This document shows, one piece after another, positions 1 to 64,000 of a stretch of 64,000 nucleotides of DNA (the stretch's first letter is position 1; each line of letters starts with the position of its first letter). The stretch spans positions 372,001 to 436,000 of the forward strand of contig NZ_VKKG01000001.1 in the NCBI RefSeq assembly GCF_007197885.1, written 5' to 3'. The notes beneath the pieces are model-generated. The model was not told the origin of the DNA. It searched no databases and was given only the letters and a program-made list of their open reading frames with translations. The translations under genes and the position numbers were made by a program. The DNA comes from Tessaracoccus rhinocerotis. Its GTDB lineage: Bacteria; Actinomycetota; Actinomycetes; Propionibacteriales; Propionibacteriaceae.

Positions 1-29
1 GGCGCGTGTCGAGACCCCGGCCGGTCTCG

Positions 30-3000
30 TCACACCCGCGGGGGTTCGATCCTCGGCGGAGTGGCGGCAGGGGTATCCTCCAGCCGCCGCAGGGCCTCCT
101 CGATGGCGCGGTCGAGCTGGACGTCGCCGTCGGACTCCCAGTCGGCCGGGCCGACGGGCACGACGATGTCGGGTTCGGTTCCGTGGTTCTCGAGCCCGTA
201 GCCGAGTTTGTTGAAGGCGTGGGCGTAGCGCGGCTGCGTCACGTCGGTGCCGTCGACCAGGGTGAACCGGCCGTCGATGCCGACGACGCCACCCCAGCTG
301 CGCTCACCGACGACGGGCCCGAGCTCGAGCTCCTGGGCCGCTGCGGTGACGATGTCGCCGTCGGAGCCCGCGTACGGGTTGGTGACGAACACCAGCGGGC
401 CCCTCAGCGCCTGGCTCGGGTACGGCATGGCCTGGTCGTAGTGCCTGCCCCACGCCCAGCCGGTGACCTTGCGGGCGAGCCGCTCGATGACCAGTTCGGA
501 GGTGTGTCCGCCGCCGTTGAAGCGGACGTCGGCGATCACGGCCTCGCACCGTACCGCCTCGCCGATCAGGCGGTGGAACTCGGCCCAGCCGTGTGCCGCC
601 ATGTCGGGCACGTGGACGTAGCCGATGCGACCCCCGGACTGCTCACGCACGTACCTGGTGCGGCTCGACACCCACTCGTGGTAGCGCAGGCTCGCCTCCG
701 AGGCGACGGGAACCACGGCGACCCGGCGCTTCATCCGTCCACGGGCGAGGGTGAGCTCGACGACCTTCTCGGCCGAGCCCTGCAGGAGCACCCCGATGTC
801 CGCCACCTCTGCGGTGGAGCGCCCGTCGACGGCGAGGATGACGTCACCCGGCTGGGCCGCGACACCGGCCGCGCGCAGTGGGGAGCGGGCAGACGGGTCC
901 GAGGTCTCACCCTCCAGGATGCGTGCGATGACCACCTCGCCCTTGGCGTTGCGGGTGAACTCGGCGCCCAGCCAGCCGACCCGGCCTGACTCCTCGCCGT
1001 GATCGGGCGGGATCACGTACGCGTGGGACGTGTTCAGTTCGCCCACGGTCTCCCACAGGACGTCGACCAGGTCGTCGTGGCTGGCCAGCTGCTCGACCAG
1101 CGGCCGGTAGCCCGCCGCAATGGCGTCCCAGTCGTTGCCGTCCATGTCCTCGCGCCAGTAGTGGTCCCGCATCAGCCGCGCATTCTCGTCGAACATCTGG
1201 CGCCACTCGTCGCGGGGGTGGATCTCCCGGCGGAGGCGATGCAGGTCGACATTGATTCGGGAGTCGTCGTCCTCACCGGGCTTCGCCTCCGCGGCCTGCA
1301 CCCAGATCTCGTCGCCGTTGCGGACGACGAGCTGCTTGCCGTCGCCACTGGCCCAGGCCGAGTCGCAGGCCTCGACGACGACGCTCAGCTTGCGCTTGCC
1401 CACGTCGTAGAACTCGATGGCATCCTTCGCCTCCTCACCGGGGATCCTGCCGGCTCCGAGCTCGCCTGTGTAGGCCGAGAGCCGGCGCCACAGGACGCCG
1501 TCCTTGCACGCCTGCAGGTCGACGTAGCGACCCGAGGGCACGGGGAGCGGAACCATGCGGCTCTCGGCGCCGTCGAGGGCGAACAACACCGTCTCGGGCT
1601 TGGACTCCTCCTCACCGTCCTTCTTCGGCTCGTCGTCCTCCTCGCTGATGTTCCAGCCGTCTGCCGACGGCCCGAAGGGGGCCGGGTCCTCAGCGCGCAG
1701 CGGGATGACGAAGGGACGGATGGTGTTGGTGAACGACAGGTCGAAGACCAGCTCGTCGTAGGTTGGGTCGATGGTCCGTGACGACAGGAAGTAGAGGTAC
1801 TTGCCGTCCAGGCTGAACACGGGGCTGAAGTCGTTGAACTGGCCGCGCGTCAACGGGACGGACCGGTCATCGGTCAGGTCGTGGGCGACGAGGCGTCCCA
1901 GCATCCCCTCGTTGGCGATGGCCTCGCGCCACACCAAGTAGCGCCCGTCGGGCGAGAACACGAGCCCGGTGGCCTCACCCTCGGCGGAGCGGCCGATCCT
2001 CCTCACGGTGCCGCGGGCCACCTCGACGACGTTCACCGTGCCGTCGTGACTGGCGACGGCCACCTTGGTGCCGTCGGCACTGGGCGCAAGTGCCAGCACC
2101 CGCCCGAGCTTGCCCTGGGCGATGCGGCGGGGGTCGCCGTCGCCGTCGAGCTGCATCACCTCGAGGCAGTCCTCACCCTCGGCGTCGGTGACCCAGATGG
2201 CCTTGCCGGAGTCACCCAGGATCTGCGGCTCCCGGATGCGGACGCCGGGCAGCTCGCTGAGAGCGCGGGCGGGACCGCCGCGGTGCGTCAGGAACCAGGC
2301 CGAGCCGCGCCAGTCGAGCAGCGAGCCGTCCCCGCCGTGGTCGGGCACGATCGCCTCCAGCCTGTCTGTGGGCGACGGCGCGAAGGGTGCCGGGTCGGCC
2401 ACGGCCACCTGCACGTCAATCCGCTTGGACTTCCCGTCGAGTCCCTTCATCCGGAACAGCTGGCCGCGTGCGTGGTAGACGACGGTGGTCCCGTCGGTCA
2501 CGGCGTCGCGGACGTAGCCCTGCTCGAAGGTGTGGTGGGTGTGGCTGCGGAGGTCGCTGCCGTCCGGGTTCACGGACCAGACCTGGGCCTGCTCGCGCGG
2601 GTTGCCCGGCAGCGAGGCCCCGAGGTCGGAGGTGAACATGATGCGGTCGCCGAACCAGGACGGGGCGTTCAGGCTCGCCGTCTGCTCGGGCAGGAGGCGG
2701 GTCCACTTCTTGCGCTTGGCGTCGGACACCCACAGCCGCACCGCCATGCCGCCCCGGTAGCGCTTCCACATCTCAGGTCCTCGGAAGTTCGGGGACGAGA
2801 CGACGACGCGGCCGTCCGGGTGCACGGCTGCGGCCATGGCGGGGCCCCATGGCATCCGCTCCAGGTCACCGTCCAACGACACCGAGTAGAGGCTGGTGAT
2901 GGCGCGATTGCCGTCGGCATGGTCCGAGGCCAGCAGGACGTGCTCGTCGTCGAGCCAGCCGGAGACCTGCATGCGGCGGGCACCCACCCAGGTGAGGCGG

Positions 3001-3233
3001 CGACGGCCGCCGTCCAGGTCGACGACGTGGAGGTCCAGTCCGCCGCCGACGTCGTTCACGAACGCGACGCTGCCCCCCGAGGGCGAGAACCTTGGGCTCC
3101 TCGGCGGGTGACCGTCCGCCGTCAGTCGGTGTGCTCGTCCGCCATCGGTGGAGGCCAGCCAGACGTCGTCATCGGCGACGAAGGTGAGCAGGTTCCCCAG
3201 GACGTGCGGGTAGCGCAGGTAGCCAGAAGTCAT
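30..3233 (-). CDS. Tricorn-type protease (S41 family)
   Basis: Large cytosolic serine protease expected to degrade peptides released by ATP-dependent proteases. At 1067 residues it has the length of archaeal and actinobacterial tricorn proteins. The N-terminal two thirds look like beta-propeller repeats (recurrent [14 protein letters not shown] and [10 protein letters not shown]-type blades). A PDZ-like segment ([11 protein letters not shown]) and a tail-specific protease core follow. The core shows the family signatures NTSHAYV (His about 737) and YAGSDGDIV (Ser about 957), which match the catalytic His and Ser regions of tricorn. I chose the ATG at 3233 ([14 protein letters not shown]) over a start nine codons upstream because the family begins with this YLRYP segment. 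The stop-to-stop distance to clpX is about 50 bp, and clpX lies upstream on the same strand, so tricorn may read through from it. Function is by family; the specific peptide substrates are unknown. Confidence 0.93.
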
Positions 3234-3282
3234 GGGCACAAACCTACTCGTCCCGGGCAACGGTTTCGAGCCCGAGAATGTC

Positions 3283-4566
<1,284 letters not shown>

Positions 4567-4642
4567 GCCCTCACCCCCTCGATGAGTCTGTCCGGATACC
4601 TACGGATACTGTTTTGCCGCCACCCTACCCGTCACCGGGCCA

Positions 4643-4671
4643 GCTGACGCGCGAACCGTCGGCGCGTCAGC
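4643..4671 (-). terminator. Hairpin between clpP2 and clpX
   Basis: Perfect 10-bp inverted repeat GCTGACGCGC / GCGCGTCAGC with a 9-nt loop, placed just after the clpP2 stop in the direction of transcription. There is no T-run, so it may act as an attenuator that lowers clpX read-through or as an RNA-stabilising 3' end rather than as a classical terminator. Confidence 0.55.
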
Positions 4672-4687
4672 CGACCCGAGGTAACGA

Positions 4688-5343
<656 letters not shown>

Positions 5344-5347
<4 letters not shown>

Positions 5348-5970
5348 TGGTTCGGAGCCTCCGAGTTGATCTGGGACGCACGCTCGTAGACGTGGTCGAT
5401 GAAGCCGTACTCCTGCGCCTGCAGGGCGGTGAACCAGCGGTCACGGTCAGAGTCGGCCTCGATCTGCTCGACGGTCTGGCCGGTGTGCTGGGCGATGAGG
5501 CCCGCCATCGTCTTCTTGATGTGCAGGGACTGTTCGGCCTGGATCCGGATGTCCGACGCCGTACCACCGAGACCGCCCGAGGGCTGGTGCATCATGATGC
5601 GGCTGTGCGGGAGCGCGAACCGCTTCCCGGGGGTGCCGGCGGAGAGCAGGAACTGCCCCATGGAGGCTGCCAGGCCCATCGCCACGGTGGCCACGTCGTT
5701 GCTGATCCACTGCATGGTGTCGAAGATCGCCATGCCGGAGTCGACGGAGCCGCCGGGAGAGTTGATGTAGAGGTAGATGTCCTTGTTCGGGTCCTCCGCG
5801 TTCAGCAGCAGCATCTGCGCGCAGATCGCGTTGGCGTTCTCGTCACGTACCTCGGAGCCGAGGAAGATGATCCGGTTCGCCAACAGGGAGGAGTAGACAT
5901 TGTCGTTAAGGCCGAAGGGGGACCCGGAGGGGCCAGCCATCGTCACTTCGTTGCTTCGCTTCTCGGTCAC
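5344..5970 (-). CDS. clpP1: ATP-dependent Clp protease proteolytic subunit ClpP1
   Basis: First gene of the clpP1-clpP2 pair. Catalytic triad visible as Ser103 (GLAASMGQ), His128 (RIMMHQP) and Asp177 (DSDRDRWF); 208 residues. The start is uncertain. GTG at 5970 gives MTEKRSNEV but has no clear Shine-Dalgarno; ATG at 5940 ([16 protein letters not shown]) is closer to the family N-terminus and also has only a weak site. About 45 bp upstream of the GTG sits a CGC-N5-GCG element resembling the binding site of ClgR, the known activator of clp genes in actinobacteria. Confidence 0.96.
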
Positions 5971-6014
5971 GTCACAAACTTACCGGGTAGTTCCGACAAC
6001 CGAAGTGATCCCCG

Positions 6015-6025
6015 CGCTGTTCGCG
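6015..6025. promoter_or_regulatory. Candidate ClgR box upstream of clpP1
   Basis: CGCTGTTCGCG fits the CGC-N5-GCG core described for ClgR sites in actinobacterial clpP1P2, clpC and lon promoters. It lies in the 68-bp gap between the stop of the AI-2E family gene and the clpP1 start, 45 bp before the start codon. In a G+C-rich genome such a short core can occur by chance, so the support is mainly positional. Confidence 0.45.
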
Positions 6026-6038
6026 CACCGAGGAACAC

Positions 6039-7253
6039 TCAGGACCTGCCCGGCACCGGCTTCGCGGGGTCCTCGACCACCGCCACGGGCTCCGGTTCGG
6101 GCTCGGGTTCCGGTGGGTCCTCGCCCCCGAGCACCTGCCTGGGGTTCGAGGCGATCAGGGCGTTGACCCAGCGCAGCCTGGGGTCGTTGTCGATCAGCAT
6201 CGCCTTGATCATGAGCGTGAACGGCAACGCGATCAGGGCGCCGAGCGCACCGAAGACAGCGGTCCACAGCAACAGCGACAGGAACGACACGATCGGGGTG
6301 ATGCCGACCGACTCACCCGTGTACTTGGGCTGGATGATCGACTGGATGACGAAGTTCAGCACGCTGTAGGCGATCACGACGACAAGTGCGGTGACCGGCC
6401 CCTTCTCGAACAGGGCGAGGAGGGCGGGCGGCACCAGGCCGATGATGAACCCGACGTTGGGGATGTAGTTGGTGATGAAGCTGAGCATCACCCACACCAG
6501 CGGGAGCGGGATGCCCAGCACCAGCAGCACCACGCCGTCGAGGAGGGCGACGATCAACCCGAACACCGTGGTGACCAGCCAGTAGCGGCGGATGCCGAGC
6601 GCGAACGACTCCAGGGTGTCGGTGAACGCGGGGTGGAGGCGGTCGGTGATGGCGAACCGGGTGGTCATGGACGGCAGGTCCATGACCATGAACACCATGA
6701 TGACCACCACCACGACGATCATCCCCGTGACACCGGAACCGGCGGAGGCGATGTTGCCGAGCAGCCCGAGGATGCTGGTCGGGCTGATGCTGCGGAGCTG
6801 CTCGAGGAGGGTTGCCTGGTCGAACCCGAGTCCGGCGAGGACGTCGATGCTCTGCTCGTACATCTCCTGGAACTCGGCCGAGTAGTCGCTGAGCTTGCGC
6901 ACCATCGAGGTGACCGACCACACGATCATCCCCACCGCTGCCAGCAGGACGAGCAGCACGGTCCCACCGGTGGCCAACGCGCCGATCCAGCGCGGGACGC
7001 GGTGCCTGGTGAGCCAGGTGTGGATGGGATAGGCGGTGACCAGCAGGTTCACGCCGAGGAACAGCGGCGCGATGATGCCGCTGTACTCCCGCAGGAGCAT
7101 GAGCGACAGCGCGACCGCCGCCAGCACGATCGCCACCTTGGCGAACTGGCTGAGCCTGGGCTCCTTGCGTCGCTCCCCCGGGCCGATCTCCCGCATGGGT
7201 ACGTCGTCGGTCTGCTCGGCCACCGGCCGGCCGCCCTGGGGGTCCTGCGTCAT
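6039..7253 (-). CDS. AI-2E family transporter (PerM-like membrane protein)
   Basis: Integral membrane protein of the AI-2E/PerM family. Members form about eight transmembrane helices, and proposed substrates range from autoinducer-2 to Na+/H+ exchange. Hydrophobic segments occur throughout (for example FAKVAIVLAAVALSLMLL near the N-terminus and the C-terminal PIVSFLSLLLWTAVFGALG stretch). The conserved VMLSFITNYIPNVGFIIG segment, typical of the family's PNVG/IPxIG motif, is present. I place the start at ATG 7253 because GGAGG lies 5 nt in front; a GTG four codons upstream overlaps that site. The C-terminal tail is acidic and Pro-rich (PEPEPEPEP). Substrate cannot be told from sequence. Confidence 0.88.
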   Translation of the reverse strand: MTQDPQGGRPVAEQTDDVPMREIGPGERRKEPRLSQFAKVAIVLAAVALSLMLLREYSGIIAPLFLGVNLLVTAYPIHTWLTRHRVPRWIGALATGGTVLLVLLAAVGMIVWSVTSMVRKLSDYSAEFQEMYEQSIDVLAGLGFDQATLLEQLRSISPTSILGLLGNIASAGSGVTGMIVVVVVIMVFMVMDLPSMTTRFAITDRLHPAFTDTLESFALGIRRYWLVTTVFGLIVALLDGVVLLVLGIPLPLVWVMLSFITNYIPNVGFIIGLVPPALLALFEKGPVTALVVVIAYSVLNFVIQSIIQPKYTGESVGITPIVSFLSLLLWTAVFGALGALIALPFTLMIKAMLIDNDPRLRWVNALIASNPRQVLGGEDPPEPEPEPEPVAVVEDPAKPVPGRS

Positions 7254-7359
7254 TCGATCCTCCACGGTGAAGTGCCCGGCGGGGTCCCGGGCCGTGGCAA
7301 GTCTAGGGCCGACGCCGCCCGCAGGAATCGGGTGTCTCCCCCATCAGTCCCCCAGAAGC

Positions 7360-7395
7360 GACGACGCCGCCGGGAGTGATCCCGGCGGCGTCGTC
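7360..7395 (-). terminator. Terminator downstream of trigger factor gene
   Basis: Perfect 16-bp inverted repeat GACGACGCCGCCGGGA / TCCCGGCGGCGTCGTC around a GTGA tetraloop, 21 bp beyond the tig stop. It separates tig from the AI-2E gene. No T-run follows, as is usual for actinobacterial terminators. Confidence 0.8.
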
Positions 7396-7416
7396 AGTCC
7401 TCGGCGGACCCTGGGC

Positions 7417-8937
7417 TCACTCGCCCTCGGTCTTGGCCGCAGCCTTCTTCTTCGGGGCAGCCTTCTTCTTGGCGGCCTTGGGCTCCTCGGCGGCCTCCTC
7501 CACAGGGGCCTCCTCGGGCTCGTCGGCCGCGACGACGGACTCACCGGCGACGTCGGCGGCCGACTTCTCGGCCTGCTCGACGATCTGCTGGATCTGGTCC
7601 ACCTCGTCGGAGGTGGGCTGGGGGAACTCGACGACGTTGCCCTCGGAGTCCTTGACGGTGGCAGCCAGGCACATGGCGGCGAGCGCCTTGCCGCGACGGA
7701 TCTCCTGCATCCAGTCGCCCATGTGGTTGTGCTCCATCATGTGGTTGATCTCGTCCTGCGGCGTGGTGCGGTTCTCCTGCGCCTTGCGGAAGATCAGCTC
7801 CGTGAGCTCCTGCTGGGAGACGTCGAGCGAGTTGTCGTCGGCGTACTTGTCCAGCACGATCTGAGCGCGCACGGCCTGCTCGGAGCGCTCGTCGATGGCT
7901 GCCCAGAACTCCTCGGGAGTCTCGGCATCCTCCTCCTCGGCGGTCTCCAGGTAGTCCTCCACGCTCAGGCCGCCGTTGGCGAGCTGGCGCTCGATCTGCT
8001 GGCGACGGGCCTCGAGCTCGGCGGACAGGAGCTTCTCCGGCACCTCGAACTCGGTCTTCGCGATGATGGCCTCGAGGACCTTGTCGCGCGCGTCGGCGAG
8101 CTGCTCGGCCTCGCCCTGCTGCGCGACGGCCTTGCTCAGGTCCTCGCGCATCTCGGCGACGGTGTCGAACTCGGAGACGAGCTGGGCGAACTCGTCGTCC
8201 ACCGCGGGCAGCTCCTGCTCCTGCACCTTGGTGACGGTGACCTCGATCTCGGCCTCCTGGCCGCGGAAGGCGCCGCCCACGAGGGTGGAGGTGAAGGTTT
8301 TGGTCTCGCCGGCGCTCAGGCCGATGACGGCCTCGTCGAGGCCCTCGAGCATGCCGTTGCCGTCACCGATCTTGTAGGTGACGTCCTCGGCGGTGGCGTC
8401 GGCCAGCGGCTCGCCATTCTGCGAGGCGACGAGGCTGATGGACAGCACGTCGCCGTCCTTGGCGGGGCGGTCCACGACAGTGTTGGTGGCGAAGCGCTGG
8501 CGCAGGAGCTCGATCCGCTCGTCGACGGCTTCCTCACCGGTCTCGACCTTCTCGACCGTGGCCTCCACGGAGGACAGCTCGGGGAGCTCGAACTCGGGGC
8601 GCACGTCGACCTCTGCGGTGAACTCGATGAGCTCGTTGTCCTCGAGCTTGGTGACGTCGACGTCGGGCTGGCCCATGGGCTTGATGTTCGACTCGACGAC
8701 GGCGTTCTGGTAGGCGTCGGGGAGCGCCTCGTTGATGGCTTCCTGCAGGACGACACCACGGCCGAAGCGCTGGTCGATGACGGCAGCCGGCACCTTGCCC
8801 TTGCGGAAGCCCGGGATGGTGACCTGCTCTGCGATCTCCTTGTAGGCCTTGTCAAGGTGGGGCTTGAGGTCTGCGAACGGGATCTCGACGGTGAGCTTCA
8901 CCCGAGTGGGGCTGAGCTGCTCTAGGGTGCTGGGCAC
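7417..8937 (-). CDS. tig: Trigger factor (ribosome-associated chaperone/PPIase)
   Basis: Binds the ribosome exit tunnel through L23, shields nascent chains and has an FKBP-type prolyl isomerase domain. The ribosome-docking signature GFRKGKVP is at residues 43-50. The FKBP-like domain occupies about residues 155-240 (DGDVLSISL to VTVTKVQEQ), followed by the helical C-terminal chaperone arms. The protein is 506 residues, longer than the usual 430-450 because of an acidic and then Lys/Ala-rich tail (AKKKAAPKKKAAAK). The start is GTG at 8937 with AGGAGA eight bases upstream. tig is commonly linked to clpP-clpX, as here. Confidence 0.97.
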   Translation of the reverse strand: MPSTLEQLSPTRVKLTVEIPFADLKPHLDKAYKEIAEQVTIPGFRKGKVPAAVIDQRFGRGVVLQEAINEALPDAYQNAVVESNIKPMGQPDVDVTKLEDNELIEFTAEVDVRPEFELPELSSVEATVEKVETGEEAVDERIELLRQRFATNTVVDRPAKDGDVLSISLVASQNGEPLADATAEDVTYKIGDGNGMLEGLDEAVIGLSAGETKTFTSTLVGGAFRGQEAEIEVTVTKVQEQELPAVDDEFAQLVSEFDTVAEMREDLSKAVAQQGEAEQLADARDKVLEAIIAKTEFEVPEKLLSAELEARRQQIERQLANGGLSVEDYLETAEEEDAETPEEFWAAIDERSEQAVRAQIVLDKYADDNSLDVSQQELTELIFRKAQENRTTPQDEINHMMEHNHMGDWMQEIRRGKALAAMCLAATVKDSEGNVVEFPQPTSDEVDQIQQIVEQAEKSAADVAGESVVAADEPEEAPVEEAAEEPKAAKKKAAPKKKAAAKTEGE

Positions 8938-9042
8938 GAAAGTTGTCTCCTGGTGAGTTGGCGGTTCCGCCCAATCCTAGCGACGCGGGCCCCTCGGGCA
9001 ACAATCGCCGTGATCGGCCGGGCCGCCGCTGCGGCGCGGCGA

Positions 9043-9073
9043 TTGGTCCCCGGCCGCCGGATACATATAGAAT
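9043..9073 (+). promoter_or_regulatory. Probable promoter of tRNA-Gly
   Basis: TAGAAT at 9068-9073 is a good -10 element in an otherwise G+C-rich stretch and lies 13 bp before the mature tRNA 5' end. TTGGTC at 9043-9048 is a possible -35 with a long 19-bp spacer. Confidence 0.5.
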
Positions 9074-9086
9074 GGTGGGCGGTTCT

Positions 9087-9160
9087 GCGGATGTAGCTCA
9101 ATGGTAGAGCCCTAGTCTTCCAAACTAGCCACGCGGGTTCGATTCCCGTCATCCGCTCCA
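9087..9160 (+). tRNA. tRNA-Gly (anticodon TCC)
   Basis: Full cloverleaf. The acceptor arm GCGGATG pairs with CATCCGC, the anticodon stem CTAGT pairs with ACTAG around loop CTTCCAA (anticodon TCC at 9119-9121), and the T arm contains GGTTCGATTCC. The 3' CCA is encoded (9158-9160). It reads GGA, and GGG by wobble. Confidence 0.97.
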
Positions 9161-9167
9161 GCAGTGC

Positions 9168-9195
9168 AGGGCCCCCGCCTAGTTGGCGGGGCCCT
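9168..9195 (+). terminator. Terminator of tRNA-Gly
   Basis: G+C-rich hairpin AGGGCCCCCGCC / GGCGGGGCCCT with a TAGTT loop and one bulged base, starting 8 bp after the tRNA CCA end. Confidence 0.7.
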
Positions 9196-9228
9196 CGCGC
9201 TTTCCCGGCACGCAGTGATATGTTGCGC

Positions 9229-9242
9229 GTGAAACGATTCAC
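9229..9242. promoter_or_regulatory. LacI-type operator upstream of the aldolase gene
   Basis: GTGAAACGATTCAC is one of four copies of a TGAAWCGWTTCA palindrome, all in the rhamnose locus. It sits 24 bp before the aldolase start, so a bound repressor would block transcription. It most probably binds the LacI-family protein encoded at 11952-12974. Confidence 0.75.
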
Positions 9243-9266
9243 CTCCCCGACGACGATGAGGACCCG

Positions 9267-10382
9267 ATGGACGCCGCCGCCCTCCACGAACAACTGATCC
9301 GGCTCTCGAACCACTACGGCTCCCAGGTGGAGCACGCCCGCGCGGGCGGTGGCAACGCGTCGGTCAAGCACGACGGGGTGCTGCACATCAAGCCGTCGGG
9401 AACCACGCTCGCCGCGTTGCGCGACGAGGACCTGGTCCCACTGCGCATCGACGTGCTGCTGGAAGCACTCGCCTCCGACGCGCCGGTCGAGGGCGACCCT
9501 GTGATGGCGGCCGCGAGCGCCGCCCGGATCGGCGAACCCGGTGGGCGCCGGCCCAGCGTCGAGATCCTGTTCCACGCCCTCATGCCGGAGGCCTTGGTCC
9601 TGCACCTTCACCCCCTCGTGGCAAACGCGGTCACGTGCAACCGGCACGGCCGACGGTTGGCGGAGAAGCTGTTCGCCGACGACGTGGTCTGGGTCGACTA
9701 CATCGATCCCGGCGTCCCCCTCGCCCGCGGCATCGCGGCCGCCCGACGGGAGCACGAGGAGCGCACTGGTCGACCCGCCCCCGCAATCACGTTGCTGGGC
9801 AACCACGGCATCATCGTCGCCGGCGACTCGTACGACGAGGTGGCCGAGCGCATCGACCACCTCACCCGCACCATCAGCGACGCCATCGAGGCCGCACCCA
9901 CTTCCCGCTCGGCCCCTGCCGCGCTGACGGTGGACGTCGAGGCCGTCGCGAACGCCCTGCGCGAGGCCACCGGCGCCGAGGCGGTCGCCTCCGCCTCCGA
10001 CGACTTCGTGCGCTCCAATGCCGTCCTGGGAGCCGGGCCCGTGTGCCACGGACCCCTGATCCCCGACCAGATCGTCTACGCCGGTTCCCTGCCCGCGCAC
10101 CTGCCCGACGACGCCTCCGGCGTCGCCGCCACCGTCGAGCGTTTCCGCTCCGAGCACGGGCGCGCTCCCGTCACCTGCGTCGTGCCAGGCCAGGCGGTGT
10201 TCGCCGTCGGCGCCTCCCAGAAGGCGGCGCGCAACGCCCTGGACACCTTCCTGGACGCGCTCCGGGTGGCGCGCGACGCGGACCGCCTCGGCGAGGTGCG
10301 GGTCATGGACGAGCGGGAGCGCCACTTCATCGAGAACTGGGAGGCCGAGGCCTACCGCCAGTCGGTGGCCGCCGAGTCCTGA
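9267..10382 (+). CDS. Class II aldolase family protein, probable rhamnulose-1-phosphate aldolase
   Basis: Expected to cleave L-rhamnulose-1-phosphate to dihydroxyacetone phosphate and L-lactaldehyde. The N-terminal half carries class II aldolase/adducin features (ARAGGGNASVKHDGVLHIKPSGT at about residues 24-46). The zinc-ligand histidines are in LVLHLHP (two HxH-type residues), with another His in LLGNHGIIVAG. The 371-residue protein resembles the aldolase half of the fused aldolase/short-chain dehydrogenase used for rhamnose in many actinobacteria, without the dehydrogenase half. ATG at 9267 is preceded by GATGAGGACC. It lies under a rhamnose-type operator, and its stop abuts the rhaB stop on the other strand (TGA/TCA). 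Assignment to rhamnulose-1-phosphate rather than fuculose-1-phosphate rests on context. Confidence 0.8.
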   Translation: MDAAALHEQLIRLSNHYGSQVEHARAGGGNASVKHDGVLHIKPSGTTLAALRDEDLVPLRIDVLLEALASDAPVEGDPVMAAASAARIGEPGGRRPSVEILFHALMPEALVLHLHPLVANAVTCNRHGRRLAEKLFADDVVWVDYIDPGVPLARGIAAARREHEERTGRPAPAITLLGNHGIIVAGDSYDEVAERIDHLTRTISDAIEAAPTSRSAPAALTVDVEAVANALREATGAEAVASASDDFVRSNAVLGAGPVCHGPLIPDQIVYAGSLPAHLPDDASGVAATVERFRSEHGRAPVTCVVPGQAVFAVGASQKAARNALDTFLDALRVARDADRLGEVRVMDERERHFIENWEAEAYRQSVAAES

Positions 10383-11867
10383 TCAGCCGATCCTGCCGGC
10401 CGCACGCTCCCACTGGGCCGCGTCACCCGAGGGCAGGTACGTCCTGGGCTCCGACGACGCCCGCACCACGGCGCGCAGCTCCGGCAGCCCGCCCGCGAGG
10501 AGCCCGACGGCTCGGGCCTGCACCACGAGGTTGCCCAGCGCTGTGCCCTCGTCGGGCCCGGCCACGACCGGCAGCCCCGTCGCGTCGGCGGTGAGCTGGC
10601 ACAGCAGCTGGTTGCGGACCCCACCACCCACGATGTGGACGACGCCGACCTCCCGGCCGCTGATGTCCGCCGCGCGCCGGATCGCACGCGCGTAGGCGAT
10701 GGCCAGGGAGTCGAAGATGCAGCGCGCGAACTCGGCGGGGGTCTCGGGCTGCGGCTGCCCCGTCCGGCGGGCGGCCTCGGCGATCCGCGAGGGCATGTCA
10801 CCGGGCGGGAAGAACGCCGCGTCGTCGACGTCGACGACCGTCCGCAGCCCCGGCACGGCGGCGGCTCGGGAAACCAACTCCGGCACGTCGACGTCCATGC
10901 GTCGCTCGCGCCAAGTCCGAACCGACTCGTTGAAGACCCACAGCCCCATCACGTTCTTGAGGAAGCGGACGGTGCCGTCCACCCCCAGCTCGTTGGTGAG
11001 ATTGGCGGCCCGGGCGTCCTCGCCCAGGACGGGTTCCGGGAGCTCCAGCCCCACCAGGGACCACGTTCCGCAGGAGATGTAGGCGAAGTCCGGCCGCTCA
11101 GCCGGGATGGCGACGACGGCCGAGGCCGTGTCATGGGTGCCGACGGCGACCAGCGGCGTGGGCGCGCCGACCGCCGTCGTCAGACCGAGCCCCTCGGTGT
11201 TCACCGGTCCCACGACGTGGCCGGGCTCGACGAGCTCGGCGAGCAGCGGCGAGACGTCACGGCCGAAGCGCTGCGCCAGCGTCTCCAGCACCTCCGGGCG
11301 CCAGCGCCGGGTGCGCGGGTCGAGCATGCCTGTGGTGGAGGCGTTGGTCACCTCGGTGACACGGCGGCCGGTGAGCCAGTAGCCCAGCAGGTCCGGGACC
11401 AGCAGCAGCCCGGCGGCACGCGCCAGCCGCTCCGGAGCCTCGGCCACGAGTTGGAAGACCGTGTTGAACGGCTGGACCTGCAGGCCGTTGAGGGCGTACA
11501 GCTCGTCGGCAGGCAGTTCCGCGAAGAAGGCCTCCGGGGCACCCACGGTCCTGTCGCAGCGGTAGCTGGCCGGATTCCCGAGGAGCTCGCCGTCGGCGTC
11601 GAGGAGGCCGTAGTCGACGGCCCAGGTGTCGATCCCGACCGCTTCCAGGGGGCCGACGTCGTGGCTGGCCGTGCGCAGTCCCTCGGAGACCGACTGCCAC
11701 AGCCGCAGCACGTCCCAGTGCCGCCGCTGGCCCTTGGGCGTCGGCACCTCGACGGGTCCGTTGGGGAAGCGGGCGGCCTCCCTGAGCTCGAGCCGACCCC
11801 CGGACAGGGTGCCGGTGATCACCCGACCGCTCGAGGCGCCCAGGTCAACAGCAGCGAATGTCGTCAT
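10383..11867 (-). CDS. rhaB: Rhamnulokinase
   Basis: FGGY-family kinase that phosphorylates L-rhamnulose at O-1. The 494-residue protein begins with the ATP-site signature FAAVDLGASSGRVITG and contains GIDTWAVDYGLLD, GTHDTASAVVAIP and YISCGTWSLVG, all characteristic of rhamnulokinases. The C-terminal VHIVGGGVRNQLLCQLTADATG is the FGGY nucleotide-site segment. It is monocistronic. Its promoter region holds a perfect CGTGAAACGTTTCACG palindrome 14 bp upstream of the ATG. It is convergent with the aldolase gene with no bases between the stop codons. Confidence 0.95.
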   Translation of the reverse strand: MTTFAAVDLGASSGRVITGTLSGGRLELREAARFPNGPVEVPTPKGQRRHWDVLRLWQSVSEGLRTASHDVGPLEAVGIDTWAVDYGLLDADGELLGNPASYRCDRTVGAPEAFFAELPADELYALNGLQVQPFNTVFQLVAEAPERLARAAGLLLVPDLLGYWLTGRRVTEVTNASTTGMLDPRTRRWRPEVLETLAQRFGRDVSPLLAELVEPGHVVGPVNTEGLGLTTAVGAPTPLVAVGTHDTASAVVAIPAERPDFAYISCGTWSLVGLELPEPVLGEDARAANLTNELGVDGTVRFLKNVMGLWVFNESVRTWRERRMDVDVPELVSRAAAVPGLRTVVDVDDAAFFPPGDMPSRIAEAARRTGQPQPETPAEFARCIFDSLAIAYARAIRRAADISGREVGVVHIVGGGVRNQLLCQLTADATGLPVVAGPDEGTALGNLVVQARAVGLLAGGLPELRAVVRASSEPRTYLPSGDAAQWERAAGRIG

Positions 11868-11881
11868 CGACAGAGCCCTTT

Positions 11882-11897
11882 CGTGAAACGTTTCACG
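11882..11897. promoter_or_regulatory. LacI-type operator upstream of rhaB
   Basis: CGTGAAACGTTTCACG is a perfect 16-bp palindrome and the strongest of the four rhamnose-locus operator copies, 14 bp before the rhaB start codon. Confidence 0.8.
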
Positions 11898-11951
11898 TAT
11901 TCTAGCGCATGCGCCCTCACCGCCCGATGAGCGATCCGGGCGACCCGCACG

Positions 11952-12974
11952 TCAGAGCGCGGCGCGACCCGCGGTCGAGGCGCGCACCACGAGCCGGGGC
12001 TGGTGCACGACGTCGCGGTGTTCGTGGGCCTCCCCCTCGAGGATCTCGGCCTCCAGCAGCTGGAGAGCCTCCCGCCCGAGTTCCTCGGCCGGCTGCCGCA
12101 CGGAGGTGATCGGCACGACCGCGCTCTCGCAGAAGTCGATGTCGTCGTAGCCGATGAGGGCGATGTCGCTCGGCACCTCCAGGCTGCGGCCCATCACGAG
12201 GGACTGCAGGACCCCAGTGGCGAGGAGGTCGTTCATCGCGAAGATGGCGTCGGGACGGTCCGGGCCGCTGAGCACCTGCTCCCCCAAGGCGCGACCCGCG
12301 AGGATGCTCATCTCGGGGGGCTCCACGTACTCGACCTCGACGCCGGCACCCTCCGCCGCACTCAGCGCGCCGGCGCGGCGACGGCCGATCTGGCGGTAGT
12401 GGCCGGGACCACCGAGGATGGTGATGCGCTTGCGACCCAGGTCCAGCAGGTGCTGCATGGCGAGTCGTCCGCCATGGAAGTCGTCGGCGGAGACCGTGCA
12501 GAAGTCTGGCTCCGGCTCGACCGAGTCGACGAGGACGACGCGGGTGCCGCGGGCGGCGACGGCGCGGTGCTGCGAGAGGTCGGCCGCTCCGGGCGTGACC
12601 AGGATCCCCCTGGCCCGTTGCTGCTCGAACTGGGACAGGTAGTACTGCTCCTTGCTCACGCGGCGGTGGCTGTTGGCCACGAACAGTCCCAGCCCTTGCT
12701 CCTCGGCGGCCTCCTCCGCGGCCAGCGCGATGCTGCCGTAGAACGGGTTGGAGGTGTCCACGACCACCAGCCCGACGGCGCGGCTGACCCCGGCCTTCAA
12801 CTGGCGGGCAGCATTGTTGGGGACGTAGCCCAACTCCGAGATGGCGTCGAGCACCCGGCGCCGCTTGGCCTCGGAGACGGTGCTGGGCTTGTTGAGCACG
12901 TTGGACACCGTTCCCACGGAGACGCCTGCCTCCCGGGCGACGTCCTTGATCCCCGCTCCGCCTTCTCGAGCCAC
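11952..12974 (-). CDS. LacI family regulator of the rhamnose locus
   Basis: Sugar-responsive repressor. The N-terminal helix-turn-helix reads IKDVAREAGVSVGTVSNVLN, with the LacI hinge KAGVSRAVGLVVVDTSNPFY, and a periplasmic-binding-protein-like effector domain follows to the end. I place the start at GTG 12974 (340 residues, the usual length) because GGAGG lies 7 nt upstream. An in-frame extension of 60 residues to 13154 is open but non-homologous in character and would run through the operator at 13039. It is divergent from rhaM-rhaI, and four matching palindromes precede the four transcription units of the locus including its own, so autoregulation is likely. The inducer is presumably rhamnose or a pathway intermediate. 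Confidence 0.9.
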   Translation of the reverse strand: MAREGGAGIKDVAREAGVSVGTVSNVLNKPSTVSEAKRRRVLDAISELGYVPNNAARQLKAGVSRAVGLVVVDTSNPFYGSIALAAEEAAEEQGLGLFVANSHRRVSKEQYYLSQFEQQRARGILVTPGAADLSQHRAVAARGTRVVLVDSVEPEPDFCTVSADDFHGGRLAMQHLLDLGRKRITILGGPGHYRQIGRRRAGALSAAEGAGVEVEYVEPPEMSILAGRALGEQVLSGPDRPDAIFAMNDLLATGVLQSLVMGRSLEVPSDIALIGYDDIDFCESAVVPITSVRQPAEELGREALQLLEAEILEGEAHEHRDVVHQPRLVVRASTAGRAAL

Positions 12975-13038
12975 CCTGACACCTCCATCACCGCCACCGG
13001 GGCGGTTTCGACACGTTCGGCCTAATCCTCCCATAGCA

Positions 13039-13050
13039 TGAATCGTTTCA
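13039..13050. promoter_or_regulatory. LacI-type operator upstream of the rhamnose regulator gene
   Basis: TGAATCGTTTCA matches the TGAAWCGWTTCA consensus and lies 65 bp before the chosen regulator start. It suggests autoregulation. Confidence 0.7.
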
Positions 13051-13163
13051 CGGAGATTCCGGGACGATTCGCGCAGAACTGCTGCGAGGTCGACCACGGA
13101 ATGGCGACCGACGTGTCGCGGCCGATTGACTGGGACGCGGGTGTGTGGAAACATCAGGACTAC

Positions 13164-13175
13164 TGAATCGTTTCA
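13164..13175. promoter_or_regulatory. LacI-type operator upstream of rhaM-rhaI
   Basis: TGAATCGTTTCA, identical to the site at 13039-13050, 19 bp before the rhaM start. The two sites lie 125 bp apart (centre to centre) in the divergent promoter region, a spacing that could allow looping. Confidence 0.75.
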
Positions 13176-13194
13176 TCCTCATTGTGGAGGGCAG

Positions 13195-13557
13195 ATGTCC
13201 GAACTTCGTCGCTACTGCATGCACGCCCAGGTCGACCCCGCGCGTCTGGACGAGTACAGGCGTCGCCACGCCGCGGTGTGGCCCGAGATGCTTGAGGCCC
13301 TCGCGGAGTCGGGATGGCACAACTACTCCCTGTTCCTGCGCCCCGACGGCCTCCTGATCGCCTACGTCGAGAGCGAGGACCTTGCGGCAGCGCAGGCCGC
13401 CATGGCCGCCACCGAGGTCAACGCCCGTTGGCAGGCAGAGATGAGCGACTTCTTCGTCGGCCTCGACTCCACCCCCGACGTCGGCTTCCAGCCGATCGAG
13501 GAGGTCTTCAACCTCGAAACCCAGCTCGCGGCCGTCCCGGCCCGGAAGGAGAACTGA
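13195..13557 (+). CDS. rhaM: L-rhamnose mutarotase
   Basis: Interconverts alpha and beta anomers of L-rhamnose to feed the isomerase. The 120-residue protein matches the length of the family. The active-site segment YRRRHAAVWPEML contains Tyr21 and His25, equivalent to the catalytic Tyr/His of E. coli RhaM; WHNYSLFLRPDGLLIAYVE follows. The ATG at 13195 has GGAGGGC immediately before it. It forms a two-gene operon with rhaI (5-bp gap). Confidence 0.93.
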   Translation: MSELRRYCMHAQVDPARLDEYRRRHAAVWPEMLEALAESGWHNYSLFLRPDGLLIAYVESEDLAAAQAAMAATEVNARWQAEMSDFFVGLDSTPDVGFQPIEEVFNLETQLAAVPARKEN

Positions 13558-13562
13558 GCACC

Positions 13563-14729
13563 ATGACCATCCCCCAGGAGACCCTGGACGTCCTCGCCCG
13601 CCAGCGGATCGAGGTGCCGAGCTGGGCCTACGGCAACTCGGGAACGCGGTTCAAGGTGTTCGGCACGCCCGGCACGCCCCGCACCGTGCAGGAGAAGCTG
13701 GCCGACGCCGCACAGGTGCACAAGTACACGGGCCTGGCCCCCGACGTCGCGCTCCACATCCCGTGGGACAAGGTGGACGACTACGCGGAACTGCGCCGCT
13801 TCGCGGAAGACCTGGGAGTCGGGCTGGGCACCATCAACTCCAACACCTTCCAGGACGACGTCTACAAGTTCGGGTCCCTGACGCACTCCGATCCAGCCAT
13901 CCGCCAGAAGGCTGTCGACCACCACCTGGAGTGCATCGAGATCATGGGCGCCACCGGCTCCCGCGACCTCAAGATCTGGCTCGCCGACGGCAGCAACTAC
14001 CCCGGCCAGGTGAGCATCCGTGCCCGCCAGGACTGGCTGCACGAGTCTCTGTCCAAGATCTACGCCCAGCTCGGCGCCGAGCAGCGCATGGTGCTGGAGT
14101 ACAAGTTCTTCGAGCCGGCCTTCTACCACACCGACGTCCCGGACTGGGGCACCTCGTACGTGCAGGTGGCGGCACTCGGCGAGAAGGCGATGGTCTGCCT
14201 CGACACCGGTCACCACGCCCCGGGCACCAACATCGAGTTCATCGTCGCCCAGCTGCTGCGCCTCGGCAAGCTCGGCTCCTTCGACTTCAACTCCCGCTTC
14301 TACGCCGACGACGACCTGATCGTCGGCGCCGCGGACCCGTTCCAGCTGTTCCGGATCCTGTTCGAGGTGGTCGTCGGTGGCGGCCTCGACGAGGACTCGC
14401 CCGTCGCGTTCATGCTGGACCAGTGCCACAACGTCGAGGACAAGGTCCCCGGCCAGATCCGCTCCGTCCTGAACGTCCAGGAGATGACCGCCCGGGCGCT
14501 GCTCGTCGACCGCGACGAGCTGCGGACCGCGCAGGAGGGCGGCGACGTGCTGGGCGCCAACTCGATCCTCATGGATGCCTTCTACACCGACGTCCGCCCG
14601 GCGTTGGCCGAGTGGCGTGAGAGCCGGGGCCTGCCCGCCGACCCGATGCGCGCGTTCGCGGAGTCGGGCTACCTGGCCAGGATCGCCGAGGAGCGCGTCG
14701 GCGGCAGCCAGTCGAGCTGGGGCGCCTGA
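13563..14729 (+). CDS. rhaI: L-rhamnose isomerase (RhaI type)
   Basis: Converts L-rhamnose to L-rhamnulose. The 388-residue protein resembles the Pseudomonas stutzeri-type RhaI (xylose-isomerase-like TIM barrel), not the enterobacterial RhaA. Characteristic segments are SWAYGNSGTRFKVFG near the N-terminus, VALHIPWDKVDDY, IKIW-type LKIWLADGSNYPGQ, the metal-site stretch VLEYKFFEPAFYHTD, VCLDTGHHAPGTNIE and GSFDFNSRFYADDDL. The ATG at 13563 follows GGAAGGAG 7 nt away. Cotranscribed with rhaM. The gene ends just before a strong bidirectional hairpin. Confidence 0.95.
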   Translation: MTIPQETLDVLARQRIEVPSWAYGNSGTRFKVFGTPGTPRTVQEKLADAAQVHKYTGLAPDVALHIPWDKVDDYAELRRFAEDLGVGLGTINSNTFQDDVYKFGSLTHSDPAIRQKAVDHHLECIEIMGATGSRDLKIWLADGSNYPGQVSIRARQDWLHESLSKIYAQLGAEQRMVLEYKFFEPAFYHTDVPDWGTSYVQVAALGEKAMVCLDTGHHAPGTNIEFIVAQLLRLGKLGSFDFNSRFYADDDLIVGAADPFQLFRILFEVVVGGGLDEDSPVAFMLDQCHNVEDKVPGQIRSVLNVQEMTARALLVDRDELRTAQEGGDVLGANSILMDAFYTDVRPALAEWRESRGLPADPMRAFAESGYLARIAEERVGGSQSSWGA

Positions 14730-14735
14730 GCCGTT

Positions 14736-14771
14736 GCGCCCCGGGTCACTGCGAACAGTGGCCCGGGGCGC
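14736..14771. terminator. Bidirectional terminator between rhaI and gntK
   Basis: 16-bp stem GCGCCCCGGGTCACTG / CAGTGGCCCGGGGCGC (one G-T wobble) with a CGAA tetraloop. It lies between two convergent genes and can serve both. Confidence 0.8.
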
Positions 14772-14795
14772 GAGGACGCCGCCGTCCCGAAGGGG

Positions 14796-15341
14796 TCAGT
14801 GAGTGCTGCGCAGCCAGGCCGTCGCCACTGAGGCGAGCGTCTCCGGGTCCGCCGAGACGTCGAACACCCGGCCGTGCTCCTCGCCCTCCAGCATCTCCAG
14901 GGTTGCCAGCTGCGAGTCCAGCAGGCTCGCGGGCATGAAGTGCCCGGGGCGCACCTGCATCCGCTCCCACAGCAGGTCGCGGCTGCCGTGCAGGTGCACG
15001 AAGACCGTCTCGGGTGCGCCGGCCCGGATGACGTCGCGGTAGCTGCGCTTCAGCGCGGAGCACCCGAGCACCAGCGTGCGGCCCTCGGCCCGGGCAAGTT
15101 CGAGGCGAGCGCCGACCTCCTGCAGCCACGGCCCACGGTCGTCGTCGTCAAGGGGGATCCCCCGGCTCATCTTCGCGATGTTCGCCGCCGGGTGGAGGGC
15201 GTCACCGTCCACGAAGTCACCACCGAGGTCGTTTGCGATCAACTCCCCCACGGTGGTCTTTCCGCTGCCGGAGACCCCCATCACGACGACGCGGTAACCC
15301 GCGGCCTCCGCCGCGGGTCCCGCACCATGGTTTCCGGTCAC
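14796..15341 (-). CDS. gntK: Gluconokinase
   Basis: Phosphorylates D-gluconate to 6-phosphogluconate. The 181-residue P-loop kinase shows [12 protein letters not shown] (Walker A), [19 protein letters not shown] and [11 protein letters not shown], the classical gluconokinase signature, then [12 protein letters not shown]. The start is GTG at 15341, overlapping the manD stop by four bases (GTGA), so it is the last gene of the uxaC-uxuB-manD-gntK operon. A PfkB-type KDG kinase would be expected here for the glucuronate pathway, so its role may be gluconate use in parallel or a broader aldonate specificity. The latter is inference. Confidence 0.92.
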
Positions 15342-16567
15342 CAGTCGTGGACCGTTCCGTCGACGAGGCGGTTGTACGGCAGGTAGGCCTGCTGGTACGG
15401 GAACGCGTTCGCGGCCTCGACGTTGAACTCCACGCCCAGGCCGGGCGCCTCGCCCGGGTGCAGGTAGCCGTCGATGAAGGTCATCTGCTGCTCGAAGACC
15501 TGGTTGGTGGCGGCGGAGTGCTGCATGTACTCCTGGATGCCGTAGTTGTGGATGGACAGGCCGACGTGCAGCTGGGCGGCGAAGCCGATCGGCGAGATGT
15601 CGGTGGGGCCGTGGAACCCGGACTTGATCTGGTACTGCTCGGCGAAAGCCATGACCTTCTTCAGCGGCGAGATGCCGCCGAAGTGCGTGGAGGCGGCGCG
15701 CACGTAGTCGATGAGCTGCTCCTTGATCAACAGCTGGAAGTCCCAGATGGTGTTGAAGATCTCACCGATCGCCAGCGGCGTGGTGGTGTGCTGGCGCACC
15801 AGCCGCAGGCCCTCCTGGTTCTCGGCGGGGGTGCAGTCCTCGAGCCAGAACAAATCGTAGGGTTCGAGATCCTTGCCCAGCCTGGCCGCCTGGATCGGCG
15901 TCATGCGGTGGTGGCCGTCGTGCAGGAGGGGCAGCTCCGGGCCGAACTCGTTGCGCACGGCCTCGAAGACGGTCGGCAGGTGGCGAAGGTAGGCACGGGT
16001 GTCCCAGTCCTCCTCGGTCGGGAACGCCCCGCGGCCCGCGGGCTCGTAGTCGTAGCGCTCGCCGGAGGCCTGGGTCTGGGCGGCTACGCCATAGACGGCC
16101 TTGATCCCCGGGATGGCGGTCTGGACGCGGACCGACTTGTAGCCCTGCTCGAGGTGGGCGCGGATGGAGTCGAACAGGGACTCGATGTCCGTGCCGGAGG
16201 CGTGGCCGTAGGCGCGCAGCCCGCGGCGGGAGGCGCCGCCGAGCAGCTGGTAGACCGGCATGTTGGCGGCCTTGCCCTTGATGTCCCACAGCGCCATGTC
16301 GACCGACGCGATCGCGGCCATGGTGACGGGGCCGCGGCGCCAGTACGACGAGCGGTACAGGAACTGCCAGGTGTCCTCGATGTTGCTCGGGTCCTTGCCG
16401 ATCAGCAGCTGGACGACGTGCTCCTTCAGGTAGGCGGCGACGGCGAGCTCGCGGCCGTTGAGGGTCGCGTCACCGATGCCCACGAGACCCTCGTCGGTCT
16501 CGATGCGCAGCGTCACGAAGTTGCGCGACGGGCTCGTCACGAACACTTCGGCCTTGGTGATCTTCAT
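15338..16567 (-). CDS. Mannonate/gluconate dehydratase of the enolase superfamily (ManD/RspA type)
   Basis: Predicted acid-sugar dehydratase that makes 2-keto-3-deoxygluconate, most probably from D-mannonate given uxaC and uxuB upstream. The 409-residue protein is typical of the ManD subgroup: [13 protein letters not shown] start, [34 protein letters not shown], and the barrel metal ligands within [28 protein letters not shown] and [29 protein letters not shown] carries the C-terminal catalytic loop. Some members of this subgroup are weak enzymes or act on D-gluconate instead, so the substrate is not certain, the more so with gntK beside it. ATG at 16567 with AAGGAACC upstream. Confidence 0.88.
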
Positions 16568-16619
16568 GTTGTGGTTCCTTACGGGTCTCGGCGCGGGGCG
16601 CCTGGCTGAGGGCGGACTG

Positions 16620-18023
16620 TCAGTTCTTGAAGGTGCCGCGCAGCGCCTTCAGTGCTGCGACGACGTCGAGTTCGGAGGCGAGCTGCTGGTCGACCAGCGC
16701 GAGCAGTGCCGGGGTCTGGTCATCGGTACCGGCGGCGATCGCGATCCGCGGTCCGGCCGGGTCCTGCACGTGCTCGCCCGCGCTGACCTGCTCGGTGACC
16801 CGATCCATCCACGCCGCGATCGGGCGCAGCGCCGCGACCCCGTCGCGCCCGGCCCTGCGTTCGGCGAGGAACACCGGGACGGCACGGGCGGCGAGCTTGA
16901 GCGTGCCGTCCATCCCGATCTGGCTGAGGTAGTGCGCGATGCGGGGGTTGGCGAAGCGGTCACGCAGGGCGGCGCGGTAGCCCGGGACGTCGAGTTCCGG
17001 ATCGGTGAGGTGGTTGGCCGCGGCGTCCCAGAAGTCCTCCACCCAGCCGGAGACCACCGGGTCCGCGAGCGCGGCCGAGATCGTACCGTGGCCGCGCAGC
17101 GCACCCGCGTAGGCCATCAGGGAGTGGGCACCGTTGAGGAGCCACAGCTTGCGGCGCTCGAACGCCTCGAGGTCGTCGACGAAGACGGCCCCGGCGCTCT
17201 CCCACGCGGGCCGGCCACCGGGGAAGTCACCGGCGAGCACCCAGGACGCGAACGGTTCCGTGACCACCGGCGAGGCGTCGGCGTAGCCCGTGGCCTCGGC
17301 CACCGCCAGCTTGTCCTCGTCGGTGGTGCGCGGCGTGATCCTGTCGATCGAGCTGTCGACGAAGGAGACGTTGTCCACGATCCACTTCGCCAGCAGCGGA
17401 TCGACGGCCGAGGCGAACCCCAGCACCGACGCCTTCGCGGCGGCCCCGTTGCCGGGCAGGTTGTCGCAGGACACGACGGCGATGGGCCAACCGTCGGCGG
17501 CCCGGCGGGCAGCGAGTCCCACCACGAGGCGGGCGGTGGCGCTCCTCACCTTGCCGCCCAGAGCGTGCCCGACGGTGAAGTCCTTGGCGTAGTGGGCGCG
17601 CAGGGCCTCGATGTCGGCAGCTACCTGCGGGTCATCCACGTCCAGTTCGGCGTTGCCCGGCCGCAGCTTGTAGCCGGCCTCGGTGACGGTGAGGGTGACG
17701 ACCGCCACCTCCGCCTGGGCAACCAGGGCTGCGAGGGCGGCAAGGTCGGCGCCGTCGTGGGCGGCCACCACAGAGGTGATCACCTCGTGGGAGTCACCGT
17801 CGGGACCGCGTACCACGAGCGTGTACAGGCCGTCCTGCGCGGCGAGCACCTCGGCCGCATCGGGGCTGCGGCCCGTGAACGCTGCGATCCCCCAGCCGTC
17901 GCCGGCGCGCTGGGTGTACCAAGCCTGGTGGGCGCGGTGGAAGGCGCCCAGCCCGAGGTGGACGATCCGTACCGGCGGGCGCGTACCGGCCTCGTAGGTG
18001 GTGGCGTTGAGTGGTTCGGTCAC
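16620..18023 (-). CDS. uxuB: Mannitol dehydrogenase family protein, probable fructuronate reductase
   Basis: NAD-dependent polyol dehydrogenase family, in this operon expected to reduce D-fructuronate to D-mannonate. The 467-residue protein has the dinucleotide-binding segment [34 protein letters not shown], and the family catalytic motif K-x4-N-x2-H in [16 protein letters not shown] chose GTG 18023 ([13 protein letters not shown]), which overlaps the uxaC stop by four bases. An upstream extension is open but merely reads uxaC out of frame. Mannitol, tagaturonate or arabinitol oxidation are the alternatives in the family; the uxaC and manD neighbours favour fructuronate. Confidence 0.9.
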
Positions 18024-19429
18024 AGTTTGAATGCCCTCCTCGGTGAGGCGTCGACCAGGTCGACGATGATCTCTGCGGCCCGCTCCTCGGTGATGCGGTG
18101 CTCGGCCACGAGGCGTGCCAGGAACCCGGCCTCGATGCGCCGGCTGGCGTCGTGGCGAGCGGGGATGGAACAGAACGCGCGGGTGTCGTCGATGAAGCCG
18201 GAGGAGCGGGAGAAGCCCGCGGTCTCGGTGACCGAGGCGCGGAAGCGCATCATGGCGTCGGGGGCGTCGAGGAACCACCAGGGCGCCCCGATGAACACCG
18301 ACGGGAAGAACCCGGCCAGGGGAGAGAGTTCGCGGGAATAGACCGTCTCGTCGATGGTGAACGGGATGAAGTGGAAACCCTCCGCGGTGCCGAAGTCGGC
18401 CAGCAGCGGCTGGAGGCCGGTGGCGAAGTCGACGGCGTGCGGGATGTCGTGGCCCGTGTCGGGTCCGAACCGGGCGAGGCTCTCGGGGTGGGTGTTGCGG
18501 TGCACGCCCGCGTGCATCGTCATCACGAGACCGTCCTCGACGGCCATGGCCGCCTGCACGTACATCATGTGCGCCTCGAAGGCGAGGGCCTCGGCGTGGG
18601 TCGCGGTGCCGGCGACGCCCTTCTCGAACAACGCGGCGGCCTCGTCGCGCCCGAGCTTCAGGGTGTTGGCGGTCTCGGTGCCGTGGTCGGAGGAGACGGC
18701 ACCGTGCTCGATGAAGTAGCGGCGACGGTTGGCCATGGCCGTGACGTACCCGTCGTAGCCGGAGCGACCGTCACCGGCGGCCTGGACGAGGCGCTCGGCG
18801 TTGCCGGTGAAGTCGTCGGCCCAGAACTTGATGTAGGCGTCAGGGCGGAAGGTCGGCAGCACCCGCGGCCGGAATCCCTCGTCGGTGGCGAGCTTGTCGT
18901 GGGGTGCGAGGTCGGCCAGCGGGTCGTCGGTGGTGGCCAGCACCTCGATGCCGAACTGCTCCATGAGTGCGCGCGGCCGGAAACCCGGCTCGTCGATCCG
19001 GGCCTGGATGGCGTCGTAGACCTCGTCGGCGGTCTCCTCGCGGATGTCGAGGTCGTCGACGCCGAAGACGGTGGCGAACTCCTGGCGCAGCCAGTAGCCG
19101 GAGGCAGTTCCGTCATAGAGGGGCCAGTGCTTGCAGAAGGTGCGCCAGGCCTCGCGCGGCGTGGCACCCTCGGTGCCTCCGACCCGCAGCTCGTCGAGCT
19201 TGATCCCCGCCGAGTGCATCACGCGGGTGACGTAGTGGTCGGGGCTGATCAGCAGGGCGGTCGGGTCCGGGAAGGCGACGTCATCGGCGATGATGGCGGC
19301 ATCCACGTGACCGTGCGGGGAGATGATAGGCAGGTCCGCCACCGCCGCGTGCAGCCCACGCGCGATCTCGCGCACACCGGGGTCAGCGGGGAGGAGCCGG
19401 TCTGGATGGTTCGAGATGTCGGAAGGCAT
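18020..19429 (-). CDS. uxaC: Glucuronate (uronate) isomerase
   Basis: Isomerises D-glucuronate to D-fructuronate, and galacturonate to tagaturonate. Amidohydrolase-like fold of 469 residues. Visible signatures are the N-terminal metal motif ISPHGHVDA, WYPxR-like features, MLATTDDPL-type stretch EVLATTDDPLADLAPHD, TFRPDAYIKF, MTMHAGVHRNTHP and SRSSGFIDDTRAFCSIPARHD near the C-terminus. ATG at 19429 (MPSDISNHPDRLLP) fits the family start; the long open extension to 19633 overlaps the LacI gene and is ignored. First gene of a coupled four-gene operon, downstream of a LacI regulator and preceded by an operator-like repeat. Confidence 0.94.
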   Translation of the reverse strand: MPSDISNHPDRLLPADPGVREIARGLHAAVADLPIISPHGHVDAAIIADDVAFPDPTALLISPDHYVTRVMHSAGIKLDELRVGGTEGATPREAWRTFCKHWPLYDGTASGYWLRQEFATVFGVDDLDIREETADEVYDAIQARIDEPGFRPRALMEQFGIEVLATTDDPLADLAPHDKLATDEGFRPRVLPTFRPDAYIKFWADDFTGNAERLVQAAGDGRSGYDGYVTAMANRRRYFIEHGAVSSDHGTETANTLKLGRDEAAALFEKGVAGTATHAEALAFEAHMMYVQAAMAVEDGLVMTMHAGVHRNTHPESLARFGPDTGHDIPHAVDFATGLQPLLADFGTAEGFHFIPFTIDETVYSRELSPLAGFFPSVFIGAPWWFLDAPDAMMRFRASVTETAGFSRSSGFIDDTRAFCSIPARHDASRRIEAGFLARLVAEHRITEERAAEIIVDLVDASPRRAFKL

Positions 19430-19458
19430 GGTGACATGTTCATCGTCCGGAGCGACCG

Positions 19459-19474
19459 GTGGCAACGAGTTGCC
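19459..19474. promoter_or_regulatory. Operator-like repeat between lacI and uxaC
   Basis: GGCAACGAGTTGCC (19461-19474) is an inverted repeat of six bases per arm. The overlapping GTGGCAACGAGT (19459-19470) matches GTGGCAACAAGT in front of the TRAP operon at 11 of 12 positions. It is a plausible site for the adjacent LacI-family regulator, 30 bp before uxaC. Confidence 0.5.
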
Positions 19475-19484
19475 GTGGGTTGCC

Positions 19485-20507
19485 TCAACCCCTCGGCGGC
19501 GCTCCCGTGGAGCCCCGGACCACCAGCCGGGTGGGAAGCACGATGGGGCGGAAGGGGTCGGCCATGGTGTTGCCGGCCATCCCCAACAGGTTCCGGACAC
19601 CGGTGGCGCCCATCGCGTGCATCGGCGCCGCAACGCTCGTCAGTCCGGGCGTGGTGAGGCTTGCGAACACCGAGTTGTCGAAGCCGACGACGCTGACGTC
19701 GCCGGGCACGTCGCGGCCGAGCTCGCGGGCCCGCTGCATGAAGCCCAGCGCGAGTAGGTCGTTGTAGCCCACGACCGCCGTCGCCCCGGTGGCCAGGACG
19801 GACTCCGCGATCGCCTCTCCCCCCTCCTTCGTGGGTGCGGGGCTCTCGACGAGCGTGACGTTGAGCCCGAGTTCGTGTGCGCCCTCCTTCAGTGCGCGCC
19901 AGCGCATCCCGTGCGCCCAGGAGGCCTCCGGCCCACCCAGGTAGGCGATGTCGCGGTGGCCCAGTTCCCCGATGTGCTCGATGGCGCGCCGCATCCCCCG
20001 GGCATTGTCGGAGACCACGCTGGCAACGCCGGTCACGCCGCGGTTGATCACGAGGGTCGGCTTCTGCTTGGCCATGGCGCGGATCCCGGAGTCAGACATC
20101 CGGGAGCTGCTGAGCACGATCCCGTCGACGCTGTCGAGCACCCGTTCGAGGGCCTCCCGCTCGACGATGGCGGACTCCCGGGTGTGCGCGAGGAGCATGG
20201 TGTAGTTGTGCCGGGCCGCCTCCTCCTCGGCGCCGCGGATCATGTCGAAGTTCACCGGATTGGTGATGTCGGCCACGACCAGGGCGATGGTGCCGTGGCG
20301 CTGGGCCCCCTCCGCGACACTGACCCTGAGCTCGACGGCGCGGTAGCCGAGTTCGAGGGCCACCTGTTTGATCCGCTGGGCGGTGGAGAAGCTGACCCTG
20401 CCGGGCCTGGCGAACGTGCGCGAGACCGTGGATGCGGACACCCCGGCCACGCGGGCGACGTCGTAGATCGTCACCGGTTTGGGATCGTCGTGGGGCATGC
20501 CTCCCAT
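19485..20507 (-). CDS. LacI family regulator of the uronate/TRAP locus
   Basis: Repressor with an N-terminal helix-turn-helix (VTIYDVARVAGVSASTVSRTF), then a LacI-type effector domain (TIALVVADITNPVNFDMIRGAEEEA, GFDNSVFASLTTPGLTSVAAP) and the C-terminal FRPIVLPTRLVVRGST. About 340 residues. ATG at 20507 or 20498 are both possible. The second has GGAGG only one base away and the first only a weak site, so the start is not settled within three residues. It is divergent from the TRAP transporter genes and lies 55 bp upstream of uxaC on the same strand, which makes it the likely local regulator of both. The inducer is probably a uronate or an aldonate. Confidence 0.9.
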   Translation of the reverse strand: MGGMPHDDPKPVTIYDVARVAGVSASTVSRTFARPGRVSFSTAQRIKQVALELGYRAVELRVSVAEGAQRHGTIALVVADITNPVNFDMIRGAEEEAARHNYTMLLAHTRESAIVEREALERVLDSVDGIVLSSSRMSDSGIRAMAKQKPTLVINRGVTGVASVVSDNARGMRRAIEHIGELGHRDIAYLGGPEASWAHGMRWRALKEGAHELGLNVTLVESPAPTKEGGEAIAESVLATGATAVVGYNDLLALGFMQRARELGRDVPGDVSVVGFDNSVFASLTTPGLTSVAAPMHAMGATGVRNLLGMAGNTMADPFRPIVLPTRLVVRGSTGAPPRG

Positions 20508-20536
20508 CTTCGACCAATCCACTGGCCATTTCTGCA

Positions 20537-20552
20537 ACTTGTGGCAACAAGT
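20537..20552. promoter_or_regulatory. Operator-like palindrome in the lacI-dctP divergent region
   Basis: ACTTGTGGCAACAAGT has perfect 6-bp arms around GGCA and shares GTGGCAACnAGT with the element before uxaC. It sits about 30 bp upstream of lacI and 92 bp upstream of dctP. Confidence 0.5.
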
Positions 20553-20644
20553 CGTCGCACGGCGTTTTGCGCGGTGATGATGCTGTGACACCACGGATGG
20601 GACAGACGGTCGCAGAGGCCGCCGGACAAGGAAGTGATCCCCGT

Positions 20645-21658
20645 ATGAGACTTCGCCGAACTCCCCTGGCTGCGGTTGCCGCCGCCATGGCCCTCGGCCT
20701 GAGCGCCTGCAGCTCCGGCCTGGCGGGCACCCCGGAATCGGGCAAGACCTTGGTTCTCTCGTTGAACCAGACGGAGGCCCACCCTTCCTACGTCGCCCTC
20801 ACCGCCTTCGGCGAGCGCCTCAGCGAGGCCACCGAGGGCCGCTGGGACGTGCGTGTCTACCCGAACGAGACCCTCGGCGCCCAGCAGGAGGTCATCCAGC
20901 TGGTCAGCGACGGCTCCGTCGACATGGCGGTGGCCTCCGGCACCCAGCTGGAGAACCTGAACATCGAGTTCGCCGTCCTGAACCTGCCGACGACGTTCAC
21001 CTCCATCGACCACCAGATGCAGACCATCACCGACGAGAAGGTGGTCGGCGAGTTGTTCAGCTCTCTCGAGGACGAGAAGTCGCTCACCGTGCTCGGTGGC
21101 CTGACGCAGGGAGAGCGCAACCTCTACACGGTCGAGGGGCCGATCGAGACCCCCGACGACCTGGCCGGCATGAAGGTCCGGGTCCAGGAGTCCGACATCG
21201 CCATCGACATGATCAACGCCATGGGCGCCTCGGCCACGCCGATGTCCTTCGGCGAGGTCTACACCGCCCTCCAGTCCGGCGTGCTGGACGGTGCCGAGAA
21301 CAACGAGGTCTCCTACGTCACCCAGAACCACAACGAGGTCGCCAAGTTCGTCGCCTTCACCCGGCACCTGATCGGCCTGGACTACATGCTCATCAACACC
21401 GACGTCTACGAGGGCATGTCCGAAGAGGACCGCGCCACCTTCGACGAGGAGTGGCTGGCCACCATGGCCCACCACACCGAGCTGTGGACCGAGGAGACCC
21501 AGGCCGCGATCGCAGCCGCCGAGGAGGGCGGCTCCACGTTCAACGAGGTGGACCAGGACGCGTTCCGCGAGGCCCTGGCACCCGTCGTCGAGAAGTACCT
21601 GACCTCCGACGAGGACCAGTCGCTCTTCGACGCCATCCAGAGGAAGGCAGAGCAGTGA
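20645..21658 (+). CDS. dctP: TRAP transporter substrate-binding protein (DctP family)
   Basis: Extracytoplasmic binding protein of a tripartite ATP-independent (ion-gradient driven) transporter. The 337-residue precursor starts MRLRRTPLAAVAAAMAL and has a lipobox LSAC at about residue 21, so it is predicted to be a membrane-anchored lipoprotein. The mature part shows DctP features: YPNETLGAQQEVIQLVSDGSVDM, the substrate-carboxylate arginine region MKVRVQESDIAIDM, and MSFGEVYTALQSGVLDGAENN. Many DctP proteins near uxaC/uxuB bind uronates, so a uronate is the likely ligand. It is coupled to dctQ by a GTGA overlap and divergent from lacI. Confidence 0.93.
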   Translation: MRLRRTPLAAVAAAMALGLSACSSGLAGTPESGKTLVLSLNQTEAHPSYVALTAFGERLSEATEGRWDVRVYPNETLGAQQEVIQLVSDGSVDMAVASGTQLENLNIEFAVLNLPTTFTSIDHQMQTITDEKVVGELFSSLEDEKSLTVLGGLTQGERNLYTVEGPIETPDDLAGMKVRVQESDIAIDMINAMGASATPMSFGEVYTALQSGVLDGAENNEVSYVTQNHNEVAKFVAFTRHLIGLDYMLINTDVYEGMSEEDRATFDEEWLATMAHHTELWTEETQAAIAAAEEGGSTFNEVDQDAFREALAPVVEKYLTSDEDQSLFDAIQRKAEQ

Positions 21659-22161
21659 CCCCCATCGCAAACGTGCTCGACAAGGTCCTGCGGGTCCTGT
21701 GCGTCGTGTTCTTCGCAGCGCTCGTCATCGTCGTCGTGCTGCAGGTCTTCACCCGGCAGGTGCTCAGCAACCCGCTGACGTGGACCACCGTCGCGGCCCA
21801 GTACCTGTTCGTGTGGCTCTCGCTGCTCGGTTCGGCCTGGGTGTTCTCCGAGAAGGAGCACATCGCCGTCGACTTCCTCACCCGCGCCCTGAAGATCAAC
21901 TCGAAGAAGGCCATGGAGGTCTTCGTGAACGTCATCGTCGGGCTTTTCGGGGCGCTCGTCCTCCTCTGGGGCGGCATCCGCGGCGTCGGCATCACGTGGA
22001 GCCAGAACGTCTCCGGCCTGCCGGTCAGCGTCGGAATGATGTACCTCGCACTGCCGATCTCGGGCGCGATCATCGTCTTCTACGCCCTGCACCACATCAT
22101 CGAGGCCACCCAGGGGCGCGGACTGCCGAGCCTGGACGAAGAGATCCGAGAGGCGGTCTGA
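21655..22161 (+). CDS. dctQ: TRAP transporter small membrane subunit (DctQ)
   Basis: Four-helix membrane subunit of 168 residues. Hydrophobic stretches are visible at about residues 12-32 (VLCVVFFAALVIVVVLQVF), 44-62 (VAAQYLFVWLSLLGSAWVF), 86-106 and 124-146. The conserved family feature WVFSEKEHIAVDFLT is present. The GTG at 21655 overlaps the dctP stop by four bases. A much longer open extension upstream lies inside dctP in another frame and is not used. Confidence 0.92.
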   Translation: MTPIANVLDKVLRVLCVVFFAALVIVVVLQVFTRQVLSNPLTWTTVAAQYLFVWLSLLGSAWVFSEKEHIAVDFLTRALKINSKKAMEVFVNVIVGLFGALVLLWGGIRGVGITWSQNVSGLPVSVGMMYLALPISGAIIVFYALHHIIEATQGRGLPSLDEEIREAV

Positions 22162-22164
22162 GCC

Positions 22165-23469
22165 ATGGAAGCAGCAGTCATCGCAGGCGCAGTCCTGGTA
22201 ATCGGCATCGTCGTCCTCCTACTCCTTCGCGTTCCCATCGCCGTCGCCGTCGGCTTCTCGGCCTTCGCCGCCGTCAGCGCCGTGATCGGCATGGAGAAGG
22301 CCTCGTTCGTGGCCGCCCAGAGGTTGTTCACGGGAATCAACTCGTTCACCCTGCTCGCCATCCCGTTCTTCATCCTGGCCGGGGTGCTGATGAACAACGG
22401 CGGCATCGCCGGCCGGCTGATCGACGCGGCCAAGGTCCTCGTCGGCCGGATGCCCGGCTCGCTTGCCCAGACCAACGTCGTGGCCAACGCCCTGTTCGGT
22501 TCCGTCTCGGGCGCCGCGGTGGCCTCTGCCGCCGCGGTCGGCGGCGTCATCAACCCGCGCATGAAGCAGGAGGGCTACGACAAGAACTTCGCAGCCGCCG
22601 TCAACATCGCGTCGGCCCCCTCCGGCATGCTGATCCCGCCGAGCAACACCCTCATCGTGTACTCGCTGGTCTCCAGCACCTCGATCGCGACGCTGTTCAT
22701 CGCCGGCTACATCCCCGGCATCCTCTGGGCGATCGCGTGCATGTTCGTCGTGTTCCTCTACGTTCGCAAGAACAAGGGGATCGGCGTCACCGAGCACGTC
22801 TCCCTGCGGATGGCGCTGGTCACGCTGTGGAAGGCGATCCCCTCGGTCCTGATGATCGTGGTGGTCATCGGTGGCATCCTGGCCGGCATCTTCACCCCGA
22901 CGGAGTCCGCCGCCATCGCGGTGGTCTACTGCCTCGTGCTGGGCTTCCTCTACAGGGCCATCAAGGTCTCCGACCTGCCCCGGATCATCCTCGACGCCAC
23001 GAAGACCACCTGCATCGTGATGCTGCTGGTGGGCGTCTCCACCATCATGAGCTGGGTGATGGCCTTCTCCGGCATCCCGAACGCACTGTCCAACGCGATG
23101 CTGAGCCTCACGGACAGCCCGGTGGTCATCCTCATCCTGATCATGATCATCCTGCTGGTCGTCGGGACCTTCATGGACCCGACCCCCGCCATCCTGATCT
23201 TCGTCCCGATCTTCCTCCCGATCGTCACCGAGTTCGGGGTGGACCCGATCCACTTCGGCCTGATCGTCACATTCAATCTCTGCCTGGGAACCATCACTCC
23301 CCCGGTGGGCAATGTGCTCTTCGTCGGTGCGAAGATCGCGCAGCTGCGGGTGGAGCCCGTCATCAAGGCTCTCGTGCCGTTCTTCGTCGCACTGGTCGTC
23401 ATGCTGTTCGTGGTGGCGTTCGTGCCCGCCCTGACCCTCTGGCTGCCCGGCCTGTTCGGGCTGCTGTAA
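22165..23469 (+). CDS. dctM: TRAP transporter large membrane subunit (DctM)
   Basis: Twelve-helix permease subunit that performs ion-coupled translocation. The 434-residue protein is strongly hydrophobic throughout, with family motifs LLAIPFFILAGVLMNNGGIAGRL, the VSGAAVASAAAVGGVINPRM segment and IASAPSGMLIPPSNTLIVYS. FTPTESAAIAVVY and LCLGTITPPVGNVLF mark the second half. ATG at 22165, three bases after the dctQ stop, so the three genes form one operon. A strong hairpin follows. Confidence 0.95.
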   Translation: MEAAVIAGAVLVIGIVVLLLLRVPIAVAVGFSAFAAVSAVIGMEKASFVAAQRLFTGINSFTLLAIPFFILAGVLMNNGGIAGRLIDAAKVLVGRMPGSLAQTNVVANALFGSVSGAAVASAAAVGGVINPRMKQEGYDKNFAAAVNIASAPSGMLIPPSNTLIVYSLVSSTSIATLFIAGYIPGILWAIACMFVVFLYVRKNKGIGVTEHVSLRMALVTLWKAIPSVLMIVVVIGGILAGIFTPTESAAIAVVYCLVLGFLYRAIKVSDLPRIILDATKTTCIVMLLVGVSTIMSWVMAFSGIPNALSNAMLSLTDSPVVILILIMIILLVVGTFMDPTPAILIFVPIFLPIVTEFGVDPIHFGLIVTFNLCLGTITPPVGNVLFVGAKIAQLRVEPVIKALVPFFVALVVMLFVVAFVPALTLWLPGLFGLL

Positions 23470-23486
23470 CCCCTGTCGCCGGACTC

Positions 23487-23523
23487 CTCGGTCCCGGTCC
23501 TCCTCGCGGGGGCCGGGACCGAG
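23487..23523 (+). terminator. Terminator of the dctPQM operon
   Basis: Stem CTCGGTCCCGG / CCGGGACCGAG around a 15-nt loop, 18 bp after the dctM stop. Confidence 0.75.
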
Positions 23524-23660
23524 TCGTCTGCGCCGGCAGCCCTCGGTGGCGCCAGGACCTCGTCGTAGGTGCCGGTGCGCCACTTGGGGTTCTCCCTGAA
23601 CGTCCACCCAACGTGCGCGCGGAGCCCGTGTCGCGGCCGGCGGCTCCCTAGACTGGCTGC

Positions 23661-24050
23661 ATGAACCTGATCCTGAAGCTGATCGCAGCCGCCGTCGGCA
23701 CCGCCGTCGCCGTCTGGCTCGTTCCCGGAATCTCGATCACGGCGTCGGACAACATGGACGTCGCCGTCACCCTGCTGGTGGTGGCCGCCATCATCGGAGT
23801 GGTCAATGCTGTGGTGAAGCCGTTCGCGCAGGTGGTCGGCTTCTGCCTCATCATCCTGACCCTCGGCCTGTTCCTGCTGGTGATCAACGCCCTCATGCTG
23901 ATGCTGGCCTCGTGGCTGGCCGAGATGCTCGGCATCGGATTCCACGTGGATGGGTTCCTCTCCGCCCTCATCGGGTCGGTCATCATCAGCATCGTTTCAG
24001 CCCTCGTGGGCGGCGTCCTCGGCGTCGACAGGAACAAGGCTCGGGGCTGA
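23661..24050 (+). CDS. Phage holin family (YvlD-like) membrane protein
   Basis: 129-residue membrane protein with four hydrophobic helices at roughly residues 5-22, 34-52, 58-84 and 96-122. The NAVVKPFAQVVGFCLIILTLGLFLLVINALMLM pattern is typical of the chromosomal phage_holin_4_2/YvlD family; despite the name these are widespread bacterial proteins of unknown function, not evidence of a prophage. ATG at 23661; the next feature is tRNA-Pro 65 bp on. Monocistronic as far as can be seen. Confidence 0.85.
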   Translation: MNLILKLIAAAVGTAVAVWLVPGISITASDNMDVAVTLLVVAAIIGVVNAVVKPFAQVVGFCLIILTLGLFLLVINALMLMLASWLAEMLGIGFHVDGFLSALIGSVIISIVSALVGGVLGVDRNKARG

Positions 24051-24115
24051 CCCGGGCCGTTTCGCCCCCGCGGGCCCCCGTGCAGTAGACTCGGCGAAGC
24101 CCGTTCGCGGGCGGA

Positions 24116-24188
24116 CGGGGCGTAGCGTAGTGGCTAGCGCGCCTGCTTTGGGAGCAGGAGACCGCAGGTTCGAGTCCTGTCGCCCCGA
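24116..24188 (+). tRNA. tRNA-Pro (anticodon TGG)
   Basis: Cloverleaf with acceptor CGGGGCG / CGCCCCG, anticodon stem CCTGC / GCAGG around loop TTTGGGA (anticodon TGG at 24149-24151), and T arm CAGGTTCGAGTCCTG. CCA is not encoded (next bases CAA). Confidence 0.97.
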
Positions 24189-24197
24189 CAACACAAC

Positions 24198-24234
24198 CGG
24201 CCCAACCAGGCACTGCGCCCGGGCGGGCCGTTTT
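24198..24234 (+). terminator. Terminator of tRNA-Pro
   Basis: Hairpin with CGGCCC / GGGCCG ends directly followed by TTTT, 10 bp after the tRNA. One of the few sites in the window with a T-run. Confidence 0.75.
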
Positions 24235-24394
24235 CGCATCCATCCTCCAACCCGACGGCACCCGACGACGCGGATCGGTGCACACCATTTCGGACCCCAG
24301 TGGCCCAGCACGGCGATGTGTGTGCATACTTGGATTACCTAAGTACCCAGACTCAGACCGACCTTCCCCTGCTTGGCCCTCTGGAAGGATCATC

Positions 24395-24658
24395 GTGCTC
24401 AGAAGCCAGTCCATGGATCCCGCGCCGCATGGCACACCCATCGACGTCGCCGATGAGTCCCGACTGCCCGTACCGCCCGCACCGGGCACGCTCTGGAGGA
24501 TCGGCAGATCTGGGGAGGTCCAGCGCGTCGTCGCCGTCACCGACGGATGGGTGCGGCTGAGTTCCCTGCACTCCGGGACGCAGTCCAACATGCGCCTCGA
24601 GGAGTTCGACCGGGGATGCGTCTTCGTGGGAAGGCTGCTGCCGGACGCGGGCAGGTGA
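24395..24658 (+). CDS. Small protein of unknown function
   Basis: Predicted 87-residue soluble protein, not recognised. The GTG at 24395 has GGAAGGA five bases upstream; an ATG six codons later (24413) has no such site. The central part LWRIGRSGEVQRVVAVTDGWVRLSSLHSG alternates hydrophobic and polar residues and looks like a small beta-barrel (SH3-like) fold. NMRLEEFDRGCVFVGRL ends it. No partner genes: tRNA-Pro is upstream and an apparently non-coding stretch downstream. It could be spurious; support is the ribosome-binding site and a normal-looking composition. Confidence 0.5.
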   Translation: MLRSQSMDPAPHGTPIDVADESRLPVPPAPGTLWRIGRSGEVQRVVAVTDGWVRLSSLHSGTQSNMRLEEFDRGCVFVGRLLPDAGR

Positions 24659-24683
24659 GCCCCGTCGACGATCAGCATTGAGC

Positions 24684-24705
24684 ATTGTGCGCGTTTGCGC
24701 ACAAT
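24684..24705. repeat. Perfect 9-bp inverted repeat, operator-like
   Basis: ATTGTGCGC and GCGCACAAT around GTTT. The arm composition (TTGTGCGC) and short spacer suit a dimeric repressor site better than a terminator. No regulator gene is adjacent. Confidence 0.55.
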
Positions 24706-24735
24706 ATCGCTACGGAGTCGCTAACTTCAGACTTG

Positions 24736-24747
24736 GCAAGCGCTTGC
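24736..24747. promoter_or_regulatory. LacI-type palindrome GCAAGCGCTTGC without a local regulator
   Basis: Perfect 12-bp palindrome with the central CG and AAGCGCTT core seen in operators of many LacI-family sugar repressors. It differs from the other operator families in this window. The next gene (24950) encodes a DinB-like protein, not a sugar gene. Confidence 0.45.
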
Positions 24748-24949
24748 GCGAGCCACCGACAACGAGGCTGAGGCGATGGGATCCCCCGCCCACGCCGAAC
24801 TCCGTGTCGTGTACCGCCGCCCTGGCTCCTGTTCCACGGGAGTACCGGGGCGGCATTTCACGTCAGGGGGAGCCGCTGGCGGACCCGGACGGGCGGGACG
24901 TTGGTCTTGCTCGTGGACGGCCCGGACCGGGCAGGTGCACAATCGGTAC

Positions 24950-25477
24950 ATGCCAGTCCCCGACCGTACGGTGGCAGACCTGGAACTGGTCCGGGACGAC
25001 TACCGCGCCCTGCTGGCGTCAGCACACCCCGATGAATTGCTGGCACGCACCCTGGGCACGCGCTGGACCAACCGGGAACTCCTGTTCCACATGTGGTTCG
25101 GTCAGCACCTGGTGAGGGTGTTCATCCCCCTGTTCGGCGGTTTCGGGCGGCTGCCGCGCTCCGTGTCCATCGGCTACGCGCGTGCACTCGCGATGGTGAC
25201 CTGGCCCTACAACTGCATCAACTTCGCCGGGCCGGTCGCCGGTGTCCGGGTCGTGGGCCTGCCTCGGGCTGGACGCTGGATGGACCACGACACCGACTGG
25301 CTCACCAGGTGGGCGGGCCGGGCGAGCGACGCCGACCTCCGGCTCGGCATGGCCGTCCCCAAGCGCTGGGACCCGTATTTCACGCGTTGGATGACCCGCG
25401 CGGACGTGCTCGCGTGGGCGCCTCGGCACTACTACCACCACCGCGCTCAACTGACGCTGGAGGGGACGCGGCGCTGA
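24950..25477 (+). CDS. DinB-like superfamily protein
   Basis: 175-residue protein with the appearance of the DinB/YfiT-like four-helix metal-binding fold. The first helix has a conserved LLASAHPDELLARTLGTRWTNRELLFHM segment, and the C-terminus carries APRHYYHHRAQLTLEG, where the HxxxH-type histidines normally bind a divalent metal. Some relatives are thiol-dependent transferases (bacillithiol or mycothiol); the activity here is unknown. I take ATG 24950 (MPVPDRTVADLELVRDDY); an open extension of 58 residues upstream is Gly/Pro/Arg-rich and unlike protein. It is convergent with the glycosyltransferase cassette with a 15-bp gap. Confidence 0.75.
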   Translation: MPVPDRTVADLELVRDDYRALLASAHPDELLARTLGTRWTNRELLFHMWFGQHLVRVFIPLFGGFGRLPRSVSIGYARALAMVTWPYNCINFAGPVAGVRVVGLPRAGRWMDHDTDWLTRWAGRASDADLRLGMAVPKRWDPYFTRWMTRADVLAWAPRHYYHHRAQLTLEGTRR

Positions 25478-25492
25478 GTGCCCGTCGAGGCA

Positions 25493-26329
25493 TCAGCGCT
25501 CGGTCACCAGGGACCAACCGGAGTCGTCGAGCGTGACGAGACCGCGGTCCCTGAACGCCTCCAGCCAGCCCTCCATCGGGTACCAGCCCCAGCGGGAGTG
25601 GAACCGGTTGGCATTGGCGACGATGTCGGCGACGTGCTCGACCGGGGGGCGGCTGACCGGGTGCCACTGGTGGAACACCCCGGCAGCGGCGCTCCACCAC
25701 AGCCGGCCTCCGGCGGCCGCGAGCCGTTGCCCGAAGTCGGTGTCCTCCCCGCCGTAGCCGACGTAGTCCTCGTCGAACCCCCCGATGGCCGCCCAGTCCC
25801 GTGTGGTGACGCCCAGGTTCAGTGACCAGAGCAGCCGCGGGTCTCCGGGCGCCAGCGGTGAGGTGGGCAGCACCCGGGCCGGATGGTCCCGGCCGAGGGC
25901 CTCCAGCCTGCTCGGTTCGTAGTCGTCCTCCCCCATGGCCTCGGGCAGGTACCGCACCCGCCCGGAGACCACCGCCGGTCCCGGGCCGGGGGCCATGCCC
26001 AGCAGCCGGTCGTAGTCGGCGACGAGGCCGGGCTCAGGTATGCAGTCCACGTCGAGCAGCGCGACCGCGCGCACACCGAGTGCCGCGGCCCGTGCCACGC
26101 CCGCGTTGCGGGCGGCCGCCAGCGGAAGCTTGCCGCTCGCCGGCAGCTGCACCAGATCGCTGGGGAGCCCGGGCTCCAGCGACATCACGTCGCTGACGGA
26201 CGGGTCGCCCATGCTGACCACCACGTGCACCGCAGGGGGGACCCCTCCTGCGACCAGCCCGCGGCGCTGGCGCTGCAGGTGCCGGTGGCGGCCGCTCACG
26301 ACGGTGACGACGGCCAGTTCTCCGCTCAT
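25493..26329 (-). CDS. Family 2 glycosyltransferase
   Basis: GT-A fold enzyme of 278 residues, last gene of a four-gene glycosyltransferase operon. It shows AVVTVVSGRHRHLQ at the N-terminus, the donor/metal motif ALLDVDCIPEPGL (DxD-like DVD), and the acceptor-side motif GGFDEDYVGYGGEDTDFGQRL. This GGEDTDF pattern is typical of the galactosyltransferase-like C-terminal domain found in GT2/GT27 enzymes. No transmembrane segment, so it is probably cytosolic or peripheral. ATG at 26329 overlaps the preceding stop (ATGA). Sugar donor and acceptor are unknown. Confidence 0.85.
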   Translation of the reverse strand: MSGELAVVTVVSGRHRHLQRQRRGLVAGGVPPAVHVVVSMGDPSVSDVMSLEPGLPSDLVQLPASGKLPLAAARNAGVARAAALGVRAVALLDVDCIPEPGLVADYDRLLGMAPGPGPAVVSGRVRYLPEAMGEDDYEPSRLEALGRDHPARVLPTSPLAPGDPRLLWSLNLGVTTRDWAAIGGFDEDYVGYGGEDTDFGQRLAAAGGRLWWSAAAGVFHQWHPVSRPPVEHVADIVANANRFHSRWGWYPMEGWLEAFRDRGLVTLDDSGWSLVTER

Positions 26330-27315
26330 GGGGTCACCCGGGCCGCCAGGTGCGCGAGCGCCTCGGCGGCACGCCCCGCGCCGTCGCGGCGGTTCCACTG
26401 CTTCCAGCCCTCGCCGCCACGGCGCCGCGCCTCGTCGAGAAGCTGCGGCCAGGTATCGGGCTCGGGCCATTCGTCCAGCGCCACGGCGAGCCCTGCCCTG
26501 CGGATGGCGGCTGCTGCGTGGCGCTGCTCGTCGAACGGCCGCGGCTGGGCGACCACGACGGCGGGGCGACGAGCCGAGGCGACCTCCGCCAACGCGTTGT
26601 TGCCGGCGTGGCACACGACGACGTCGCACCCGTGCAGGTCCGCCCAGAGATCGGGGGAAGGATCCGCCGGCGAGCGCCAGACCCAGTCCCAGCCGGGGGT
26701 GGCCGCTCGCGCGGCCTGCACGGCGCCAGCGGGCAGGTCCGTACCCCCGCCACCCCAGACGCCGAGGACCCTGCGCCCGGCCCGGGCCCGGGTGGCGGGT
26801 GGCTCCAGGTCGTCGAACCTGGACATCGCTCCCACGAAATGGGTCTTCTCACTCCAGTGCGCGGGCCACCCTTGGTCGGCGAACCGCTGCTCCCACGGGG
26901 CGAGCAGCGTGCAGGCCGAGTCGTAGGCCGCGAGGTGGGGGCGGTCCGAACGGTCGCCGCGCATTGCGACGACGACCGTGGGGACGCCGAACAGCCGGGC
27001 GAGCAGTGCAACCTCGACCGAGACGTCGACGACCACCAGGCACAGGTCCGGGAGCCGCTCGGCGATCGCGCGCATGCGCCCGCCGAGGCCCTCGTGGCCC
27101 AGCGGCGCCCAGTGCAGCACTCCCCCAGCTGTCGGCTCGAACGGTGTGTTGGTCTCGTCGGTGGGCAACCGGACCCACTCACCGGTCCAGTCGTCGGGCC
27201 GCACCAAGCTGCTGAAGGCGACGACACCCACGCCGCGCCGCGCCAGCTCCCGGCCGATCCCGCGGGCCCGGGTGACGTGCCCCAGCCCTTGGTGGTGCAC
27301 GTAGTAGCCGATCAC
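26326..27315 (-). CDS. MurG-like (GT28/GT1) glycosyltransferase
   Basis: 329-residue GT-B enzyme. The N-terminal segment IGYYVHHQGLGHVTRARGIGREL resembles the glycine-rich acceptor loop GHxxR of MurG-like enzymes. The C-terminal half has VLGVWGGGGTDLP and CHAGNNALAEVASARRP, the usual donor-nucleotide site (HAGxN...E). I start it at GTG 27315, which overlaps the upstream stop by four bases; the open frame continuing far upstream is the other gene out of frame. Similar two-domain proteins act on lipid-linked or small-molecule acceptors. Substrate is unknown. Confidence 0.83.
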   Translation of the reverse strand: MIGYYVHHQGLGHVTRARGIGRELARRGVGVVAFSSLVRPDDWTGEWVRLPTDETNTPFEPTAGGVLHWAPLGHEGLGGRMRAIAERLPDLCLVVVDVSVEVALLARLFGVPTVVVAMRGDRSDRPHLAAYDSACTLLAPWEQRFADQGWPAHWSEKTHFVGAMSRFDDLEPPATRARAGRRVLGVWGGGGTDLPAGAVQAARAATPGWDWVWRSPADPSPDLWADLHGCDVVVCHAGNNALAEVASARRPAVVVAQPRPFDEQRHAAAAIRRAGLAVALDEWPEPDTWPQLLDEARRRGGEGWKQWNRRDGAGRAAEALAHLAARVTP

Positions 27316-28373
27316 GCGATCAACTCCTCGTACAGGGCGATGTAGCGCTCGACGACGGCCCCGAGGTCGAACCGACGGGCAGCATGGTCGCGAACTCCTG
27401 CCCGGTCGAGGGCCTCCACCTCGCCGAGGGCGGCCCCGGCCGCGTTGACGGTGTCCTCCTCGTCCGCCTGGACGGGCACCGCAAGGCCTCCCGGAGGCTG
27501 GACCACCTCGGGGATCCCTCCGCGCGCCAGCGCGAGCACGGGTGTGCCGCAGGCCATCGCCTCCGCGGCGACCAGCCCGAACGGCTCCTCCCACAGCGGT
27601 GTCACCAGACAGGCGGCGCTGGAGCCGACGAGGACGGCTAGCTCCCGACGCCTGAGGTGGCCGACGTAGGTGATGTCGTCGTCGAGCAGCGGGGCCAGCG
27701 TGTTCTCGTAGTACTCCATGTTGGACAGGGGTCCGGCGATCCGCAGCCTGCGCCCCGCCCGCTTCGCGATCAGCGCCGCCACGTGCGGGCCCTTCTCCGG
27801 CACGATCCTGCCCATCCAGACCAGGTCCGGGCCACCGTCGCCGAACCCCCACTCCGCGAGGTCGACGCCGTTGTGGATCACGCGGGGACTGACGAGGTGC
27901 GACCAGCGCTGGGCGATGGCGTGGCTGACGGCGGTGACGTGTGCGTCTGCCCCGAGGTTGCGCAGCGCGGGCTCCAGCCACGGCGTCGGCGGGGTGTGCA
28001 GAGTGGTGACGAACGGCATGGGCAGCAGGTCGCTGAGTGCGATGGGCAGGTAGTGCAGCGAGTTGTTGTGCACGATGTCGATGCCGCGCCGATGGATGAG
28101 CTGCTGCATGCACCCCAGGTACGCGAAGGTCTCCTGCACCACCCGCTCCAGTGGCATAGAGACGTCCGCGCGGGCCTGGGCGCTGAGGTGCACCGGTTCC
28201 ACGTAGAGTTCCTCCAGATCGAGTTCTGGGTCGCTGCCCCGCCCCGCGAAGACCGTGACGCCGATGCCACGGTCGCGGAGGCCCCGGGCCAGCTGCCAGG
28301 TGAATGACTCCAGTCCGCCCGCGAAGGGCTCGGCTATCGGGAACCTGTCATGCGCGACCAGGGCGATCCTCAT
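27312..28373 (-). CDS. Family 4 glycosyltransferase
   Basis: GT-B retaining glycosyltransferase of 353 residues. Clear GT4 features: GGLESFTWQLARGLRDRG in the N-terminal domain, a mid-protein VIHNGVDLAEW, LVWMGRIVPEKGPHVAAL (donor phosphate site), and EEPFGLVAAEAMACGTPVLA (the EPFG...E catalytic motif). ATG at 28373 overlaps the upstream gene stop (ATGA). A nucleotide-sugar donor is expected; the acceptor cannot be told. Confidence 0.9.
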   Translation of the reverse strand: MRIALVAHDRFPIAEPFAGGLESFTWQLARGLRDRGIGVTVFAGRGSDPELDLEELYVEPVHLSAQARADVSMPLERVVQETFAYLGCMQQLIHRRGIDIVHNNSLHYLPIALSDLLPMPFVTTLHTPPTPWLEPALRNLGADAHVTAVSHAIAQRWSHLVSPRVIHNGVDLAEWGFGDGGPDLVWMGRIVPEKGPHVAALIAKRAGRRLRIAGPLSNMEYYENTLAPLLDDDITYVGHLRRRELAVLVGSSAACLVTPLWEEPFGLVAAEAMACGTPVLALARGGIPEVVQPPGGLAVPVQADEEDTVNAAGAALGEVEALDRAGVRDHAARRFDLGAVVERYIALYEELIA

Positions 28374-29425
28374 GTCGCGCTCCCCCGGACCAGTGACGAG
28401 TAGATGGCCTCGTGGGACGCGGCCAGGACACTGCGCTGGGTCCGGCGCCAGCCAGGATCGGCTCCCCACCGGCCGCCCTCGGCCACGACGTCGAGGGCCG
28501 CGGCGACGTCCCCCGGGTCGGGCACACCGTCCTCCAGCCGGTAGCCGAGCACGTCCGGTTCCTGCTGGTGGTAGTGGCCGATGCGCGGCGCGAGCACCCT
28601 GGTCCCGAGGTCGAAGCAGGCCTCCAACCAGCCCGAGTGGGTACCGAAGCGGTAGGGCAGCACCGACAGCGCCAGGGAGCGGAAGTAGTCCCACAGCTCA
28701 CCGTCGTCGTAGTAGTCGTGGACGTGGACCTCGACGTGGCCGAGCCGCTCCAGCGTGGACAGCACCGAGACCACGTCGGCCGAGTGGTTGCGCATCCCGG
28801 GCGTCACGACGTCGGTGTGGACGTCGACCACCAATTGCAGGTCGCGCTCGGCGGTCTGCTCGGCCAGCAGGGGAAGCAGCGGCAGGGGGTTCATGTTGGC
28901 CCGCAGGCTCTTCAGGTGGATTCCCACGCGCCTCGCGGCGGACGCCGGCCGCGGCACGCCCATCTCCTCGATCGGGACGACGTGCGGATGCGGCAGCACG
29001 TGGGCTAGCCGCCCCCACCGTCGCCAGATCTCGTCGGCGGCGCCTCGGGTCAGCGTGACCAGCGCGTCGGCCTCGCCCACCAGGACTTCCAGTGCTGCGG
29101 CGTGGAGCCCCGGGTCGGCGTGGTGCGGATTGACCAGGTCGTGGACGGTGTACACCAGCGGCCGGTTCGCCGCACGGAGTTCCCGCACCACGGTTCGGAG
29201 GTCGTCTGGACCGAGCGCGTCGAACCCGAAGTGGACGTGGAAGACGTCGAACTCATCCGCGTGCTGCGTGATCCAGCCCGGCTGCAGCATCACCGGGGGC
29301 CACCACTGCTGCTCACTGGCGGCCTCGGGGGGGCGCGGGTCCGGCAGCCGCTGGGCGCCGGCGCCGTCGCTGCGGCCGATGTGACGGACGTAGACGTGTC
29401 CCGAAGGAACCGATGCGACTCTCAA
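28370..29425 (-). CDS. Glycosyltransferase, GT4-like, first gene of the cassette
   Basis: 351-residue GT-B-type protein. The N-terminal domain has DVFHVHFGFDAL and YTVHDLVNPHH, both usual in GT4 enzymes. The C-terminal donor site is degenerate (LPYRFGTHSGWLEACFDLGTRVLAP instead of EPFG...E). The start codon appears to be TTG at 29425, with a strong GGGAGGT five bases upstream and no nearer ATG or GTG giving a family-like N-terminus. It is divergent from the MFS gene (178-bp gap). As the promoter-proximal gene it sets expression of the following three coupled genes. Confidence 0.8.
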   Translation of the reverse strand: MRVASVPSGHVYVRHIGRSDGAGAQRLPDPRPPEAASEQQWWPPVMLQPGWITQHADEFDVFHVHFGFDALGPDDLRTVVRELRAANRPLVYTVHDLVNPHHADPGLHAAALEVLVGEADALVTLTRGAADEIWRRWGRLAHVLPHPHVVPIEEMGVPRPASAARRVGIHLKSLRANMNPLPLLPLLAEQTAERDLQLVVDVHTDVVTPGMRNHSADVVSVLSTLERLGHVEVHVHDYYDDGELWDYFRSLALSVLPYRFGTHSGWLEACFDLGTRVLAPRIGHYHQQEPDVLGYRLEDGVPDPGDVAAALDVVAEGGRWGADPGWRRTQRSVLAASHEAIYSSLVRGSAT

Positions 29426-29602
29426 GACAAACCTCCCAAGTCAGTGCCGGGGGTCGGATCTCTCGCCACTCGGGAGCCCCGACGCCCCTCAGGGACGCCT
29501 TCAGGTCAAGATAGCGCGTCCGTGGATCGGAACCGTGATGCCTTGCGATCAGGGTTCGGCACGCCGTTGGACAAACCCCGGGGCCGGGGGTTGACTGTTG
29601 CG

Positions 29603-30889
29603 GTGCACCGCTCCCGCAACCCCATGATCACGACGCTCCTCAGCCTCCGAGGCAACGGCCGCGCCTCGGTCTACACGGAGCCCATGTGGGGCCTGTCGAT
29701 GATGCTGGTGCTCCCCTACGCCTCGGTGTTCATGCTCGCGCTGGGTGTGCACGATGCACAGATCGGGCTGCTCGCGACCATCTCCATGCTGTCCCAGGTG
29801 GTCTTCGGCCTGCTCAGTGGGGTGATCACCGACAAGCTCGGTCGACGCCGGACCACCGCCCTGTTCGACGTCATCGCATGGGTGATCCCGTGCCTGGTCT
29901 GGGCCTTCGCGCAGAACTTCTGGTGGTTCCTGATCGCTTCGGTCATCAACGGCGCCTGGCAGGTCACCCAGAATTCCTGGGACTGCCTCCTCGTGGAGGA
30001 CGTCGACCGGGCCGAGATCCCCAAGGTGTACTCGCTGGTCAAGGTGGCGGCCGAGTTCTCCGCCCTGTTCGCCCCGATCGCCGCCCTGCTGGTGGCGAAC
30101 CTGGGCCTCGAGTTGGCGGTACGGATCCTGTACCTGAACGCGTTCCTGATCATGGCCGTGAAGATCTGGCTGCTCTACCGGTTCACCACCGAGACCGCGA
30201 CCGGTCGCCTCAGGATGGAGCAGACCCGTGGCGTGAGCATCTGGAGATCGCTGTGGGAGTACCGCAGCGTGCTGGGGCTGATCGTGCGCTCCAAGGGCAC
30301 CATCTTCTCCCTGGGCATCTCCGCCATCGTGGGCGCCGTGACCCTGGTCAACGGCACCTTCTGGCAGATCGTCATCAACCAGCGCCTCGGCGTGCCCGAC
30401 GCGCTGCTGCCGTTCTTCCCCATGGTGCGCTCGCTACTGTCGGTGCTCTTCTTCTTCACCCTCATCCCCCTGCTCACGCACGCCCGGCACCTCAAGGCGC
30501 CCACCCTGATCGGGTTCGGCGTCTACCTCGCAGGGCAGCTGCTGCTCGTCGCGATCCCGTCCCCCGATGGCGCCGCCGCGGTCTCCACCTACCTGCTGCT
30601 CGCGGTGTGTCTGCTGCTCGACGCCTTCGGTGCCGGGATCCTGTTCATGCTTGCCGAGTCGCTGGTGGCGCTCCACGTCGACCGCAACGAGCGCTCCCGG
30701 GTGATGGCCATCCAGCGCACCGCCGTGATGCTGGTCACCGCGCCCTTCGGCTGGATCAGCGGCTGGCTCTCGGGAATGGACCGGACCTGGCCGTTCCTCC
30801 TGACCTCGGCCCTGTTGGTCCTCGGGCTCGTGGTCGCGGGTCGGTTCTGGGTGACCACGCACGAGGAAACGCAGGACGCCGCCACCTGA
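29603..30889 (+). CDS. MFS transporter
   Basis: About 428 residues with a twelve-helix major facilitator pattern. SMMLVLPYASVFMLALGVHDAQIGLLATISM starts helix 1, and the cytoplasmic loop 2-3 motif is present as GVITDKLGRRRTTALFD (the D-x-LGRR MFS signature). GTG at 29603 (VHRSRNPMITTLL) is my preferred start, because homologue-like sequence seems to begin at SRNP; ATG 29624 is the alternative. Upstream lies an AACCCC/GGGGTT inverted repeat (29574-29592) that overlaps the likely ribosome-binding site. Substrate unknown. Not obviously linked to the divergent glycosyltransferases. Confidence 0.85.
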   Translation: MHRSRNPMITTLLSLRGNGRASVYTEPMWGLSMMLVLPYASVFMLALGVHDAQIGLLATISMLSQVVFGLLSGVITDKLGRRRTTALFDVIAWVIPCLVWAFAQNFWWFLIASVINGAWQVTQNSWDCLLVEDVDRAEIPKVYSLVKVAAEFSALFAPIAALLVANLGLELAVRILYLNAFLIMAVKIWLLYRFTTETATGRLRMEQTRGVSIWRSLWEYRSVLGLIVRSKGTIFSLGISAIVGAVTLVNGTFWQIVINQRLGVPDALLPFFPMVRSLLSVLFFFTLIPLLTHARHLKAPTLIGFGVYLAGQLLLVAIPSPDGAAAVSTYLLLAVCLLLDAFGAGILFMLAESLVALHVDRNERSRVMAIQRTAVMLVTAPFGWISGWLSGMDRTWPFLLTSALLVLGLVVAGRFWVTTHEETQDAAT

Positions 30890-30923
30890 CGCACTTCCGA
30901 CGGCCCGGGTGGGACAATGCTGC

Positions 30924-31259
30924 ATGGACAACATCGACCCGGCCCTGGTCGCGGAGGCGCTCGACACGAAGGCCGACGAGCTGCGTGCCCGCATCGAGGA
31001 ACTCACCCGCCCTCCCGAGGCCGGCGCGACGATCGGCTTCGGCAAGCGCATCGGGGACGGCACCATCCAGGCGGTCCAACAGTTGGCGGACTCCTCCACA
31101 GCCGAGTCCCTGCAGCGCACTCTGAACGAGGTCGTCGACGCCCGCGCCCGGCTCGAGGCGGGCGAGTACGGCCGCTGCGTGGTGTGCGGCGAGCCGATCC
31201 CCGCGGCGCGGCTCGAGTTCCGCCCATGGGCGGCCACCTGCGTCCAGCACGCCGGTTAG
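30924..31259 (+). CDS. TraR/DksA family zinc-finger protein
   Basis: 111-residue protein with the coiled-coil plus zinc-finger layout of DksA-like RNA polymerase effectors. The helical N-terminal part (ALDTKADELRARIEELT) is followed by a DNA/RNAP-type region and the finger YGRCVVCGEPIPAARLEFRP...CVQH. The ligands look like Cys-Cys-Cys-His rather than the C4 of E. coli DksA, which is a common variant in actinobacteria. ATG at 30924 (MDNIDPALVAEAL). 34 bp after the MFS gene, on the same strand. Confidence 0.85.
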   Translation: MDNIDPALVAEALDTKADELRARIEELTRPPEAGATIGFGKRIGDGTIQAVQQLADSSTAESLQRTLNEVVDARARLEAGEYGRCVVCGEPIPAARLEFRPWAATCVQHAG

Positions 31260-31331
31260 CGCACAGCCACCCTTCCGCCGGGTCGGGCCGCGGTCGTAGG
31301 ATAGGTGGGCCCGCAGGATTCGGAGACGACG

Positions 31332-31478
31332 ATGACTCGATTCGTACCACCCGCGCCCGCCTTCATGGCCCTGGGCGACGGCACCCACAAGCTGCCCGTC
31401 AACGCCGACGTCCGCAGGCGGATCGGCAAGACCGACGGCGACGAGGTCGAGGTGCACCTGACCCGTCGGCGTTCCTGA
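31332..31478 (+). CDS. Short DUF1905-like protein or remnant
   Basis: 48-residue frame starting ATG 31332, preceded by GGAGA at 7 nt and by a possible -10 TAGGAT at 31297-31302. The sequence GTHKLPVNADVRRRIGKTDGD and EVEVHLTRR match the C-terminal half of DUF1905 proteins (the LPVNAxVRxxxG...GDxVxVxL pattern). Full-length DUF1905 domains are about 90-100 residues, so the N-terminal half is absent. It may be a genuine mini-protein or the tail of a decayed gene. The start region has normal translation signals, so I call it a CDS with reserve. Confidence 0.5.
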   Translation: MTRFVPPAPAFMALGDGTHKLPVNADVRRRIGKTDGDEVEVHLTRRRS

Positions 31479-31527
31479 AGCACGCGTTGACTACGATGAG
31501 CGTCGTAGCCAACCGAAAGGGTGTCCG

Positions 31528-32502
31528 ATGCAGTACCGCCGTCTCGGCAACTCAGGTCTGAGTGTCTCCATCGTCGGGCTGGGGTGCAACAACCTCGGCC
31601 GCGCGCAGACCGCCACCGAGGACCAGGCCGGCACCGACGCCGTCGTCAACGCCGCGCTCGACGCCGGGGTGACGCTGTTCGACGTCGCCGACACCTACGG
31701 CCGCGAACAGGGTCTCTCGGAGGTTCTCCTCGGCAGGGCGCTCGGCGCCCGCCGCGACGACGTCGTCCTGGCCACCAAGTTCGGCATGCCGATGCACGGC
31801 CTCAACGGACCGGACTTCGACGCCCGCGGCTCCCGCCGCTACATCATGCGCGCGGTGGAGGCCTCGCTGAAGCGCCTCGGCACGGACCACATCGACCTCT
31901 ACCAGTTCCACACCCCGGACCCCCTCACGCCGATCGAGGAGACGCTGGCCGCCCTCGACGACCTGGTCCGCGCAGGCAAGGTGCGCTACGTCGGACACTC
32001 GAACCGCGCGGGCTGGCAGATCGCCGAGGCGGAGTTCGTCGCAAGGGCAGCAGGCGGCACCAGGTTCGTGTCCGCCCAGAACCACTACAACCTGCTGGAC
32101 CGACGCGCCGAGCTCGAGGTCACCCCTGCCGCGGAGGCCTACGGACTCGGGGTGCTGCCCTACTTCCCGCTCGCCAACGGGCTCCTCACTGGCAAGTACT
32201 CCGACGGCACCGCCCCGGAAGGCAGCCGACTCACCCACGCCCGCCAGTACCTGATGGACAAGACCGACTTCGAGCAGTTGCGGCGGTTCGGGGACTTCGC
32301 CGCCGAGCGCGGCCTGAGCGAGATCGAGGTGGCGTTCTCCTGGCTGGCCTCGCGCCGGTCCGTCGCCAGCGTCATCGCCGGCGCCACCCGGCCCGAGCAG
32401 ATCACGCAGAACGCAGCCGCGGCCGACTGGGTCCCCACGGCCGAGGACGAGGCCGCCCTCGACAAGATCTTCCCGCCCGCGAAGAAGATCGCGCTGTTCT
32501 GA
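31528..32502 (+). CDS. Aldo/keto reductase
   Basis: NADPH-dependent oxidoreductase with a TIM-barrel fold, 324 residues. The catalytic tetrad is in place: Asp52 (LFDVADTYG), Tyr57, Lys84 (LATKFG) and His128 (LYQFHTPDP). The C-terminal cofactor segment SVASVIAGATRPEQITQNAAA is typical of the family. ATG at 31528 with GAAAGGG upstream, and TTGACT at 31485-31490 could be a -35. It resembles general detoxifying reductases of the YhdN/Gpr type. The physiological substrate is not evident. Confidence 0.9.
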   Translation: MQYRRLGNSGLSVSIVGLGCNNLGRAQTATEDQAGTDAVVNAALDAGVTLFDVADTYGREQGLSEVLLGRALGARRDDVVLATKFGMPMHGLNGPDFDARGSRRYIMRAVEASLKRLGTDHIDLYQFHTPDPLTPIEETLAALDDLVRAGKVRYVGHSNRAGWQIAEAEFVARAAGGTRFVSAQNHYNLLDRRAELEVTPAAEAYGLGVLPYFPLANGLLTGKYSDGTAPEGSRLTHARQYLMDKTDFEQLRRFGDFAAERGLSEIEVAFSWLASRRSVASVIAGATRPEQITQNAAAADWVPTAEDEAALDKIFPPAKKIALF

Positions 32503-32572
32503 GGGCCCGGGAGCGTGGTGCTGCCGCCCACGGGATCTGGAGCGCGCATCGCGGACCTGCGAGGATGAGCGC

Positions 32573-34006
32573 GTGAGCCCGTGGCTGATCATCGACATCC
32601 TGCTCGTCGCGTACTGGCTGGGCGCCATCGTCCTGATAATCAGCGAGGACCGGGACCCGACTGCGGCCCTGGGCTGGTTGCTCGTGCTGGTGATGCTGCC
32701 CGTGGTGGGAATCGTCATCTACTTCTTCTTCGGCAGGAACTGGGCGGCGATCTCGCAACGTTCTGCGGTGCGCAGGAGACTGCTGGAACTGGGCCGCGCG
32801 TTCATGCCCCGGATCCACCGACCGCACGCCGGGCAGGTGGCCGCCTTCCGGGCCGACCCGCCGTCGGACTGGGCCCTGCGGATGAGCACCCTGATCACCG
32901 GCAAGGCGGAGTCACCGCCACTGCCCGTGCGGACCTGTGAGATCCACGTCGACGGCTCGGAGTACTTCGACACGCTGATCGCGGACCTCGGCGCGGCGCA
33001 GCGCTTCATCCACATGGGCTACTTCATCTGGAAGCAGGACGAGCTCACCGGGCGCATCACCGAGGTTCTGCTCGAGCGCCTCGCCGCCGGTGTGGAGGTC
33101 CGGATCCTGAACGACTTCTTCGGGTGCCTGCCCTACCCCAAGCAGGAGATGCGCCGCCTCAGGGCCGCCGGCGCGCTGGTGGGCAGCGACATGAAGGGGC
33201 TGGCCCGCCTCAACTACCGTAACCACCGCAAGATCACGGTCGTCGACGGGGAGATCGGACACACCGGCGGATTCAACATCGGCCAGGAGTACATCGACGG
33301 CGGCAAGAGGTTCCCCGCCTGGCGGGACACGGGCCTGCGCCTCACGGGTCCGGGCGTCGCGGACCTCGAGAAGCTGTTCGACATCCGCTGGTACGAGGCG
33401 TTCCGGGAGGACCTGTTCCGTGACGAGTACTACCCCGACCCCTCGCTGCCGGGTGGCGACATCATGGTTCAGACCGTGCACCACGCGCACGACGACCCGT
33501 GGCACGCGACCACCCGCGCCCACCAGGTGGCCATCTCGGGCGCGAGGGACCGGATCCTCATCCAGTCCCCCTACTTCGTCCCGGACACCTCCACCATGGA
33601 CGCGCTGGTCAACGCCGCCGCCAGCGGCGTGCGGGTGGACCTGATGACCACGCTCCACCTGGACAAGCGGATCCCCTGGTACGCCGCCGAGACCTACTTC
33701 CTGCAGTTCCTGCGCGCCGGTGGCCGGATCCACCAGTGGGAAAAGGGCTTCTTCCACGCCAAGTCCATGACCGTCGACGGTGTCGCGTGCTCCATCGGCA
33801 CCCTGAACCTGGACATGCGCAGCCTGCGGCTCCACAAGGAGCTGATGGTGTGGATCTACGACGCGCAACTCACCGCCGAGCACGAGCGCCACTTCGAGAA
33901 CGACCTGGCCGAGTGCCGCGAGATCACCCTCGAGGAGGTCGAGGCCTGGGGGCCGCTGCGGCGCTTCCGAAACTCCGCCTGTCGGCTGCTGTCCAACCTG
34001 CTCTAG
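32573..34006 (+). CDS. cls: Cardiolipin synthase (phospholipase D family)
   Basis: Membrane enzyme condensing two phosphatidylglycerol molecules, or a related phosphatidyl transfer. The 477-residue protein has two N-terminal transmembrane helices (residues about 4-22 and 33-52) and the Cls linker FFFGRN. Two HKD motifs follow: NHRKITVVDG with His about 218 and FHAKSMTVDG with His about 395. These lengths and motifs match bacterial ClsA. GTG at 32573; an ATG 8 bp earlier reads only MSA then stops. It is convergent with the unknown gene at 34041. Confidence 0.93.
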   Translation: MSPWLIIDILLVAYWLGAIVLIISEDRDPTAALGWLLVLVMLPVVGIVIYFFFGRNWAAISQRSAVRRRLLELGRAFMPRIHRPHAGQVAAFRADPPSDWALRMSTLITGKAESPPLPVRTCEIHVDGSEYFDTLIADLGAAQRFIHMGYFIWKQDELTGRITEVLLERLAAGVEVRILNDFFGCLPYPKQEMRRLRAAGALVGSDMKGLARLNYRNHRKITVVDGEIGHTGGFNIGQEYIDGGKRFPAWRDTGLRLTGPGVADLEKLFDIRWYEAFREDLFRDEYYPDPSLPGGDIMVQTVHHAHDDPWHATTRAHQVAISGARDRILIQSPYFVPDTSTMDALVNAAASGVRVDLMTTLHLDKRIPWYAAETYFLQFLRAGGRIHQWEKGFFHAKSMTVDGVACSIGTLNLDMRSLRLHKELMVWIYDAQLTAEHERHFENDLAECREITLEEVEAWGPLRRFRNSACRLLSNLL

Positions 34007-34011
34007 GCACG

Positions 34012-34027
34012 GCTCCGGGCCCGGAGC
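34012..34027. terminator. Palindrome between cls and the convergent unknown gene
   Basis: GCTCCGGGCCCGGAGC is a perfect 16-bp palindrome 6 bp after the cls stop and 14 bp before the stop of the opposite gene. As RNA it would form a short-loop hairpin, so a weak bidirectional terminator is possible. Confidence 0.45.
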
Positions 34028-34040
34028 GTCCTGGCCGGGA

Positions 34041-35351
34041 TCAGGCCTCGAACAGCCAGGTGTCGGCGAGCAGCAGCCACGCCACCTCCTGCGGATCCGG
34101 GTCCACCGAGTGGATCGCCAGCAGGCGTGCGAACGTCCGGACAGTGGCTCGGGCCACCTCCAGCTGCCCCTCGGACTGCTCGTGGACGGCCAGCCACAGG
34201 CAGGCCAGCGCCACCCCCCTGGCCCCGTGCACCGGCGGGACGGAGGTGGTCAGTCCGTAGTCCACCCACTCGAGCACGCGGTGGCGCAGCGTCTCGTAGT
34301 CGCCCGTGAGCACGGCCCACCAGTCCATCGCGGGCCGACCGCGGGCGGCCTCGGGCCCGACGGTGACCCTGACCCCCTGCGCCATCAGGATGGGGGCGAG
34401 CTCAGAGCCCGGGTCCGCGGCCAGCAGCGCGTCCGCGGCCGCAGCGGCCTCGCCCCCCACCGGCAGCTCGGTGGTCGCCGCGGCCCGCAGCCCGGCGAGG
34501 ACACCCCACAGCGTTGGCGCCTCGAAGGACTCCCCCAGCAGCATGTCGAGCTCGTCCAGTGCGGCGCGGTCCTCGACCCGGCGCGCCGAGCCGGCCACGT
34601 GCAACCAGGCGGCGAGGTCGTCGCTGCGCGCCGCGCCGACCGCCTCGGCCGCGATCTCCGACGGCTGCAGGTGCCAGCCGACGTCGAAGCTCGTGGTGCC
34701 GCGGGCATCGGACAGCCGAACCGGGTGCACCCCCACGGGGCCGGTGAGCGTCGTCGAGTCGCCGTCGGAGGACTCGCGCAGCCCGACGGTGGACACGGCC
34801 GCGTCGGGAGCGAGGATGTCGACGTCGTCCCCCTCCGTGACGAAACAGCGCTCGGGCAGCCAGCCCGGCTCCTGCGGGAGCCCATCCAGTACCTCGAGGC
34901 GCCAGCCGGACCCGAGGGACTGGCCGGCCCGGACCCAGCCGCCGTCGCCGAAGATGGCGATCCCGTCCGCGGCCGTCCCGCCCGGGGGCGGCCCGCAGTT
35001 GCCGCGCCACTGCCGGAAGAGCCCCACCCCCGACGGCGTGGGCAGCACCACGCGTCCGGTGGCACCCCCCAGCCAAGCCAGCTGCGGCGCCGCGGAGTGG
35101 AGCACGAGCACGGGCGAGTCCGTGACGAGCAGGTCCTCCTCGGAGGTGTTGTCGATCTCGACGTCGATCCCGAAGCGTGGTTCGGGCCTTACCCGGACCC
35201 GCATCACCAGGTGCCCCTGGCCGAAGACCAGCACGTCCTCCTCCGGGCCCGGGGCCCGGGACCAGCCGTCGGGCAGCGCGAGCTCCAGCCACTCCAGGGG
35301 CGCGGGCAGGTCCTCGACGCGGAACCCTGCCGGGGTCTGAATGACGTCCAC
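34041..35351 (-). CDS. Protein of unknown function downstream of GH65 phosphorylase
   Basis: 436 residues, not recognised. No signal peptide and no transmembrane helix, so it should be cytosolic. The N-terminal half (residues about 1-230) alternates beta-strand-like segments such as LEWLELALPDGWSRAPG and LVMRVRVRPEPRFGIDVEIDN, with a Gly-rich GATGRVVLPTPSGVGLFRQW. The C-terminal half is alpha-helical and Ala-rich with repeat-like Leu spacing (AAATTELPVGGEAAAAADALL). GTG at 35351 lies one base from the GH65 stop, so the two are translationally coupled. No sign of an enzyme active site that I can name. It could assist glycogen/disaccharide metabolism, but that is only context. Confidence 0.75.
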   Translation of the reverse strand: MDVIQTPAGFRVEDLPAPLEWLELALPDGWSRAPGPEEDVLVFGQGHLVMRVRVRPEPRFGIDVEIDNTSEEDLLVTDSPVLVLHSAAPQLAWLGGATGRVVLPTPSGVGLFRQWRGNCGPPPGGTAADGIAIFGDGGWVRAGQSLGSGWRLEVLDGLPQEPGWLPERCFVTEGDDVDILAPDAAVSTVGLRESSDGDSTTLTGPVGVHPVRLSDARGTTSFDVGWHLQPSEIAAEAVGAARSDDLAAWLHVAGSARRVEDRAALDELDMLLGESFEAPTLWGVLAGLRAAATTELPVGGEAAAAADALLAADPGSELAPILMAQGVRVTVGPEAARGRPAMDWWAVLTGDYETLRHRVLEWVDYGLTTSVPPVHGARGVALACLWLAVHEQSEGQLEVARATVRTFARLLAIHSVDPDPQEVAWLLLADTWLFEA

Positions 35352-35352
35352 T

Positions 35353-37854
35353 TCAGTCGATGACGCCGGAGATGCGCTGGTCGTGGGACTCCGGAACGTT
35401 GGCGGTGATGACCGAACCGTCGGCGCGGCGGCCGCCCGTGACCGGGTGCTTCGCGTCCAGCGACGGCAGGTCCTCGCCCTGGTGGTCCAGGCGCACCACG
35501 ACGGGGTCGGGTCCGCTCACGACGACGTCGGCCCCCCGCACCGCGAGCTCCACCGGGCCACCCCTCTCGAGCGTGAACGAGATCTGCTCACGCTCCAGGT
35601 GGACCCGGATGCGGGAACCGCGGATCTGGAGCGGGAACCGCATGCTGGGCCAGTCGCGGGGCAGTCGGGGGTCGAAGGTGATCCGTCCCTCGTAGTCGCG
35701 CAGGCCGCCGAAGCCGTAGACGAGGGCGTTCCACACGCCGCCGGCGGAGGCGACGTGGACGCCGTCGCGCGCATTCTGGTGCAGGTCCGCCAGATCCACG
35801 AACAGGCCGCTCAGGAAGTACTCCATGGCCATCTCCTGGTAGCCGACCTCCGAGGCGATCACCGACTGCACCACCCCGGACAACGACGAGTCGCCGGTGG
35901 TGATCGGGTCGTAGTACTCGAAGTCGGCGCGCTTCTCCGCCAGGGTGAAGTGGTCGCCCTGCAGGAACAGGGCGAGCACGACGTCGGCCTGTTTCAGCAC
36001 CTGGAAACGGTAGATCACCAGGGGGTGGTAGTTGAGCAGCAGCGGGTACTTGTCGAGGGGCGTGTTGGCCACGTCCCACAGCTCGCTGCTGAGGAACTTC
36101 TCGTCCTGCGGGTGGATGCCGAGGGTCTCGTCGAAGAGCACCACCATCGCGTCGGCGCACCGCTCCCACTCGGCGACCTCGTCCGGTCGGAGTCCCAGGT
36201 GGTCGTTGACCCGGCGGTACGCCACCGGGTAGTCACGCTCCAGCTCTTTCATCAGGGACACGGCGGCGCGCAGGTTACCGCGGGCCATGACGTTGGTGTA
36301 CATGTTGTTGTTCACGACGGCGGTGTACTCGTCGGGGCCGGTGACGCCGTGGATGTGGAACGTCCTGTGGCCGTCCGCCTCTGTCCGCCAGAACCCCAGG
36401 TCGGCCCACAGCCGCGCCGTCTCCACCAGGACCGCGGCGCCGTCGCGGTGCATGAACCCGGTGTCGCCCGTGACGTCGTGGTACTTGGAGAAGGCGAACG
36501 CCACGTCGGCGTTGATGTGGAACTGGGCGGTGCCGGCGGCGTAGTAAGCCGATGCCTCCTCGCCGTTGATCGTGCGCCACGGGAACAGCGCACCCTCCTG
36601 GGACAGCACCCGGGCGCGCTCCCGCGCCTGCGGCAGGATGTTCACGCGGAACCGGAGTGCGTTTCGCGCCATCCCGGGGTTGGTGTAGATCAGGAACGGC
36701 ACCAGGTAGACCTCTGAGTCCCAGAAGTAGTGGCCCTCGTACCCGGAGCCGGTCACCCCTTTCGCGGGGATGCCCATCTGGTCGCTGCGCGCGGCGGCCT
36801 GCGCCAGCTGCAGCAGGCACCAGCGGGTCGCCTGCTGGACCGCGGGCTGGTCCTCGACCTCGACGTCGGTGTTGGACCAGTACTCGTCGAGCCATTCCCG
36901 CTGCAGGTTGTAGTAGTACTCGAAGCCGTTGTCCTGCACCCGGTCGAGCGTGCGGCGGCAGCGGTCGAACAGCTCGGTGACGGGGACGCCGCGGGAGGTG
37001 TGGTACGCCACGGCCTTGCGGATCTTGACGGGCACGCCCTCGCGGGCCTCCACCCGGAACACCTGCTTGCCGAGGTCGTCCTCGGTGGAGATGAACGACT
37101 CGAACTCGTTCTCGGTGTCGATGTAGTTGTCGGCGGCCACACCCAGCGTCATGCAGGAGTTCGTGGTCTCGTACCCCAGCGCCATCCGGCCGCCCTGGTA
37201 CCAGTTGGCCCTGGGCTGCAGCACGCGCCCGTTGAACCGGGCCGCGCGCCGCGGGTCGAAACCCTCCTCGGAGCCCGGGCGGCGGTAGTCGTCGAAGCCG
37301 TCCTGCCGGTTCACGATCTGGGAGCTGATGATCACGGGGGCGTCGCCGCTGACCATCGTCACCTCCAGCTCGAACAACGCCAGGTGACGGTCGGTGAGGC
37401 TGGTCATCCGCTTCGACACGACCCGCACGTACTTGCCTGCCGGGGTGCGCCAGACCAGTTCCCGCTCGAGGCGGCCCGTGCGGAAATCCAGTGCCCGCTC
37501 GTAGCTGTCCAGGTCGGCCACGGACAGGGTCAGCGGCTCGTCGTCGACGTAGAGCTTGATGAGCTTGCTGTCGGGTACGTGGACGATCGTCTGGCCGGTG
37601 TGGGCGAACCCGAACGCCTCCTCGGCATGCTTGATCTGCCACGTCTCGTGGAAGCCGTTGATGTAGGTGCCGTGTGCGTACGAGGTGCGCCCCTCCTCGG
37701 GGTTGCCGCGCATCCCGAGATAACCGTTGCCCACGGAGAACAGCGTCTCGGTGGTGCCGACGTCGAGGGCCGAGGGCTCGCTCTCCACGAGGCGCCACGG
37801 CTCGACGGGGAACCGCGAGCGGTTCAACGGGTCCGAGGACACGACCCGGCGCAT
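35353..37854 (-). CDS. GH65 family disaccharide phosphorylase
   Basis: Inverting phosphorylase that splits an alpha-linked glucose disaccharide (maltose, trehalose, kojibiose or nigerose) into beta-glucose-1-phosphate and glucose. About 833 residues, the family norm. It shows ETLFSVGNGYLGMRGN near the N-terminus, the (alpha/alpha)6 barrel with QMGIPAKGVTGSGYEGHYFWDSE, and the general acid Glu about 509 in THGVTGPDEYTAVVNNN-type context (VTGPDEYT). WHPLVIY-like YHPLVIYRF and a phosphate-binding SSLSGVVQS near the C-terminus complete it. ATG 37854 is chosen; the GTG one codon earlier is equally close to the upstream stop. A beta-phosphoglucomutase immediately upstream supports phosphorolysis. 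The exact disaccharide cannot be fixed from sequence. Confidence 0.92.
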   Translation of the reverse strand: MRRVVSSDPLNRSRFPVEPWRLVESEPSALDVGTTETLFSVGNGYLGMRGNPEEGRTSYAHGTYINGFHETWQIKHAEEAFGFAHTGQTIVHVPDSKLIKLYVDDEPLTLSVADLDSYERALDFRTGRLERELVWRTPAGKYVRVVSKRMTSLTDRHLALFELEVTMVSGDAPVIISSQIVNRQDGFDDYRRPGSEEGFDPRRAARFNGRVLQPRANWYQGGRMALGYETTNSCMTLGVAADNYIDTENEFESFISTEDDLGKQVFRVEAREGVPVKIRKAVAYHTSRGVPVTELFDRCRRTLDRVQDNGFEYYYNLQREWLDEYWSNTDVEVEDQPAVQQATRWCLLQLAQAAARSDQMGIPAKGVTGSGYEGHYFWDSEVYLVPFLIYTNPGMARNALRFRVNILPQARERARVLSQEGALFPWRTINGEEASAYYAAGTAQFHINADVAFAFSKYHDVTGDTGFMHRDGAAVLVETARLWADLGFWRTEADGHRTFHIHGVTGPDEYTAVVNNNMYTNVMARGNLRAAVSLMKELERDYPVAYRRVNDHLGLRPDEVAEWERCADAMVVLFDETLGIHPQDEKFLSSELWDVANTPLDKYPLLLNYHPLVIYRFQVLKQADVVLALFLQGDHFTLAEKRADFEYYDPITTGDSSLSGVVQSVIASEVGYQEMAMEYFLSGLFVDLADLHQNARDGVHVASAGGVWNALVYGFGGLRDYEGRITFDPRLPRDWPSMRFPLQIRGSRIRVHLEREQISFTLERGGPVELAVRGADVVVSGPDPVVVRLDHQGEDLPSLDAKHPVTGGRRADGSVITANVPESHDQRISGVID

Positions 37855-38570
37855 CACAGCCCCACCAACTCCTGCAGGTCCGCCACGACGACGTGCGCGC
37901 CGGCGGCCACCAGCGCATCGCGCCCGACACCCCTGTCGACGCCGACGATCAGCCCGAAGTCGCCCGCGGCGGCGGCCATGACCCCGGAGAGTGCGTCCTC
38001 GAACACCACCGACTCCGCGGGGGTGGCCCCGAGTTCCGCGGCACCGTGCACGAACGTGGCGGGCGCCGGCTTGCCGGGCAGACCGAGCTGGCGCGCGACA
38101 TTGCCGTCGACCACCACGGGGAACAGGTCGGCGAGCCCCGCGGCCTTCAGCACGGCGGGGGCGTTCTTCGAGGAGGACACCACGCCCATGCGCGCCCGCC
38201 TGCCCGCGAGTTCACGGATGAACGCCACGGTGCCGGGGTACGGCTCGACACCGTCGCGGTCGATGATCGTGTTGAAGGTCGCGTTCTTGCGGTTCCCCAG
38301 CCCGCGCACCGTCAGCGCGGTGGGTGGATCCTCGCGGTACCCCTCCGGGAGGGCGATCCCGCGGGAGGTCAGGAAGTCGCGCACGCCGTCGTAGCGGGGC
38401 TTGCCGTCGACGAATCGGTAGTAGTCCTCGTCGGTGTAGGGCAGTTGCCCCTCGACGGTGCCGAGGAAGGCGTTGAACATCTCCGACCACGCGCGCATGT
38501 GCACCTCCGCGGTCGGCGTGATCACGCCGTCGAGGTCGAACAGGTATGCCGAGTACGAACCCAGGTCCAT
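37854..38570 (-). CDS. Beta-phosphoglucomutase family HAD hydrolase
   Basis: Converts beta-glucose-1-phosphate from the GH65 phosphorylase to glucose-6-phosphate. HAD fold of 238 residues: nucleophile Asp12 and acid Asp14 in YLFDLDGVITPT, the motif II region GVVSSSKNAP (Ser), and the C-terminal motif LPGKPAPATF (Lys) with VFEDALSGVMAAAAG (metal Asp). The cap domain contains the glucose-site features NRKNATFN. ATG at 38570. It overlaps the GH65 start by one base (TGATG). GH65-pgmB pairs are a well-known functional module. Confidence 0.92.
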   Translation of the reverse strand: MDLGSYSAYLFDLDGVITPTAEVHMRAWSEMFNAFLGTVEGQLPYTDEDYYRFVDGKPRYDGVRDFLTSRGIALPEGYREDPPTALTVRGLGNRKNATFNTIIDRDGVEPYPGTVAFIRELAGRRARMGVVSSSKNAPAVLKAAGLADLFPVVVDGNVARQLGLPGKPAPATFVHGAAELGATPAESVVFEDALSGVMAAAAGDFGLIVGVDRGVGRDALVAAGAHVVVADLQELVGL

Positions 38571-38635
38571 GATTGCCACCCTAGCGACCGATGCGCGGCA
38601 CCCAAGGGAGGTTCGGGGCCCGCCGCGAGTTTGGC

Positions 38636-39847
38636 TCAGCCGTCCGCCGGGTTCCCCCGCCGCTCCAGGGCCCTGCTGACGAGCGCCACCAGGAGTCCGA
38701 GGACTGCCAGCCCCACCCCCACCCAGGCCGGTGCCAGGTATCCGAACTGGGCGGCGATCACGGCGCCACCCAGCGCCGCGCCGAGGGCGTTGCCGACGTT
38801 GAGGGCGGCGTGGTTCAGCGCTGCGGCCAGGGTCTGGGCGCGACCGGCGACATCCATCAGTCGGGTCTGGATGGAAGGCACGAGCGCCGAGGTGACGGCC
38901 CCGAAGCCGAACAGGCACGCGAACAGCAGGAAGGGCTGCTCGGCGACCGCCCACAGCAGCACCAGCCAGGCTGCGATCACGGGCAGCAGGACGGTGATGG
39001 CGCGCAGGGCCCCCGAGTCGGCGAGCCGACCACCGACGAGGTTCCCCACCGTCATTCCGGATCCGATGCACACCAGTGCCAGCGACACCCAGCCCTGCCC
39101 GAGACCCGCCACCTCCGTGACCATCGGGGCGACGTAGGAGTAGACGGCGAAGAACCCGCCCAGACCGACGGACCCGACGGCGAGCGCGAGCCAGACCTGG
39201 GGTTGGCGGAAGGCGCTCAGTTCGGCCCGGATCGTGGCCCTGGGGTTGCCCGGTTGCCGCGGCACGGTGAGCGCGATTGCAGCGGTGGCGAGGGCGAAGA
39301 CGGCCGCGACGATGTAGTAGGAGGCGCGCCAGCCGAACTGTTGTCCCACCACCGTGATGGCGGGCACGCCGACGACGTTGGCGATGGTCAGGCCGGACAT
39401 CACGAGAGCGACACCCTGGCCGCGCTTGCCGGGACCCATCAGGTCGGCGGCGATCAGGGAGGCGATCCCGAAGTACGCCCCGTGCGGGAGTCCGGCGAGG
39501 AACCGCGCGATCACCACGAGTTCGAACGTGGGTGCCATCGCGGACAGGATCGACCCGACGGTGAACGCCACCGCGAACGCGATCACGAGGCTGCGGCGCG
39601 GCAGTTTCGCGGTGGCTGCGGCGATGGTGGCGGCGCCCAGGACCACCCCCAGCGCGTAGGCGGTGATCACGACGCCGGCCCGCGCGATGGCGTCCTCCGG
39701 TGAGGTCGCCCACAGCTGCGGCAACAGGTCCTGGGCGATCTGCGGCAGGACGCCCATGGCGACGAACTCCGTCGCGCCCACACCGAAACCGCCGAGCGCG
39801 AGCGCGCCGAGGGCCAGTCTCGTCCGGGAACGGTCCGGTTCGCTCAC
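38636..39847 (-). CDS. MFS transporter (DHA1/AraJ-like)
   Basis: 403-residue major facilitator with twelve predicted helices. The N-terminal LALGALALGGFGVGATEFVAMGVLPQIA is characteristic of the AraJ/YdhP sugar-efflux subgroup. The loop motif GAATIAAATAKLPRRSLV and GFGAVTSALVPSIQTRLMD are further family features. ATG at 39847; 65 bp separate it from pgmB. Members of this subgroup usually export sugars or drugs, so here it may export excess sugar, or work as an uptake system; sequence does not decide. Likely part of the ROK-controlled operon. Confidence 0.85.
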   Translation of the reverse strand: MSEPDRSRTRLALGALALGGFGVGATEFVAMGVLPQIAQDLLPQLWATSPEDAIARAGVVITAYALGVVLGAATIAAATAKLPRRSLVIAFAVAFTVGSILSAMAPTFELVVIARFLAGLPHGAYFGIASLIAADLMGPGKRGQGVALVMSGLTIANVVGVPAITVVGQQFGWRASYYIVAAVFALATAAIALTVPRQPGNPRATIRAELSAFRQPQVWLALAVGSVGLGGFFAVYSYVAPMVTEVAGLGQGWVSLALVCIGSGMTVGNLVGGRLADSGALRAITVLLPVIAAWLVLLWAVAEQPFLLFACLFGFGAVTSALVPSIQTRLMDVAGRAQTLAAALNHAALNVGNALGAALGGAVIAAQFGYLAPAWVGVGLAVLGLLVALVSRALERRGNPADG

Positions 39848-39951
39848 TCAGGCTCCCTGTTGTCCGTCGGCCCTCGTGGGCCCGGGCAACCCTAGCGCAG
39901 CGGCGCCACGCGGGAGTTCACGAAACCCCGCCACTCGCTTTGGTCGAATCG

Positions 39952-41088
39952 TTACCTGAGCCGCTGCATGAGCACCTCGCGGGCCTCCTCGACCGCGTGC
40001 AGCACCGCCCCTCGCACCGGGCCCTCCAGCGCGAGCGCCGCCAGTTCGACGCGCGGGTGCACGGGGGCGATGCGCGAGACGGCGTCGGCCACCGCCGCCG
40101 GCAGCAGCGGCCCCGCGGCAAAGACCGTCTCCCCGGTCAGGACGAACAGCGAGGGGTCCTGGATGGTTCCGATAGCGGCCACGCCCAGCCCGATGCGACG
40201 GCCCAGCTCCGCCACGAACGCGAGGCTCGCGGCCACGGCGTCGGGATCGGCCATCGAGAGGCCGTGCTCCTTGGCCAACTCCTGGACGGCGGATGCGCCG
40301 ACGACGCGCTGGAAGGAACCTTGCTCGAGATTGTCCACGCGGTCGGGCAGCGGCACCCCGGGCACCGGCAGGTAGCCGATCTCACCGGCCGCACCGCTGC
40401 TGCCCACCCGCACCACGCCGTCGATGACGCTCGCCATCCCGATGCCTCGCCCGACCCAAAGGAGCACGAAGTCGTGCTCCCCCGCAGCCACCCCCGCGCG
40501 GCGTTCTGCGAGCGCGGCGAGGTGGACGTCGTTGCCGAGGGAGACGGGCACGCCGAGGGCCTTGGTGAGGTCCCCGCGCAGGTCGGTGTCGGTGGCGAGG
40601 TCGTGGGCGAAGGCCAGGTTGCCGGTGGCCGGGTCGATGACCCCGGGGGTGGCGACAGTGACCTCCAGCAGGGGCCCCACCTCCTCACCGGCCTCCGCAA
40701 GGACTGCGCGGACGGCCGCCGCGCAGGCCGCGGCCGGGGCGTCGTCGAGCGGGAACACGACGACAGCGCGCACCTCACCGGTGAGGTCGGCCAGCTCGGC
40801 TCGAACCTCGCTGGCGTACAGGGCCACCCCGACGGCGCATCCCACCCCGGGGGCCAGCACGTAGAGCTCGGCCGCCGGGCCGCGTGCGCCGGGGCGCCTG
40901 CCGCCGCTGCTGATGAGGCCCAGCGCCTCGAGCCGCGCGAGTGCCTGGGAGCTGGTCACTCGCGAGAGGCCGGTGTGCGCGGCCAGTTCGGACCGGGTCA
41001 CTCCTCCGACCAACATGATGTGTTTCAGTGCCGCGGAGTCGTTGAGCTCCCGCAGCAGACTGGGCACGCCCGGCTTGGATCCCGTCAC
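39952..41088 (-). CDS. ROK family transcriptional regulator
   Basis: About 378 residues: an N-terminal winged helix (residues about 16-60, GGVTRSELAAHTGLSRVTSSQALARLEALGL) followed by a sugar-kinase-like ROK domain. That domain has VGVALYASEVRAELADL, VLLWVGRGIGMASVIDG and SSGAAGEIGYLPV (the G-x-G-E-hG segment). The cysteine-rich ROK zinc site is not evident. GTG at 41088 has GGGAG four bases upstream; the long open extension to 41388 reads into the Nei2 gene and is ignored. A TTTTGTTTACGGTA element at 41111-41124 upstream may be part of its promoter or operator. It is upstream of the MFS-pgmB-GH65 genes, which it probably regulates. Confidence 0.88.
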   Translation of the reverse strand: MTGSKPGVPSLLRELNDSAALKHIMLVGGVTRSELAAHTGLSRVTSSQALARLEALGLISSGGRRPGARGPAAELYVLAPGVGCAVGVALYASEVRAELADLTGEVRAVVVFPLDDAPAAACAAAVRAVLAEAGEEVGPLLEVTVATPGVIDPATGNLAFAHDLATDTDLRGDLTKALGVPVSLGNDVHLAALAERRAGVAAGEHDFVLLWVGRGIGMASVIDGVVRVGSSGAAGEIGYLPVPGVPLPDRVDNLEQGSFQRVVGASAVQELAKEHGLSMADPDAVAASLAFVAELGRRIGLGVAAIGTIQDPSLFVLTGETVFAAGPLLPAAVADAVSRIAPVHPRVELAALALEGPVRGAVLHAVEEAREVLMQRLR

Positions 41089-41176
41089 AACACACTCCCG
41101 CGTCCAGCAGTTTTGTTTACGGTAGCTCACCGAGCCGGGGCGGCGCTGTGGTCCCAGAACCCCTGGTGCCAGAACG

Positions 41177-41998
41177 CTACGCCGCGCGGCGGCGGCGCTG
41201 GCAGTTGCCGCACCAGTACATGTTGCGACCCTCCAGCATCGCGGTGCGTACCGGCCTGCCGCAGACCAGGCAGGGGTCCCCGGCCCGGCGGTACACGTAG
41301 ACCTCGCCGCCGTGCCGGTCGACGCGCGGGAGCCTGCCCTGCGCGTCGGGGCCGTGCTCGTCGACGACCGTGTCGATGCGGCCGGCACCGACGGCGGTGT
41401 GCATCAGCCCCACGAGGTCGTCGTAGATGACCTGCCACGTGTGGCGGTCGACGTCCTTGCCCGGCGTGTTCGGTGAGAGCCGGTGCCGAAACAGCACCTC
41501 CGCCCGGAAGATGTTGCCCACGCCCGCGGCGATCTTCTGGTCCATCAGCAGCGCGGCGATCGACTTGCCCGAGCGCTTCAGGCGCTGGTAGCCCACCTCC
41601 GGATCGGAGTCGGCGCGCAGCGGGTCCGGCCCGCTGGCCGCCACGACGGCGTCGCGCTCCGCCCGCGTGATGGCCCGGCACCACTGGGGGCCGTGCAGGT
41701 GGGCCGTCGTCCGGCCGTCGGTGATGCGCAGGCGGACCTGCCCCTTCGACGGCTCGCCCGGCCCGATGAACAGCTTGCCGATCAGGCCCAGGTGGATGTG
41801 GACCAGCGCCGGCTCGGGCACGTCGAAGGAGATGAACAGGTGCTTTCCGACCGCCTCGGCCCCGGTCAGGACCGATCCGTCCAGGCGCTCCGCCTCGAAG
41901 GCGAACCGGCCCTGCGGCGAGGTCACCTGCACGGGGTCACCACCGAAGGACTCCGTTAGGGCGGATGCGAGGCGGTGGATGACGTGACCTTCGGGCAT
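41177..41998 (-). CDS. Fpg/Nei family DNA glycosylase (Nei2 type)
   Basis: Base-excision repair glycosylase/AP lyase. The 273-residue protein starts MPEGHVIHRLASAL, with the catalytic Pro2 and Glu3 typical of the MPEGH (Nei2) branch. The H2TH motif region QKIAAGVGNIFRAEVLF is complete, and a C-terminal zinc finger reads CLVCGRPVRTAMLEGRN then WCGNC. Actinobacterial relatives act on oxidised pyrimidines and on mismatched or oxidised bases opposite purines. No operon partner: the ROK gene is 88 bp downstream. Confidence 0.93.
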   Translation of the reverse strand: MPEGHVIHRLASALTESFGGDPVQVTSPQGRFAFEAERLDGSVLTGAEAVGKHLFISFDVPEPALVHIHLGLIGKLFIGPGEPSKGQVRLRITDGRTTAHLHGPQWCRAITRAERDAVVAASGPDPLRADSDPEVGYQRLKRSGKSIAALLMDQKIAAGVGNIFRAEVLFRHRLSPNTPGKDVDRHTWQVIYDDLVGLMHTAVGAGRIDTVVDEHGPDAQGRLPRVDRHGGEVYVYRRAGDPCLVCGRPVRTAMLEGRNMYWCGNCQRRRRAA

Positions 41999-42039
41999 GC
42001 CCGGATCCTAGCGCTGCGCAACGCCCGCCACGGGGCGGC

Positions 42040-43110
42040 TCAGGGGTGCAGCGGGTTCTCAAGCATCGGCTCCTGGACCGTGACCGAGTCCCCGTCGAAC
42101 TCGACGGCGGAAAGCCACATCTGCCGACCGATCGCGTCGTTCCCGATGAAACCGGGCTCCCAGGCGTGGTAGACCATCCACCACTGCCCGTCCACCTCGA
42201 TCATGTGGTTGTGCCCCGGTCCCGCGGCCACCTCGTTGGTGACCAGGATCGGCTCGCCCGACTTGGTGAACGGTCCGGTGGGGCTCGGCGCGGTGGCGTG
42301 GCCGACGGCGTACCTGTCGGTCCAGTAGCCGTTGCCGGAGTAGAACATGTGGAACGTCCCGTCCACCTCGACGACGACGGCACCCTCGACGATGTCCCCC
42401 TCCCAGGGCAGGTCCTGTTGCATCAGGTCGGTGACCTCACCGGTGACCCCGAGACCGTCGTCGGTGAGCTGCTGCACGCGGATCCACGTGTCGACCCCCT
42501 TGGCGTTGCCGTCGTTCTTCCAGTACAGCCAGGCCGTGCCGTCGGAGGCGATGAACGGCGACTGGTCGATGGATCCGCCCTCGTCCAGCTCGCAGACCAG
42601 CGGTTCCGTGCTCGAGTCCGTGTAGGGGCCGGCGAGGGTGTCGGAGACGGCGACGGAGATGCACTGCCACTCCGGGTCCGGGGAACGGGTGGTGTAGTAG
42701 AGGCGGTAGGTGCCGTCGCTCCAGCGGACGATCTCGGGCGCCCAGACCTTGCCCGGGAAGGACCACGATGCGAGCGTCGGCAGCGCGTCGTCGCCCTCGC
42801 TCCAGTTGACCATGTCGTCGCTGTGCAGCGTCTGGACGTTGTAGCCGTTGCCGTTGGTGGCGATGGCCAGGTAGCCCCCGGCCTCGTCGGCGATGATCTG
42901 CGGGTCCGGGAAGTTGTAGGGGTACACGGGGTTGGAGAACCCGTCCCCCTCCGCCGGCGCGGAGGCGGGGGCGGAGGGGGTCTGCTCGTTCGGTGCCGTC
43001 ACTGTCGGTGTCTCCTCGGGCGTGGATTCCTGCGTGGCGCCGCAGCCGGAGACCAGGAGGCCGGCCAGCAGCAGCGCGGTGGGGGTGGTGCGTGCCCGCA
43101 TGCGGCTCAT
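42040..43110 (-). CDS. GH43 family lipoprotein, probable arabinosidase
   Basis: Surface-anchored glycosidase of 356 residues. The N-terminus is a lipoprotein signal with lipobox LVSGC (Cys23), followed by a Thr/Pro/Ser-rich linker to about residue 57. The five-bladed propeller has the three catalytic carboxylates expected for GH43: Asp69 in NFPDPQII (base), Asp182 in IDQSPF (pKa modulator) and Glu242 in VEGAVVV (acid). The partners (GH51, an ABC importer and a LacI regulator) point to arabinofuranose-containing glycans; GH43 also includes xylosidases. ATG at 43110, overlapping the permease stop by four bases. Last gene of the operon. Confidence 0.9.
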   Translation of the reverse strand: MSRMRARTTPTALLLAGLLVSGCGATQESTPEETPTVTAPNEQTPSAPASAPAEGDGFSNPVYPYNFPDPQIIADEAGGYLAIATNGNGYNVQTLHSDDMVNWSEGDDALPTLASWSFPGKVWAPEIVRWSDGTYRLYYTTRSPDPEWQCISVAVSDTLAGPYTDSSTEPLVCELDEGGSIDQSPFIASDGTAWLYWKNDGNAKGVDTWIRVQQLTDDGLGVTGEVTDLMQQDLPWEGDIVEGAVVVEVDGTFHMFYSGNGYWTDRYAVGHATAPSPTGPFTKSGEPILVTNEVAAGPGHNHMIEVDGQWWMVYHAWEPGFIGNDAIGRQMWLSAVEFDGDSVTVQEPMLENPLHP

Positions 43111-43937
43111 CCCTTCAGGCCGGAGCTGGCGACCCCGGCGATGATGTAGCGCTGGACGAACGCGTAGATGAACAGCACCGGGATGGCTGCCACCATGGCT
43201 CCGGCCATCACCACGGGGTAGTCGATCGTGTAGGCGCCCTGCAGTCTGCTGAGCCCCACCGGCAGTGTCAGGTTCGAGTCACTGAACAAGACGTAGATCG
43301 GCCAGATGAAGTCGTTCCAGTTGGCCAGGAAACTGATGATGAACAGCGTCACCAGCGCCGCCCTGGTGTTGGGGAGCACCACCGAGACGAACGTGCGAAG
43401 CGGACCCGCACCGTCGATGCGGGCACTCTCCTCGAACTCGATGGGCAGCTTCAGGAAGAACTGGCGCATGAAGAACACGCCGAACGCCCCGGCCGCGCCC
43501 GGCACGACGATCGCCGCGAGGCTGTCGAGCCAGGCCAGCCGGTTGAGCATCTCGAAGTTCGGGATCAGGAACACGAACCCTGGCACCAGCATGGTGGAGA
43601 TGATGATGGCGAACACCACGTTCTTGCCCCGGAACTGCATCCGGGCCAGGGCGTACCCGGCGAGCGAACAGACCGTCACCACCAGGATCGCGTGCATGGT
43701 GGCGGCGGCCAGCGAGTTGAGGAACCAGCGCAGTACGGGCGACGCGTCGTCGATGAAGAACAGCTGCTCGTAGGCGCGCAGCGTCCAGGTCTCGGGGACG
43801 ATCGTGGGGGGCACGGACTGGGCCTCGATCATCGGCTTGAGCGAGGTCAGGAGGACGAACAGGATCGGCCCGATGAACAGCAGCGACAGCGCCACCATCA
43901 GGATCCAGAAGAACGGGTTGCGAGTAGCCCTGCTCAT
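43107..43937 (-). CDS. Carbohydrate ABC transporter permease (MalG type)
   Basis: CUT1-family inner-membrane permease of 276 residues with six predicted helices. The EAA loop is visible as LKLPIEFEESARIDGAGPLRTFVSVVLP (EAA-x3-G-like ESARIDGAG). It begins with a helix FFWILMVALSLLFIGPILFVLLTS and ends with FAYQRYIIAGVASSGLKG-type sequence (FVQRYIIAGVASSGLKG). GTG or ATG at 43937 overlaps the stop of the upstream permease. It would pair with the adjacent MalF-type permease and the binding protein. The ATPase subunit is not encoded here and is probably a shared MsiK-type protein. Confidence 0.93.
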   Translation of the reverse strand: MSRATRNPFFWILMVALSLLFIGPILFVLLTSLKPMIEAQSVPPTIVPETWTLRAYEQLFFIDDASPVLRWFLNSLAAATMHAILVVTVCSLAGYALARMQFRGKNVVFAIIISTMLVPGFVFLIPNFEMLNRLAWLDSLAAIVVPGAAGAFGVFFMRQFFLKLPIEFEESARIDGAGPLRTFVSVVLPNTRAALVTLFIISFLANWNDFIWPIYVLFSDSNLTLPVGLSRLQGAYTIDYPVVMAGAMVAAIPVLFIYAFVQRYIIAGVASSGLKG

Positions 43938-44956
43938 CGGACCGTCCCTTCGGAGTTCCTGCTGGCACGACGGCGCAGCTTCTCCTCACGCGCGAGGTCC
44001 TTGTCCCGCATCAGCCAGAAGTTGACCACGGAGACCACGGCCAGGAAGAGGGCGAGGATGTAGCTCATCGCCGCGGCCTCGCCGGGCCGGTTCTGCGAGA
44101 AGCCGGTTGCGGTGATCACCATGATCGCCGTGCGGGTGCTCTCGGTGGGCCCGCCGTCGGTGATCAGGTAGGACTGGCCGAACATGTTCGCGCTCGCCAG
44201 CGTCGTGGTGATGATGATGAAGATCAGCACCGGCCGCAGGCCCGGCAGTGTGACGTACCAGAACTTCTGCCAGGCCGAGGCCCCGTCGAGGGAGGCGGCC
44301 TCGTACTGTTCCTGGGGGATGTCGCCGAGGCCCGCGAGGTAGATGATGGCGTTGAAACCGAGGGTCCACCACACCGTCACACCGACCAGCGCGATCCATG
44401 CCCACGGCTGTGTGGTGGTCCACTGGATGTCGGTGCCGAGCAGGTGGTTGACCAGCCCGAAGTTGCCGTTGAGGAGGTATTGCCACATCAGGCCGATGAC
44501 GGCCACGCCCAGCACGTACGGGGCGAAGAACACCGCCCTGAAGAACGTCCGTCCGGGGAAGTTGCGGTGCAGCAGCAGCGCGAGCCCGAGCGGCGCCACG
44601 ATCAGCAGCGGGACGCTCCACAGGGTGAAGGTGCCGGTGGCGAGCATGCCGTTCCAGAACGGCTCGAACTGCAGCGACGCCGGGTCGAACAGTTGGGAGT
44701 AGTTCCCCAGCCCCACCCACGGCTTGGCGGGCATGACGAAGTCCCAGGCGTGCAGGCTCATCCAGATGCCGTAGAAGGCCGGGATGACGATGAACATGGT
44801 GAACAGGACGAGGTAGGGCGCGAGGAACGCGAGCGGCGTCCAGGCCGAGCCCCGGATGCCGCGCCCCGGGCGGCGGGGGCCGCTGGGCCCCCGCCCCGGC
44901 ACGGCAGCCGGCTCCGCTCCCCCACCCCCCGTGACCTGGGTGGCGGTGGTCGTCAT
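43934..44956 (-). CDS. Carbohydrate ABC transporter permease (MalF type)
   Basis: CUT1-family permease of 340 residues. A cytosolic Gly/Pro-rich N-terminus (residues 1-38) precedes six helices, the first being LAFLAPYLVLFTMFIVIPAFYG. The EAA loop is IPQEQYEAASLDGASAWQKFWYVTLP. ATG at 44956, one base overlapping the binding-protein stop (TGATG); the open frame that runs on upstream to 46012 overlaps the binding-protein gene and is a shadow. The protein is a standard partner of the downstream MalG-type subunit. Confidence 0.93.
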   Translation of the reverse strand: MTTTATQVTGGGGAEPAAVPGRGPSGPRRPGRGIRGSAWTPLAFLAPYLVLFTMFIVIPAFYGIWMSLHAWDFVMPAKPWVGLGNYSQLFDPASLQFEPFWNGMLATGTFTLWSVPLLIVAPLGLALLLHRNFPGRTFFRAVFFAPYVLGVAVIGLMWQYLLNGNFGLVNHLLGTDIQWTTTQPWAWIALVGVTVWWTLGFNAIIYLAGLGDIPQEQYEAASLDGASAWQKFWYVTLPGLRPVLIFIIITTTLASANMFGQSYLITDGGPTESTRTAIMVITATGFSQNRPGEAAAMSYILALFLAVVSVVNFWLMRDKDLAREEKLRRRASRNSEGTVR

Positions 44957-46299
44957 CAGCCGTACCGCTTGGCGTTGTCCTCGAGGATCTTGTTGGCACG
45001 CTCCACCGACTGGTCGAGGGTGGCGGCGACGTCCTTGCCCGCGAGGGTGATCTCGTTGAGCGCCTTGTCCCACTCCACCATCGCGTCCCCGATGCCGGGG
45101 ACGGCCGGCAGGAAGTGGAGGTCGTCGATCTGGCCCGCGAGCTCGGCCTGGTCGGTGAGCTCCTGGAACTCGGCGGACTCTCGCACGGAGTTGCGGGCGG
45201 GCACCTGGCCGCCCTTGGCCCACTCGAGGGACTGCTCGGAGATCCAGTTCAGGAACACCCGCGAGGCCTGGTCCTTGTCCTCGTCGGGGCTCGGCCGCAC
45301 CGGCAGCACGAACTGGTGGGAGCCCGCCCACGCAGCGGGGGTACCGCCGATGTTGGGCAGCCGCTTGACGCCCCACTCCAGGTCGGTCTTCTCCTTGAGG
45401 GTGTTGATGGACCAGATGCCGTTCCAGTTGAACGCCGTCTGGCCGTTCTGCAGCGCGATGAAGTCGGCGTCCTGTGCCACCTCCTGCGGCGAGTGCCCGT
45501 CCTTGGCGAGGTTCTGCCACCAGGTGAACGCCTCGACGCCCGGGGCCTCGGCCCAGACGGCCTCGGTGGCGTCGGCGTTGAACAGGTCCCCACCGAACTG
45601 CCACAGCAGCGACTGCATGGTGAGGCCGCCGGTGAACGGGAACGGCGAGGTCCAGTGGCCCTGGATGCCGGCGCTCTTCAGCTTGTCCAACGCGTCCATG
45701 TAGGAGTCGAGGTCCATGGGCGGGTTCTCCGGGTCCAGCCCGGCCTGTTCCATGACCGTCTTGTTGTAGAAGAAGCCGAGCGGGTGGACGTCCAGCGGGA
45801 TCGAGTAGCGGACGTCCTGGTAGAGACCCGCCTCCCAGGGGACGGGCGCGAAGTCGTCCGCGGTGAGTTCGAGGGCCGAGGCGACGTCGTCCAGCGGCTG
45901 GATGATCTCGCGGGCGGCGTTGGTCGCCACGGAGTCGACGTGCATGACGCCGATGTCGGGACCACGCCCGGCCTGCACCGCGGTGGGGAGGGTGTCGTAG
46001 TAGTCGGCCCACTGCAGGGTCCGCACGGACACGGCGATGTTGGCGTTCTCCTCATTGAACTGGTCCACGAGGGTCTTCATGAACGCACCGTCACCGCCGG
46101 TGAAGCCGTTCCAGAACTGGAGCTCGACGTTCGGGCCGTCGTAGCCGGCCGAGCCACCGTCGCCGGTGGAGGTGGTCTGCGGAGCGCTGGTGTCCACGGG
46201 GTCCTGCTGCATGCTCTGACCCCCGCAGGCCGTGAGGCCGGCGGCGGTACCGACTGCAAGTGAACTGCCGAGGAATCCGCGGCGAGAGATGTTACGCAT
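44956..46299 (-). CDS. Sugar ABC transporter substrate-binding lipoprotein
   Basis: Binding protein of the CUT1 importer. The 447-residue precursor starts MRNISRRGFLGSSLAVGTAAGLTACGG: twin arginines plus a lipobox (LTAC), which suggests Tat export followed by lipidation. Mature-protein features are VELQFWNGFTGGDGAFM, FNEENANIAVSV, YSIPLDVHPLGFFYNK and the C-terminal LPVRPSPDEDKDQASRVFLNW. Its gene overlaps the GH51 stop by eight bases. With GH51 and GH43 in the operon, the ligand is probably arabinose-containing oligosaccharides. Confidence 0.93.
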   Translation of the reverse strand: MRNISRRGFLGSSLAVGTAAGLTACGGQSMQQDPVDTSAPQTTSTGDGGSAGYDGPNVELQFWNGFTGGDGAFMKTLVDQFNEENANIAVSVRTLQWADYYDTLPTAVQAGRGPDIGVMHVDSVATNAAREIIQPLDDVASALELTADDFAPVPWEAGLYQDVRYSIPLDVHPLGFFYNKTVMEQAGLDPENPPMDLDSYMDALDKLKSAGIQGHWTSPFPFTGGLTMQSLLWQFGGDLFNADATEAVWAEAPGVEAFTWWQNLAKDGHSPQEVAQDADFIALQNGQTAFNWNGIWSINTLKEKTDLEWGVKRLPNIGGTPAAWAGSHQFVLPVRPSPDEDKDQASRVFLNWISEQSLEWAKGGQVPARNSVRESAEFQELTDQAELAGQIDDLHFLPAVPGIGDAMVEWDKALNEITLAGKDVAATLDQSVERANKILEDNAKRYG

Positions 46300-47806
46300 C
46301 TTGCTTCCCTTCGGTGAGTCGGACGCAGTGCCAGGAGACTGCCGGCGCTGCGATGGTGAGGATCCCGTCCTCGATGCGGGAGGTTCCCGCGTGGGGACGG
46401 ACGCGGTCGGGGTCATCAGCGGTGTTGACCTCGGACGCGTTGTCGGTGTGGACCTGGAGGTGTTCCACCAGGGCTGGGTCCCCGAGACCGGACAGGTCGA
46501 CCGCGACCTCGATGTCCTCGTCCAGGGACCGGTTGGCCAGGAGTACCGTGACGGCCCCCGTGGCCGGGTCATGTGTGGCGGTGGCCCAGACCTGCTCCAC
46601 GGAACCGTGGCGCTCGGTCTCGATCCGCGGCGAGTCCACCGCCAGTTGCAGCACCCTCCCCTTGGCGTGGCGCGCGGTCAGCGCGAACGGGTGGAAGATG
46701 GTCTGCCGCCATGCCCGCCCGCCGGGTTCGGTCATGATGGGCCCGATCACGTTCGCGAGTTGGGCCTGGCAGGCAACTGCCACCCGGTCTGTGTGGCGCA
46801 GCAGCGTGATGAGCAGGGAGCCGACGACGACGGCGTCGAGCGTGGAGTAGACGTCCTCGATGATGCGCGGCGCCTCCTGGATCGGCAGCGATGTCTCCCC
46901 GCCGAACCTGGACTGGTACCAGACGTTCCACTCGTCGAAGCTGACACCGATGCGCTTGTCCGAGCCCTTCACCGCGGCGACGTGGTCGGCCGTCGCCACC
47001 ACCTCTCGGATGAAGCGGTCCATGTCCTCGGCGCAGGCCAGGAACGAGGTGAGGTCCCCGTCGACGGGCTCGTAGTAGGCGTGGGCGGAGATGTGGTCGA
47101 CCTTGTCGAACGACGCCTCCAGCGTGACCCGCTCCCAGGTGCCGAAGGTCTCGATCTGCCGGTTGGAGGAACCGCAGGCCACCAGCTCCAGCCCGGGGTC
47201 GAGCCTGCGGAAGGCGTTGGCCACCTCCTGAGCCAACCTGGCGTACTCGTGCGGTTCCTTGTGCCCCATCTGCCACGGCCCGTCCATCTCGTTGCCGAGG
47301 CACCACAGGCGCACGTCCCACGGCTCGCCGCGGCCGTTCGCGGCCCGACGGCGGGTGAGCTCGAGATCTGCGTCCCCCAGCACGTACTGGAGGTACTCGA
47401 TCGCCTCCGCGAGCCCCCTCGTTCCGAGGTTGACCGCCAGCATCGGCTCGATGTCCTCGCGTTCACACCAGTCGAGGAACTCGTGCGTGCCGAACTGGTT
47501 GGTCTCGATGGAGCGCCATGCCATGTCCAGCCGCCGGGGCCGTTCCTCGGCCGGGCCGACGCCGTCCTCCCAGTTGTAGCCGGAGACGAAGTTCCCGCCG
47601 GGGTACCTGGCCACCGTCGCGCCCAGTTCGCGCACCAGCTCGGCCACGTCGCCGCGGAAGCCGTGCTCGTCGGCGGTGGGGTGGTCCGGCTCGAAGATGC
47701 CCGTGTACACGCACCTGCCCATGTGCTCGACGAAGGTGCCGAACAACCGGGGGTTGACGTCGCCCACCACGAAGGCCGGGTCGAGACGGATCGAAGCTGA
47801 TGCCAC
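46292..47806 (-). CDS. Alpha-L-arabinofuranosidase, GH51
   Basis: Cytosolic (no signal peptide) exo-acting arabinofuranosidase of 504 residues. The acid/base is Glu173 in LWCLGNEMDGPWQMGH and the nucleophile Glu292 in IGVSFDEWNVWYQ, both at the usual distance. The start region has VNPRLFGTFVEHMGRCVYTGIFEP, the family N-terminal signature. GTG at 47806 (an ATG one base further is out of frame) follows GAGGAGTC. It acts inside the cell on short arabino-oligosaccharides taken up by the ABC transporter. First gene of the operon, divergent from LacI with two operator-like sites between. Confidence 0.95.
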   Translation of the reverse strand: MASASIRLDPAFVVGDVNPRLFGTFVEHMGRCVYTGIFEPDHPTADEHGFRGDVAELVRELGATVARYPGGNFVSGYNWEDGVGPAEERPRRLDMAWRSIETNQFGTHEFLDWCEREDIEPMLAVNLGTRGLAEAIEYLQYVLGDADLELTRRRAANGRGEPWDVRLWCLGNEMDGPWQMGHKEPHEYARLAQEVANAFRRLDPGLELVACGSSNRQIETFGTWERVTLEASFDKVDHISAHAYYEPVDGDLTSFLACAEDMDRFIREVVATADHVAAVKGSDKRIGVSFDEWNVWYQSRFGGETSLPIQEAPRIIEDVYSTLDAVVVGSLLITLLRHTDRVAVACQAQLANVIGPIMTEPGGRAWRQTIFHPFALTARHAKGRVLQLAVDSPRIETERHGSVEQVWATATHDPATGAVTVLLANRSLDEDIEVAVDLSGLGDPALVEHLQVHTDNASEVNTADDPDRVRPHAGTSRIEDGILTIAAPAVSWHCVRLTEGKQDA

Positions 47807-47844
47807 ATTGACTCCTCGGTTCGGGCGGCGACCTTGCCAACCGA

Positions 47845-47861
47845 TTTACAACGGAAGTAAA
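47845..47861. promoter_or_regulatory. Operator candidate A in the GH51-lacI region
   Basis: TTTACAACGGAAGTAAA: palindromic around the central G (arms TTTACAAC and the complement of GAAGTAAA). It shares TTTACAACGG with site B, 34 bp away. A likely binding site of the adjacent LacI-family protein. Confidence 0.6.
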
Positions 47862-47878
47862 ACTAGCGATGCCCAATC

Positions 47879-47895
47879 TTTACAACGGTTGACAT
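47879..47895. promoter_or_regulatory. Operator candidate B in the GH51-lacI region
   Basis: TTTACAACGGTTGACAT, same left arm and central G as site A, with a CAAC-G-GTTG core. The TTGACA (47889-47894) inside it also resembles a -35 element facing lacI. Confidence 0.55.
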
Positions 47896-47958
47896 TCCGT
47901 GTCCAGAGGGTTCCCGAAAATCGTCTCGCATCGTTACCGCTTCGATACGATCAGCCGC

Positions 47959-48960
47959 ATGGCTGTGCGACTGCGGGACGTGGCGGAACGAGCGGGAGTG
48001 TCCCTGAAGACGGCCTCGAACGTCATCAACAACTACCAACACGTCAAGGCCTCCACGCGCGAGAAGGTGACCCGGGCCATCGCGGAGCTCGGCTACCGTC
48101 CCAACCTCTCAGCCCGGCAGCTCAAGTACGGCCGCAGCGGTTTCCTGGCCCTCGCGCTGCCCCACCTCGACTCCCCCTACTTCTCGGAGCTGGCGAGCAT
48201 GTTCTCCAGCGCCGCGGTGGCCAAGGGGTTCATCCCGCTGCTGGACATCACCAACGCCGACATCGAGGCGGAGCGGCTCGTGCTGTCCGGGGTGCAGTCG
48301 CACATGATCGACGCCGTGGTGTTCTCCCCGCTGACGCTGACGGCCGAGGAGATCGCCGCGCGTCAGGACACCGTCCCCATGGTGCTGTTGGGTGAGCGGG
48401 CGGTACCGTCGGGCTACAACCACGTCGCGGTCGACTCCGTGTCAGCTGCCCGGGCTGTGACCCAGCACCTCGTCGGCCTGGGCAGGCGACGCATCGCCGC
48501 CATCGGGCGCGAGTCCGCGCAGGGCACGGCCTCGGTGCGCCTCGACGGCCACCTCGCCGCGCTAGAGGAGGCCGGGCTGCCCAACGACGAGACGCTGATC
48601 GTGGGCGTCCCCAACTACGAGCGTTCTGCCGGCTATGCGGCGATGGAGCAGCTGCTCGCGCTGCCCGAACCTCCCGATGCGGTGTTCTGCTTCAACGACC
48701 TGCTGGCCATCGGCGCGATGCGCGCCTGCGCCGACGCGGGGGTGCGGGTACCCGAGGACGTCGCCGTCGCGGGCTTCGACGACATCGCCGAGGGCCGCTA
48801 CTCGACGCCCCGCCTGACCACCGTGCGCCCGGACATGGAGCAACTCGTCGGCGAGGTGCTGAGGCTGCTCCAGGGCCTGATCGAACGCACGCCCGTCGAC
48901 GTCGAGGACGTCAACGTCGACTGGTCACTGGAGGTGCGGGAGTCCACCGTCGGCCGGTAG
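47959..48960 (+). CDS. LacI family regulator of the arabinoside locus
   Basis: 333-residue repressor: N-terminal helix-turn-helix VRLRDVAERAGVSLKTASNVINN, hinge FLALALPHLDSPYFSELAS, and a binding-protein-like core with AVFCFNDLLAIGAMRACADAG and VAVAGFDDIAEGRYSTPRLTTVRPDMEQ. ATG at 47959 (MAVRLRDVAERAG); a GTG or other start further upstream would cross the promoter region and is rejected. Divergent from GH51 and the ABC/GH43 operon, with two related operator candidates in the 150-bp gap. The inducer is probably arabinose or arabino-oligosaccharide. A hairpin follows the stop. Confidence 0.92.
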   Translation: MAVRLRDVAERAGVSLKTASNVINNYQHVKASTREKVTRAIAELGYRPNLSARQLKYGRSGFLALALPHLDSPYFSELASMFSSAAVAKGFIPLLDITNADIEAERLVLSGVQSHMIDAVVFSPLTLTAEEIAARQDTVPMVLLGERAVPSGYNHVAVDSVSAARAVTQHLVGLGRRRIAAIGRESAQGTASVRLDGHLAALEEAGLPNDETLIVGVPNYERSAGYAAMEQLLALPEPPDAVFCFNDLLAIGAMRACADAGVRVPEDVAVAGFDDIAEGRYSTPRLTTVRPDMEQLVGEVLRLLQGLIERTPVDVEDVNVDWSLEVRESTVGR

Positions 48961-48970
48961 CGCAGCAGCG

Positions 48971-49008
48971 GCCGCGCGGGCCCGGGGCAGGCCCGAACCC
49001 GCGCGCGG
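48971..49008. terminator. Terminator between lacI and rpiB
   Basis: Stem CCGCGCGGG (48972-48980) pairing with CCCGCGCGCGG (48998-49008) around a G+C-rich loop. It lies between two convergent genes and may serve both. Confidence 0.65.
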
Positions 49009-49009
49009 A

Positions 49010-49456
49010 TCAGCCCTGGTTCTCGTAGGCCCGCATCTGCTCGACGCGGCGCGCGTGGCGCTCGTCGCCGGAGAACGGGGTGTTGAGGAACGTGTCGACG
49101 ATCTCCCACGCCTCCTCGTGCGACTGCATCCGCCCGCCGAGAGAGACGATGTTGGCGTCGTTGTGCTCGCGGGCCAGGCGCGCCAGTTCGGGGTTGTAGG
49201 CCAGTGCGGCGCGGATGCCCTTGACCTTGTTGGCGGCCATCTGCTCGCCGTTGCCGGAGCCGCCGAGCACGATTCCGATTCCGCTCTCGGCTGAAACCGC
49301 CTCCGCGGCGGGGATGACCAGTTCCGGGTAGTCGTCGAGGGGCTCATAGGTCTCGGCGCCGTGGTCCACGACCTCGTGTCCCGCCTCGGTGAGCCGTGCG
49401 ACGAGGTAGTTCTTCAGCTCGAACGCAGCATGGTCAGTGGCAATGTGAACTCGCAT
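49010..49456 (-). CDS. rpiB: Ribose-5-phosphate isomerase B
   Basis: Interconverts ribose-5-phosphate and ribulose-5-phosphate in the pentose phosphate pathway; some homologues use allose-6-phosphate. The 148-residue protein has MRVHIATDHAAFELKNYL (substrate-binding Asp8/His9), the GIGIVLGGSGNGEQMAANK phosphate loop, and HNDANIVSLGGR. The GSGNGE segment, with Ser replacing the catalytic Cys of the E. coli enzyme, is usual for the actinobacterial type. ATG at 49456. It stands alone, divergent from the Eis-like gene. Confidence 0.95.
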   Translation of the reverse strand: MRVHIATDHAAFELKNYLVARLTEAGHEVVDHGAETYEPLDDYPELVIPAAEAVSAESGIGIVLGGSGNGEQMAANKVKGIRAALAYNPELARLAREHNDANIVSLGGRMQSHEEAWEIVDTFLNTPFSGDERHARRVEQMRAYENQG

Positions 49457-49520
49457 GGGCCCAATCTATTCCACTGAACACCGCCCGGCGCACGCGCCCG
49501 GCACCGTTAGGCTCGAAGGC

Positions 49521-50753
49521 ATGCCTGAGGTCCAGACCATTCCCGTGACCACTGAACTAACCCCGGAGCTGCGCACCTACGCCGAGTCGATGCGCGACGG
49601 CTTCTTCGAGTCCCCTCCCACCGAGAAGGGGCTCGAGGTTTGGCACTCCTACCTGCTTGCCGACGGAACCCGCCTGCGCCGCATCATGTCCGAGGAGGAA
49701 CGCCCGTTCGGCCTCAAGGACCATCCCGTGGCCACCTTCGCGTCGTGGGACGGCACCATCAACACCGGCACCGAGTTGGCGCCCACCAACTTCATCACCG
49801 ACGTGACGGTGCAGGCCAGCCACCGTCGACGCGGCCTGATGAACCGACTGATGACCACCGATCTAACCGAGGCGCGCGAGCGCGGGGACGTGTTCGCCGT
49901 CCTGACCGCCACGGACGCCCGCATCTACGGCCGGTTCGGGTTCGGCGTGACCGCCACCGCGCGTCGCATCGAGATCAACACCGGATCCCGCTTCCAACTG
50001 CGCACCGAGCCCACTGGGCGCGCAGTGTTCGCGGAGGCTGCGAGTATCACCGGGCTGCGCCGCGAGCTGTTCGAGAAGTTCCATGCCTCGCAGTTCTTGT
50101 CGGTGGGTCGCGCCGCCCACTACTGGGGATCGAAGTTCGACTGGTCCACCCAGAAGCCGCGCGACGAGCGGGCAGCGGTCCACTTCGCCGAGGACGGCAC
50201 CCCTGACGCGACGATGGTGTTCGAGGTCATGGAGGACCACATCCAGATCATCGACCTGCTGGGCCTCACCTCCCGGGCCGAGATCGAACTGCTCCGGTTG
50301 ATCGGGCAGGCGGAGGGCCACGAGAAGGTGGTGTGGCCGCGCTGCCACGACCCACGACACCCGCTGCCGTGGGCGATGGTGGACTCCCGCGTGGTGCAGA
50401 CCATCAAGGAGTTCGACACCATCTGGATCCGGATCCTCGACGTCGAGCGCGCCCTGTCCAGTCGGGCCTACGACGTCGACGGCGAGGCCGTCCTGGCCGT
50501 GACCGACACGCTGGACTGGTGCACCGGCACCTACCGGGTCCAGGTCAGCGGTGGCCGCGCGACGGTCACGCGCACCGACGCCGATCCTGACGCCGTGCTC
50601 TCCATGGAGGGGCTCTCCCCCCTGTACTCGGGCATCCAGGACGCGGCCGGGCTGGCCGCGGCAGGTCACGCCGAGGGCAGCCAAGAGGGACTGGCGAAGG
50701 TCAGCCGCCTGTTCGGGAAGGCGCAGCCCCCCGTCGCGGCCTCGATCTTCTAG
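49521..50753 (+). CDS. Eis-like GNAT acetyltransferase
   Basis: 410-residue acetyltransferase of the Eis (enhanced intracellular survival) family: two GNAT domains plus a C-terminal sterol-carrier-like domain. The N-terminal GNAT has the acetyl-CoA site TDVTVQASHRRRGLMNRLM and the catalytic Tyr region LTATDARIYGRFGFGVT. The protein ends in SIF, giving the terminal carboxylate used as base in Eis. In mycobacteria such enzymes acetylate aminoglycosides and other amines. ATG at 49521 with GAAGG upstream; convergent with ligA (3-bp gap). Natural substrate unknown. Confidence 0.88.
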   Translation: MPEVQTIPVTTELTPELRTYAESMRDGFFESPPTEKGLEVWHSYLLADGTRLRRIMSEEERPFGLKDHPVATFASWDGTINTGTELAPTNFITDVTVQASHRRRGLMNRLMTTDLTEARERGDVFAVLTATDARIYGRFGFGVTATARRIEINTGSRFQLRTEPTGRAVFAEAASITGLRRELFEKFHASQFLSVGRAAHYWGSKFDWSTQKPRDERAAVHFAEDGTPDATMVFEVMEDHIQIIDLLGLTSRAEIELLRLIGQAEGHEKVVWPRCHDPRHPLPWAMVDSRVVQTIKEFDTIWIRILDVERALSSRAYDVDGEAVLAVTDTLDWCTGTYRVQVSGGRATVTRTDADPDAVLSMEGLSPLYSGIQDAAGLAAAGHAEGSQEGLAKVSRLFGKAQPPVAASIF

Positions 50754-50756
50754 GCC

Positions 50757-55573
<4,817 letters not shown>

Positions 55574-55592
55574 GACCCCCGGGCGCGGACGT

Positions 55593-55636
55593 GGGTGGAG
55601 CGGACGGCACCGGAGACGGAGCCGCCCGCTCCACCC
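55593..55636 (+). terminator. Terminator of pepN
   Basis: Eleven-base stem GGGTGGAGCGG / CCGCTCCACCC with a loop of about 22 nt, 20 bp after the pepN stop. Confidence 0.75.
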
Positions 55637-55693
55637 GTCCGGGCGGGTGTTCGCGGGAGACTCGACGCCGGCGTTTCGAGTAAGGTGCTGCCC

Positions 55694-55924
55694 ATGAACT
55701 GGATGCTCCCCCTCGAAACGCTGCCGGGCTGGCCCGAGGCGGCGGACGTCTCGTACTCCCAGCTGCTCTTCCTGATCCTGATCGCACCGCTCGCGGTCGG
55801 CGTCGTGGTCTCGCTGCTGGCCTGGACCCCGAAGCTTGCGGCCCGGTTCCGCGGCGAGGAGCCAGCAGCAGGCACCGAGGTGGCCCGCCGCGAGCAGGCC
55901 CCCTCCCCCGAGCACGCCGCCTGA
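55694..55924 (+). CDS. Small single-span membrane protein
   Basis: 76-residue protein with one hydrophobic helix at about residues 20-40 ([21 protein letters not shown]) and a charged C-terminal tail rich in Glu, Ala and Pro. The start [12 protein letters not shown] at 55694 is preceded by AAGGTGC. It lies 10 bp upstream of pyrR, so it probably shares a transcript with the pyr genes. I do not recognise the family. Small membrane proteins in pyr neighbourhoods of actinobacteria are known, usually between pyrC and carA; whether this is related cannot be told here. Confidence 0.6.
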
Positions 55925-55934
55925 GCCCGGCGGG

Positions 55935-56480
55935 ATGAGCGAGCCGACCACGGTCCTCTCCGCGGAGGAGATGTCGCGCGCCATCCGGCGCATGTCGCAC
56001 GAACTGCTCGAGCTCGACGCGGGCGCCGACGACGTGGTGCTGCTCGGCATCATCACCCGCGGCGTTCCGCTCGCGCACCGGGTGGCAGCGGCCATCGCCG
56101 ATGCCGAGGGCACGTCAGTCCCCGTCGGGGAACTGGACATCACGATGTACCGCGACGACCTGCGCGACAACCCCACCCGGCCCGTCGGCCGCACGGTGAT
56201 CCCGCGCAGCCTCGACGACGCGGTCGTCGTCCTCGTCGATGACGTGCTGAACTCCGGCCGCACCGTCCAGGCCGCCCTGCACGCCATCGCCGACCTCGGC
56301 CGGCCCCGCCGCATCCAGCTCATGGTGCTGGTGGACCGCGGCCACCGGGAACTCCCGATCCAGGCCGACGTCGTCGGCAAGGACCTCCCGACCTCGCGCT
56401 CGGAGCGGGTTCGGGTGCACGTCGCCGAGCTGGACGGCGTCGACGAGGTGCTCATCGAACGAACAGAAGGCCGCGCGTGA
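55935..56480 (+). CDS. pyrR: Bifunctional pyr operon regulator/uracil phosphoribosyltransferase PyrR
   Basis: RNA-binding regulator with uracil phosphoribosyltransferase activity. The 181-residue protein has the type I PRTase PRPP motif [14 protein letters not shown], the [13 protein letters not shown] segment and [10 protein letters not shown], all standard for PyrR. In actinobacteria it binds pyr mRNA and represses translation; the leader here is short, with no obvious three-hairpin attenuator. ATG at 55935, with GGGA close before it. Overlaps pyrB by four bases. Confidence 0.95.
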
Positions 56481-57412
56481 AGCACCTCCTCAGCATCTCG
56501 GACCTGACCGACGCCGAACTGGCGATGGTCCTCGACACGGCCGAGGAGATGCACGACGTGCAGTCCCGGTCGATCAAGAAGCTGCCCGCACTGCGCGGTC
56601 GCACCGTCGTCAACCTATTCTTCGAGGACTCGACCCGCACGCGCTCGTCGTTCGAGTTGGCCGCGAAGTGGCTCTCCGCCGACGCCATCAACGTCTCCGC
56701 GAAGGGCTCCTCGGCCTCCAAGGGCGAATCGATGAAGGACACCCTGCTCACGCTGGACGCGATGGGCGTGGACGCGATCATCATGCGCCACGCCGGATCC
56801 GGCTCCGTGGCCCAGGCCGCCGGCTGGGTCCGGGCGAGCATGGTCAACGCGGGCGACGGAATGCACGAGCACCCGACGCAGGCCCTGCTGGATGCGCACG
56901 CGATGCTGCGGCACTTCCGCAAGCACGAAATGGGCAGCCTCGAGGGCAAGCGCGTGGCCATCACCGGTGACCTGCTGCACTCCCGGGTGGTCCGCTCCAA
57001 CGTCCTGCTGCTGCCCCGCCTCGGCGCGCACGTCACGCTGGTGGCGCCCCCGACGCTCCTGCCCTCCGGTGTGCGCAGCTGGGGCGTCGAGGTCACCCAC
57101 GACCTCGACGAGGTGCTCCCGGAGGTGGACGTCGCCATGATGCTACGGGTGCAGCGCGAACGCATGCACGGCGGCTACTTCCCCTCGGAGCGGGAGTACA
57201 TCGCCGGCTACGGCCTCACCGCCGCCCGCCTCTCGAGGCTCAAGGAGGGCGCCGTGATCGCACACCCCGGCCCGATGAACCGCGGCCTGGAGATCTCCTC
57301 GGACGCCGCCGACAGCGCCGGCTCGCTGGTCCTCGACCAGGTCTCGGCCGGTGTCGCGGTGCGGATGAGCATCCTCTACCACCTGCTCGCGGGCAACACC
57401 CCAGAAAGCTGA
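56477..57412 (+). CDS. pyrB: Aspartate carbamoyltransferase catalytic subunit
   Basis: Catalyses the first committed step of pyrimidine synthesis. 311 residues with the carbamoyl-phosphate site [12 protein letters not shown], the catalytic loop and Lys in [13 protein letters not shown], the [13 protein letters not shown] motif, and the terminal [15 protein letters not shown] start at 56477, overlapping the pyrR stop (GTGA). No pyrI regulatory subunit gene is seen, as expected for actinobacteria. Confidence 0.97.
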
Positions 57413-57416
57413 TCGC

Positions 57417-58676
57417 ATGACCAACCTGACCATTGCCGGTGCCGCGCTCGCGGACGGCTCCCGCACCGACCTGCACATCGCCGACGGCCGCCTCGTGGCC
57501 GAGGCGCCGTCGGGCGCGGAGCGGATCGATGCCGACGGCCTGGTGGCGCTGCCCGGACTGGTGGACCTGCACACCCACCTGCGCGAGCCGGGGCGCGAGG
57601 ACACCGAGACGGTCGAGTCGGGTTCCCGCGCCGCCGCCCGGGGTGGCTTCACGTGCGTGCACGCCATGGCCAACACCCAGCCCGTCACCGACACCGCCGA
57701 GAAGGCCGAGCACGTGCTCGACCTCGGCAGAGCCGCGGGGCTGGTGCAGGTGGTGCCGGTGGGGGCGATCACCAAGGGCCTCGCAGGCACCGAGCTCGCC
57801 GAGCTGGGCCTGATGCACGACTCGCGGGCGGGCGTGAACGTCTTCTCCGACGACGGCGTGTGCGTGATGGACGCCGGCATCATGCGGCGCGCGTTCGAGT
57901 GGGTCAGCCGCTTCGGCGGCCTGCTCGCGCAGCACGCCCAGGACTCCAACCTCGCCGGGCCGGGCGCCTGCTGCCACGAGGGCGAGCTGTCGGGCCGGCT
58001 GGGGCTGCCGGGCTGGCCGCCCGTGGCGGAGTCCGTGATCATCGCGCGCGACGTGCAGCTCGCCGAGGCCACCGGCTCCCGACTGCACGTGTGCCACGTC
58101 TCCACCTCCGAGGGGGTCGAGGTGATCCGCTGGGCGAAGGCGCGCGGCATCGCCGTCACCGCCGAGGTCACCCCGCACCACCTGTTGCTCACGACGTCGG
58201 AGCTTGCCGGCTACGACACCACCTACAAGGTGAACCCGCCGCTTCGCACCGACGAGCACGTCGAGTCACTGCGCGCAGCCCTGGCGGACGGGACCATCGA
58301 CACCGTCGGCACGGACCACGCCCCCCACGCGGCCCACGACAAGGACCATGCGTTCGTCGACGCCCGCCCCGGCATGCTCGGGCTGGAGCAGGCCCTCGCG
58401 GTGGTCATGGAGACGATGGCCGAGCGGCTCGACTGGGCCGGGATCGCCGACCGAATGAGCATCGCACCCGCCCGCATCGGCGGCGTCGCGGGGCAGGGCC
58501 GGCCGCTGGCCGTCGGGGAGCCCGCCAACCTGGTCCTCGTGGACCCGGAGCGGCGCACGACGGTGGACCGTGCGGCCTCCGCCTCGCGCAGCCGCAACAA
58601 CCCGTACCACGGCCGCAGCCTCCCCGACCCCGTCGAGCTGACGCTGTTCCGCGGGAGGATCACGCACCGCCGTTGA
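57417..58676 (+). CDS. pyrC: Dihydroorotase
   Basis: Cyclises carbamoyl-aspartate to dihydroorotate. 419-residue class I (PyrC/PyrX-like) amidohydrolase: the metal motif is LVDLHTHLREPG (His52, His54), with zinc-ligand regions LAQHAQDSN and RLHVCHVST and the substrate-site stretch TDHAPHAAHDK. ATG at 57417, four bases after the pyrB stop. The usual carA, carB and pyrD genes do not follow; the next gene on this strand is the broken GH35 gene. Confidence 0.96.
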   Translation: MTNLTIAGAALADGSRTDLHIADGRLVAEAPSGAERIDADGLVALPGLVDLHTHLREPGREDTETVESGSRAAARGGFTCVHAMANTQPVTDTAEKAEHVLDLGRAAGLVQVVPVGAITKGLAGTELAELGLMHDSRAGVNVFSDDGVCVMDAGIMRRAFEWVSRFGGLLAQHAQDSNLAGPGACCHEGELSGRLGLPGWPPVAESVIIARDVQLAEATGSRLHVCHVSTSEGVEVIRWAKARGIAVTAEVTPHHLLLTTSELAGYDTTYKVNPPLRTDEHVESLRAALADGTIDTVGTDHAPHAAHDKDHAFVDARPGMLGLEQALAVVMETMAERLDWAGIADRMSIAPARIGGVAGQGRPLAVGEPANLVLVDPERRTTVDRAASASRSRNNPYHGRSLPDPVELTLFRGRITHRR

Positions 58677-58737
58677 CCCGGAGGACACCGCCCGACCACT
58701 CGCAGTGAGCGAACCGGACTCCCTGCTTGCCGGAATC

Positions 58738-58796
58738 GGGAGCCCGTTGCCAGACTCGCAGTCACAACTCTGCAATGACGCGAGGAAAGGGCTCCC
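58738..58796 (+). repeat. Inverted repeat in the GH35 leader
   Basis: GGGAGCCC at 58738-58745 is the exact complement of GGGCTCCC at 58789-58796. The second arm lies between the Shine-Dalgarno GAGGAAAGG and the GTG start of the GH35 gene. In RNA this could fold the translation start into a stem with a 43-nt loop. It may be chance. Confidence 0.35.
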
Positions 58797-58799
58797 AGC

Positions 58800-61700
58800 G
58801 TGCACAAGAAGCTCCTGTCCCAACTGGCGGTGGTCATCACCGTCCTGGCCATGGCCGTCGCCGGATTCGTCGCCTCCCCCACCGCCCGAGCGGTGGATCC
58901 GGAGGTCCATCAGGGCAACAAGGTCAACTTCCCCGGCAACGACGGTCAGCCGCACGAGGCCACGTGGGACAAGAACTCCTTCATGATCGACGGCGAACGC
59001 CTGCAGATCTGGTCGGGGGAACTCCACCACTGGCGCGTTCCGTCGGAGGACGGCTGGCGCGACGTGCTGCAGAAGCTCCGCGCATCTGGCTACAACGCCG
59101 TGTCCCTGTACTTCTTCTGGGGGATGCACCAGAGCGTCGAGGGCGGCGAGTTCGACTTCAGTGCGCCGCACAACATCGACAGGCTGCTCGAGATGGCGGC
59201 CGAGGAGGGCCTCTACGTCATCGCCCGCCCCGGCCCCTACGTCAACGCAGAGATCTCCATGGGTGGCCTGCCCGGGTTCATGGTGAACAAGAATGCGGGC
59301 TCGCTCCGATCCACCGACCCGAGCGTGTTGGAGCCGTCCAAGGCGTGGCTGAGTGCGTTCAACGACGTCGTCCGCGACCACCAGGTCACCGACGGCGGCG
59401 GCTCCGTGCTGCTCTACCAGATCGAGAACGAACTCCTCGGTGACCAGCAGTGGCGCAGGGACTTCCTGACGGCGCTGACCACCCACGTCGTGGACGACGG
59501 CATCACCGTGCCCGTGTTCCACAACGACTGGGGCATGGGCGGCCGGTTCAGCGACGTCGACACCTACGGCGCTGTGCGGAGTTCACCGACCCGGCCTTCA
59601 CGCGCCAATGGGGCGTGGGCAACTTCGGCAACGGCGTCACCGCCTTCAACTACTACATGATCATCGGCGGCACGAACTGGGGCTACTCCGGTGCCCCGGC
59701 CTCGGGCTTCACCTCCTACGACTACGGCGCGGCCCTCGATGAGGACCGCACCATCACCCCGAAGCTGGCCACGCAGAAGGAGCTCGGCTACTTCCAGGAC
59801 GCGCTGCCCGAACTCCTGACGATGGATCCGGTCGAGGCGCCCGCGGTCCAGGAGCACAACGGCGCGGCGGTCAAGGTTTACCAGCGCCAGGCCATCGAGG
59901 CACTCGACGACTCGGTCACCGGCAACGGTGCGCGCTACCTCGGCGCCCGCCTTGCCGACTCCAACAACACCACCGAGACCAGCTTCACAATCCCGCTGGT
60001 CCTCGACGAGGGTGAGGCCTCCCAGGGCCAGCAGTTCTCCGCGGATGACCGCGCCACCAGCCTGACCTTCGCGGGTGACTGGGAGCAGGTCGATGACGTC
60101 AGCGCCTACGAGGGCACCCTGACGCGGAGCGGCAACGCGGGTGACTCAGTGACGTTCACCTTCAACGGCACCGGCCTGGAGGTGATCGCGCCGCAGGGCA
60201 GCGACTACGGCATGGCCACCATCTCGTTGGATGGCGGCGCCACGCAGGAGTTCACGTCCTGGTACTACACGGACCAGAACGCCCCGACCCAGTCCGTGGT
60301 CCACACCGTCTCCGGACTGGCCCCCGGCCAGCACACGGTCACCATCACCGTCGCCGGCGAGGCCGCTCCCGAGAGCACCTCCGGCGGGACCACGGTGGCC
60401 ATCGACGCCCTGAACGTCCTGGGCGGCAGCAGCGACGGCGGCATCCTCATCAACGACGACGCCGACTTCATCACCTACAGCGACGGTCACTGGACCTACG
60501 CCACCGGGCAGGCCTGGACCGCGGGCGACATCAACGGTGACGAGACCTTCTCCAACCTGGCGGGAGCCTCGTTCGAGTTCGAGTTCGAAGGCGTCGGCTT
60601 CCAGCTGATCGCCGCCCACTCCAGCAACCACGGCCCCGGCCGCGTATTCATCAACGACGTCGAGGTGGGACTCACCGAGGAGGAGGTCACCAACAACGCC
60701 GTCCCGCAGCAGGTGATCTTCGAGGCCATGGACCTGGAGCCCGGAACGCACACGGTGCGCGTCGAGCGGACCGGTGACTTCTTCCCCGGCGCCGAGGACC
60801 CCCGCGGCGCCTTCCTCTCGATCGATGCGGTCAAGGTCTACCCCACCGCCCCGGTGGTCGAGGAGCCCGAGGTTCCCACCGACGCCATCTCATGGCCCCG
60901 CATCCCGCAGCAGGAAGGCACGAAGCTGCACCTGCACGGCCGCGACGCCATCGCGCTGGCCGCCGACTTCAACATCGGCGACCAGGGCGTCTACTACACC
61001 ACCTCCCAGCTGTTCGCCGAGCCGATCCTGACTGCCGACGGTCTGCTGCAGACCCTCGTCGGACACCCAGGGGACCCGGGAGAGACGGTGCTCGCCGTCG
61101 GCTCCGCCCACACCGTCGACGCGCCACAGGGCGTGACCACCACCTACGACGGGGAGAAAGGCCAACTGCGTCTCAACTACAGCCATGGGGCGCCGGTGGA
61201 CGTCACGATCACCGATGCCGGCCAGACCACCGTGCTGCGCCTGATGGATCGCGATCATGCCGCCGACGTGTGGCAGATCGAGGGCAAGAGCGCGGCCGGC
61301 ACCGGTAACGACTCGGTGATCGTGGACGGGGCGTACCTCGCTCGCACTGTGTCCTTCGAGGGCACCACCGCCCACATCACCGGTTCCATGGCCGCCGACG
61401 GTGAGCTCTCCGTCACCCTGCCCGCCGGCATCACGTCCTGGACGTGGAACGGCGCGACGCTCTCCGGCGTCGCCCCCGGACCGGAGACCGTTGCCGAGCC
61501 CGAACTCGACTGGGTGATGGCCACGGAGAACCCGGAATCCGCCATTGACTACGACGACTCCGAATGGACGCTCGCCAACGCCACCGATCCGCTGAACAGG
61601 TGGCAGGGCCCGGGCAGCAGCGGCGTCGTGCTGGACTCCAACCGGTACGGCTTCTTCGAGGGCTCGGTCTGGTACCGCGCCTCCTACAAGGCCGCAACCT

Positions 61701-63307
61701 CGAACCCGACGCTGACCTTCCGCGGCAACGGCGGCTCCGGAGTGCCGGGTCACGGCAAGAACCCCGCGTTCCTGCAGGTTTGGGTCAACGGCGTCTACGC
61801 CGGCGCCCGGTCAGCCTCCGGCGGCACCGTCACCGTCCCGGCCCCGGCCGGCACCGTCACCGCAGGAGAGGACGTCGTCGTGGCCGTGGTGGTGCACAAC
61901 CTCGGCCACAACCTGGACTGGGGCGACGACGGGCTCTCGCGCCAGAACCGTGGACTCTACGAAGCCAACCTGGCCGCCTCCGGCGCGGTGTCCTGGAAGA
62001 TCCACGGCGCCCAGTACACCGAGGCGGACGAGGCCGACCCGGTGCGCGGTCTCTACAACCGTGGTGGCCTCTACGGCGAGCGCGCCGGCTGGTACCTGCC
62101 CGGTTACCCGACCAGCGACTGGGCCTCCGCCTCCACCTTCGAGGCCGACGCCCCGGGGGTGGCCTGGTACCGCACCTCGGCGACGCTCGACGTACCCGAG
62201 GGCCAGGACACCGTCTGGCGCCTGGACATCGAGTCCAGCAGGTTCGATGCCGGCCGCACCGACGGCTCCCAGGTCAACATGTACGTCAACGGCTGGATGG
62301 TCGGCACCTACATCGGCGACATCGGCCCGCAGAACTCGTTCACCATCCCCGCCGGCTTCCTCAACAGCCACGGCGAGAACGAGATCGCGGTCTCCGTGGC
62401 CGCAAAGGCTGCAGGCATGGGACCGCAGGACATCCGCTTGGTCCAGGTGCACAGCACCACTGGAGCCCCTGCGGACTTCGATGCGACCGAGGCCCCTGAG
62501 TTCACCGAGCTCTCCGCAACGGTCTCCGTCAATGCCACCGAGGTTTCCGAAGGCGACGTCGTCACCGCCACTGGAGCGGCCGACGAACTGCCGGTGATCG
62601 CCGAGGGGGCCGACGTCGAGTTGCGCTACCTGTGGACCGCACCCGGTGGCGAGCCGGTCGTCGGCGAGGCATCGCGGGCACTGGTCGGCGCCGGCACTCA
62701 CACGGTGCGGGCCGTGCTCGTCGACGTCGTCAGCGGGCAGACGCTGGCCACGAGCGGGCCGGTCGAGGTGCTCGTCGGCGATGGCAGCACTGCGGAGCCG
62801 ACTGGGGAGCCGAACGAGGAGCCCACGGGCAGGCCCACGCAGGCCCCGACCAAGGTGCCGGGCCCTCGGCCCACCGCAACGGTCACGGCGGAGCCGGTGA
62901 ACCTCTACACCACGCCGGGCTTCCACCTGGTCAACGGCCGCTCCTGGTACACCGAGTGCGAGCCGTACTCGATCACCAAGCGCTGCACCACCGAGATCTG
63001 GGCCACCCAGGTCGCGTTCACCGACGGGCGGTTCGTGAAGTCCACCGGCTGGGTGTTCAACAACCTCACCTACCTGCCCTCCCCGCGTGCAGTGTGGGCG
63101 GACAACCCGCTCGGCAACACCGGGGCATGGACCGCGGAGGACGGCCGCAAGTGGCACACCGAGTGCGACACGGCGGTGACCGGCAAGAACGGTTGTCGTT
63201 CCTACACCCTGACCAGCTTCGTGAAGTCGACGCAGAACGCCGACGGCACGTGGAGCTACGCGGTGGTGCGGGACTTCGTGTTCAACAACATGGTGCTGTT
63301 CAGCTGA
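58800..63307 (+). pseudogene. Secreted GH35 beta-galactosidase, broken by an internal deletion and frameshift
   Basis: Would encode a secreted exo-beta-galactosidase. GTG at 58800 begins a signal peptide (LAVVITVLAMAVAGFVASPTARA). The barrel follows with LQIWSGELHHWRVPS, LYFFWGMHQ, RPGPYVNAEI and the acid/base motif LLYQIENELL. After VDTYG at about 59573 this frame turns into non-protein sequence and stops at 59660. The coding sequence resumes in another frame at TGT (CAEFTDPAFTRQ, about 59575) and continues to 63307 with FNYYMIIGGTNWGYSG and TSYDYGAALDEDR. In the family about 55 residues lie between these two points, including the EFQGG-type segment with the nucleophile Glu; they are absent. 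The remainder encodes two jelly-roll modules (about 60040-60850), the GH35 C-terminal domains, a PKD/Ig-like domain, a PT-rich linker and a cysteine module. It cannot be active as it stands. Confidence 0.85.
62900..63307 (+). other. Tandem cysteine-containing C-terminal module of the GH35 gene
   Basis: After a Thr/Pro/Glu-rich linker (about 62796-62900) the protein ends in two related units. The first has GRSWYTECEPYSITKRCTT and later GWVFNNLTYL; the second has GRKWHTECDTAVTGKNGCRS and later DFVFNNMVLF. Each contains R-x-W-[YH]-T-E-C, a second Cys about 9-11 residues on, and a closing FNN-[LM]. This suggests a disulphide in each unit and a wall- or glycan-binding role. I cannot name the family. 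Confidence 0.6.
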
Positions 63308-63330
63308 ACGCACTCTGAAGTGGCCAAGTG

Positions 63331-63357
63331 GCGCCGGGTCCCGCAGGGGCCCGGCGT
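63331..63357 (+). terminator. Terminator of the GH35 gene
   Basis: Stem CGCCGGGTCCC / GGGGCCCGGCG around GCA, about 25 bp after the stop; one mismatch. Confidence 0.65.
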
Positions 63358-63579
63358 CGCTGCTTCTCGTGCCGGAAACACCCCTCCGGCCCGACGCCGA
63401 CCCGGGGCGTGAACAGCGGGCAGAGGCGTTTCGCAAGACTGACTCCCTCGACGGGGCCCGCCCATACACGATCGACGGGGACCGTCGGCCGCCGTGCAAC
63501 TCAGTGCACGCGCGGGCCCGCGGCACCGCCGCCGGGATAGGGTGCTCACCAGGAATTCTTCATTTGTCGAAAGGCGAAC
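63358..63579. other. Intergenic leader before gnd
   Basis: 222 bp without a convincing gene. The last 40 bp are less G+C-rich (AGGAATTCTTCATTTGTCG) and presumably hold the gnd promoter/leader; a TAGGGT at about 63538 could be a -10 element. Confidence 0.4.
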
Positions 63580-64000
63580 ATGACCAACCAGAGCCTCGCG
63601 AACGTCGGAGTGATCGGGATGGCGGTGATGGGGTCCAACCTCGCCCGCAACCTGGCCCGCAACGGATACGCGGTCGCCGTCTACAACCGGACCACGAGCA
63701 AGACCGACGCCGTCATCGCCGAGCACGGCCACGAGGGCGACTTCCGCCCGTCCGCCGAGCTGGCCGACTTCGTCGCGTCCCTCGAGCGCCCCCGCCGCAT
63801 CATCATCATGGTGAAAGCAGGCCGCGGCACCGACGCCACCATCGACTCCCTCATCCCGCTGCTGGAGGAGGGCGACATCGTCGTCGACGGCGGCAACGCC
63901 AAGTTCCAGGACACCCGCCGCCGCGAGGAGAAGCTGCGTGGCCTCGGCCTCCACTTCGTCGGCGCCGGCATCTCCGGCGGCGAGGTGGGCGCCCTCGAGG
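63580..64000 (+). CDS. gnd: 6-phosphogluconate dehydrogenase (partial, runs off the window)
   Basis: Decarboxylating dehydrogenase of the oxidative pentose phosphate pathway. The first 140 residues are present. MTNQSLANVGVIGMAVMGSNLARNLA contains the NADP-binding GxAxMG motif, and YNRTTSKTD the NADP 2'-phosphate site. IIIMVKAGRGTDATIDSLIPLLEEGDIVVDGGN and the catalytic-site GAGISGGEVGA segment follow. ATG at 63580 with AAAGGCG upstream. The start is certain to family standard; the rest of the gene lies beyond the end. Confidence 0.96.
   Translation, partial: MTNQSLANVGVIGMAVMGSNLARNLARNGYAVAVYNRTTSKTDAVIAEHGHEGDFRPSAELADFVASLERPRRIIIMVKAGRGTDATIDSLIPLLEEGDIVVDGGNAKFQDTRRREEKLRGLGLHFVGAGISGGEVGALE

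Follow-up and report, generated by a model that had tools for sequence, protein, structure and literature searches.

What has become of the GH35 beta-galactosidase gene that adjoins pyrC in Tessaracoccus rhinocerotis, and could it still specify an enzyme? In the window (the whole 64,000-nucleotide stretch of contig NZ_VKKG01000001.1 that was analysed) this gene spans 58800-63307 on the + strand and is divided between two reading frames. Its upstream neighbour (57417..58676, +; placed from the ORF list and position) is presumably the dihydroorotase gene pyrC. The 5' fragment (58800..59660, +; delimited by frames, Pfam and motif) starts with GTG at 58800, passes through a stretch that resembles a signal peptide by eye into the GH35 barrel, and remains in register up to 59570, where it closes with ...VDTYG (FHNDWGMGGRFSDVDTYG); 29 out-of-frame residues follow before TGA at 59658-59660. 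The 3' fragment (59573..63307, +; frames, Pfam and alignment) resumes in the other frame with CAEFTDP... (CAEFTDPAFTRQ), and its translation shows no internal stop before the terminal one at 63307. The junction as assembled reads TACGGCGCTGTGCGG.

The division of the Pfam Glyco_hydro_35 profile corresponds to that of the frames. The 286-aa ORF at 58800-59660 matches profile positions 1-181 of 319 and the ORF at 59450-63307 matches positions 262-315; positions 182-261 are missing, so that the window copy lacks the full barrel expected of a functional GH35. (The intact orthologue of Tessaracoccus antarcticus covers 1-315 of 319). Beyond the barrel end the 3' ORF encodes BetaGal_dom2, dom3 and ABD2, all also present in T. 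antarcticus, with a CE2_N-like stretch (PF17996; 60134..60370, +; E 3.5e-10) in between, and finally a C-terminal domain of ~135 aa (62900..63304, +) with two cysteine-bearing halves, of which sequence searches find many genomic copies. The original prediction read the gene in these two frames, the first ending at VDTYG and the second resuming at CAEFTDP, and the ORFs, the Pfam split and the alignment with T. antarcticus all bear that reading out.

The T. antarcticus orthologue (genome G025, locus L048; NZ_REFW01000006.1) is uninterrupted over 1621 codons from stop to stop, and provides the measure of what is missing. Its residues 13-273 align to 58788-59570 of the window in the first frame and residues 333-1621 to 59573-63304 in the other frame; the 59 residues in between (177 nt) correspond to 2 nt in the window, and these (59571..59572, +) constitute the deletion junction in the alignment. 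The corresponding segment, nucleophile motif included, is 177 nt long in nine and 180 nt in three of the 12 homologues in which it can be measured. (The other four of the 16 sequences examined are the window itself, G083, in which the segment is absent, and L052 and L053, two Arcanobacterium MAGs from outside the family. The latter two have the nucleophile motif at 291 nt from the acid/base motif, compared with 273 nt in the 12 measured homologues, and their segment may be longer). By this comparison the window has lost 175 or 178 nt; either number leaves a remainder of 1 on division by three and shifts the frame. Aligning the partial proteins with homologues, as had been proposed, thus yields a size somewhat above the ~165 bp originally estimated; that the loss would not be a multiple of three was correctly foreseen.

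The missing segment is the one that matters for catalysis. The motif xExQGG (ITEAQGG or IAE[ST]QGG) is found in 14 of the 16 sequences and is missing from the window and from G083, in agreement with the predicted out-of-frame loss of the GH35 nucleophile region. Its Glu aligns with residue 298 (Glu) of the Aspergillus niger beta-galactosidase A structure 5ifp, a position occupied by Gln in 5ift, presumably an inactivated mutant, and in the further entries for that sequence; on the 1tg7/1xc6 chain the counterpart is residue 259 (positions counted by hand). E298 is the nucleophile of the A. niger enzyme, and its equivalent in Penicillium numbering is E299, with which residue 259 of the chain agrees when an inferred offset of 40 residues is added. 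The 5' ORF retains the acid/base motif YQIENE (YQxENE), whose Glu has that role. Judged by catalytic residues, therefore, the window copy has the acid/base Glu of a GH35 enzyme and is without the nucleophile Glu. The barrel aligns over ~350 residues with those of GH35 enzymes of fungal-like domain order (A. niger LacA, 5ifp; T. reesei, 3og2; Penicillium, 1tg7), and the ENE acid/base is alike. The differences from these enzymes, compared here by their barrels, are that the nucleophile segment is gone and the frame shifted, and that a CE2_N-like stretch and a genus-specific C-terminal domain are present. Relocation of the segment by rearrangement can be set aside: a search of the T. rhinocerotis genome with the lost segment gives no match at E up to 10, and the same query recovers the segment in 7/7 other gene-bearing genomes tried.

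A short direct repeat (codons for YG and for GYGxC) had been put forward as the source of the deletion. In its simple form, slippage on this repeat does not survive comparison with T. antarcticus. No other of the 12 measured relatives has YG a short distance ahead of the Cys; in T. antarcticus the two copies lie 168 nt apart, so that a slip from one to the other would preserve the frame and leave a different junction. A direct repeat peculiar to the parental lineage of the window allele is conceivable. A 9-nt sequence spanning the junction, ACGGCGCTG (59566-59574), recurs 97 nt upstream (59469-59477); the probability of such an upstream copy by chance is ~0.04, calculated after the repeat had been noticed, and this makes a junction templated from it a weak candidate. 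Hairpin-driven loss finds no support in the assembled junction region (all that the fold covers), which folds no better than its shuffles (z -0.68). The comparison with relatives points instead to a single deletion without sizeable end repeats, which would take out the nucleophile segment of the barrel and shift the frame.

Does the living strain carry this deletion, or does it have an intact gene from which a segment was dropped in library preparation or assembly? Such an artefact is unlikely, though several considerations speak for it. The assembly is a draft of 49 contigs, and the remainder of the gene is free of decay, as an assembly fault would also leave it. There is a precedent in the GH33 frame shift of Cutibacterium acnes 266, which is put down to sequencing or assembly in the excerpted text of PMC6160142. 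On the other hand, loss of 175 nt is atypical of base-call error. (A repeat scan of the assembled junction alone cannot exclude a collapsed repeat; the boundaries in relatives were measured instead). In the 12 relatives, exact repeats shared between the two boundaries (60 nt on each side) reach no more than 6-9 nt, and collapse of a k-mer-sized repeat is therefore not indicated. Generally poor assembly is also discounted: T. rhinocerotis has both pepN and rpoB in a single frame, and, among 13 genomes, pepN is in one frame in 13/13 and rpoB in 12/13 (no match in G013), a rough comparison in that the GH35 gene is longer than these controls and not essential. The short boundary repeats, the intact pepN and rpoB, the absence of the lost segment from every other contig and the unexceptional fold (no special hairpin in the junction as assembled) would together favour a real deletion; the uncorroborated junction probably records one, rather than an assembly fault.

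The condition of the remainder bears on age. As had been noted, no other lesion is evident in the 4.5-kb gene, and the 3' ORF is without internal stop; a remainder so open and undecayed implies that the lesion is recent, if not a fault of assembly. Over 868 post-lesion codons common to nine sequences, no stop is found in the window, whose GC3 after the lesion (0.918) is within the range of its relatives (0.848-0.952). Its amino acid difference to the outgroup G001 is 0.482, compared with 0.498-0.528 for six nearer relatives. The window's terminal branch at codon positions 1+2 (0.147) is the longest of the nearer group (others 0.065-0.143) and shorter than those of G001 and G009 (0.183-0.184), about as would be expected for a lineage without a close sister. 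Against five relatives, dN/dS of the window ranges over 0.19-0.38 ahead of the lesion and 0.36-0.58 beyond it; six equally distant pairs of relatives (G025, G013 or L049 against G061 or G031) give 0.17-0.29 and 0.38-0.58, respectively. By these figures the post-lesion part shows no excess, and any excess in the part before it is slight. There is no clear signal of relaxed selection, in a test made weak by the far-diverged synonymous sites (interspecies dS ~0.4-1.2). Approximately 2.8% of single changes would create a stop. That 4.5 kb contain no second lesion limits neutral divergence since the loss to less than ~2.4% to 0.5% (simple Poisson bound, assuming 0 to 0.1 indels per substitution). 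If real, the lesion is probably recent.

The same gene is found damaged elsewhere in the family. Among 198 family genomes, 13 have a close orthologue (at least 58% identity to the catalytic part of the T. antarcticus protein; the next by score, G139, has 37%), and L049 brings the set to 14. Five of these 14 are lesioned as assembled, each at a different place. Relative to T. antarcticus numbering, G011 (T. bendigoensis DSM 12906; L034) changes frame near residue 160, G031 (L029) near 369-375 and once more within its C-terminal part, and G087 (L071) between 584 and 739; G083 (L069) matches only residues 48-264 and nothing beyond, and the window has its 175/178-nt deletion after residue 273. (The small frame changes of G011 and G031 are possibly sequencing errors). 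No frame change appears in the sequenced extent of the other nine; G013 ends at a contig edge. G011, G031 and G087 thus have the same gene as the window, frame-disrupted at other positions. The pyrC-linked intact orthologues (G025, G013 and L049, of Tessaracoccus/Arachnia) share the window's neighbourhood: RNNPYHG, the C-terminal motif of pyrC, stands just upstream of the GH35 gene in these as well as in G011 and G031, and pepN is upstream on the same contig in the window, G025, G013, G031, G061 and G011. The T. antarcticus gene, 68% identical to the window before the lesion and 58% after it, is one open frame with the 177-nt segment present; the window has neither. The window copy thus combines intact orthologues at the same place with an inactivating lesion, as expected of a pseudogene. 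The gene is accessory in the family and appears to have been broken several times at different places. The T. rhinocerotis genome also has a second GH35 gene (G000:C23:289342-290319; L066), which consists of a single open frame of 593 codons with 35% identity to the T. antarcticus query and no obvious signal peptide by eye.

All this makes it quite probable that the locus once specified a secreted multidomain GH35 beta-galactosidase and was recently inactivated by one deletion of 175 (or 178) nt. Translation from the natural start would yield 286 aa, a secreted half barrel in which the acid/base Glu is retained and from which the nucleophile, the remaining barrel, the accessory domains and the C-terminal domain are lost. 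With the nucleophile and the rest of the barrel missing, galactosidase activity should be absent, and enzyme activity has most likely been lost. Could translation of both halves restore it? The 5' fragment ends in a stop that shares bases with an ATG of the 3' frame (ATGA, 59657..59660, +, read directly), the right frame for reinitiation and a split protein. That the locus operates in this manner is barely credible: the ATG is the Met codon of NYYMIIGG, which G025, G031 and G011, among other relatives, have too; the 3' product would have no signal peptide; and a split protein would regain none of the missing residues, the nucleophile among them.

Another argument for function comes from C. acnes, in which the short form appears to be the normal state. 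According to the excerpted text of PMC6160142, the GH35 of C. acnes is always short where the gene is present, aligns to residues 41-265 of 1XC6, and is proposed to be a minimal enzyme; the active site of this short protein (AEE73032) is described there as conserved. As far as that published description goes, it and G083 resemble the window in consisting of a secreted N-terminal half barrel, and the 286-aa ORF (from one genome of its species) is of the kind seen in C. acnes-type short GH35. The break points are also near one another (residue 264 of T. antarcticus in G083, of genus g14, and 273 in the window), with stop-to-stop frames of 297 and 293 codons, respectively, and dN/dS of the G083 half is 0.07-0.09 against G088 and G087. 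It is nonetheless very unlikely that the half-barrel product is a retained functional form of this sort. The nucleophile motif is missing from the window and, by motif search, from G083; residue 299 of 1xc6 lies outside 41-265, so that by its published range the short C. acnes form should miss the nucleophile as well, and probably does. The existence of a normal short form, which the original prediction had named as a finding that would count against it, is to that extent on record, but leaves the window copy no more functional. Long use of the half barrel only should also have left the 3' part decayed. That part is still there, while in G083 nothing past residue 264 matches, and it is more diverged than the 5' part to about the same degree as among equally distant relatives. 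The low dN/dS of G083 is explained equally well by recent truncation (G088 and G087, compared with each other, give 0.09) and would fit either constraint or a recent cut. More speculative still, and correspondingly less probable, is the proposition that two Propionibacteriaceae lineages independently cut GH35 to a nucleophile-free secreted half barrel of nearly equal length and kept it for a non-hydrolytic role such as galactoside binding. The window locus is probably a case of ordinary pseudogenisation. (A literature search on Tessaracoccus beta-galactosidase, GH35 pseudogenes or frameshifts and C. acnes GH35 turned up nothing on the T. rhinocerotis locus among the matches listed).

The last 135 residues of the 3' fragment (62900-63304) are part of a much larger set. 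The domain is matched at ~65 further places in the same genome (67 matches once the gene's own and that of one GH35 paralogue are subtracted), for a total of ~66 copies, and occurs in 15 of 198 family genomes at E 1e-8 (copies counted up to 21 per genome), all of one genus; copies are also found in L002-L008, L048, L049 and L054-L060. Its two Cys-bearing halves are marked by the motifs GRxWxTxC...C and GWVFNN. In 7/7 loci checked it follows a Pro/Ser/Glu/Thr-rich linker and ends no more than 3 residues from the stop, and in some ORFs or loci (C47 of the same genome; L056) there are two or three tandem copies. The predicted structure is mostly beta (mean pLDDT 83, pTM 0.63). The window copy has no match in Pfam or NCBIfam at E up to 1; weak Pfam matches among 14 domain members involve five families, each in 1/14. 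Two PDB sequence matches are weak (E 0.27 and 0.42), and a fold search of the PDB gives no match at E 0.001 or better, its top entries, SSB proteins, being meaningless as fold relatives (TM ~0.2).

The ends of orthologous proteins suggest what this domain might do. In four genomes without it (G001, G009, G091 and G090), the GH35 orthologues (L032, L033, L072 and L073, respectively) have LPxTGR or LPxTGA right before the stop, so the domain may be another way of keeping proteins attached to the cell surface. These ends are followed by neither a membrane segment nor a charged tail; an LPXTG protein of P. acnes without membrane segment and charged tail is noted in the excerpted text of PMC5527093. 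Sortase is present in 39/39 genomes and does not separate those with the domain from those without. Three further nearby ORFs (in L069 of G083, L071 of G087, and L073) also finish in LPxTGR/LPxTGA. The domain can be thought of, at present, as probably an uncharacterised cell-surface attachment domain, and is of greater interest than the deletion in the GH35 gene that carries it.

By itself the locus matters little: one further accessory glycosidase has been lost through deletion. Its implications are for how similar genes are read. The proposal of a minimal enzyme in C. acnes, as set out in the excerpted text of PMC6160142, should be considered with the position of the nucleophile in mind. More generally, five of 14 orthologues are lesioned as assembled, and in Propionibacteriaceae a GH35 annotation should therefore not be read as galactosidase activity until it is clear that the nucleophile is present.
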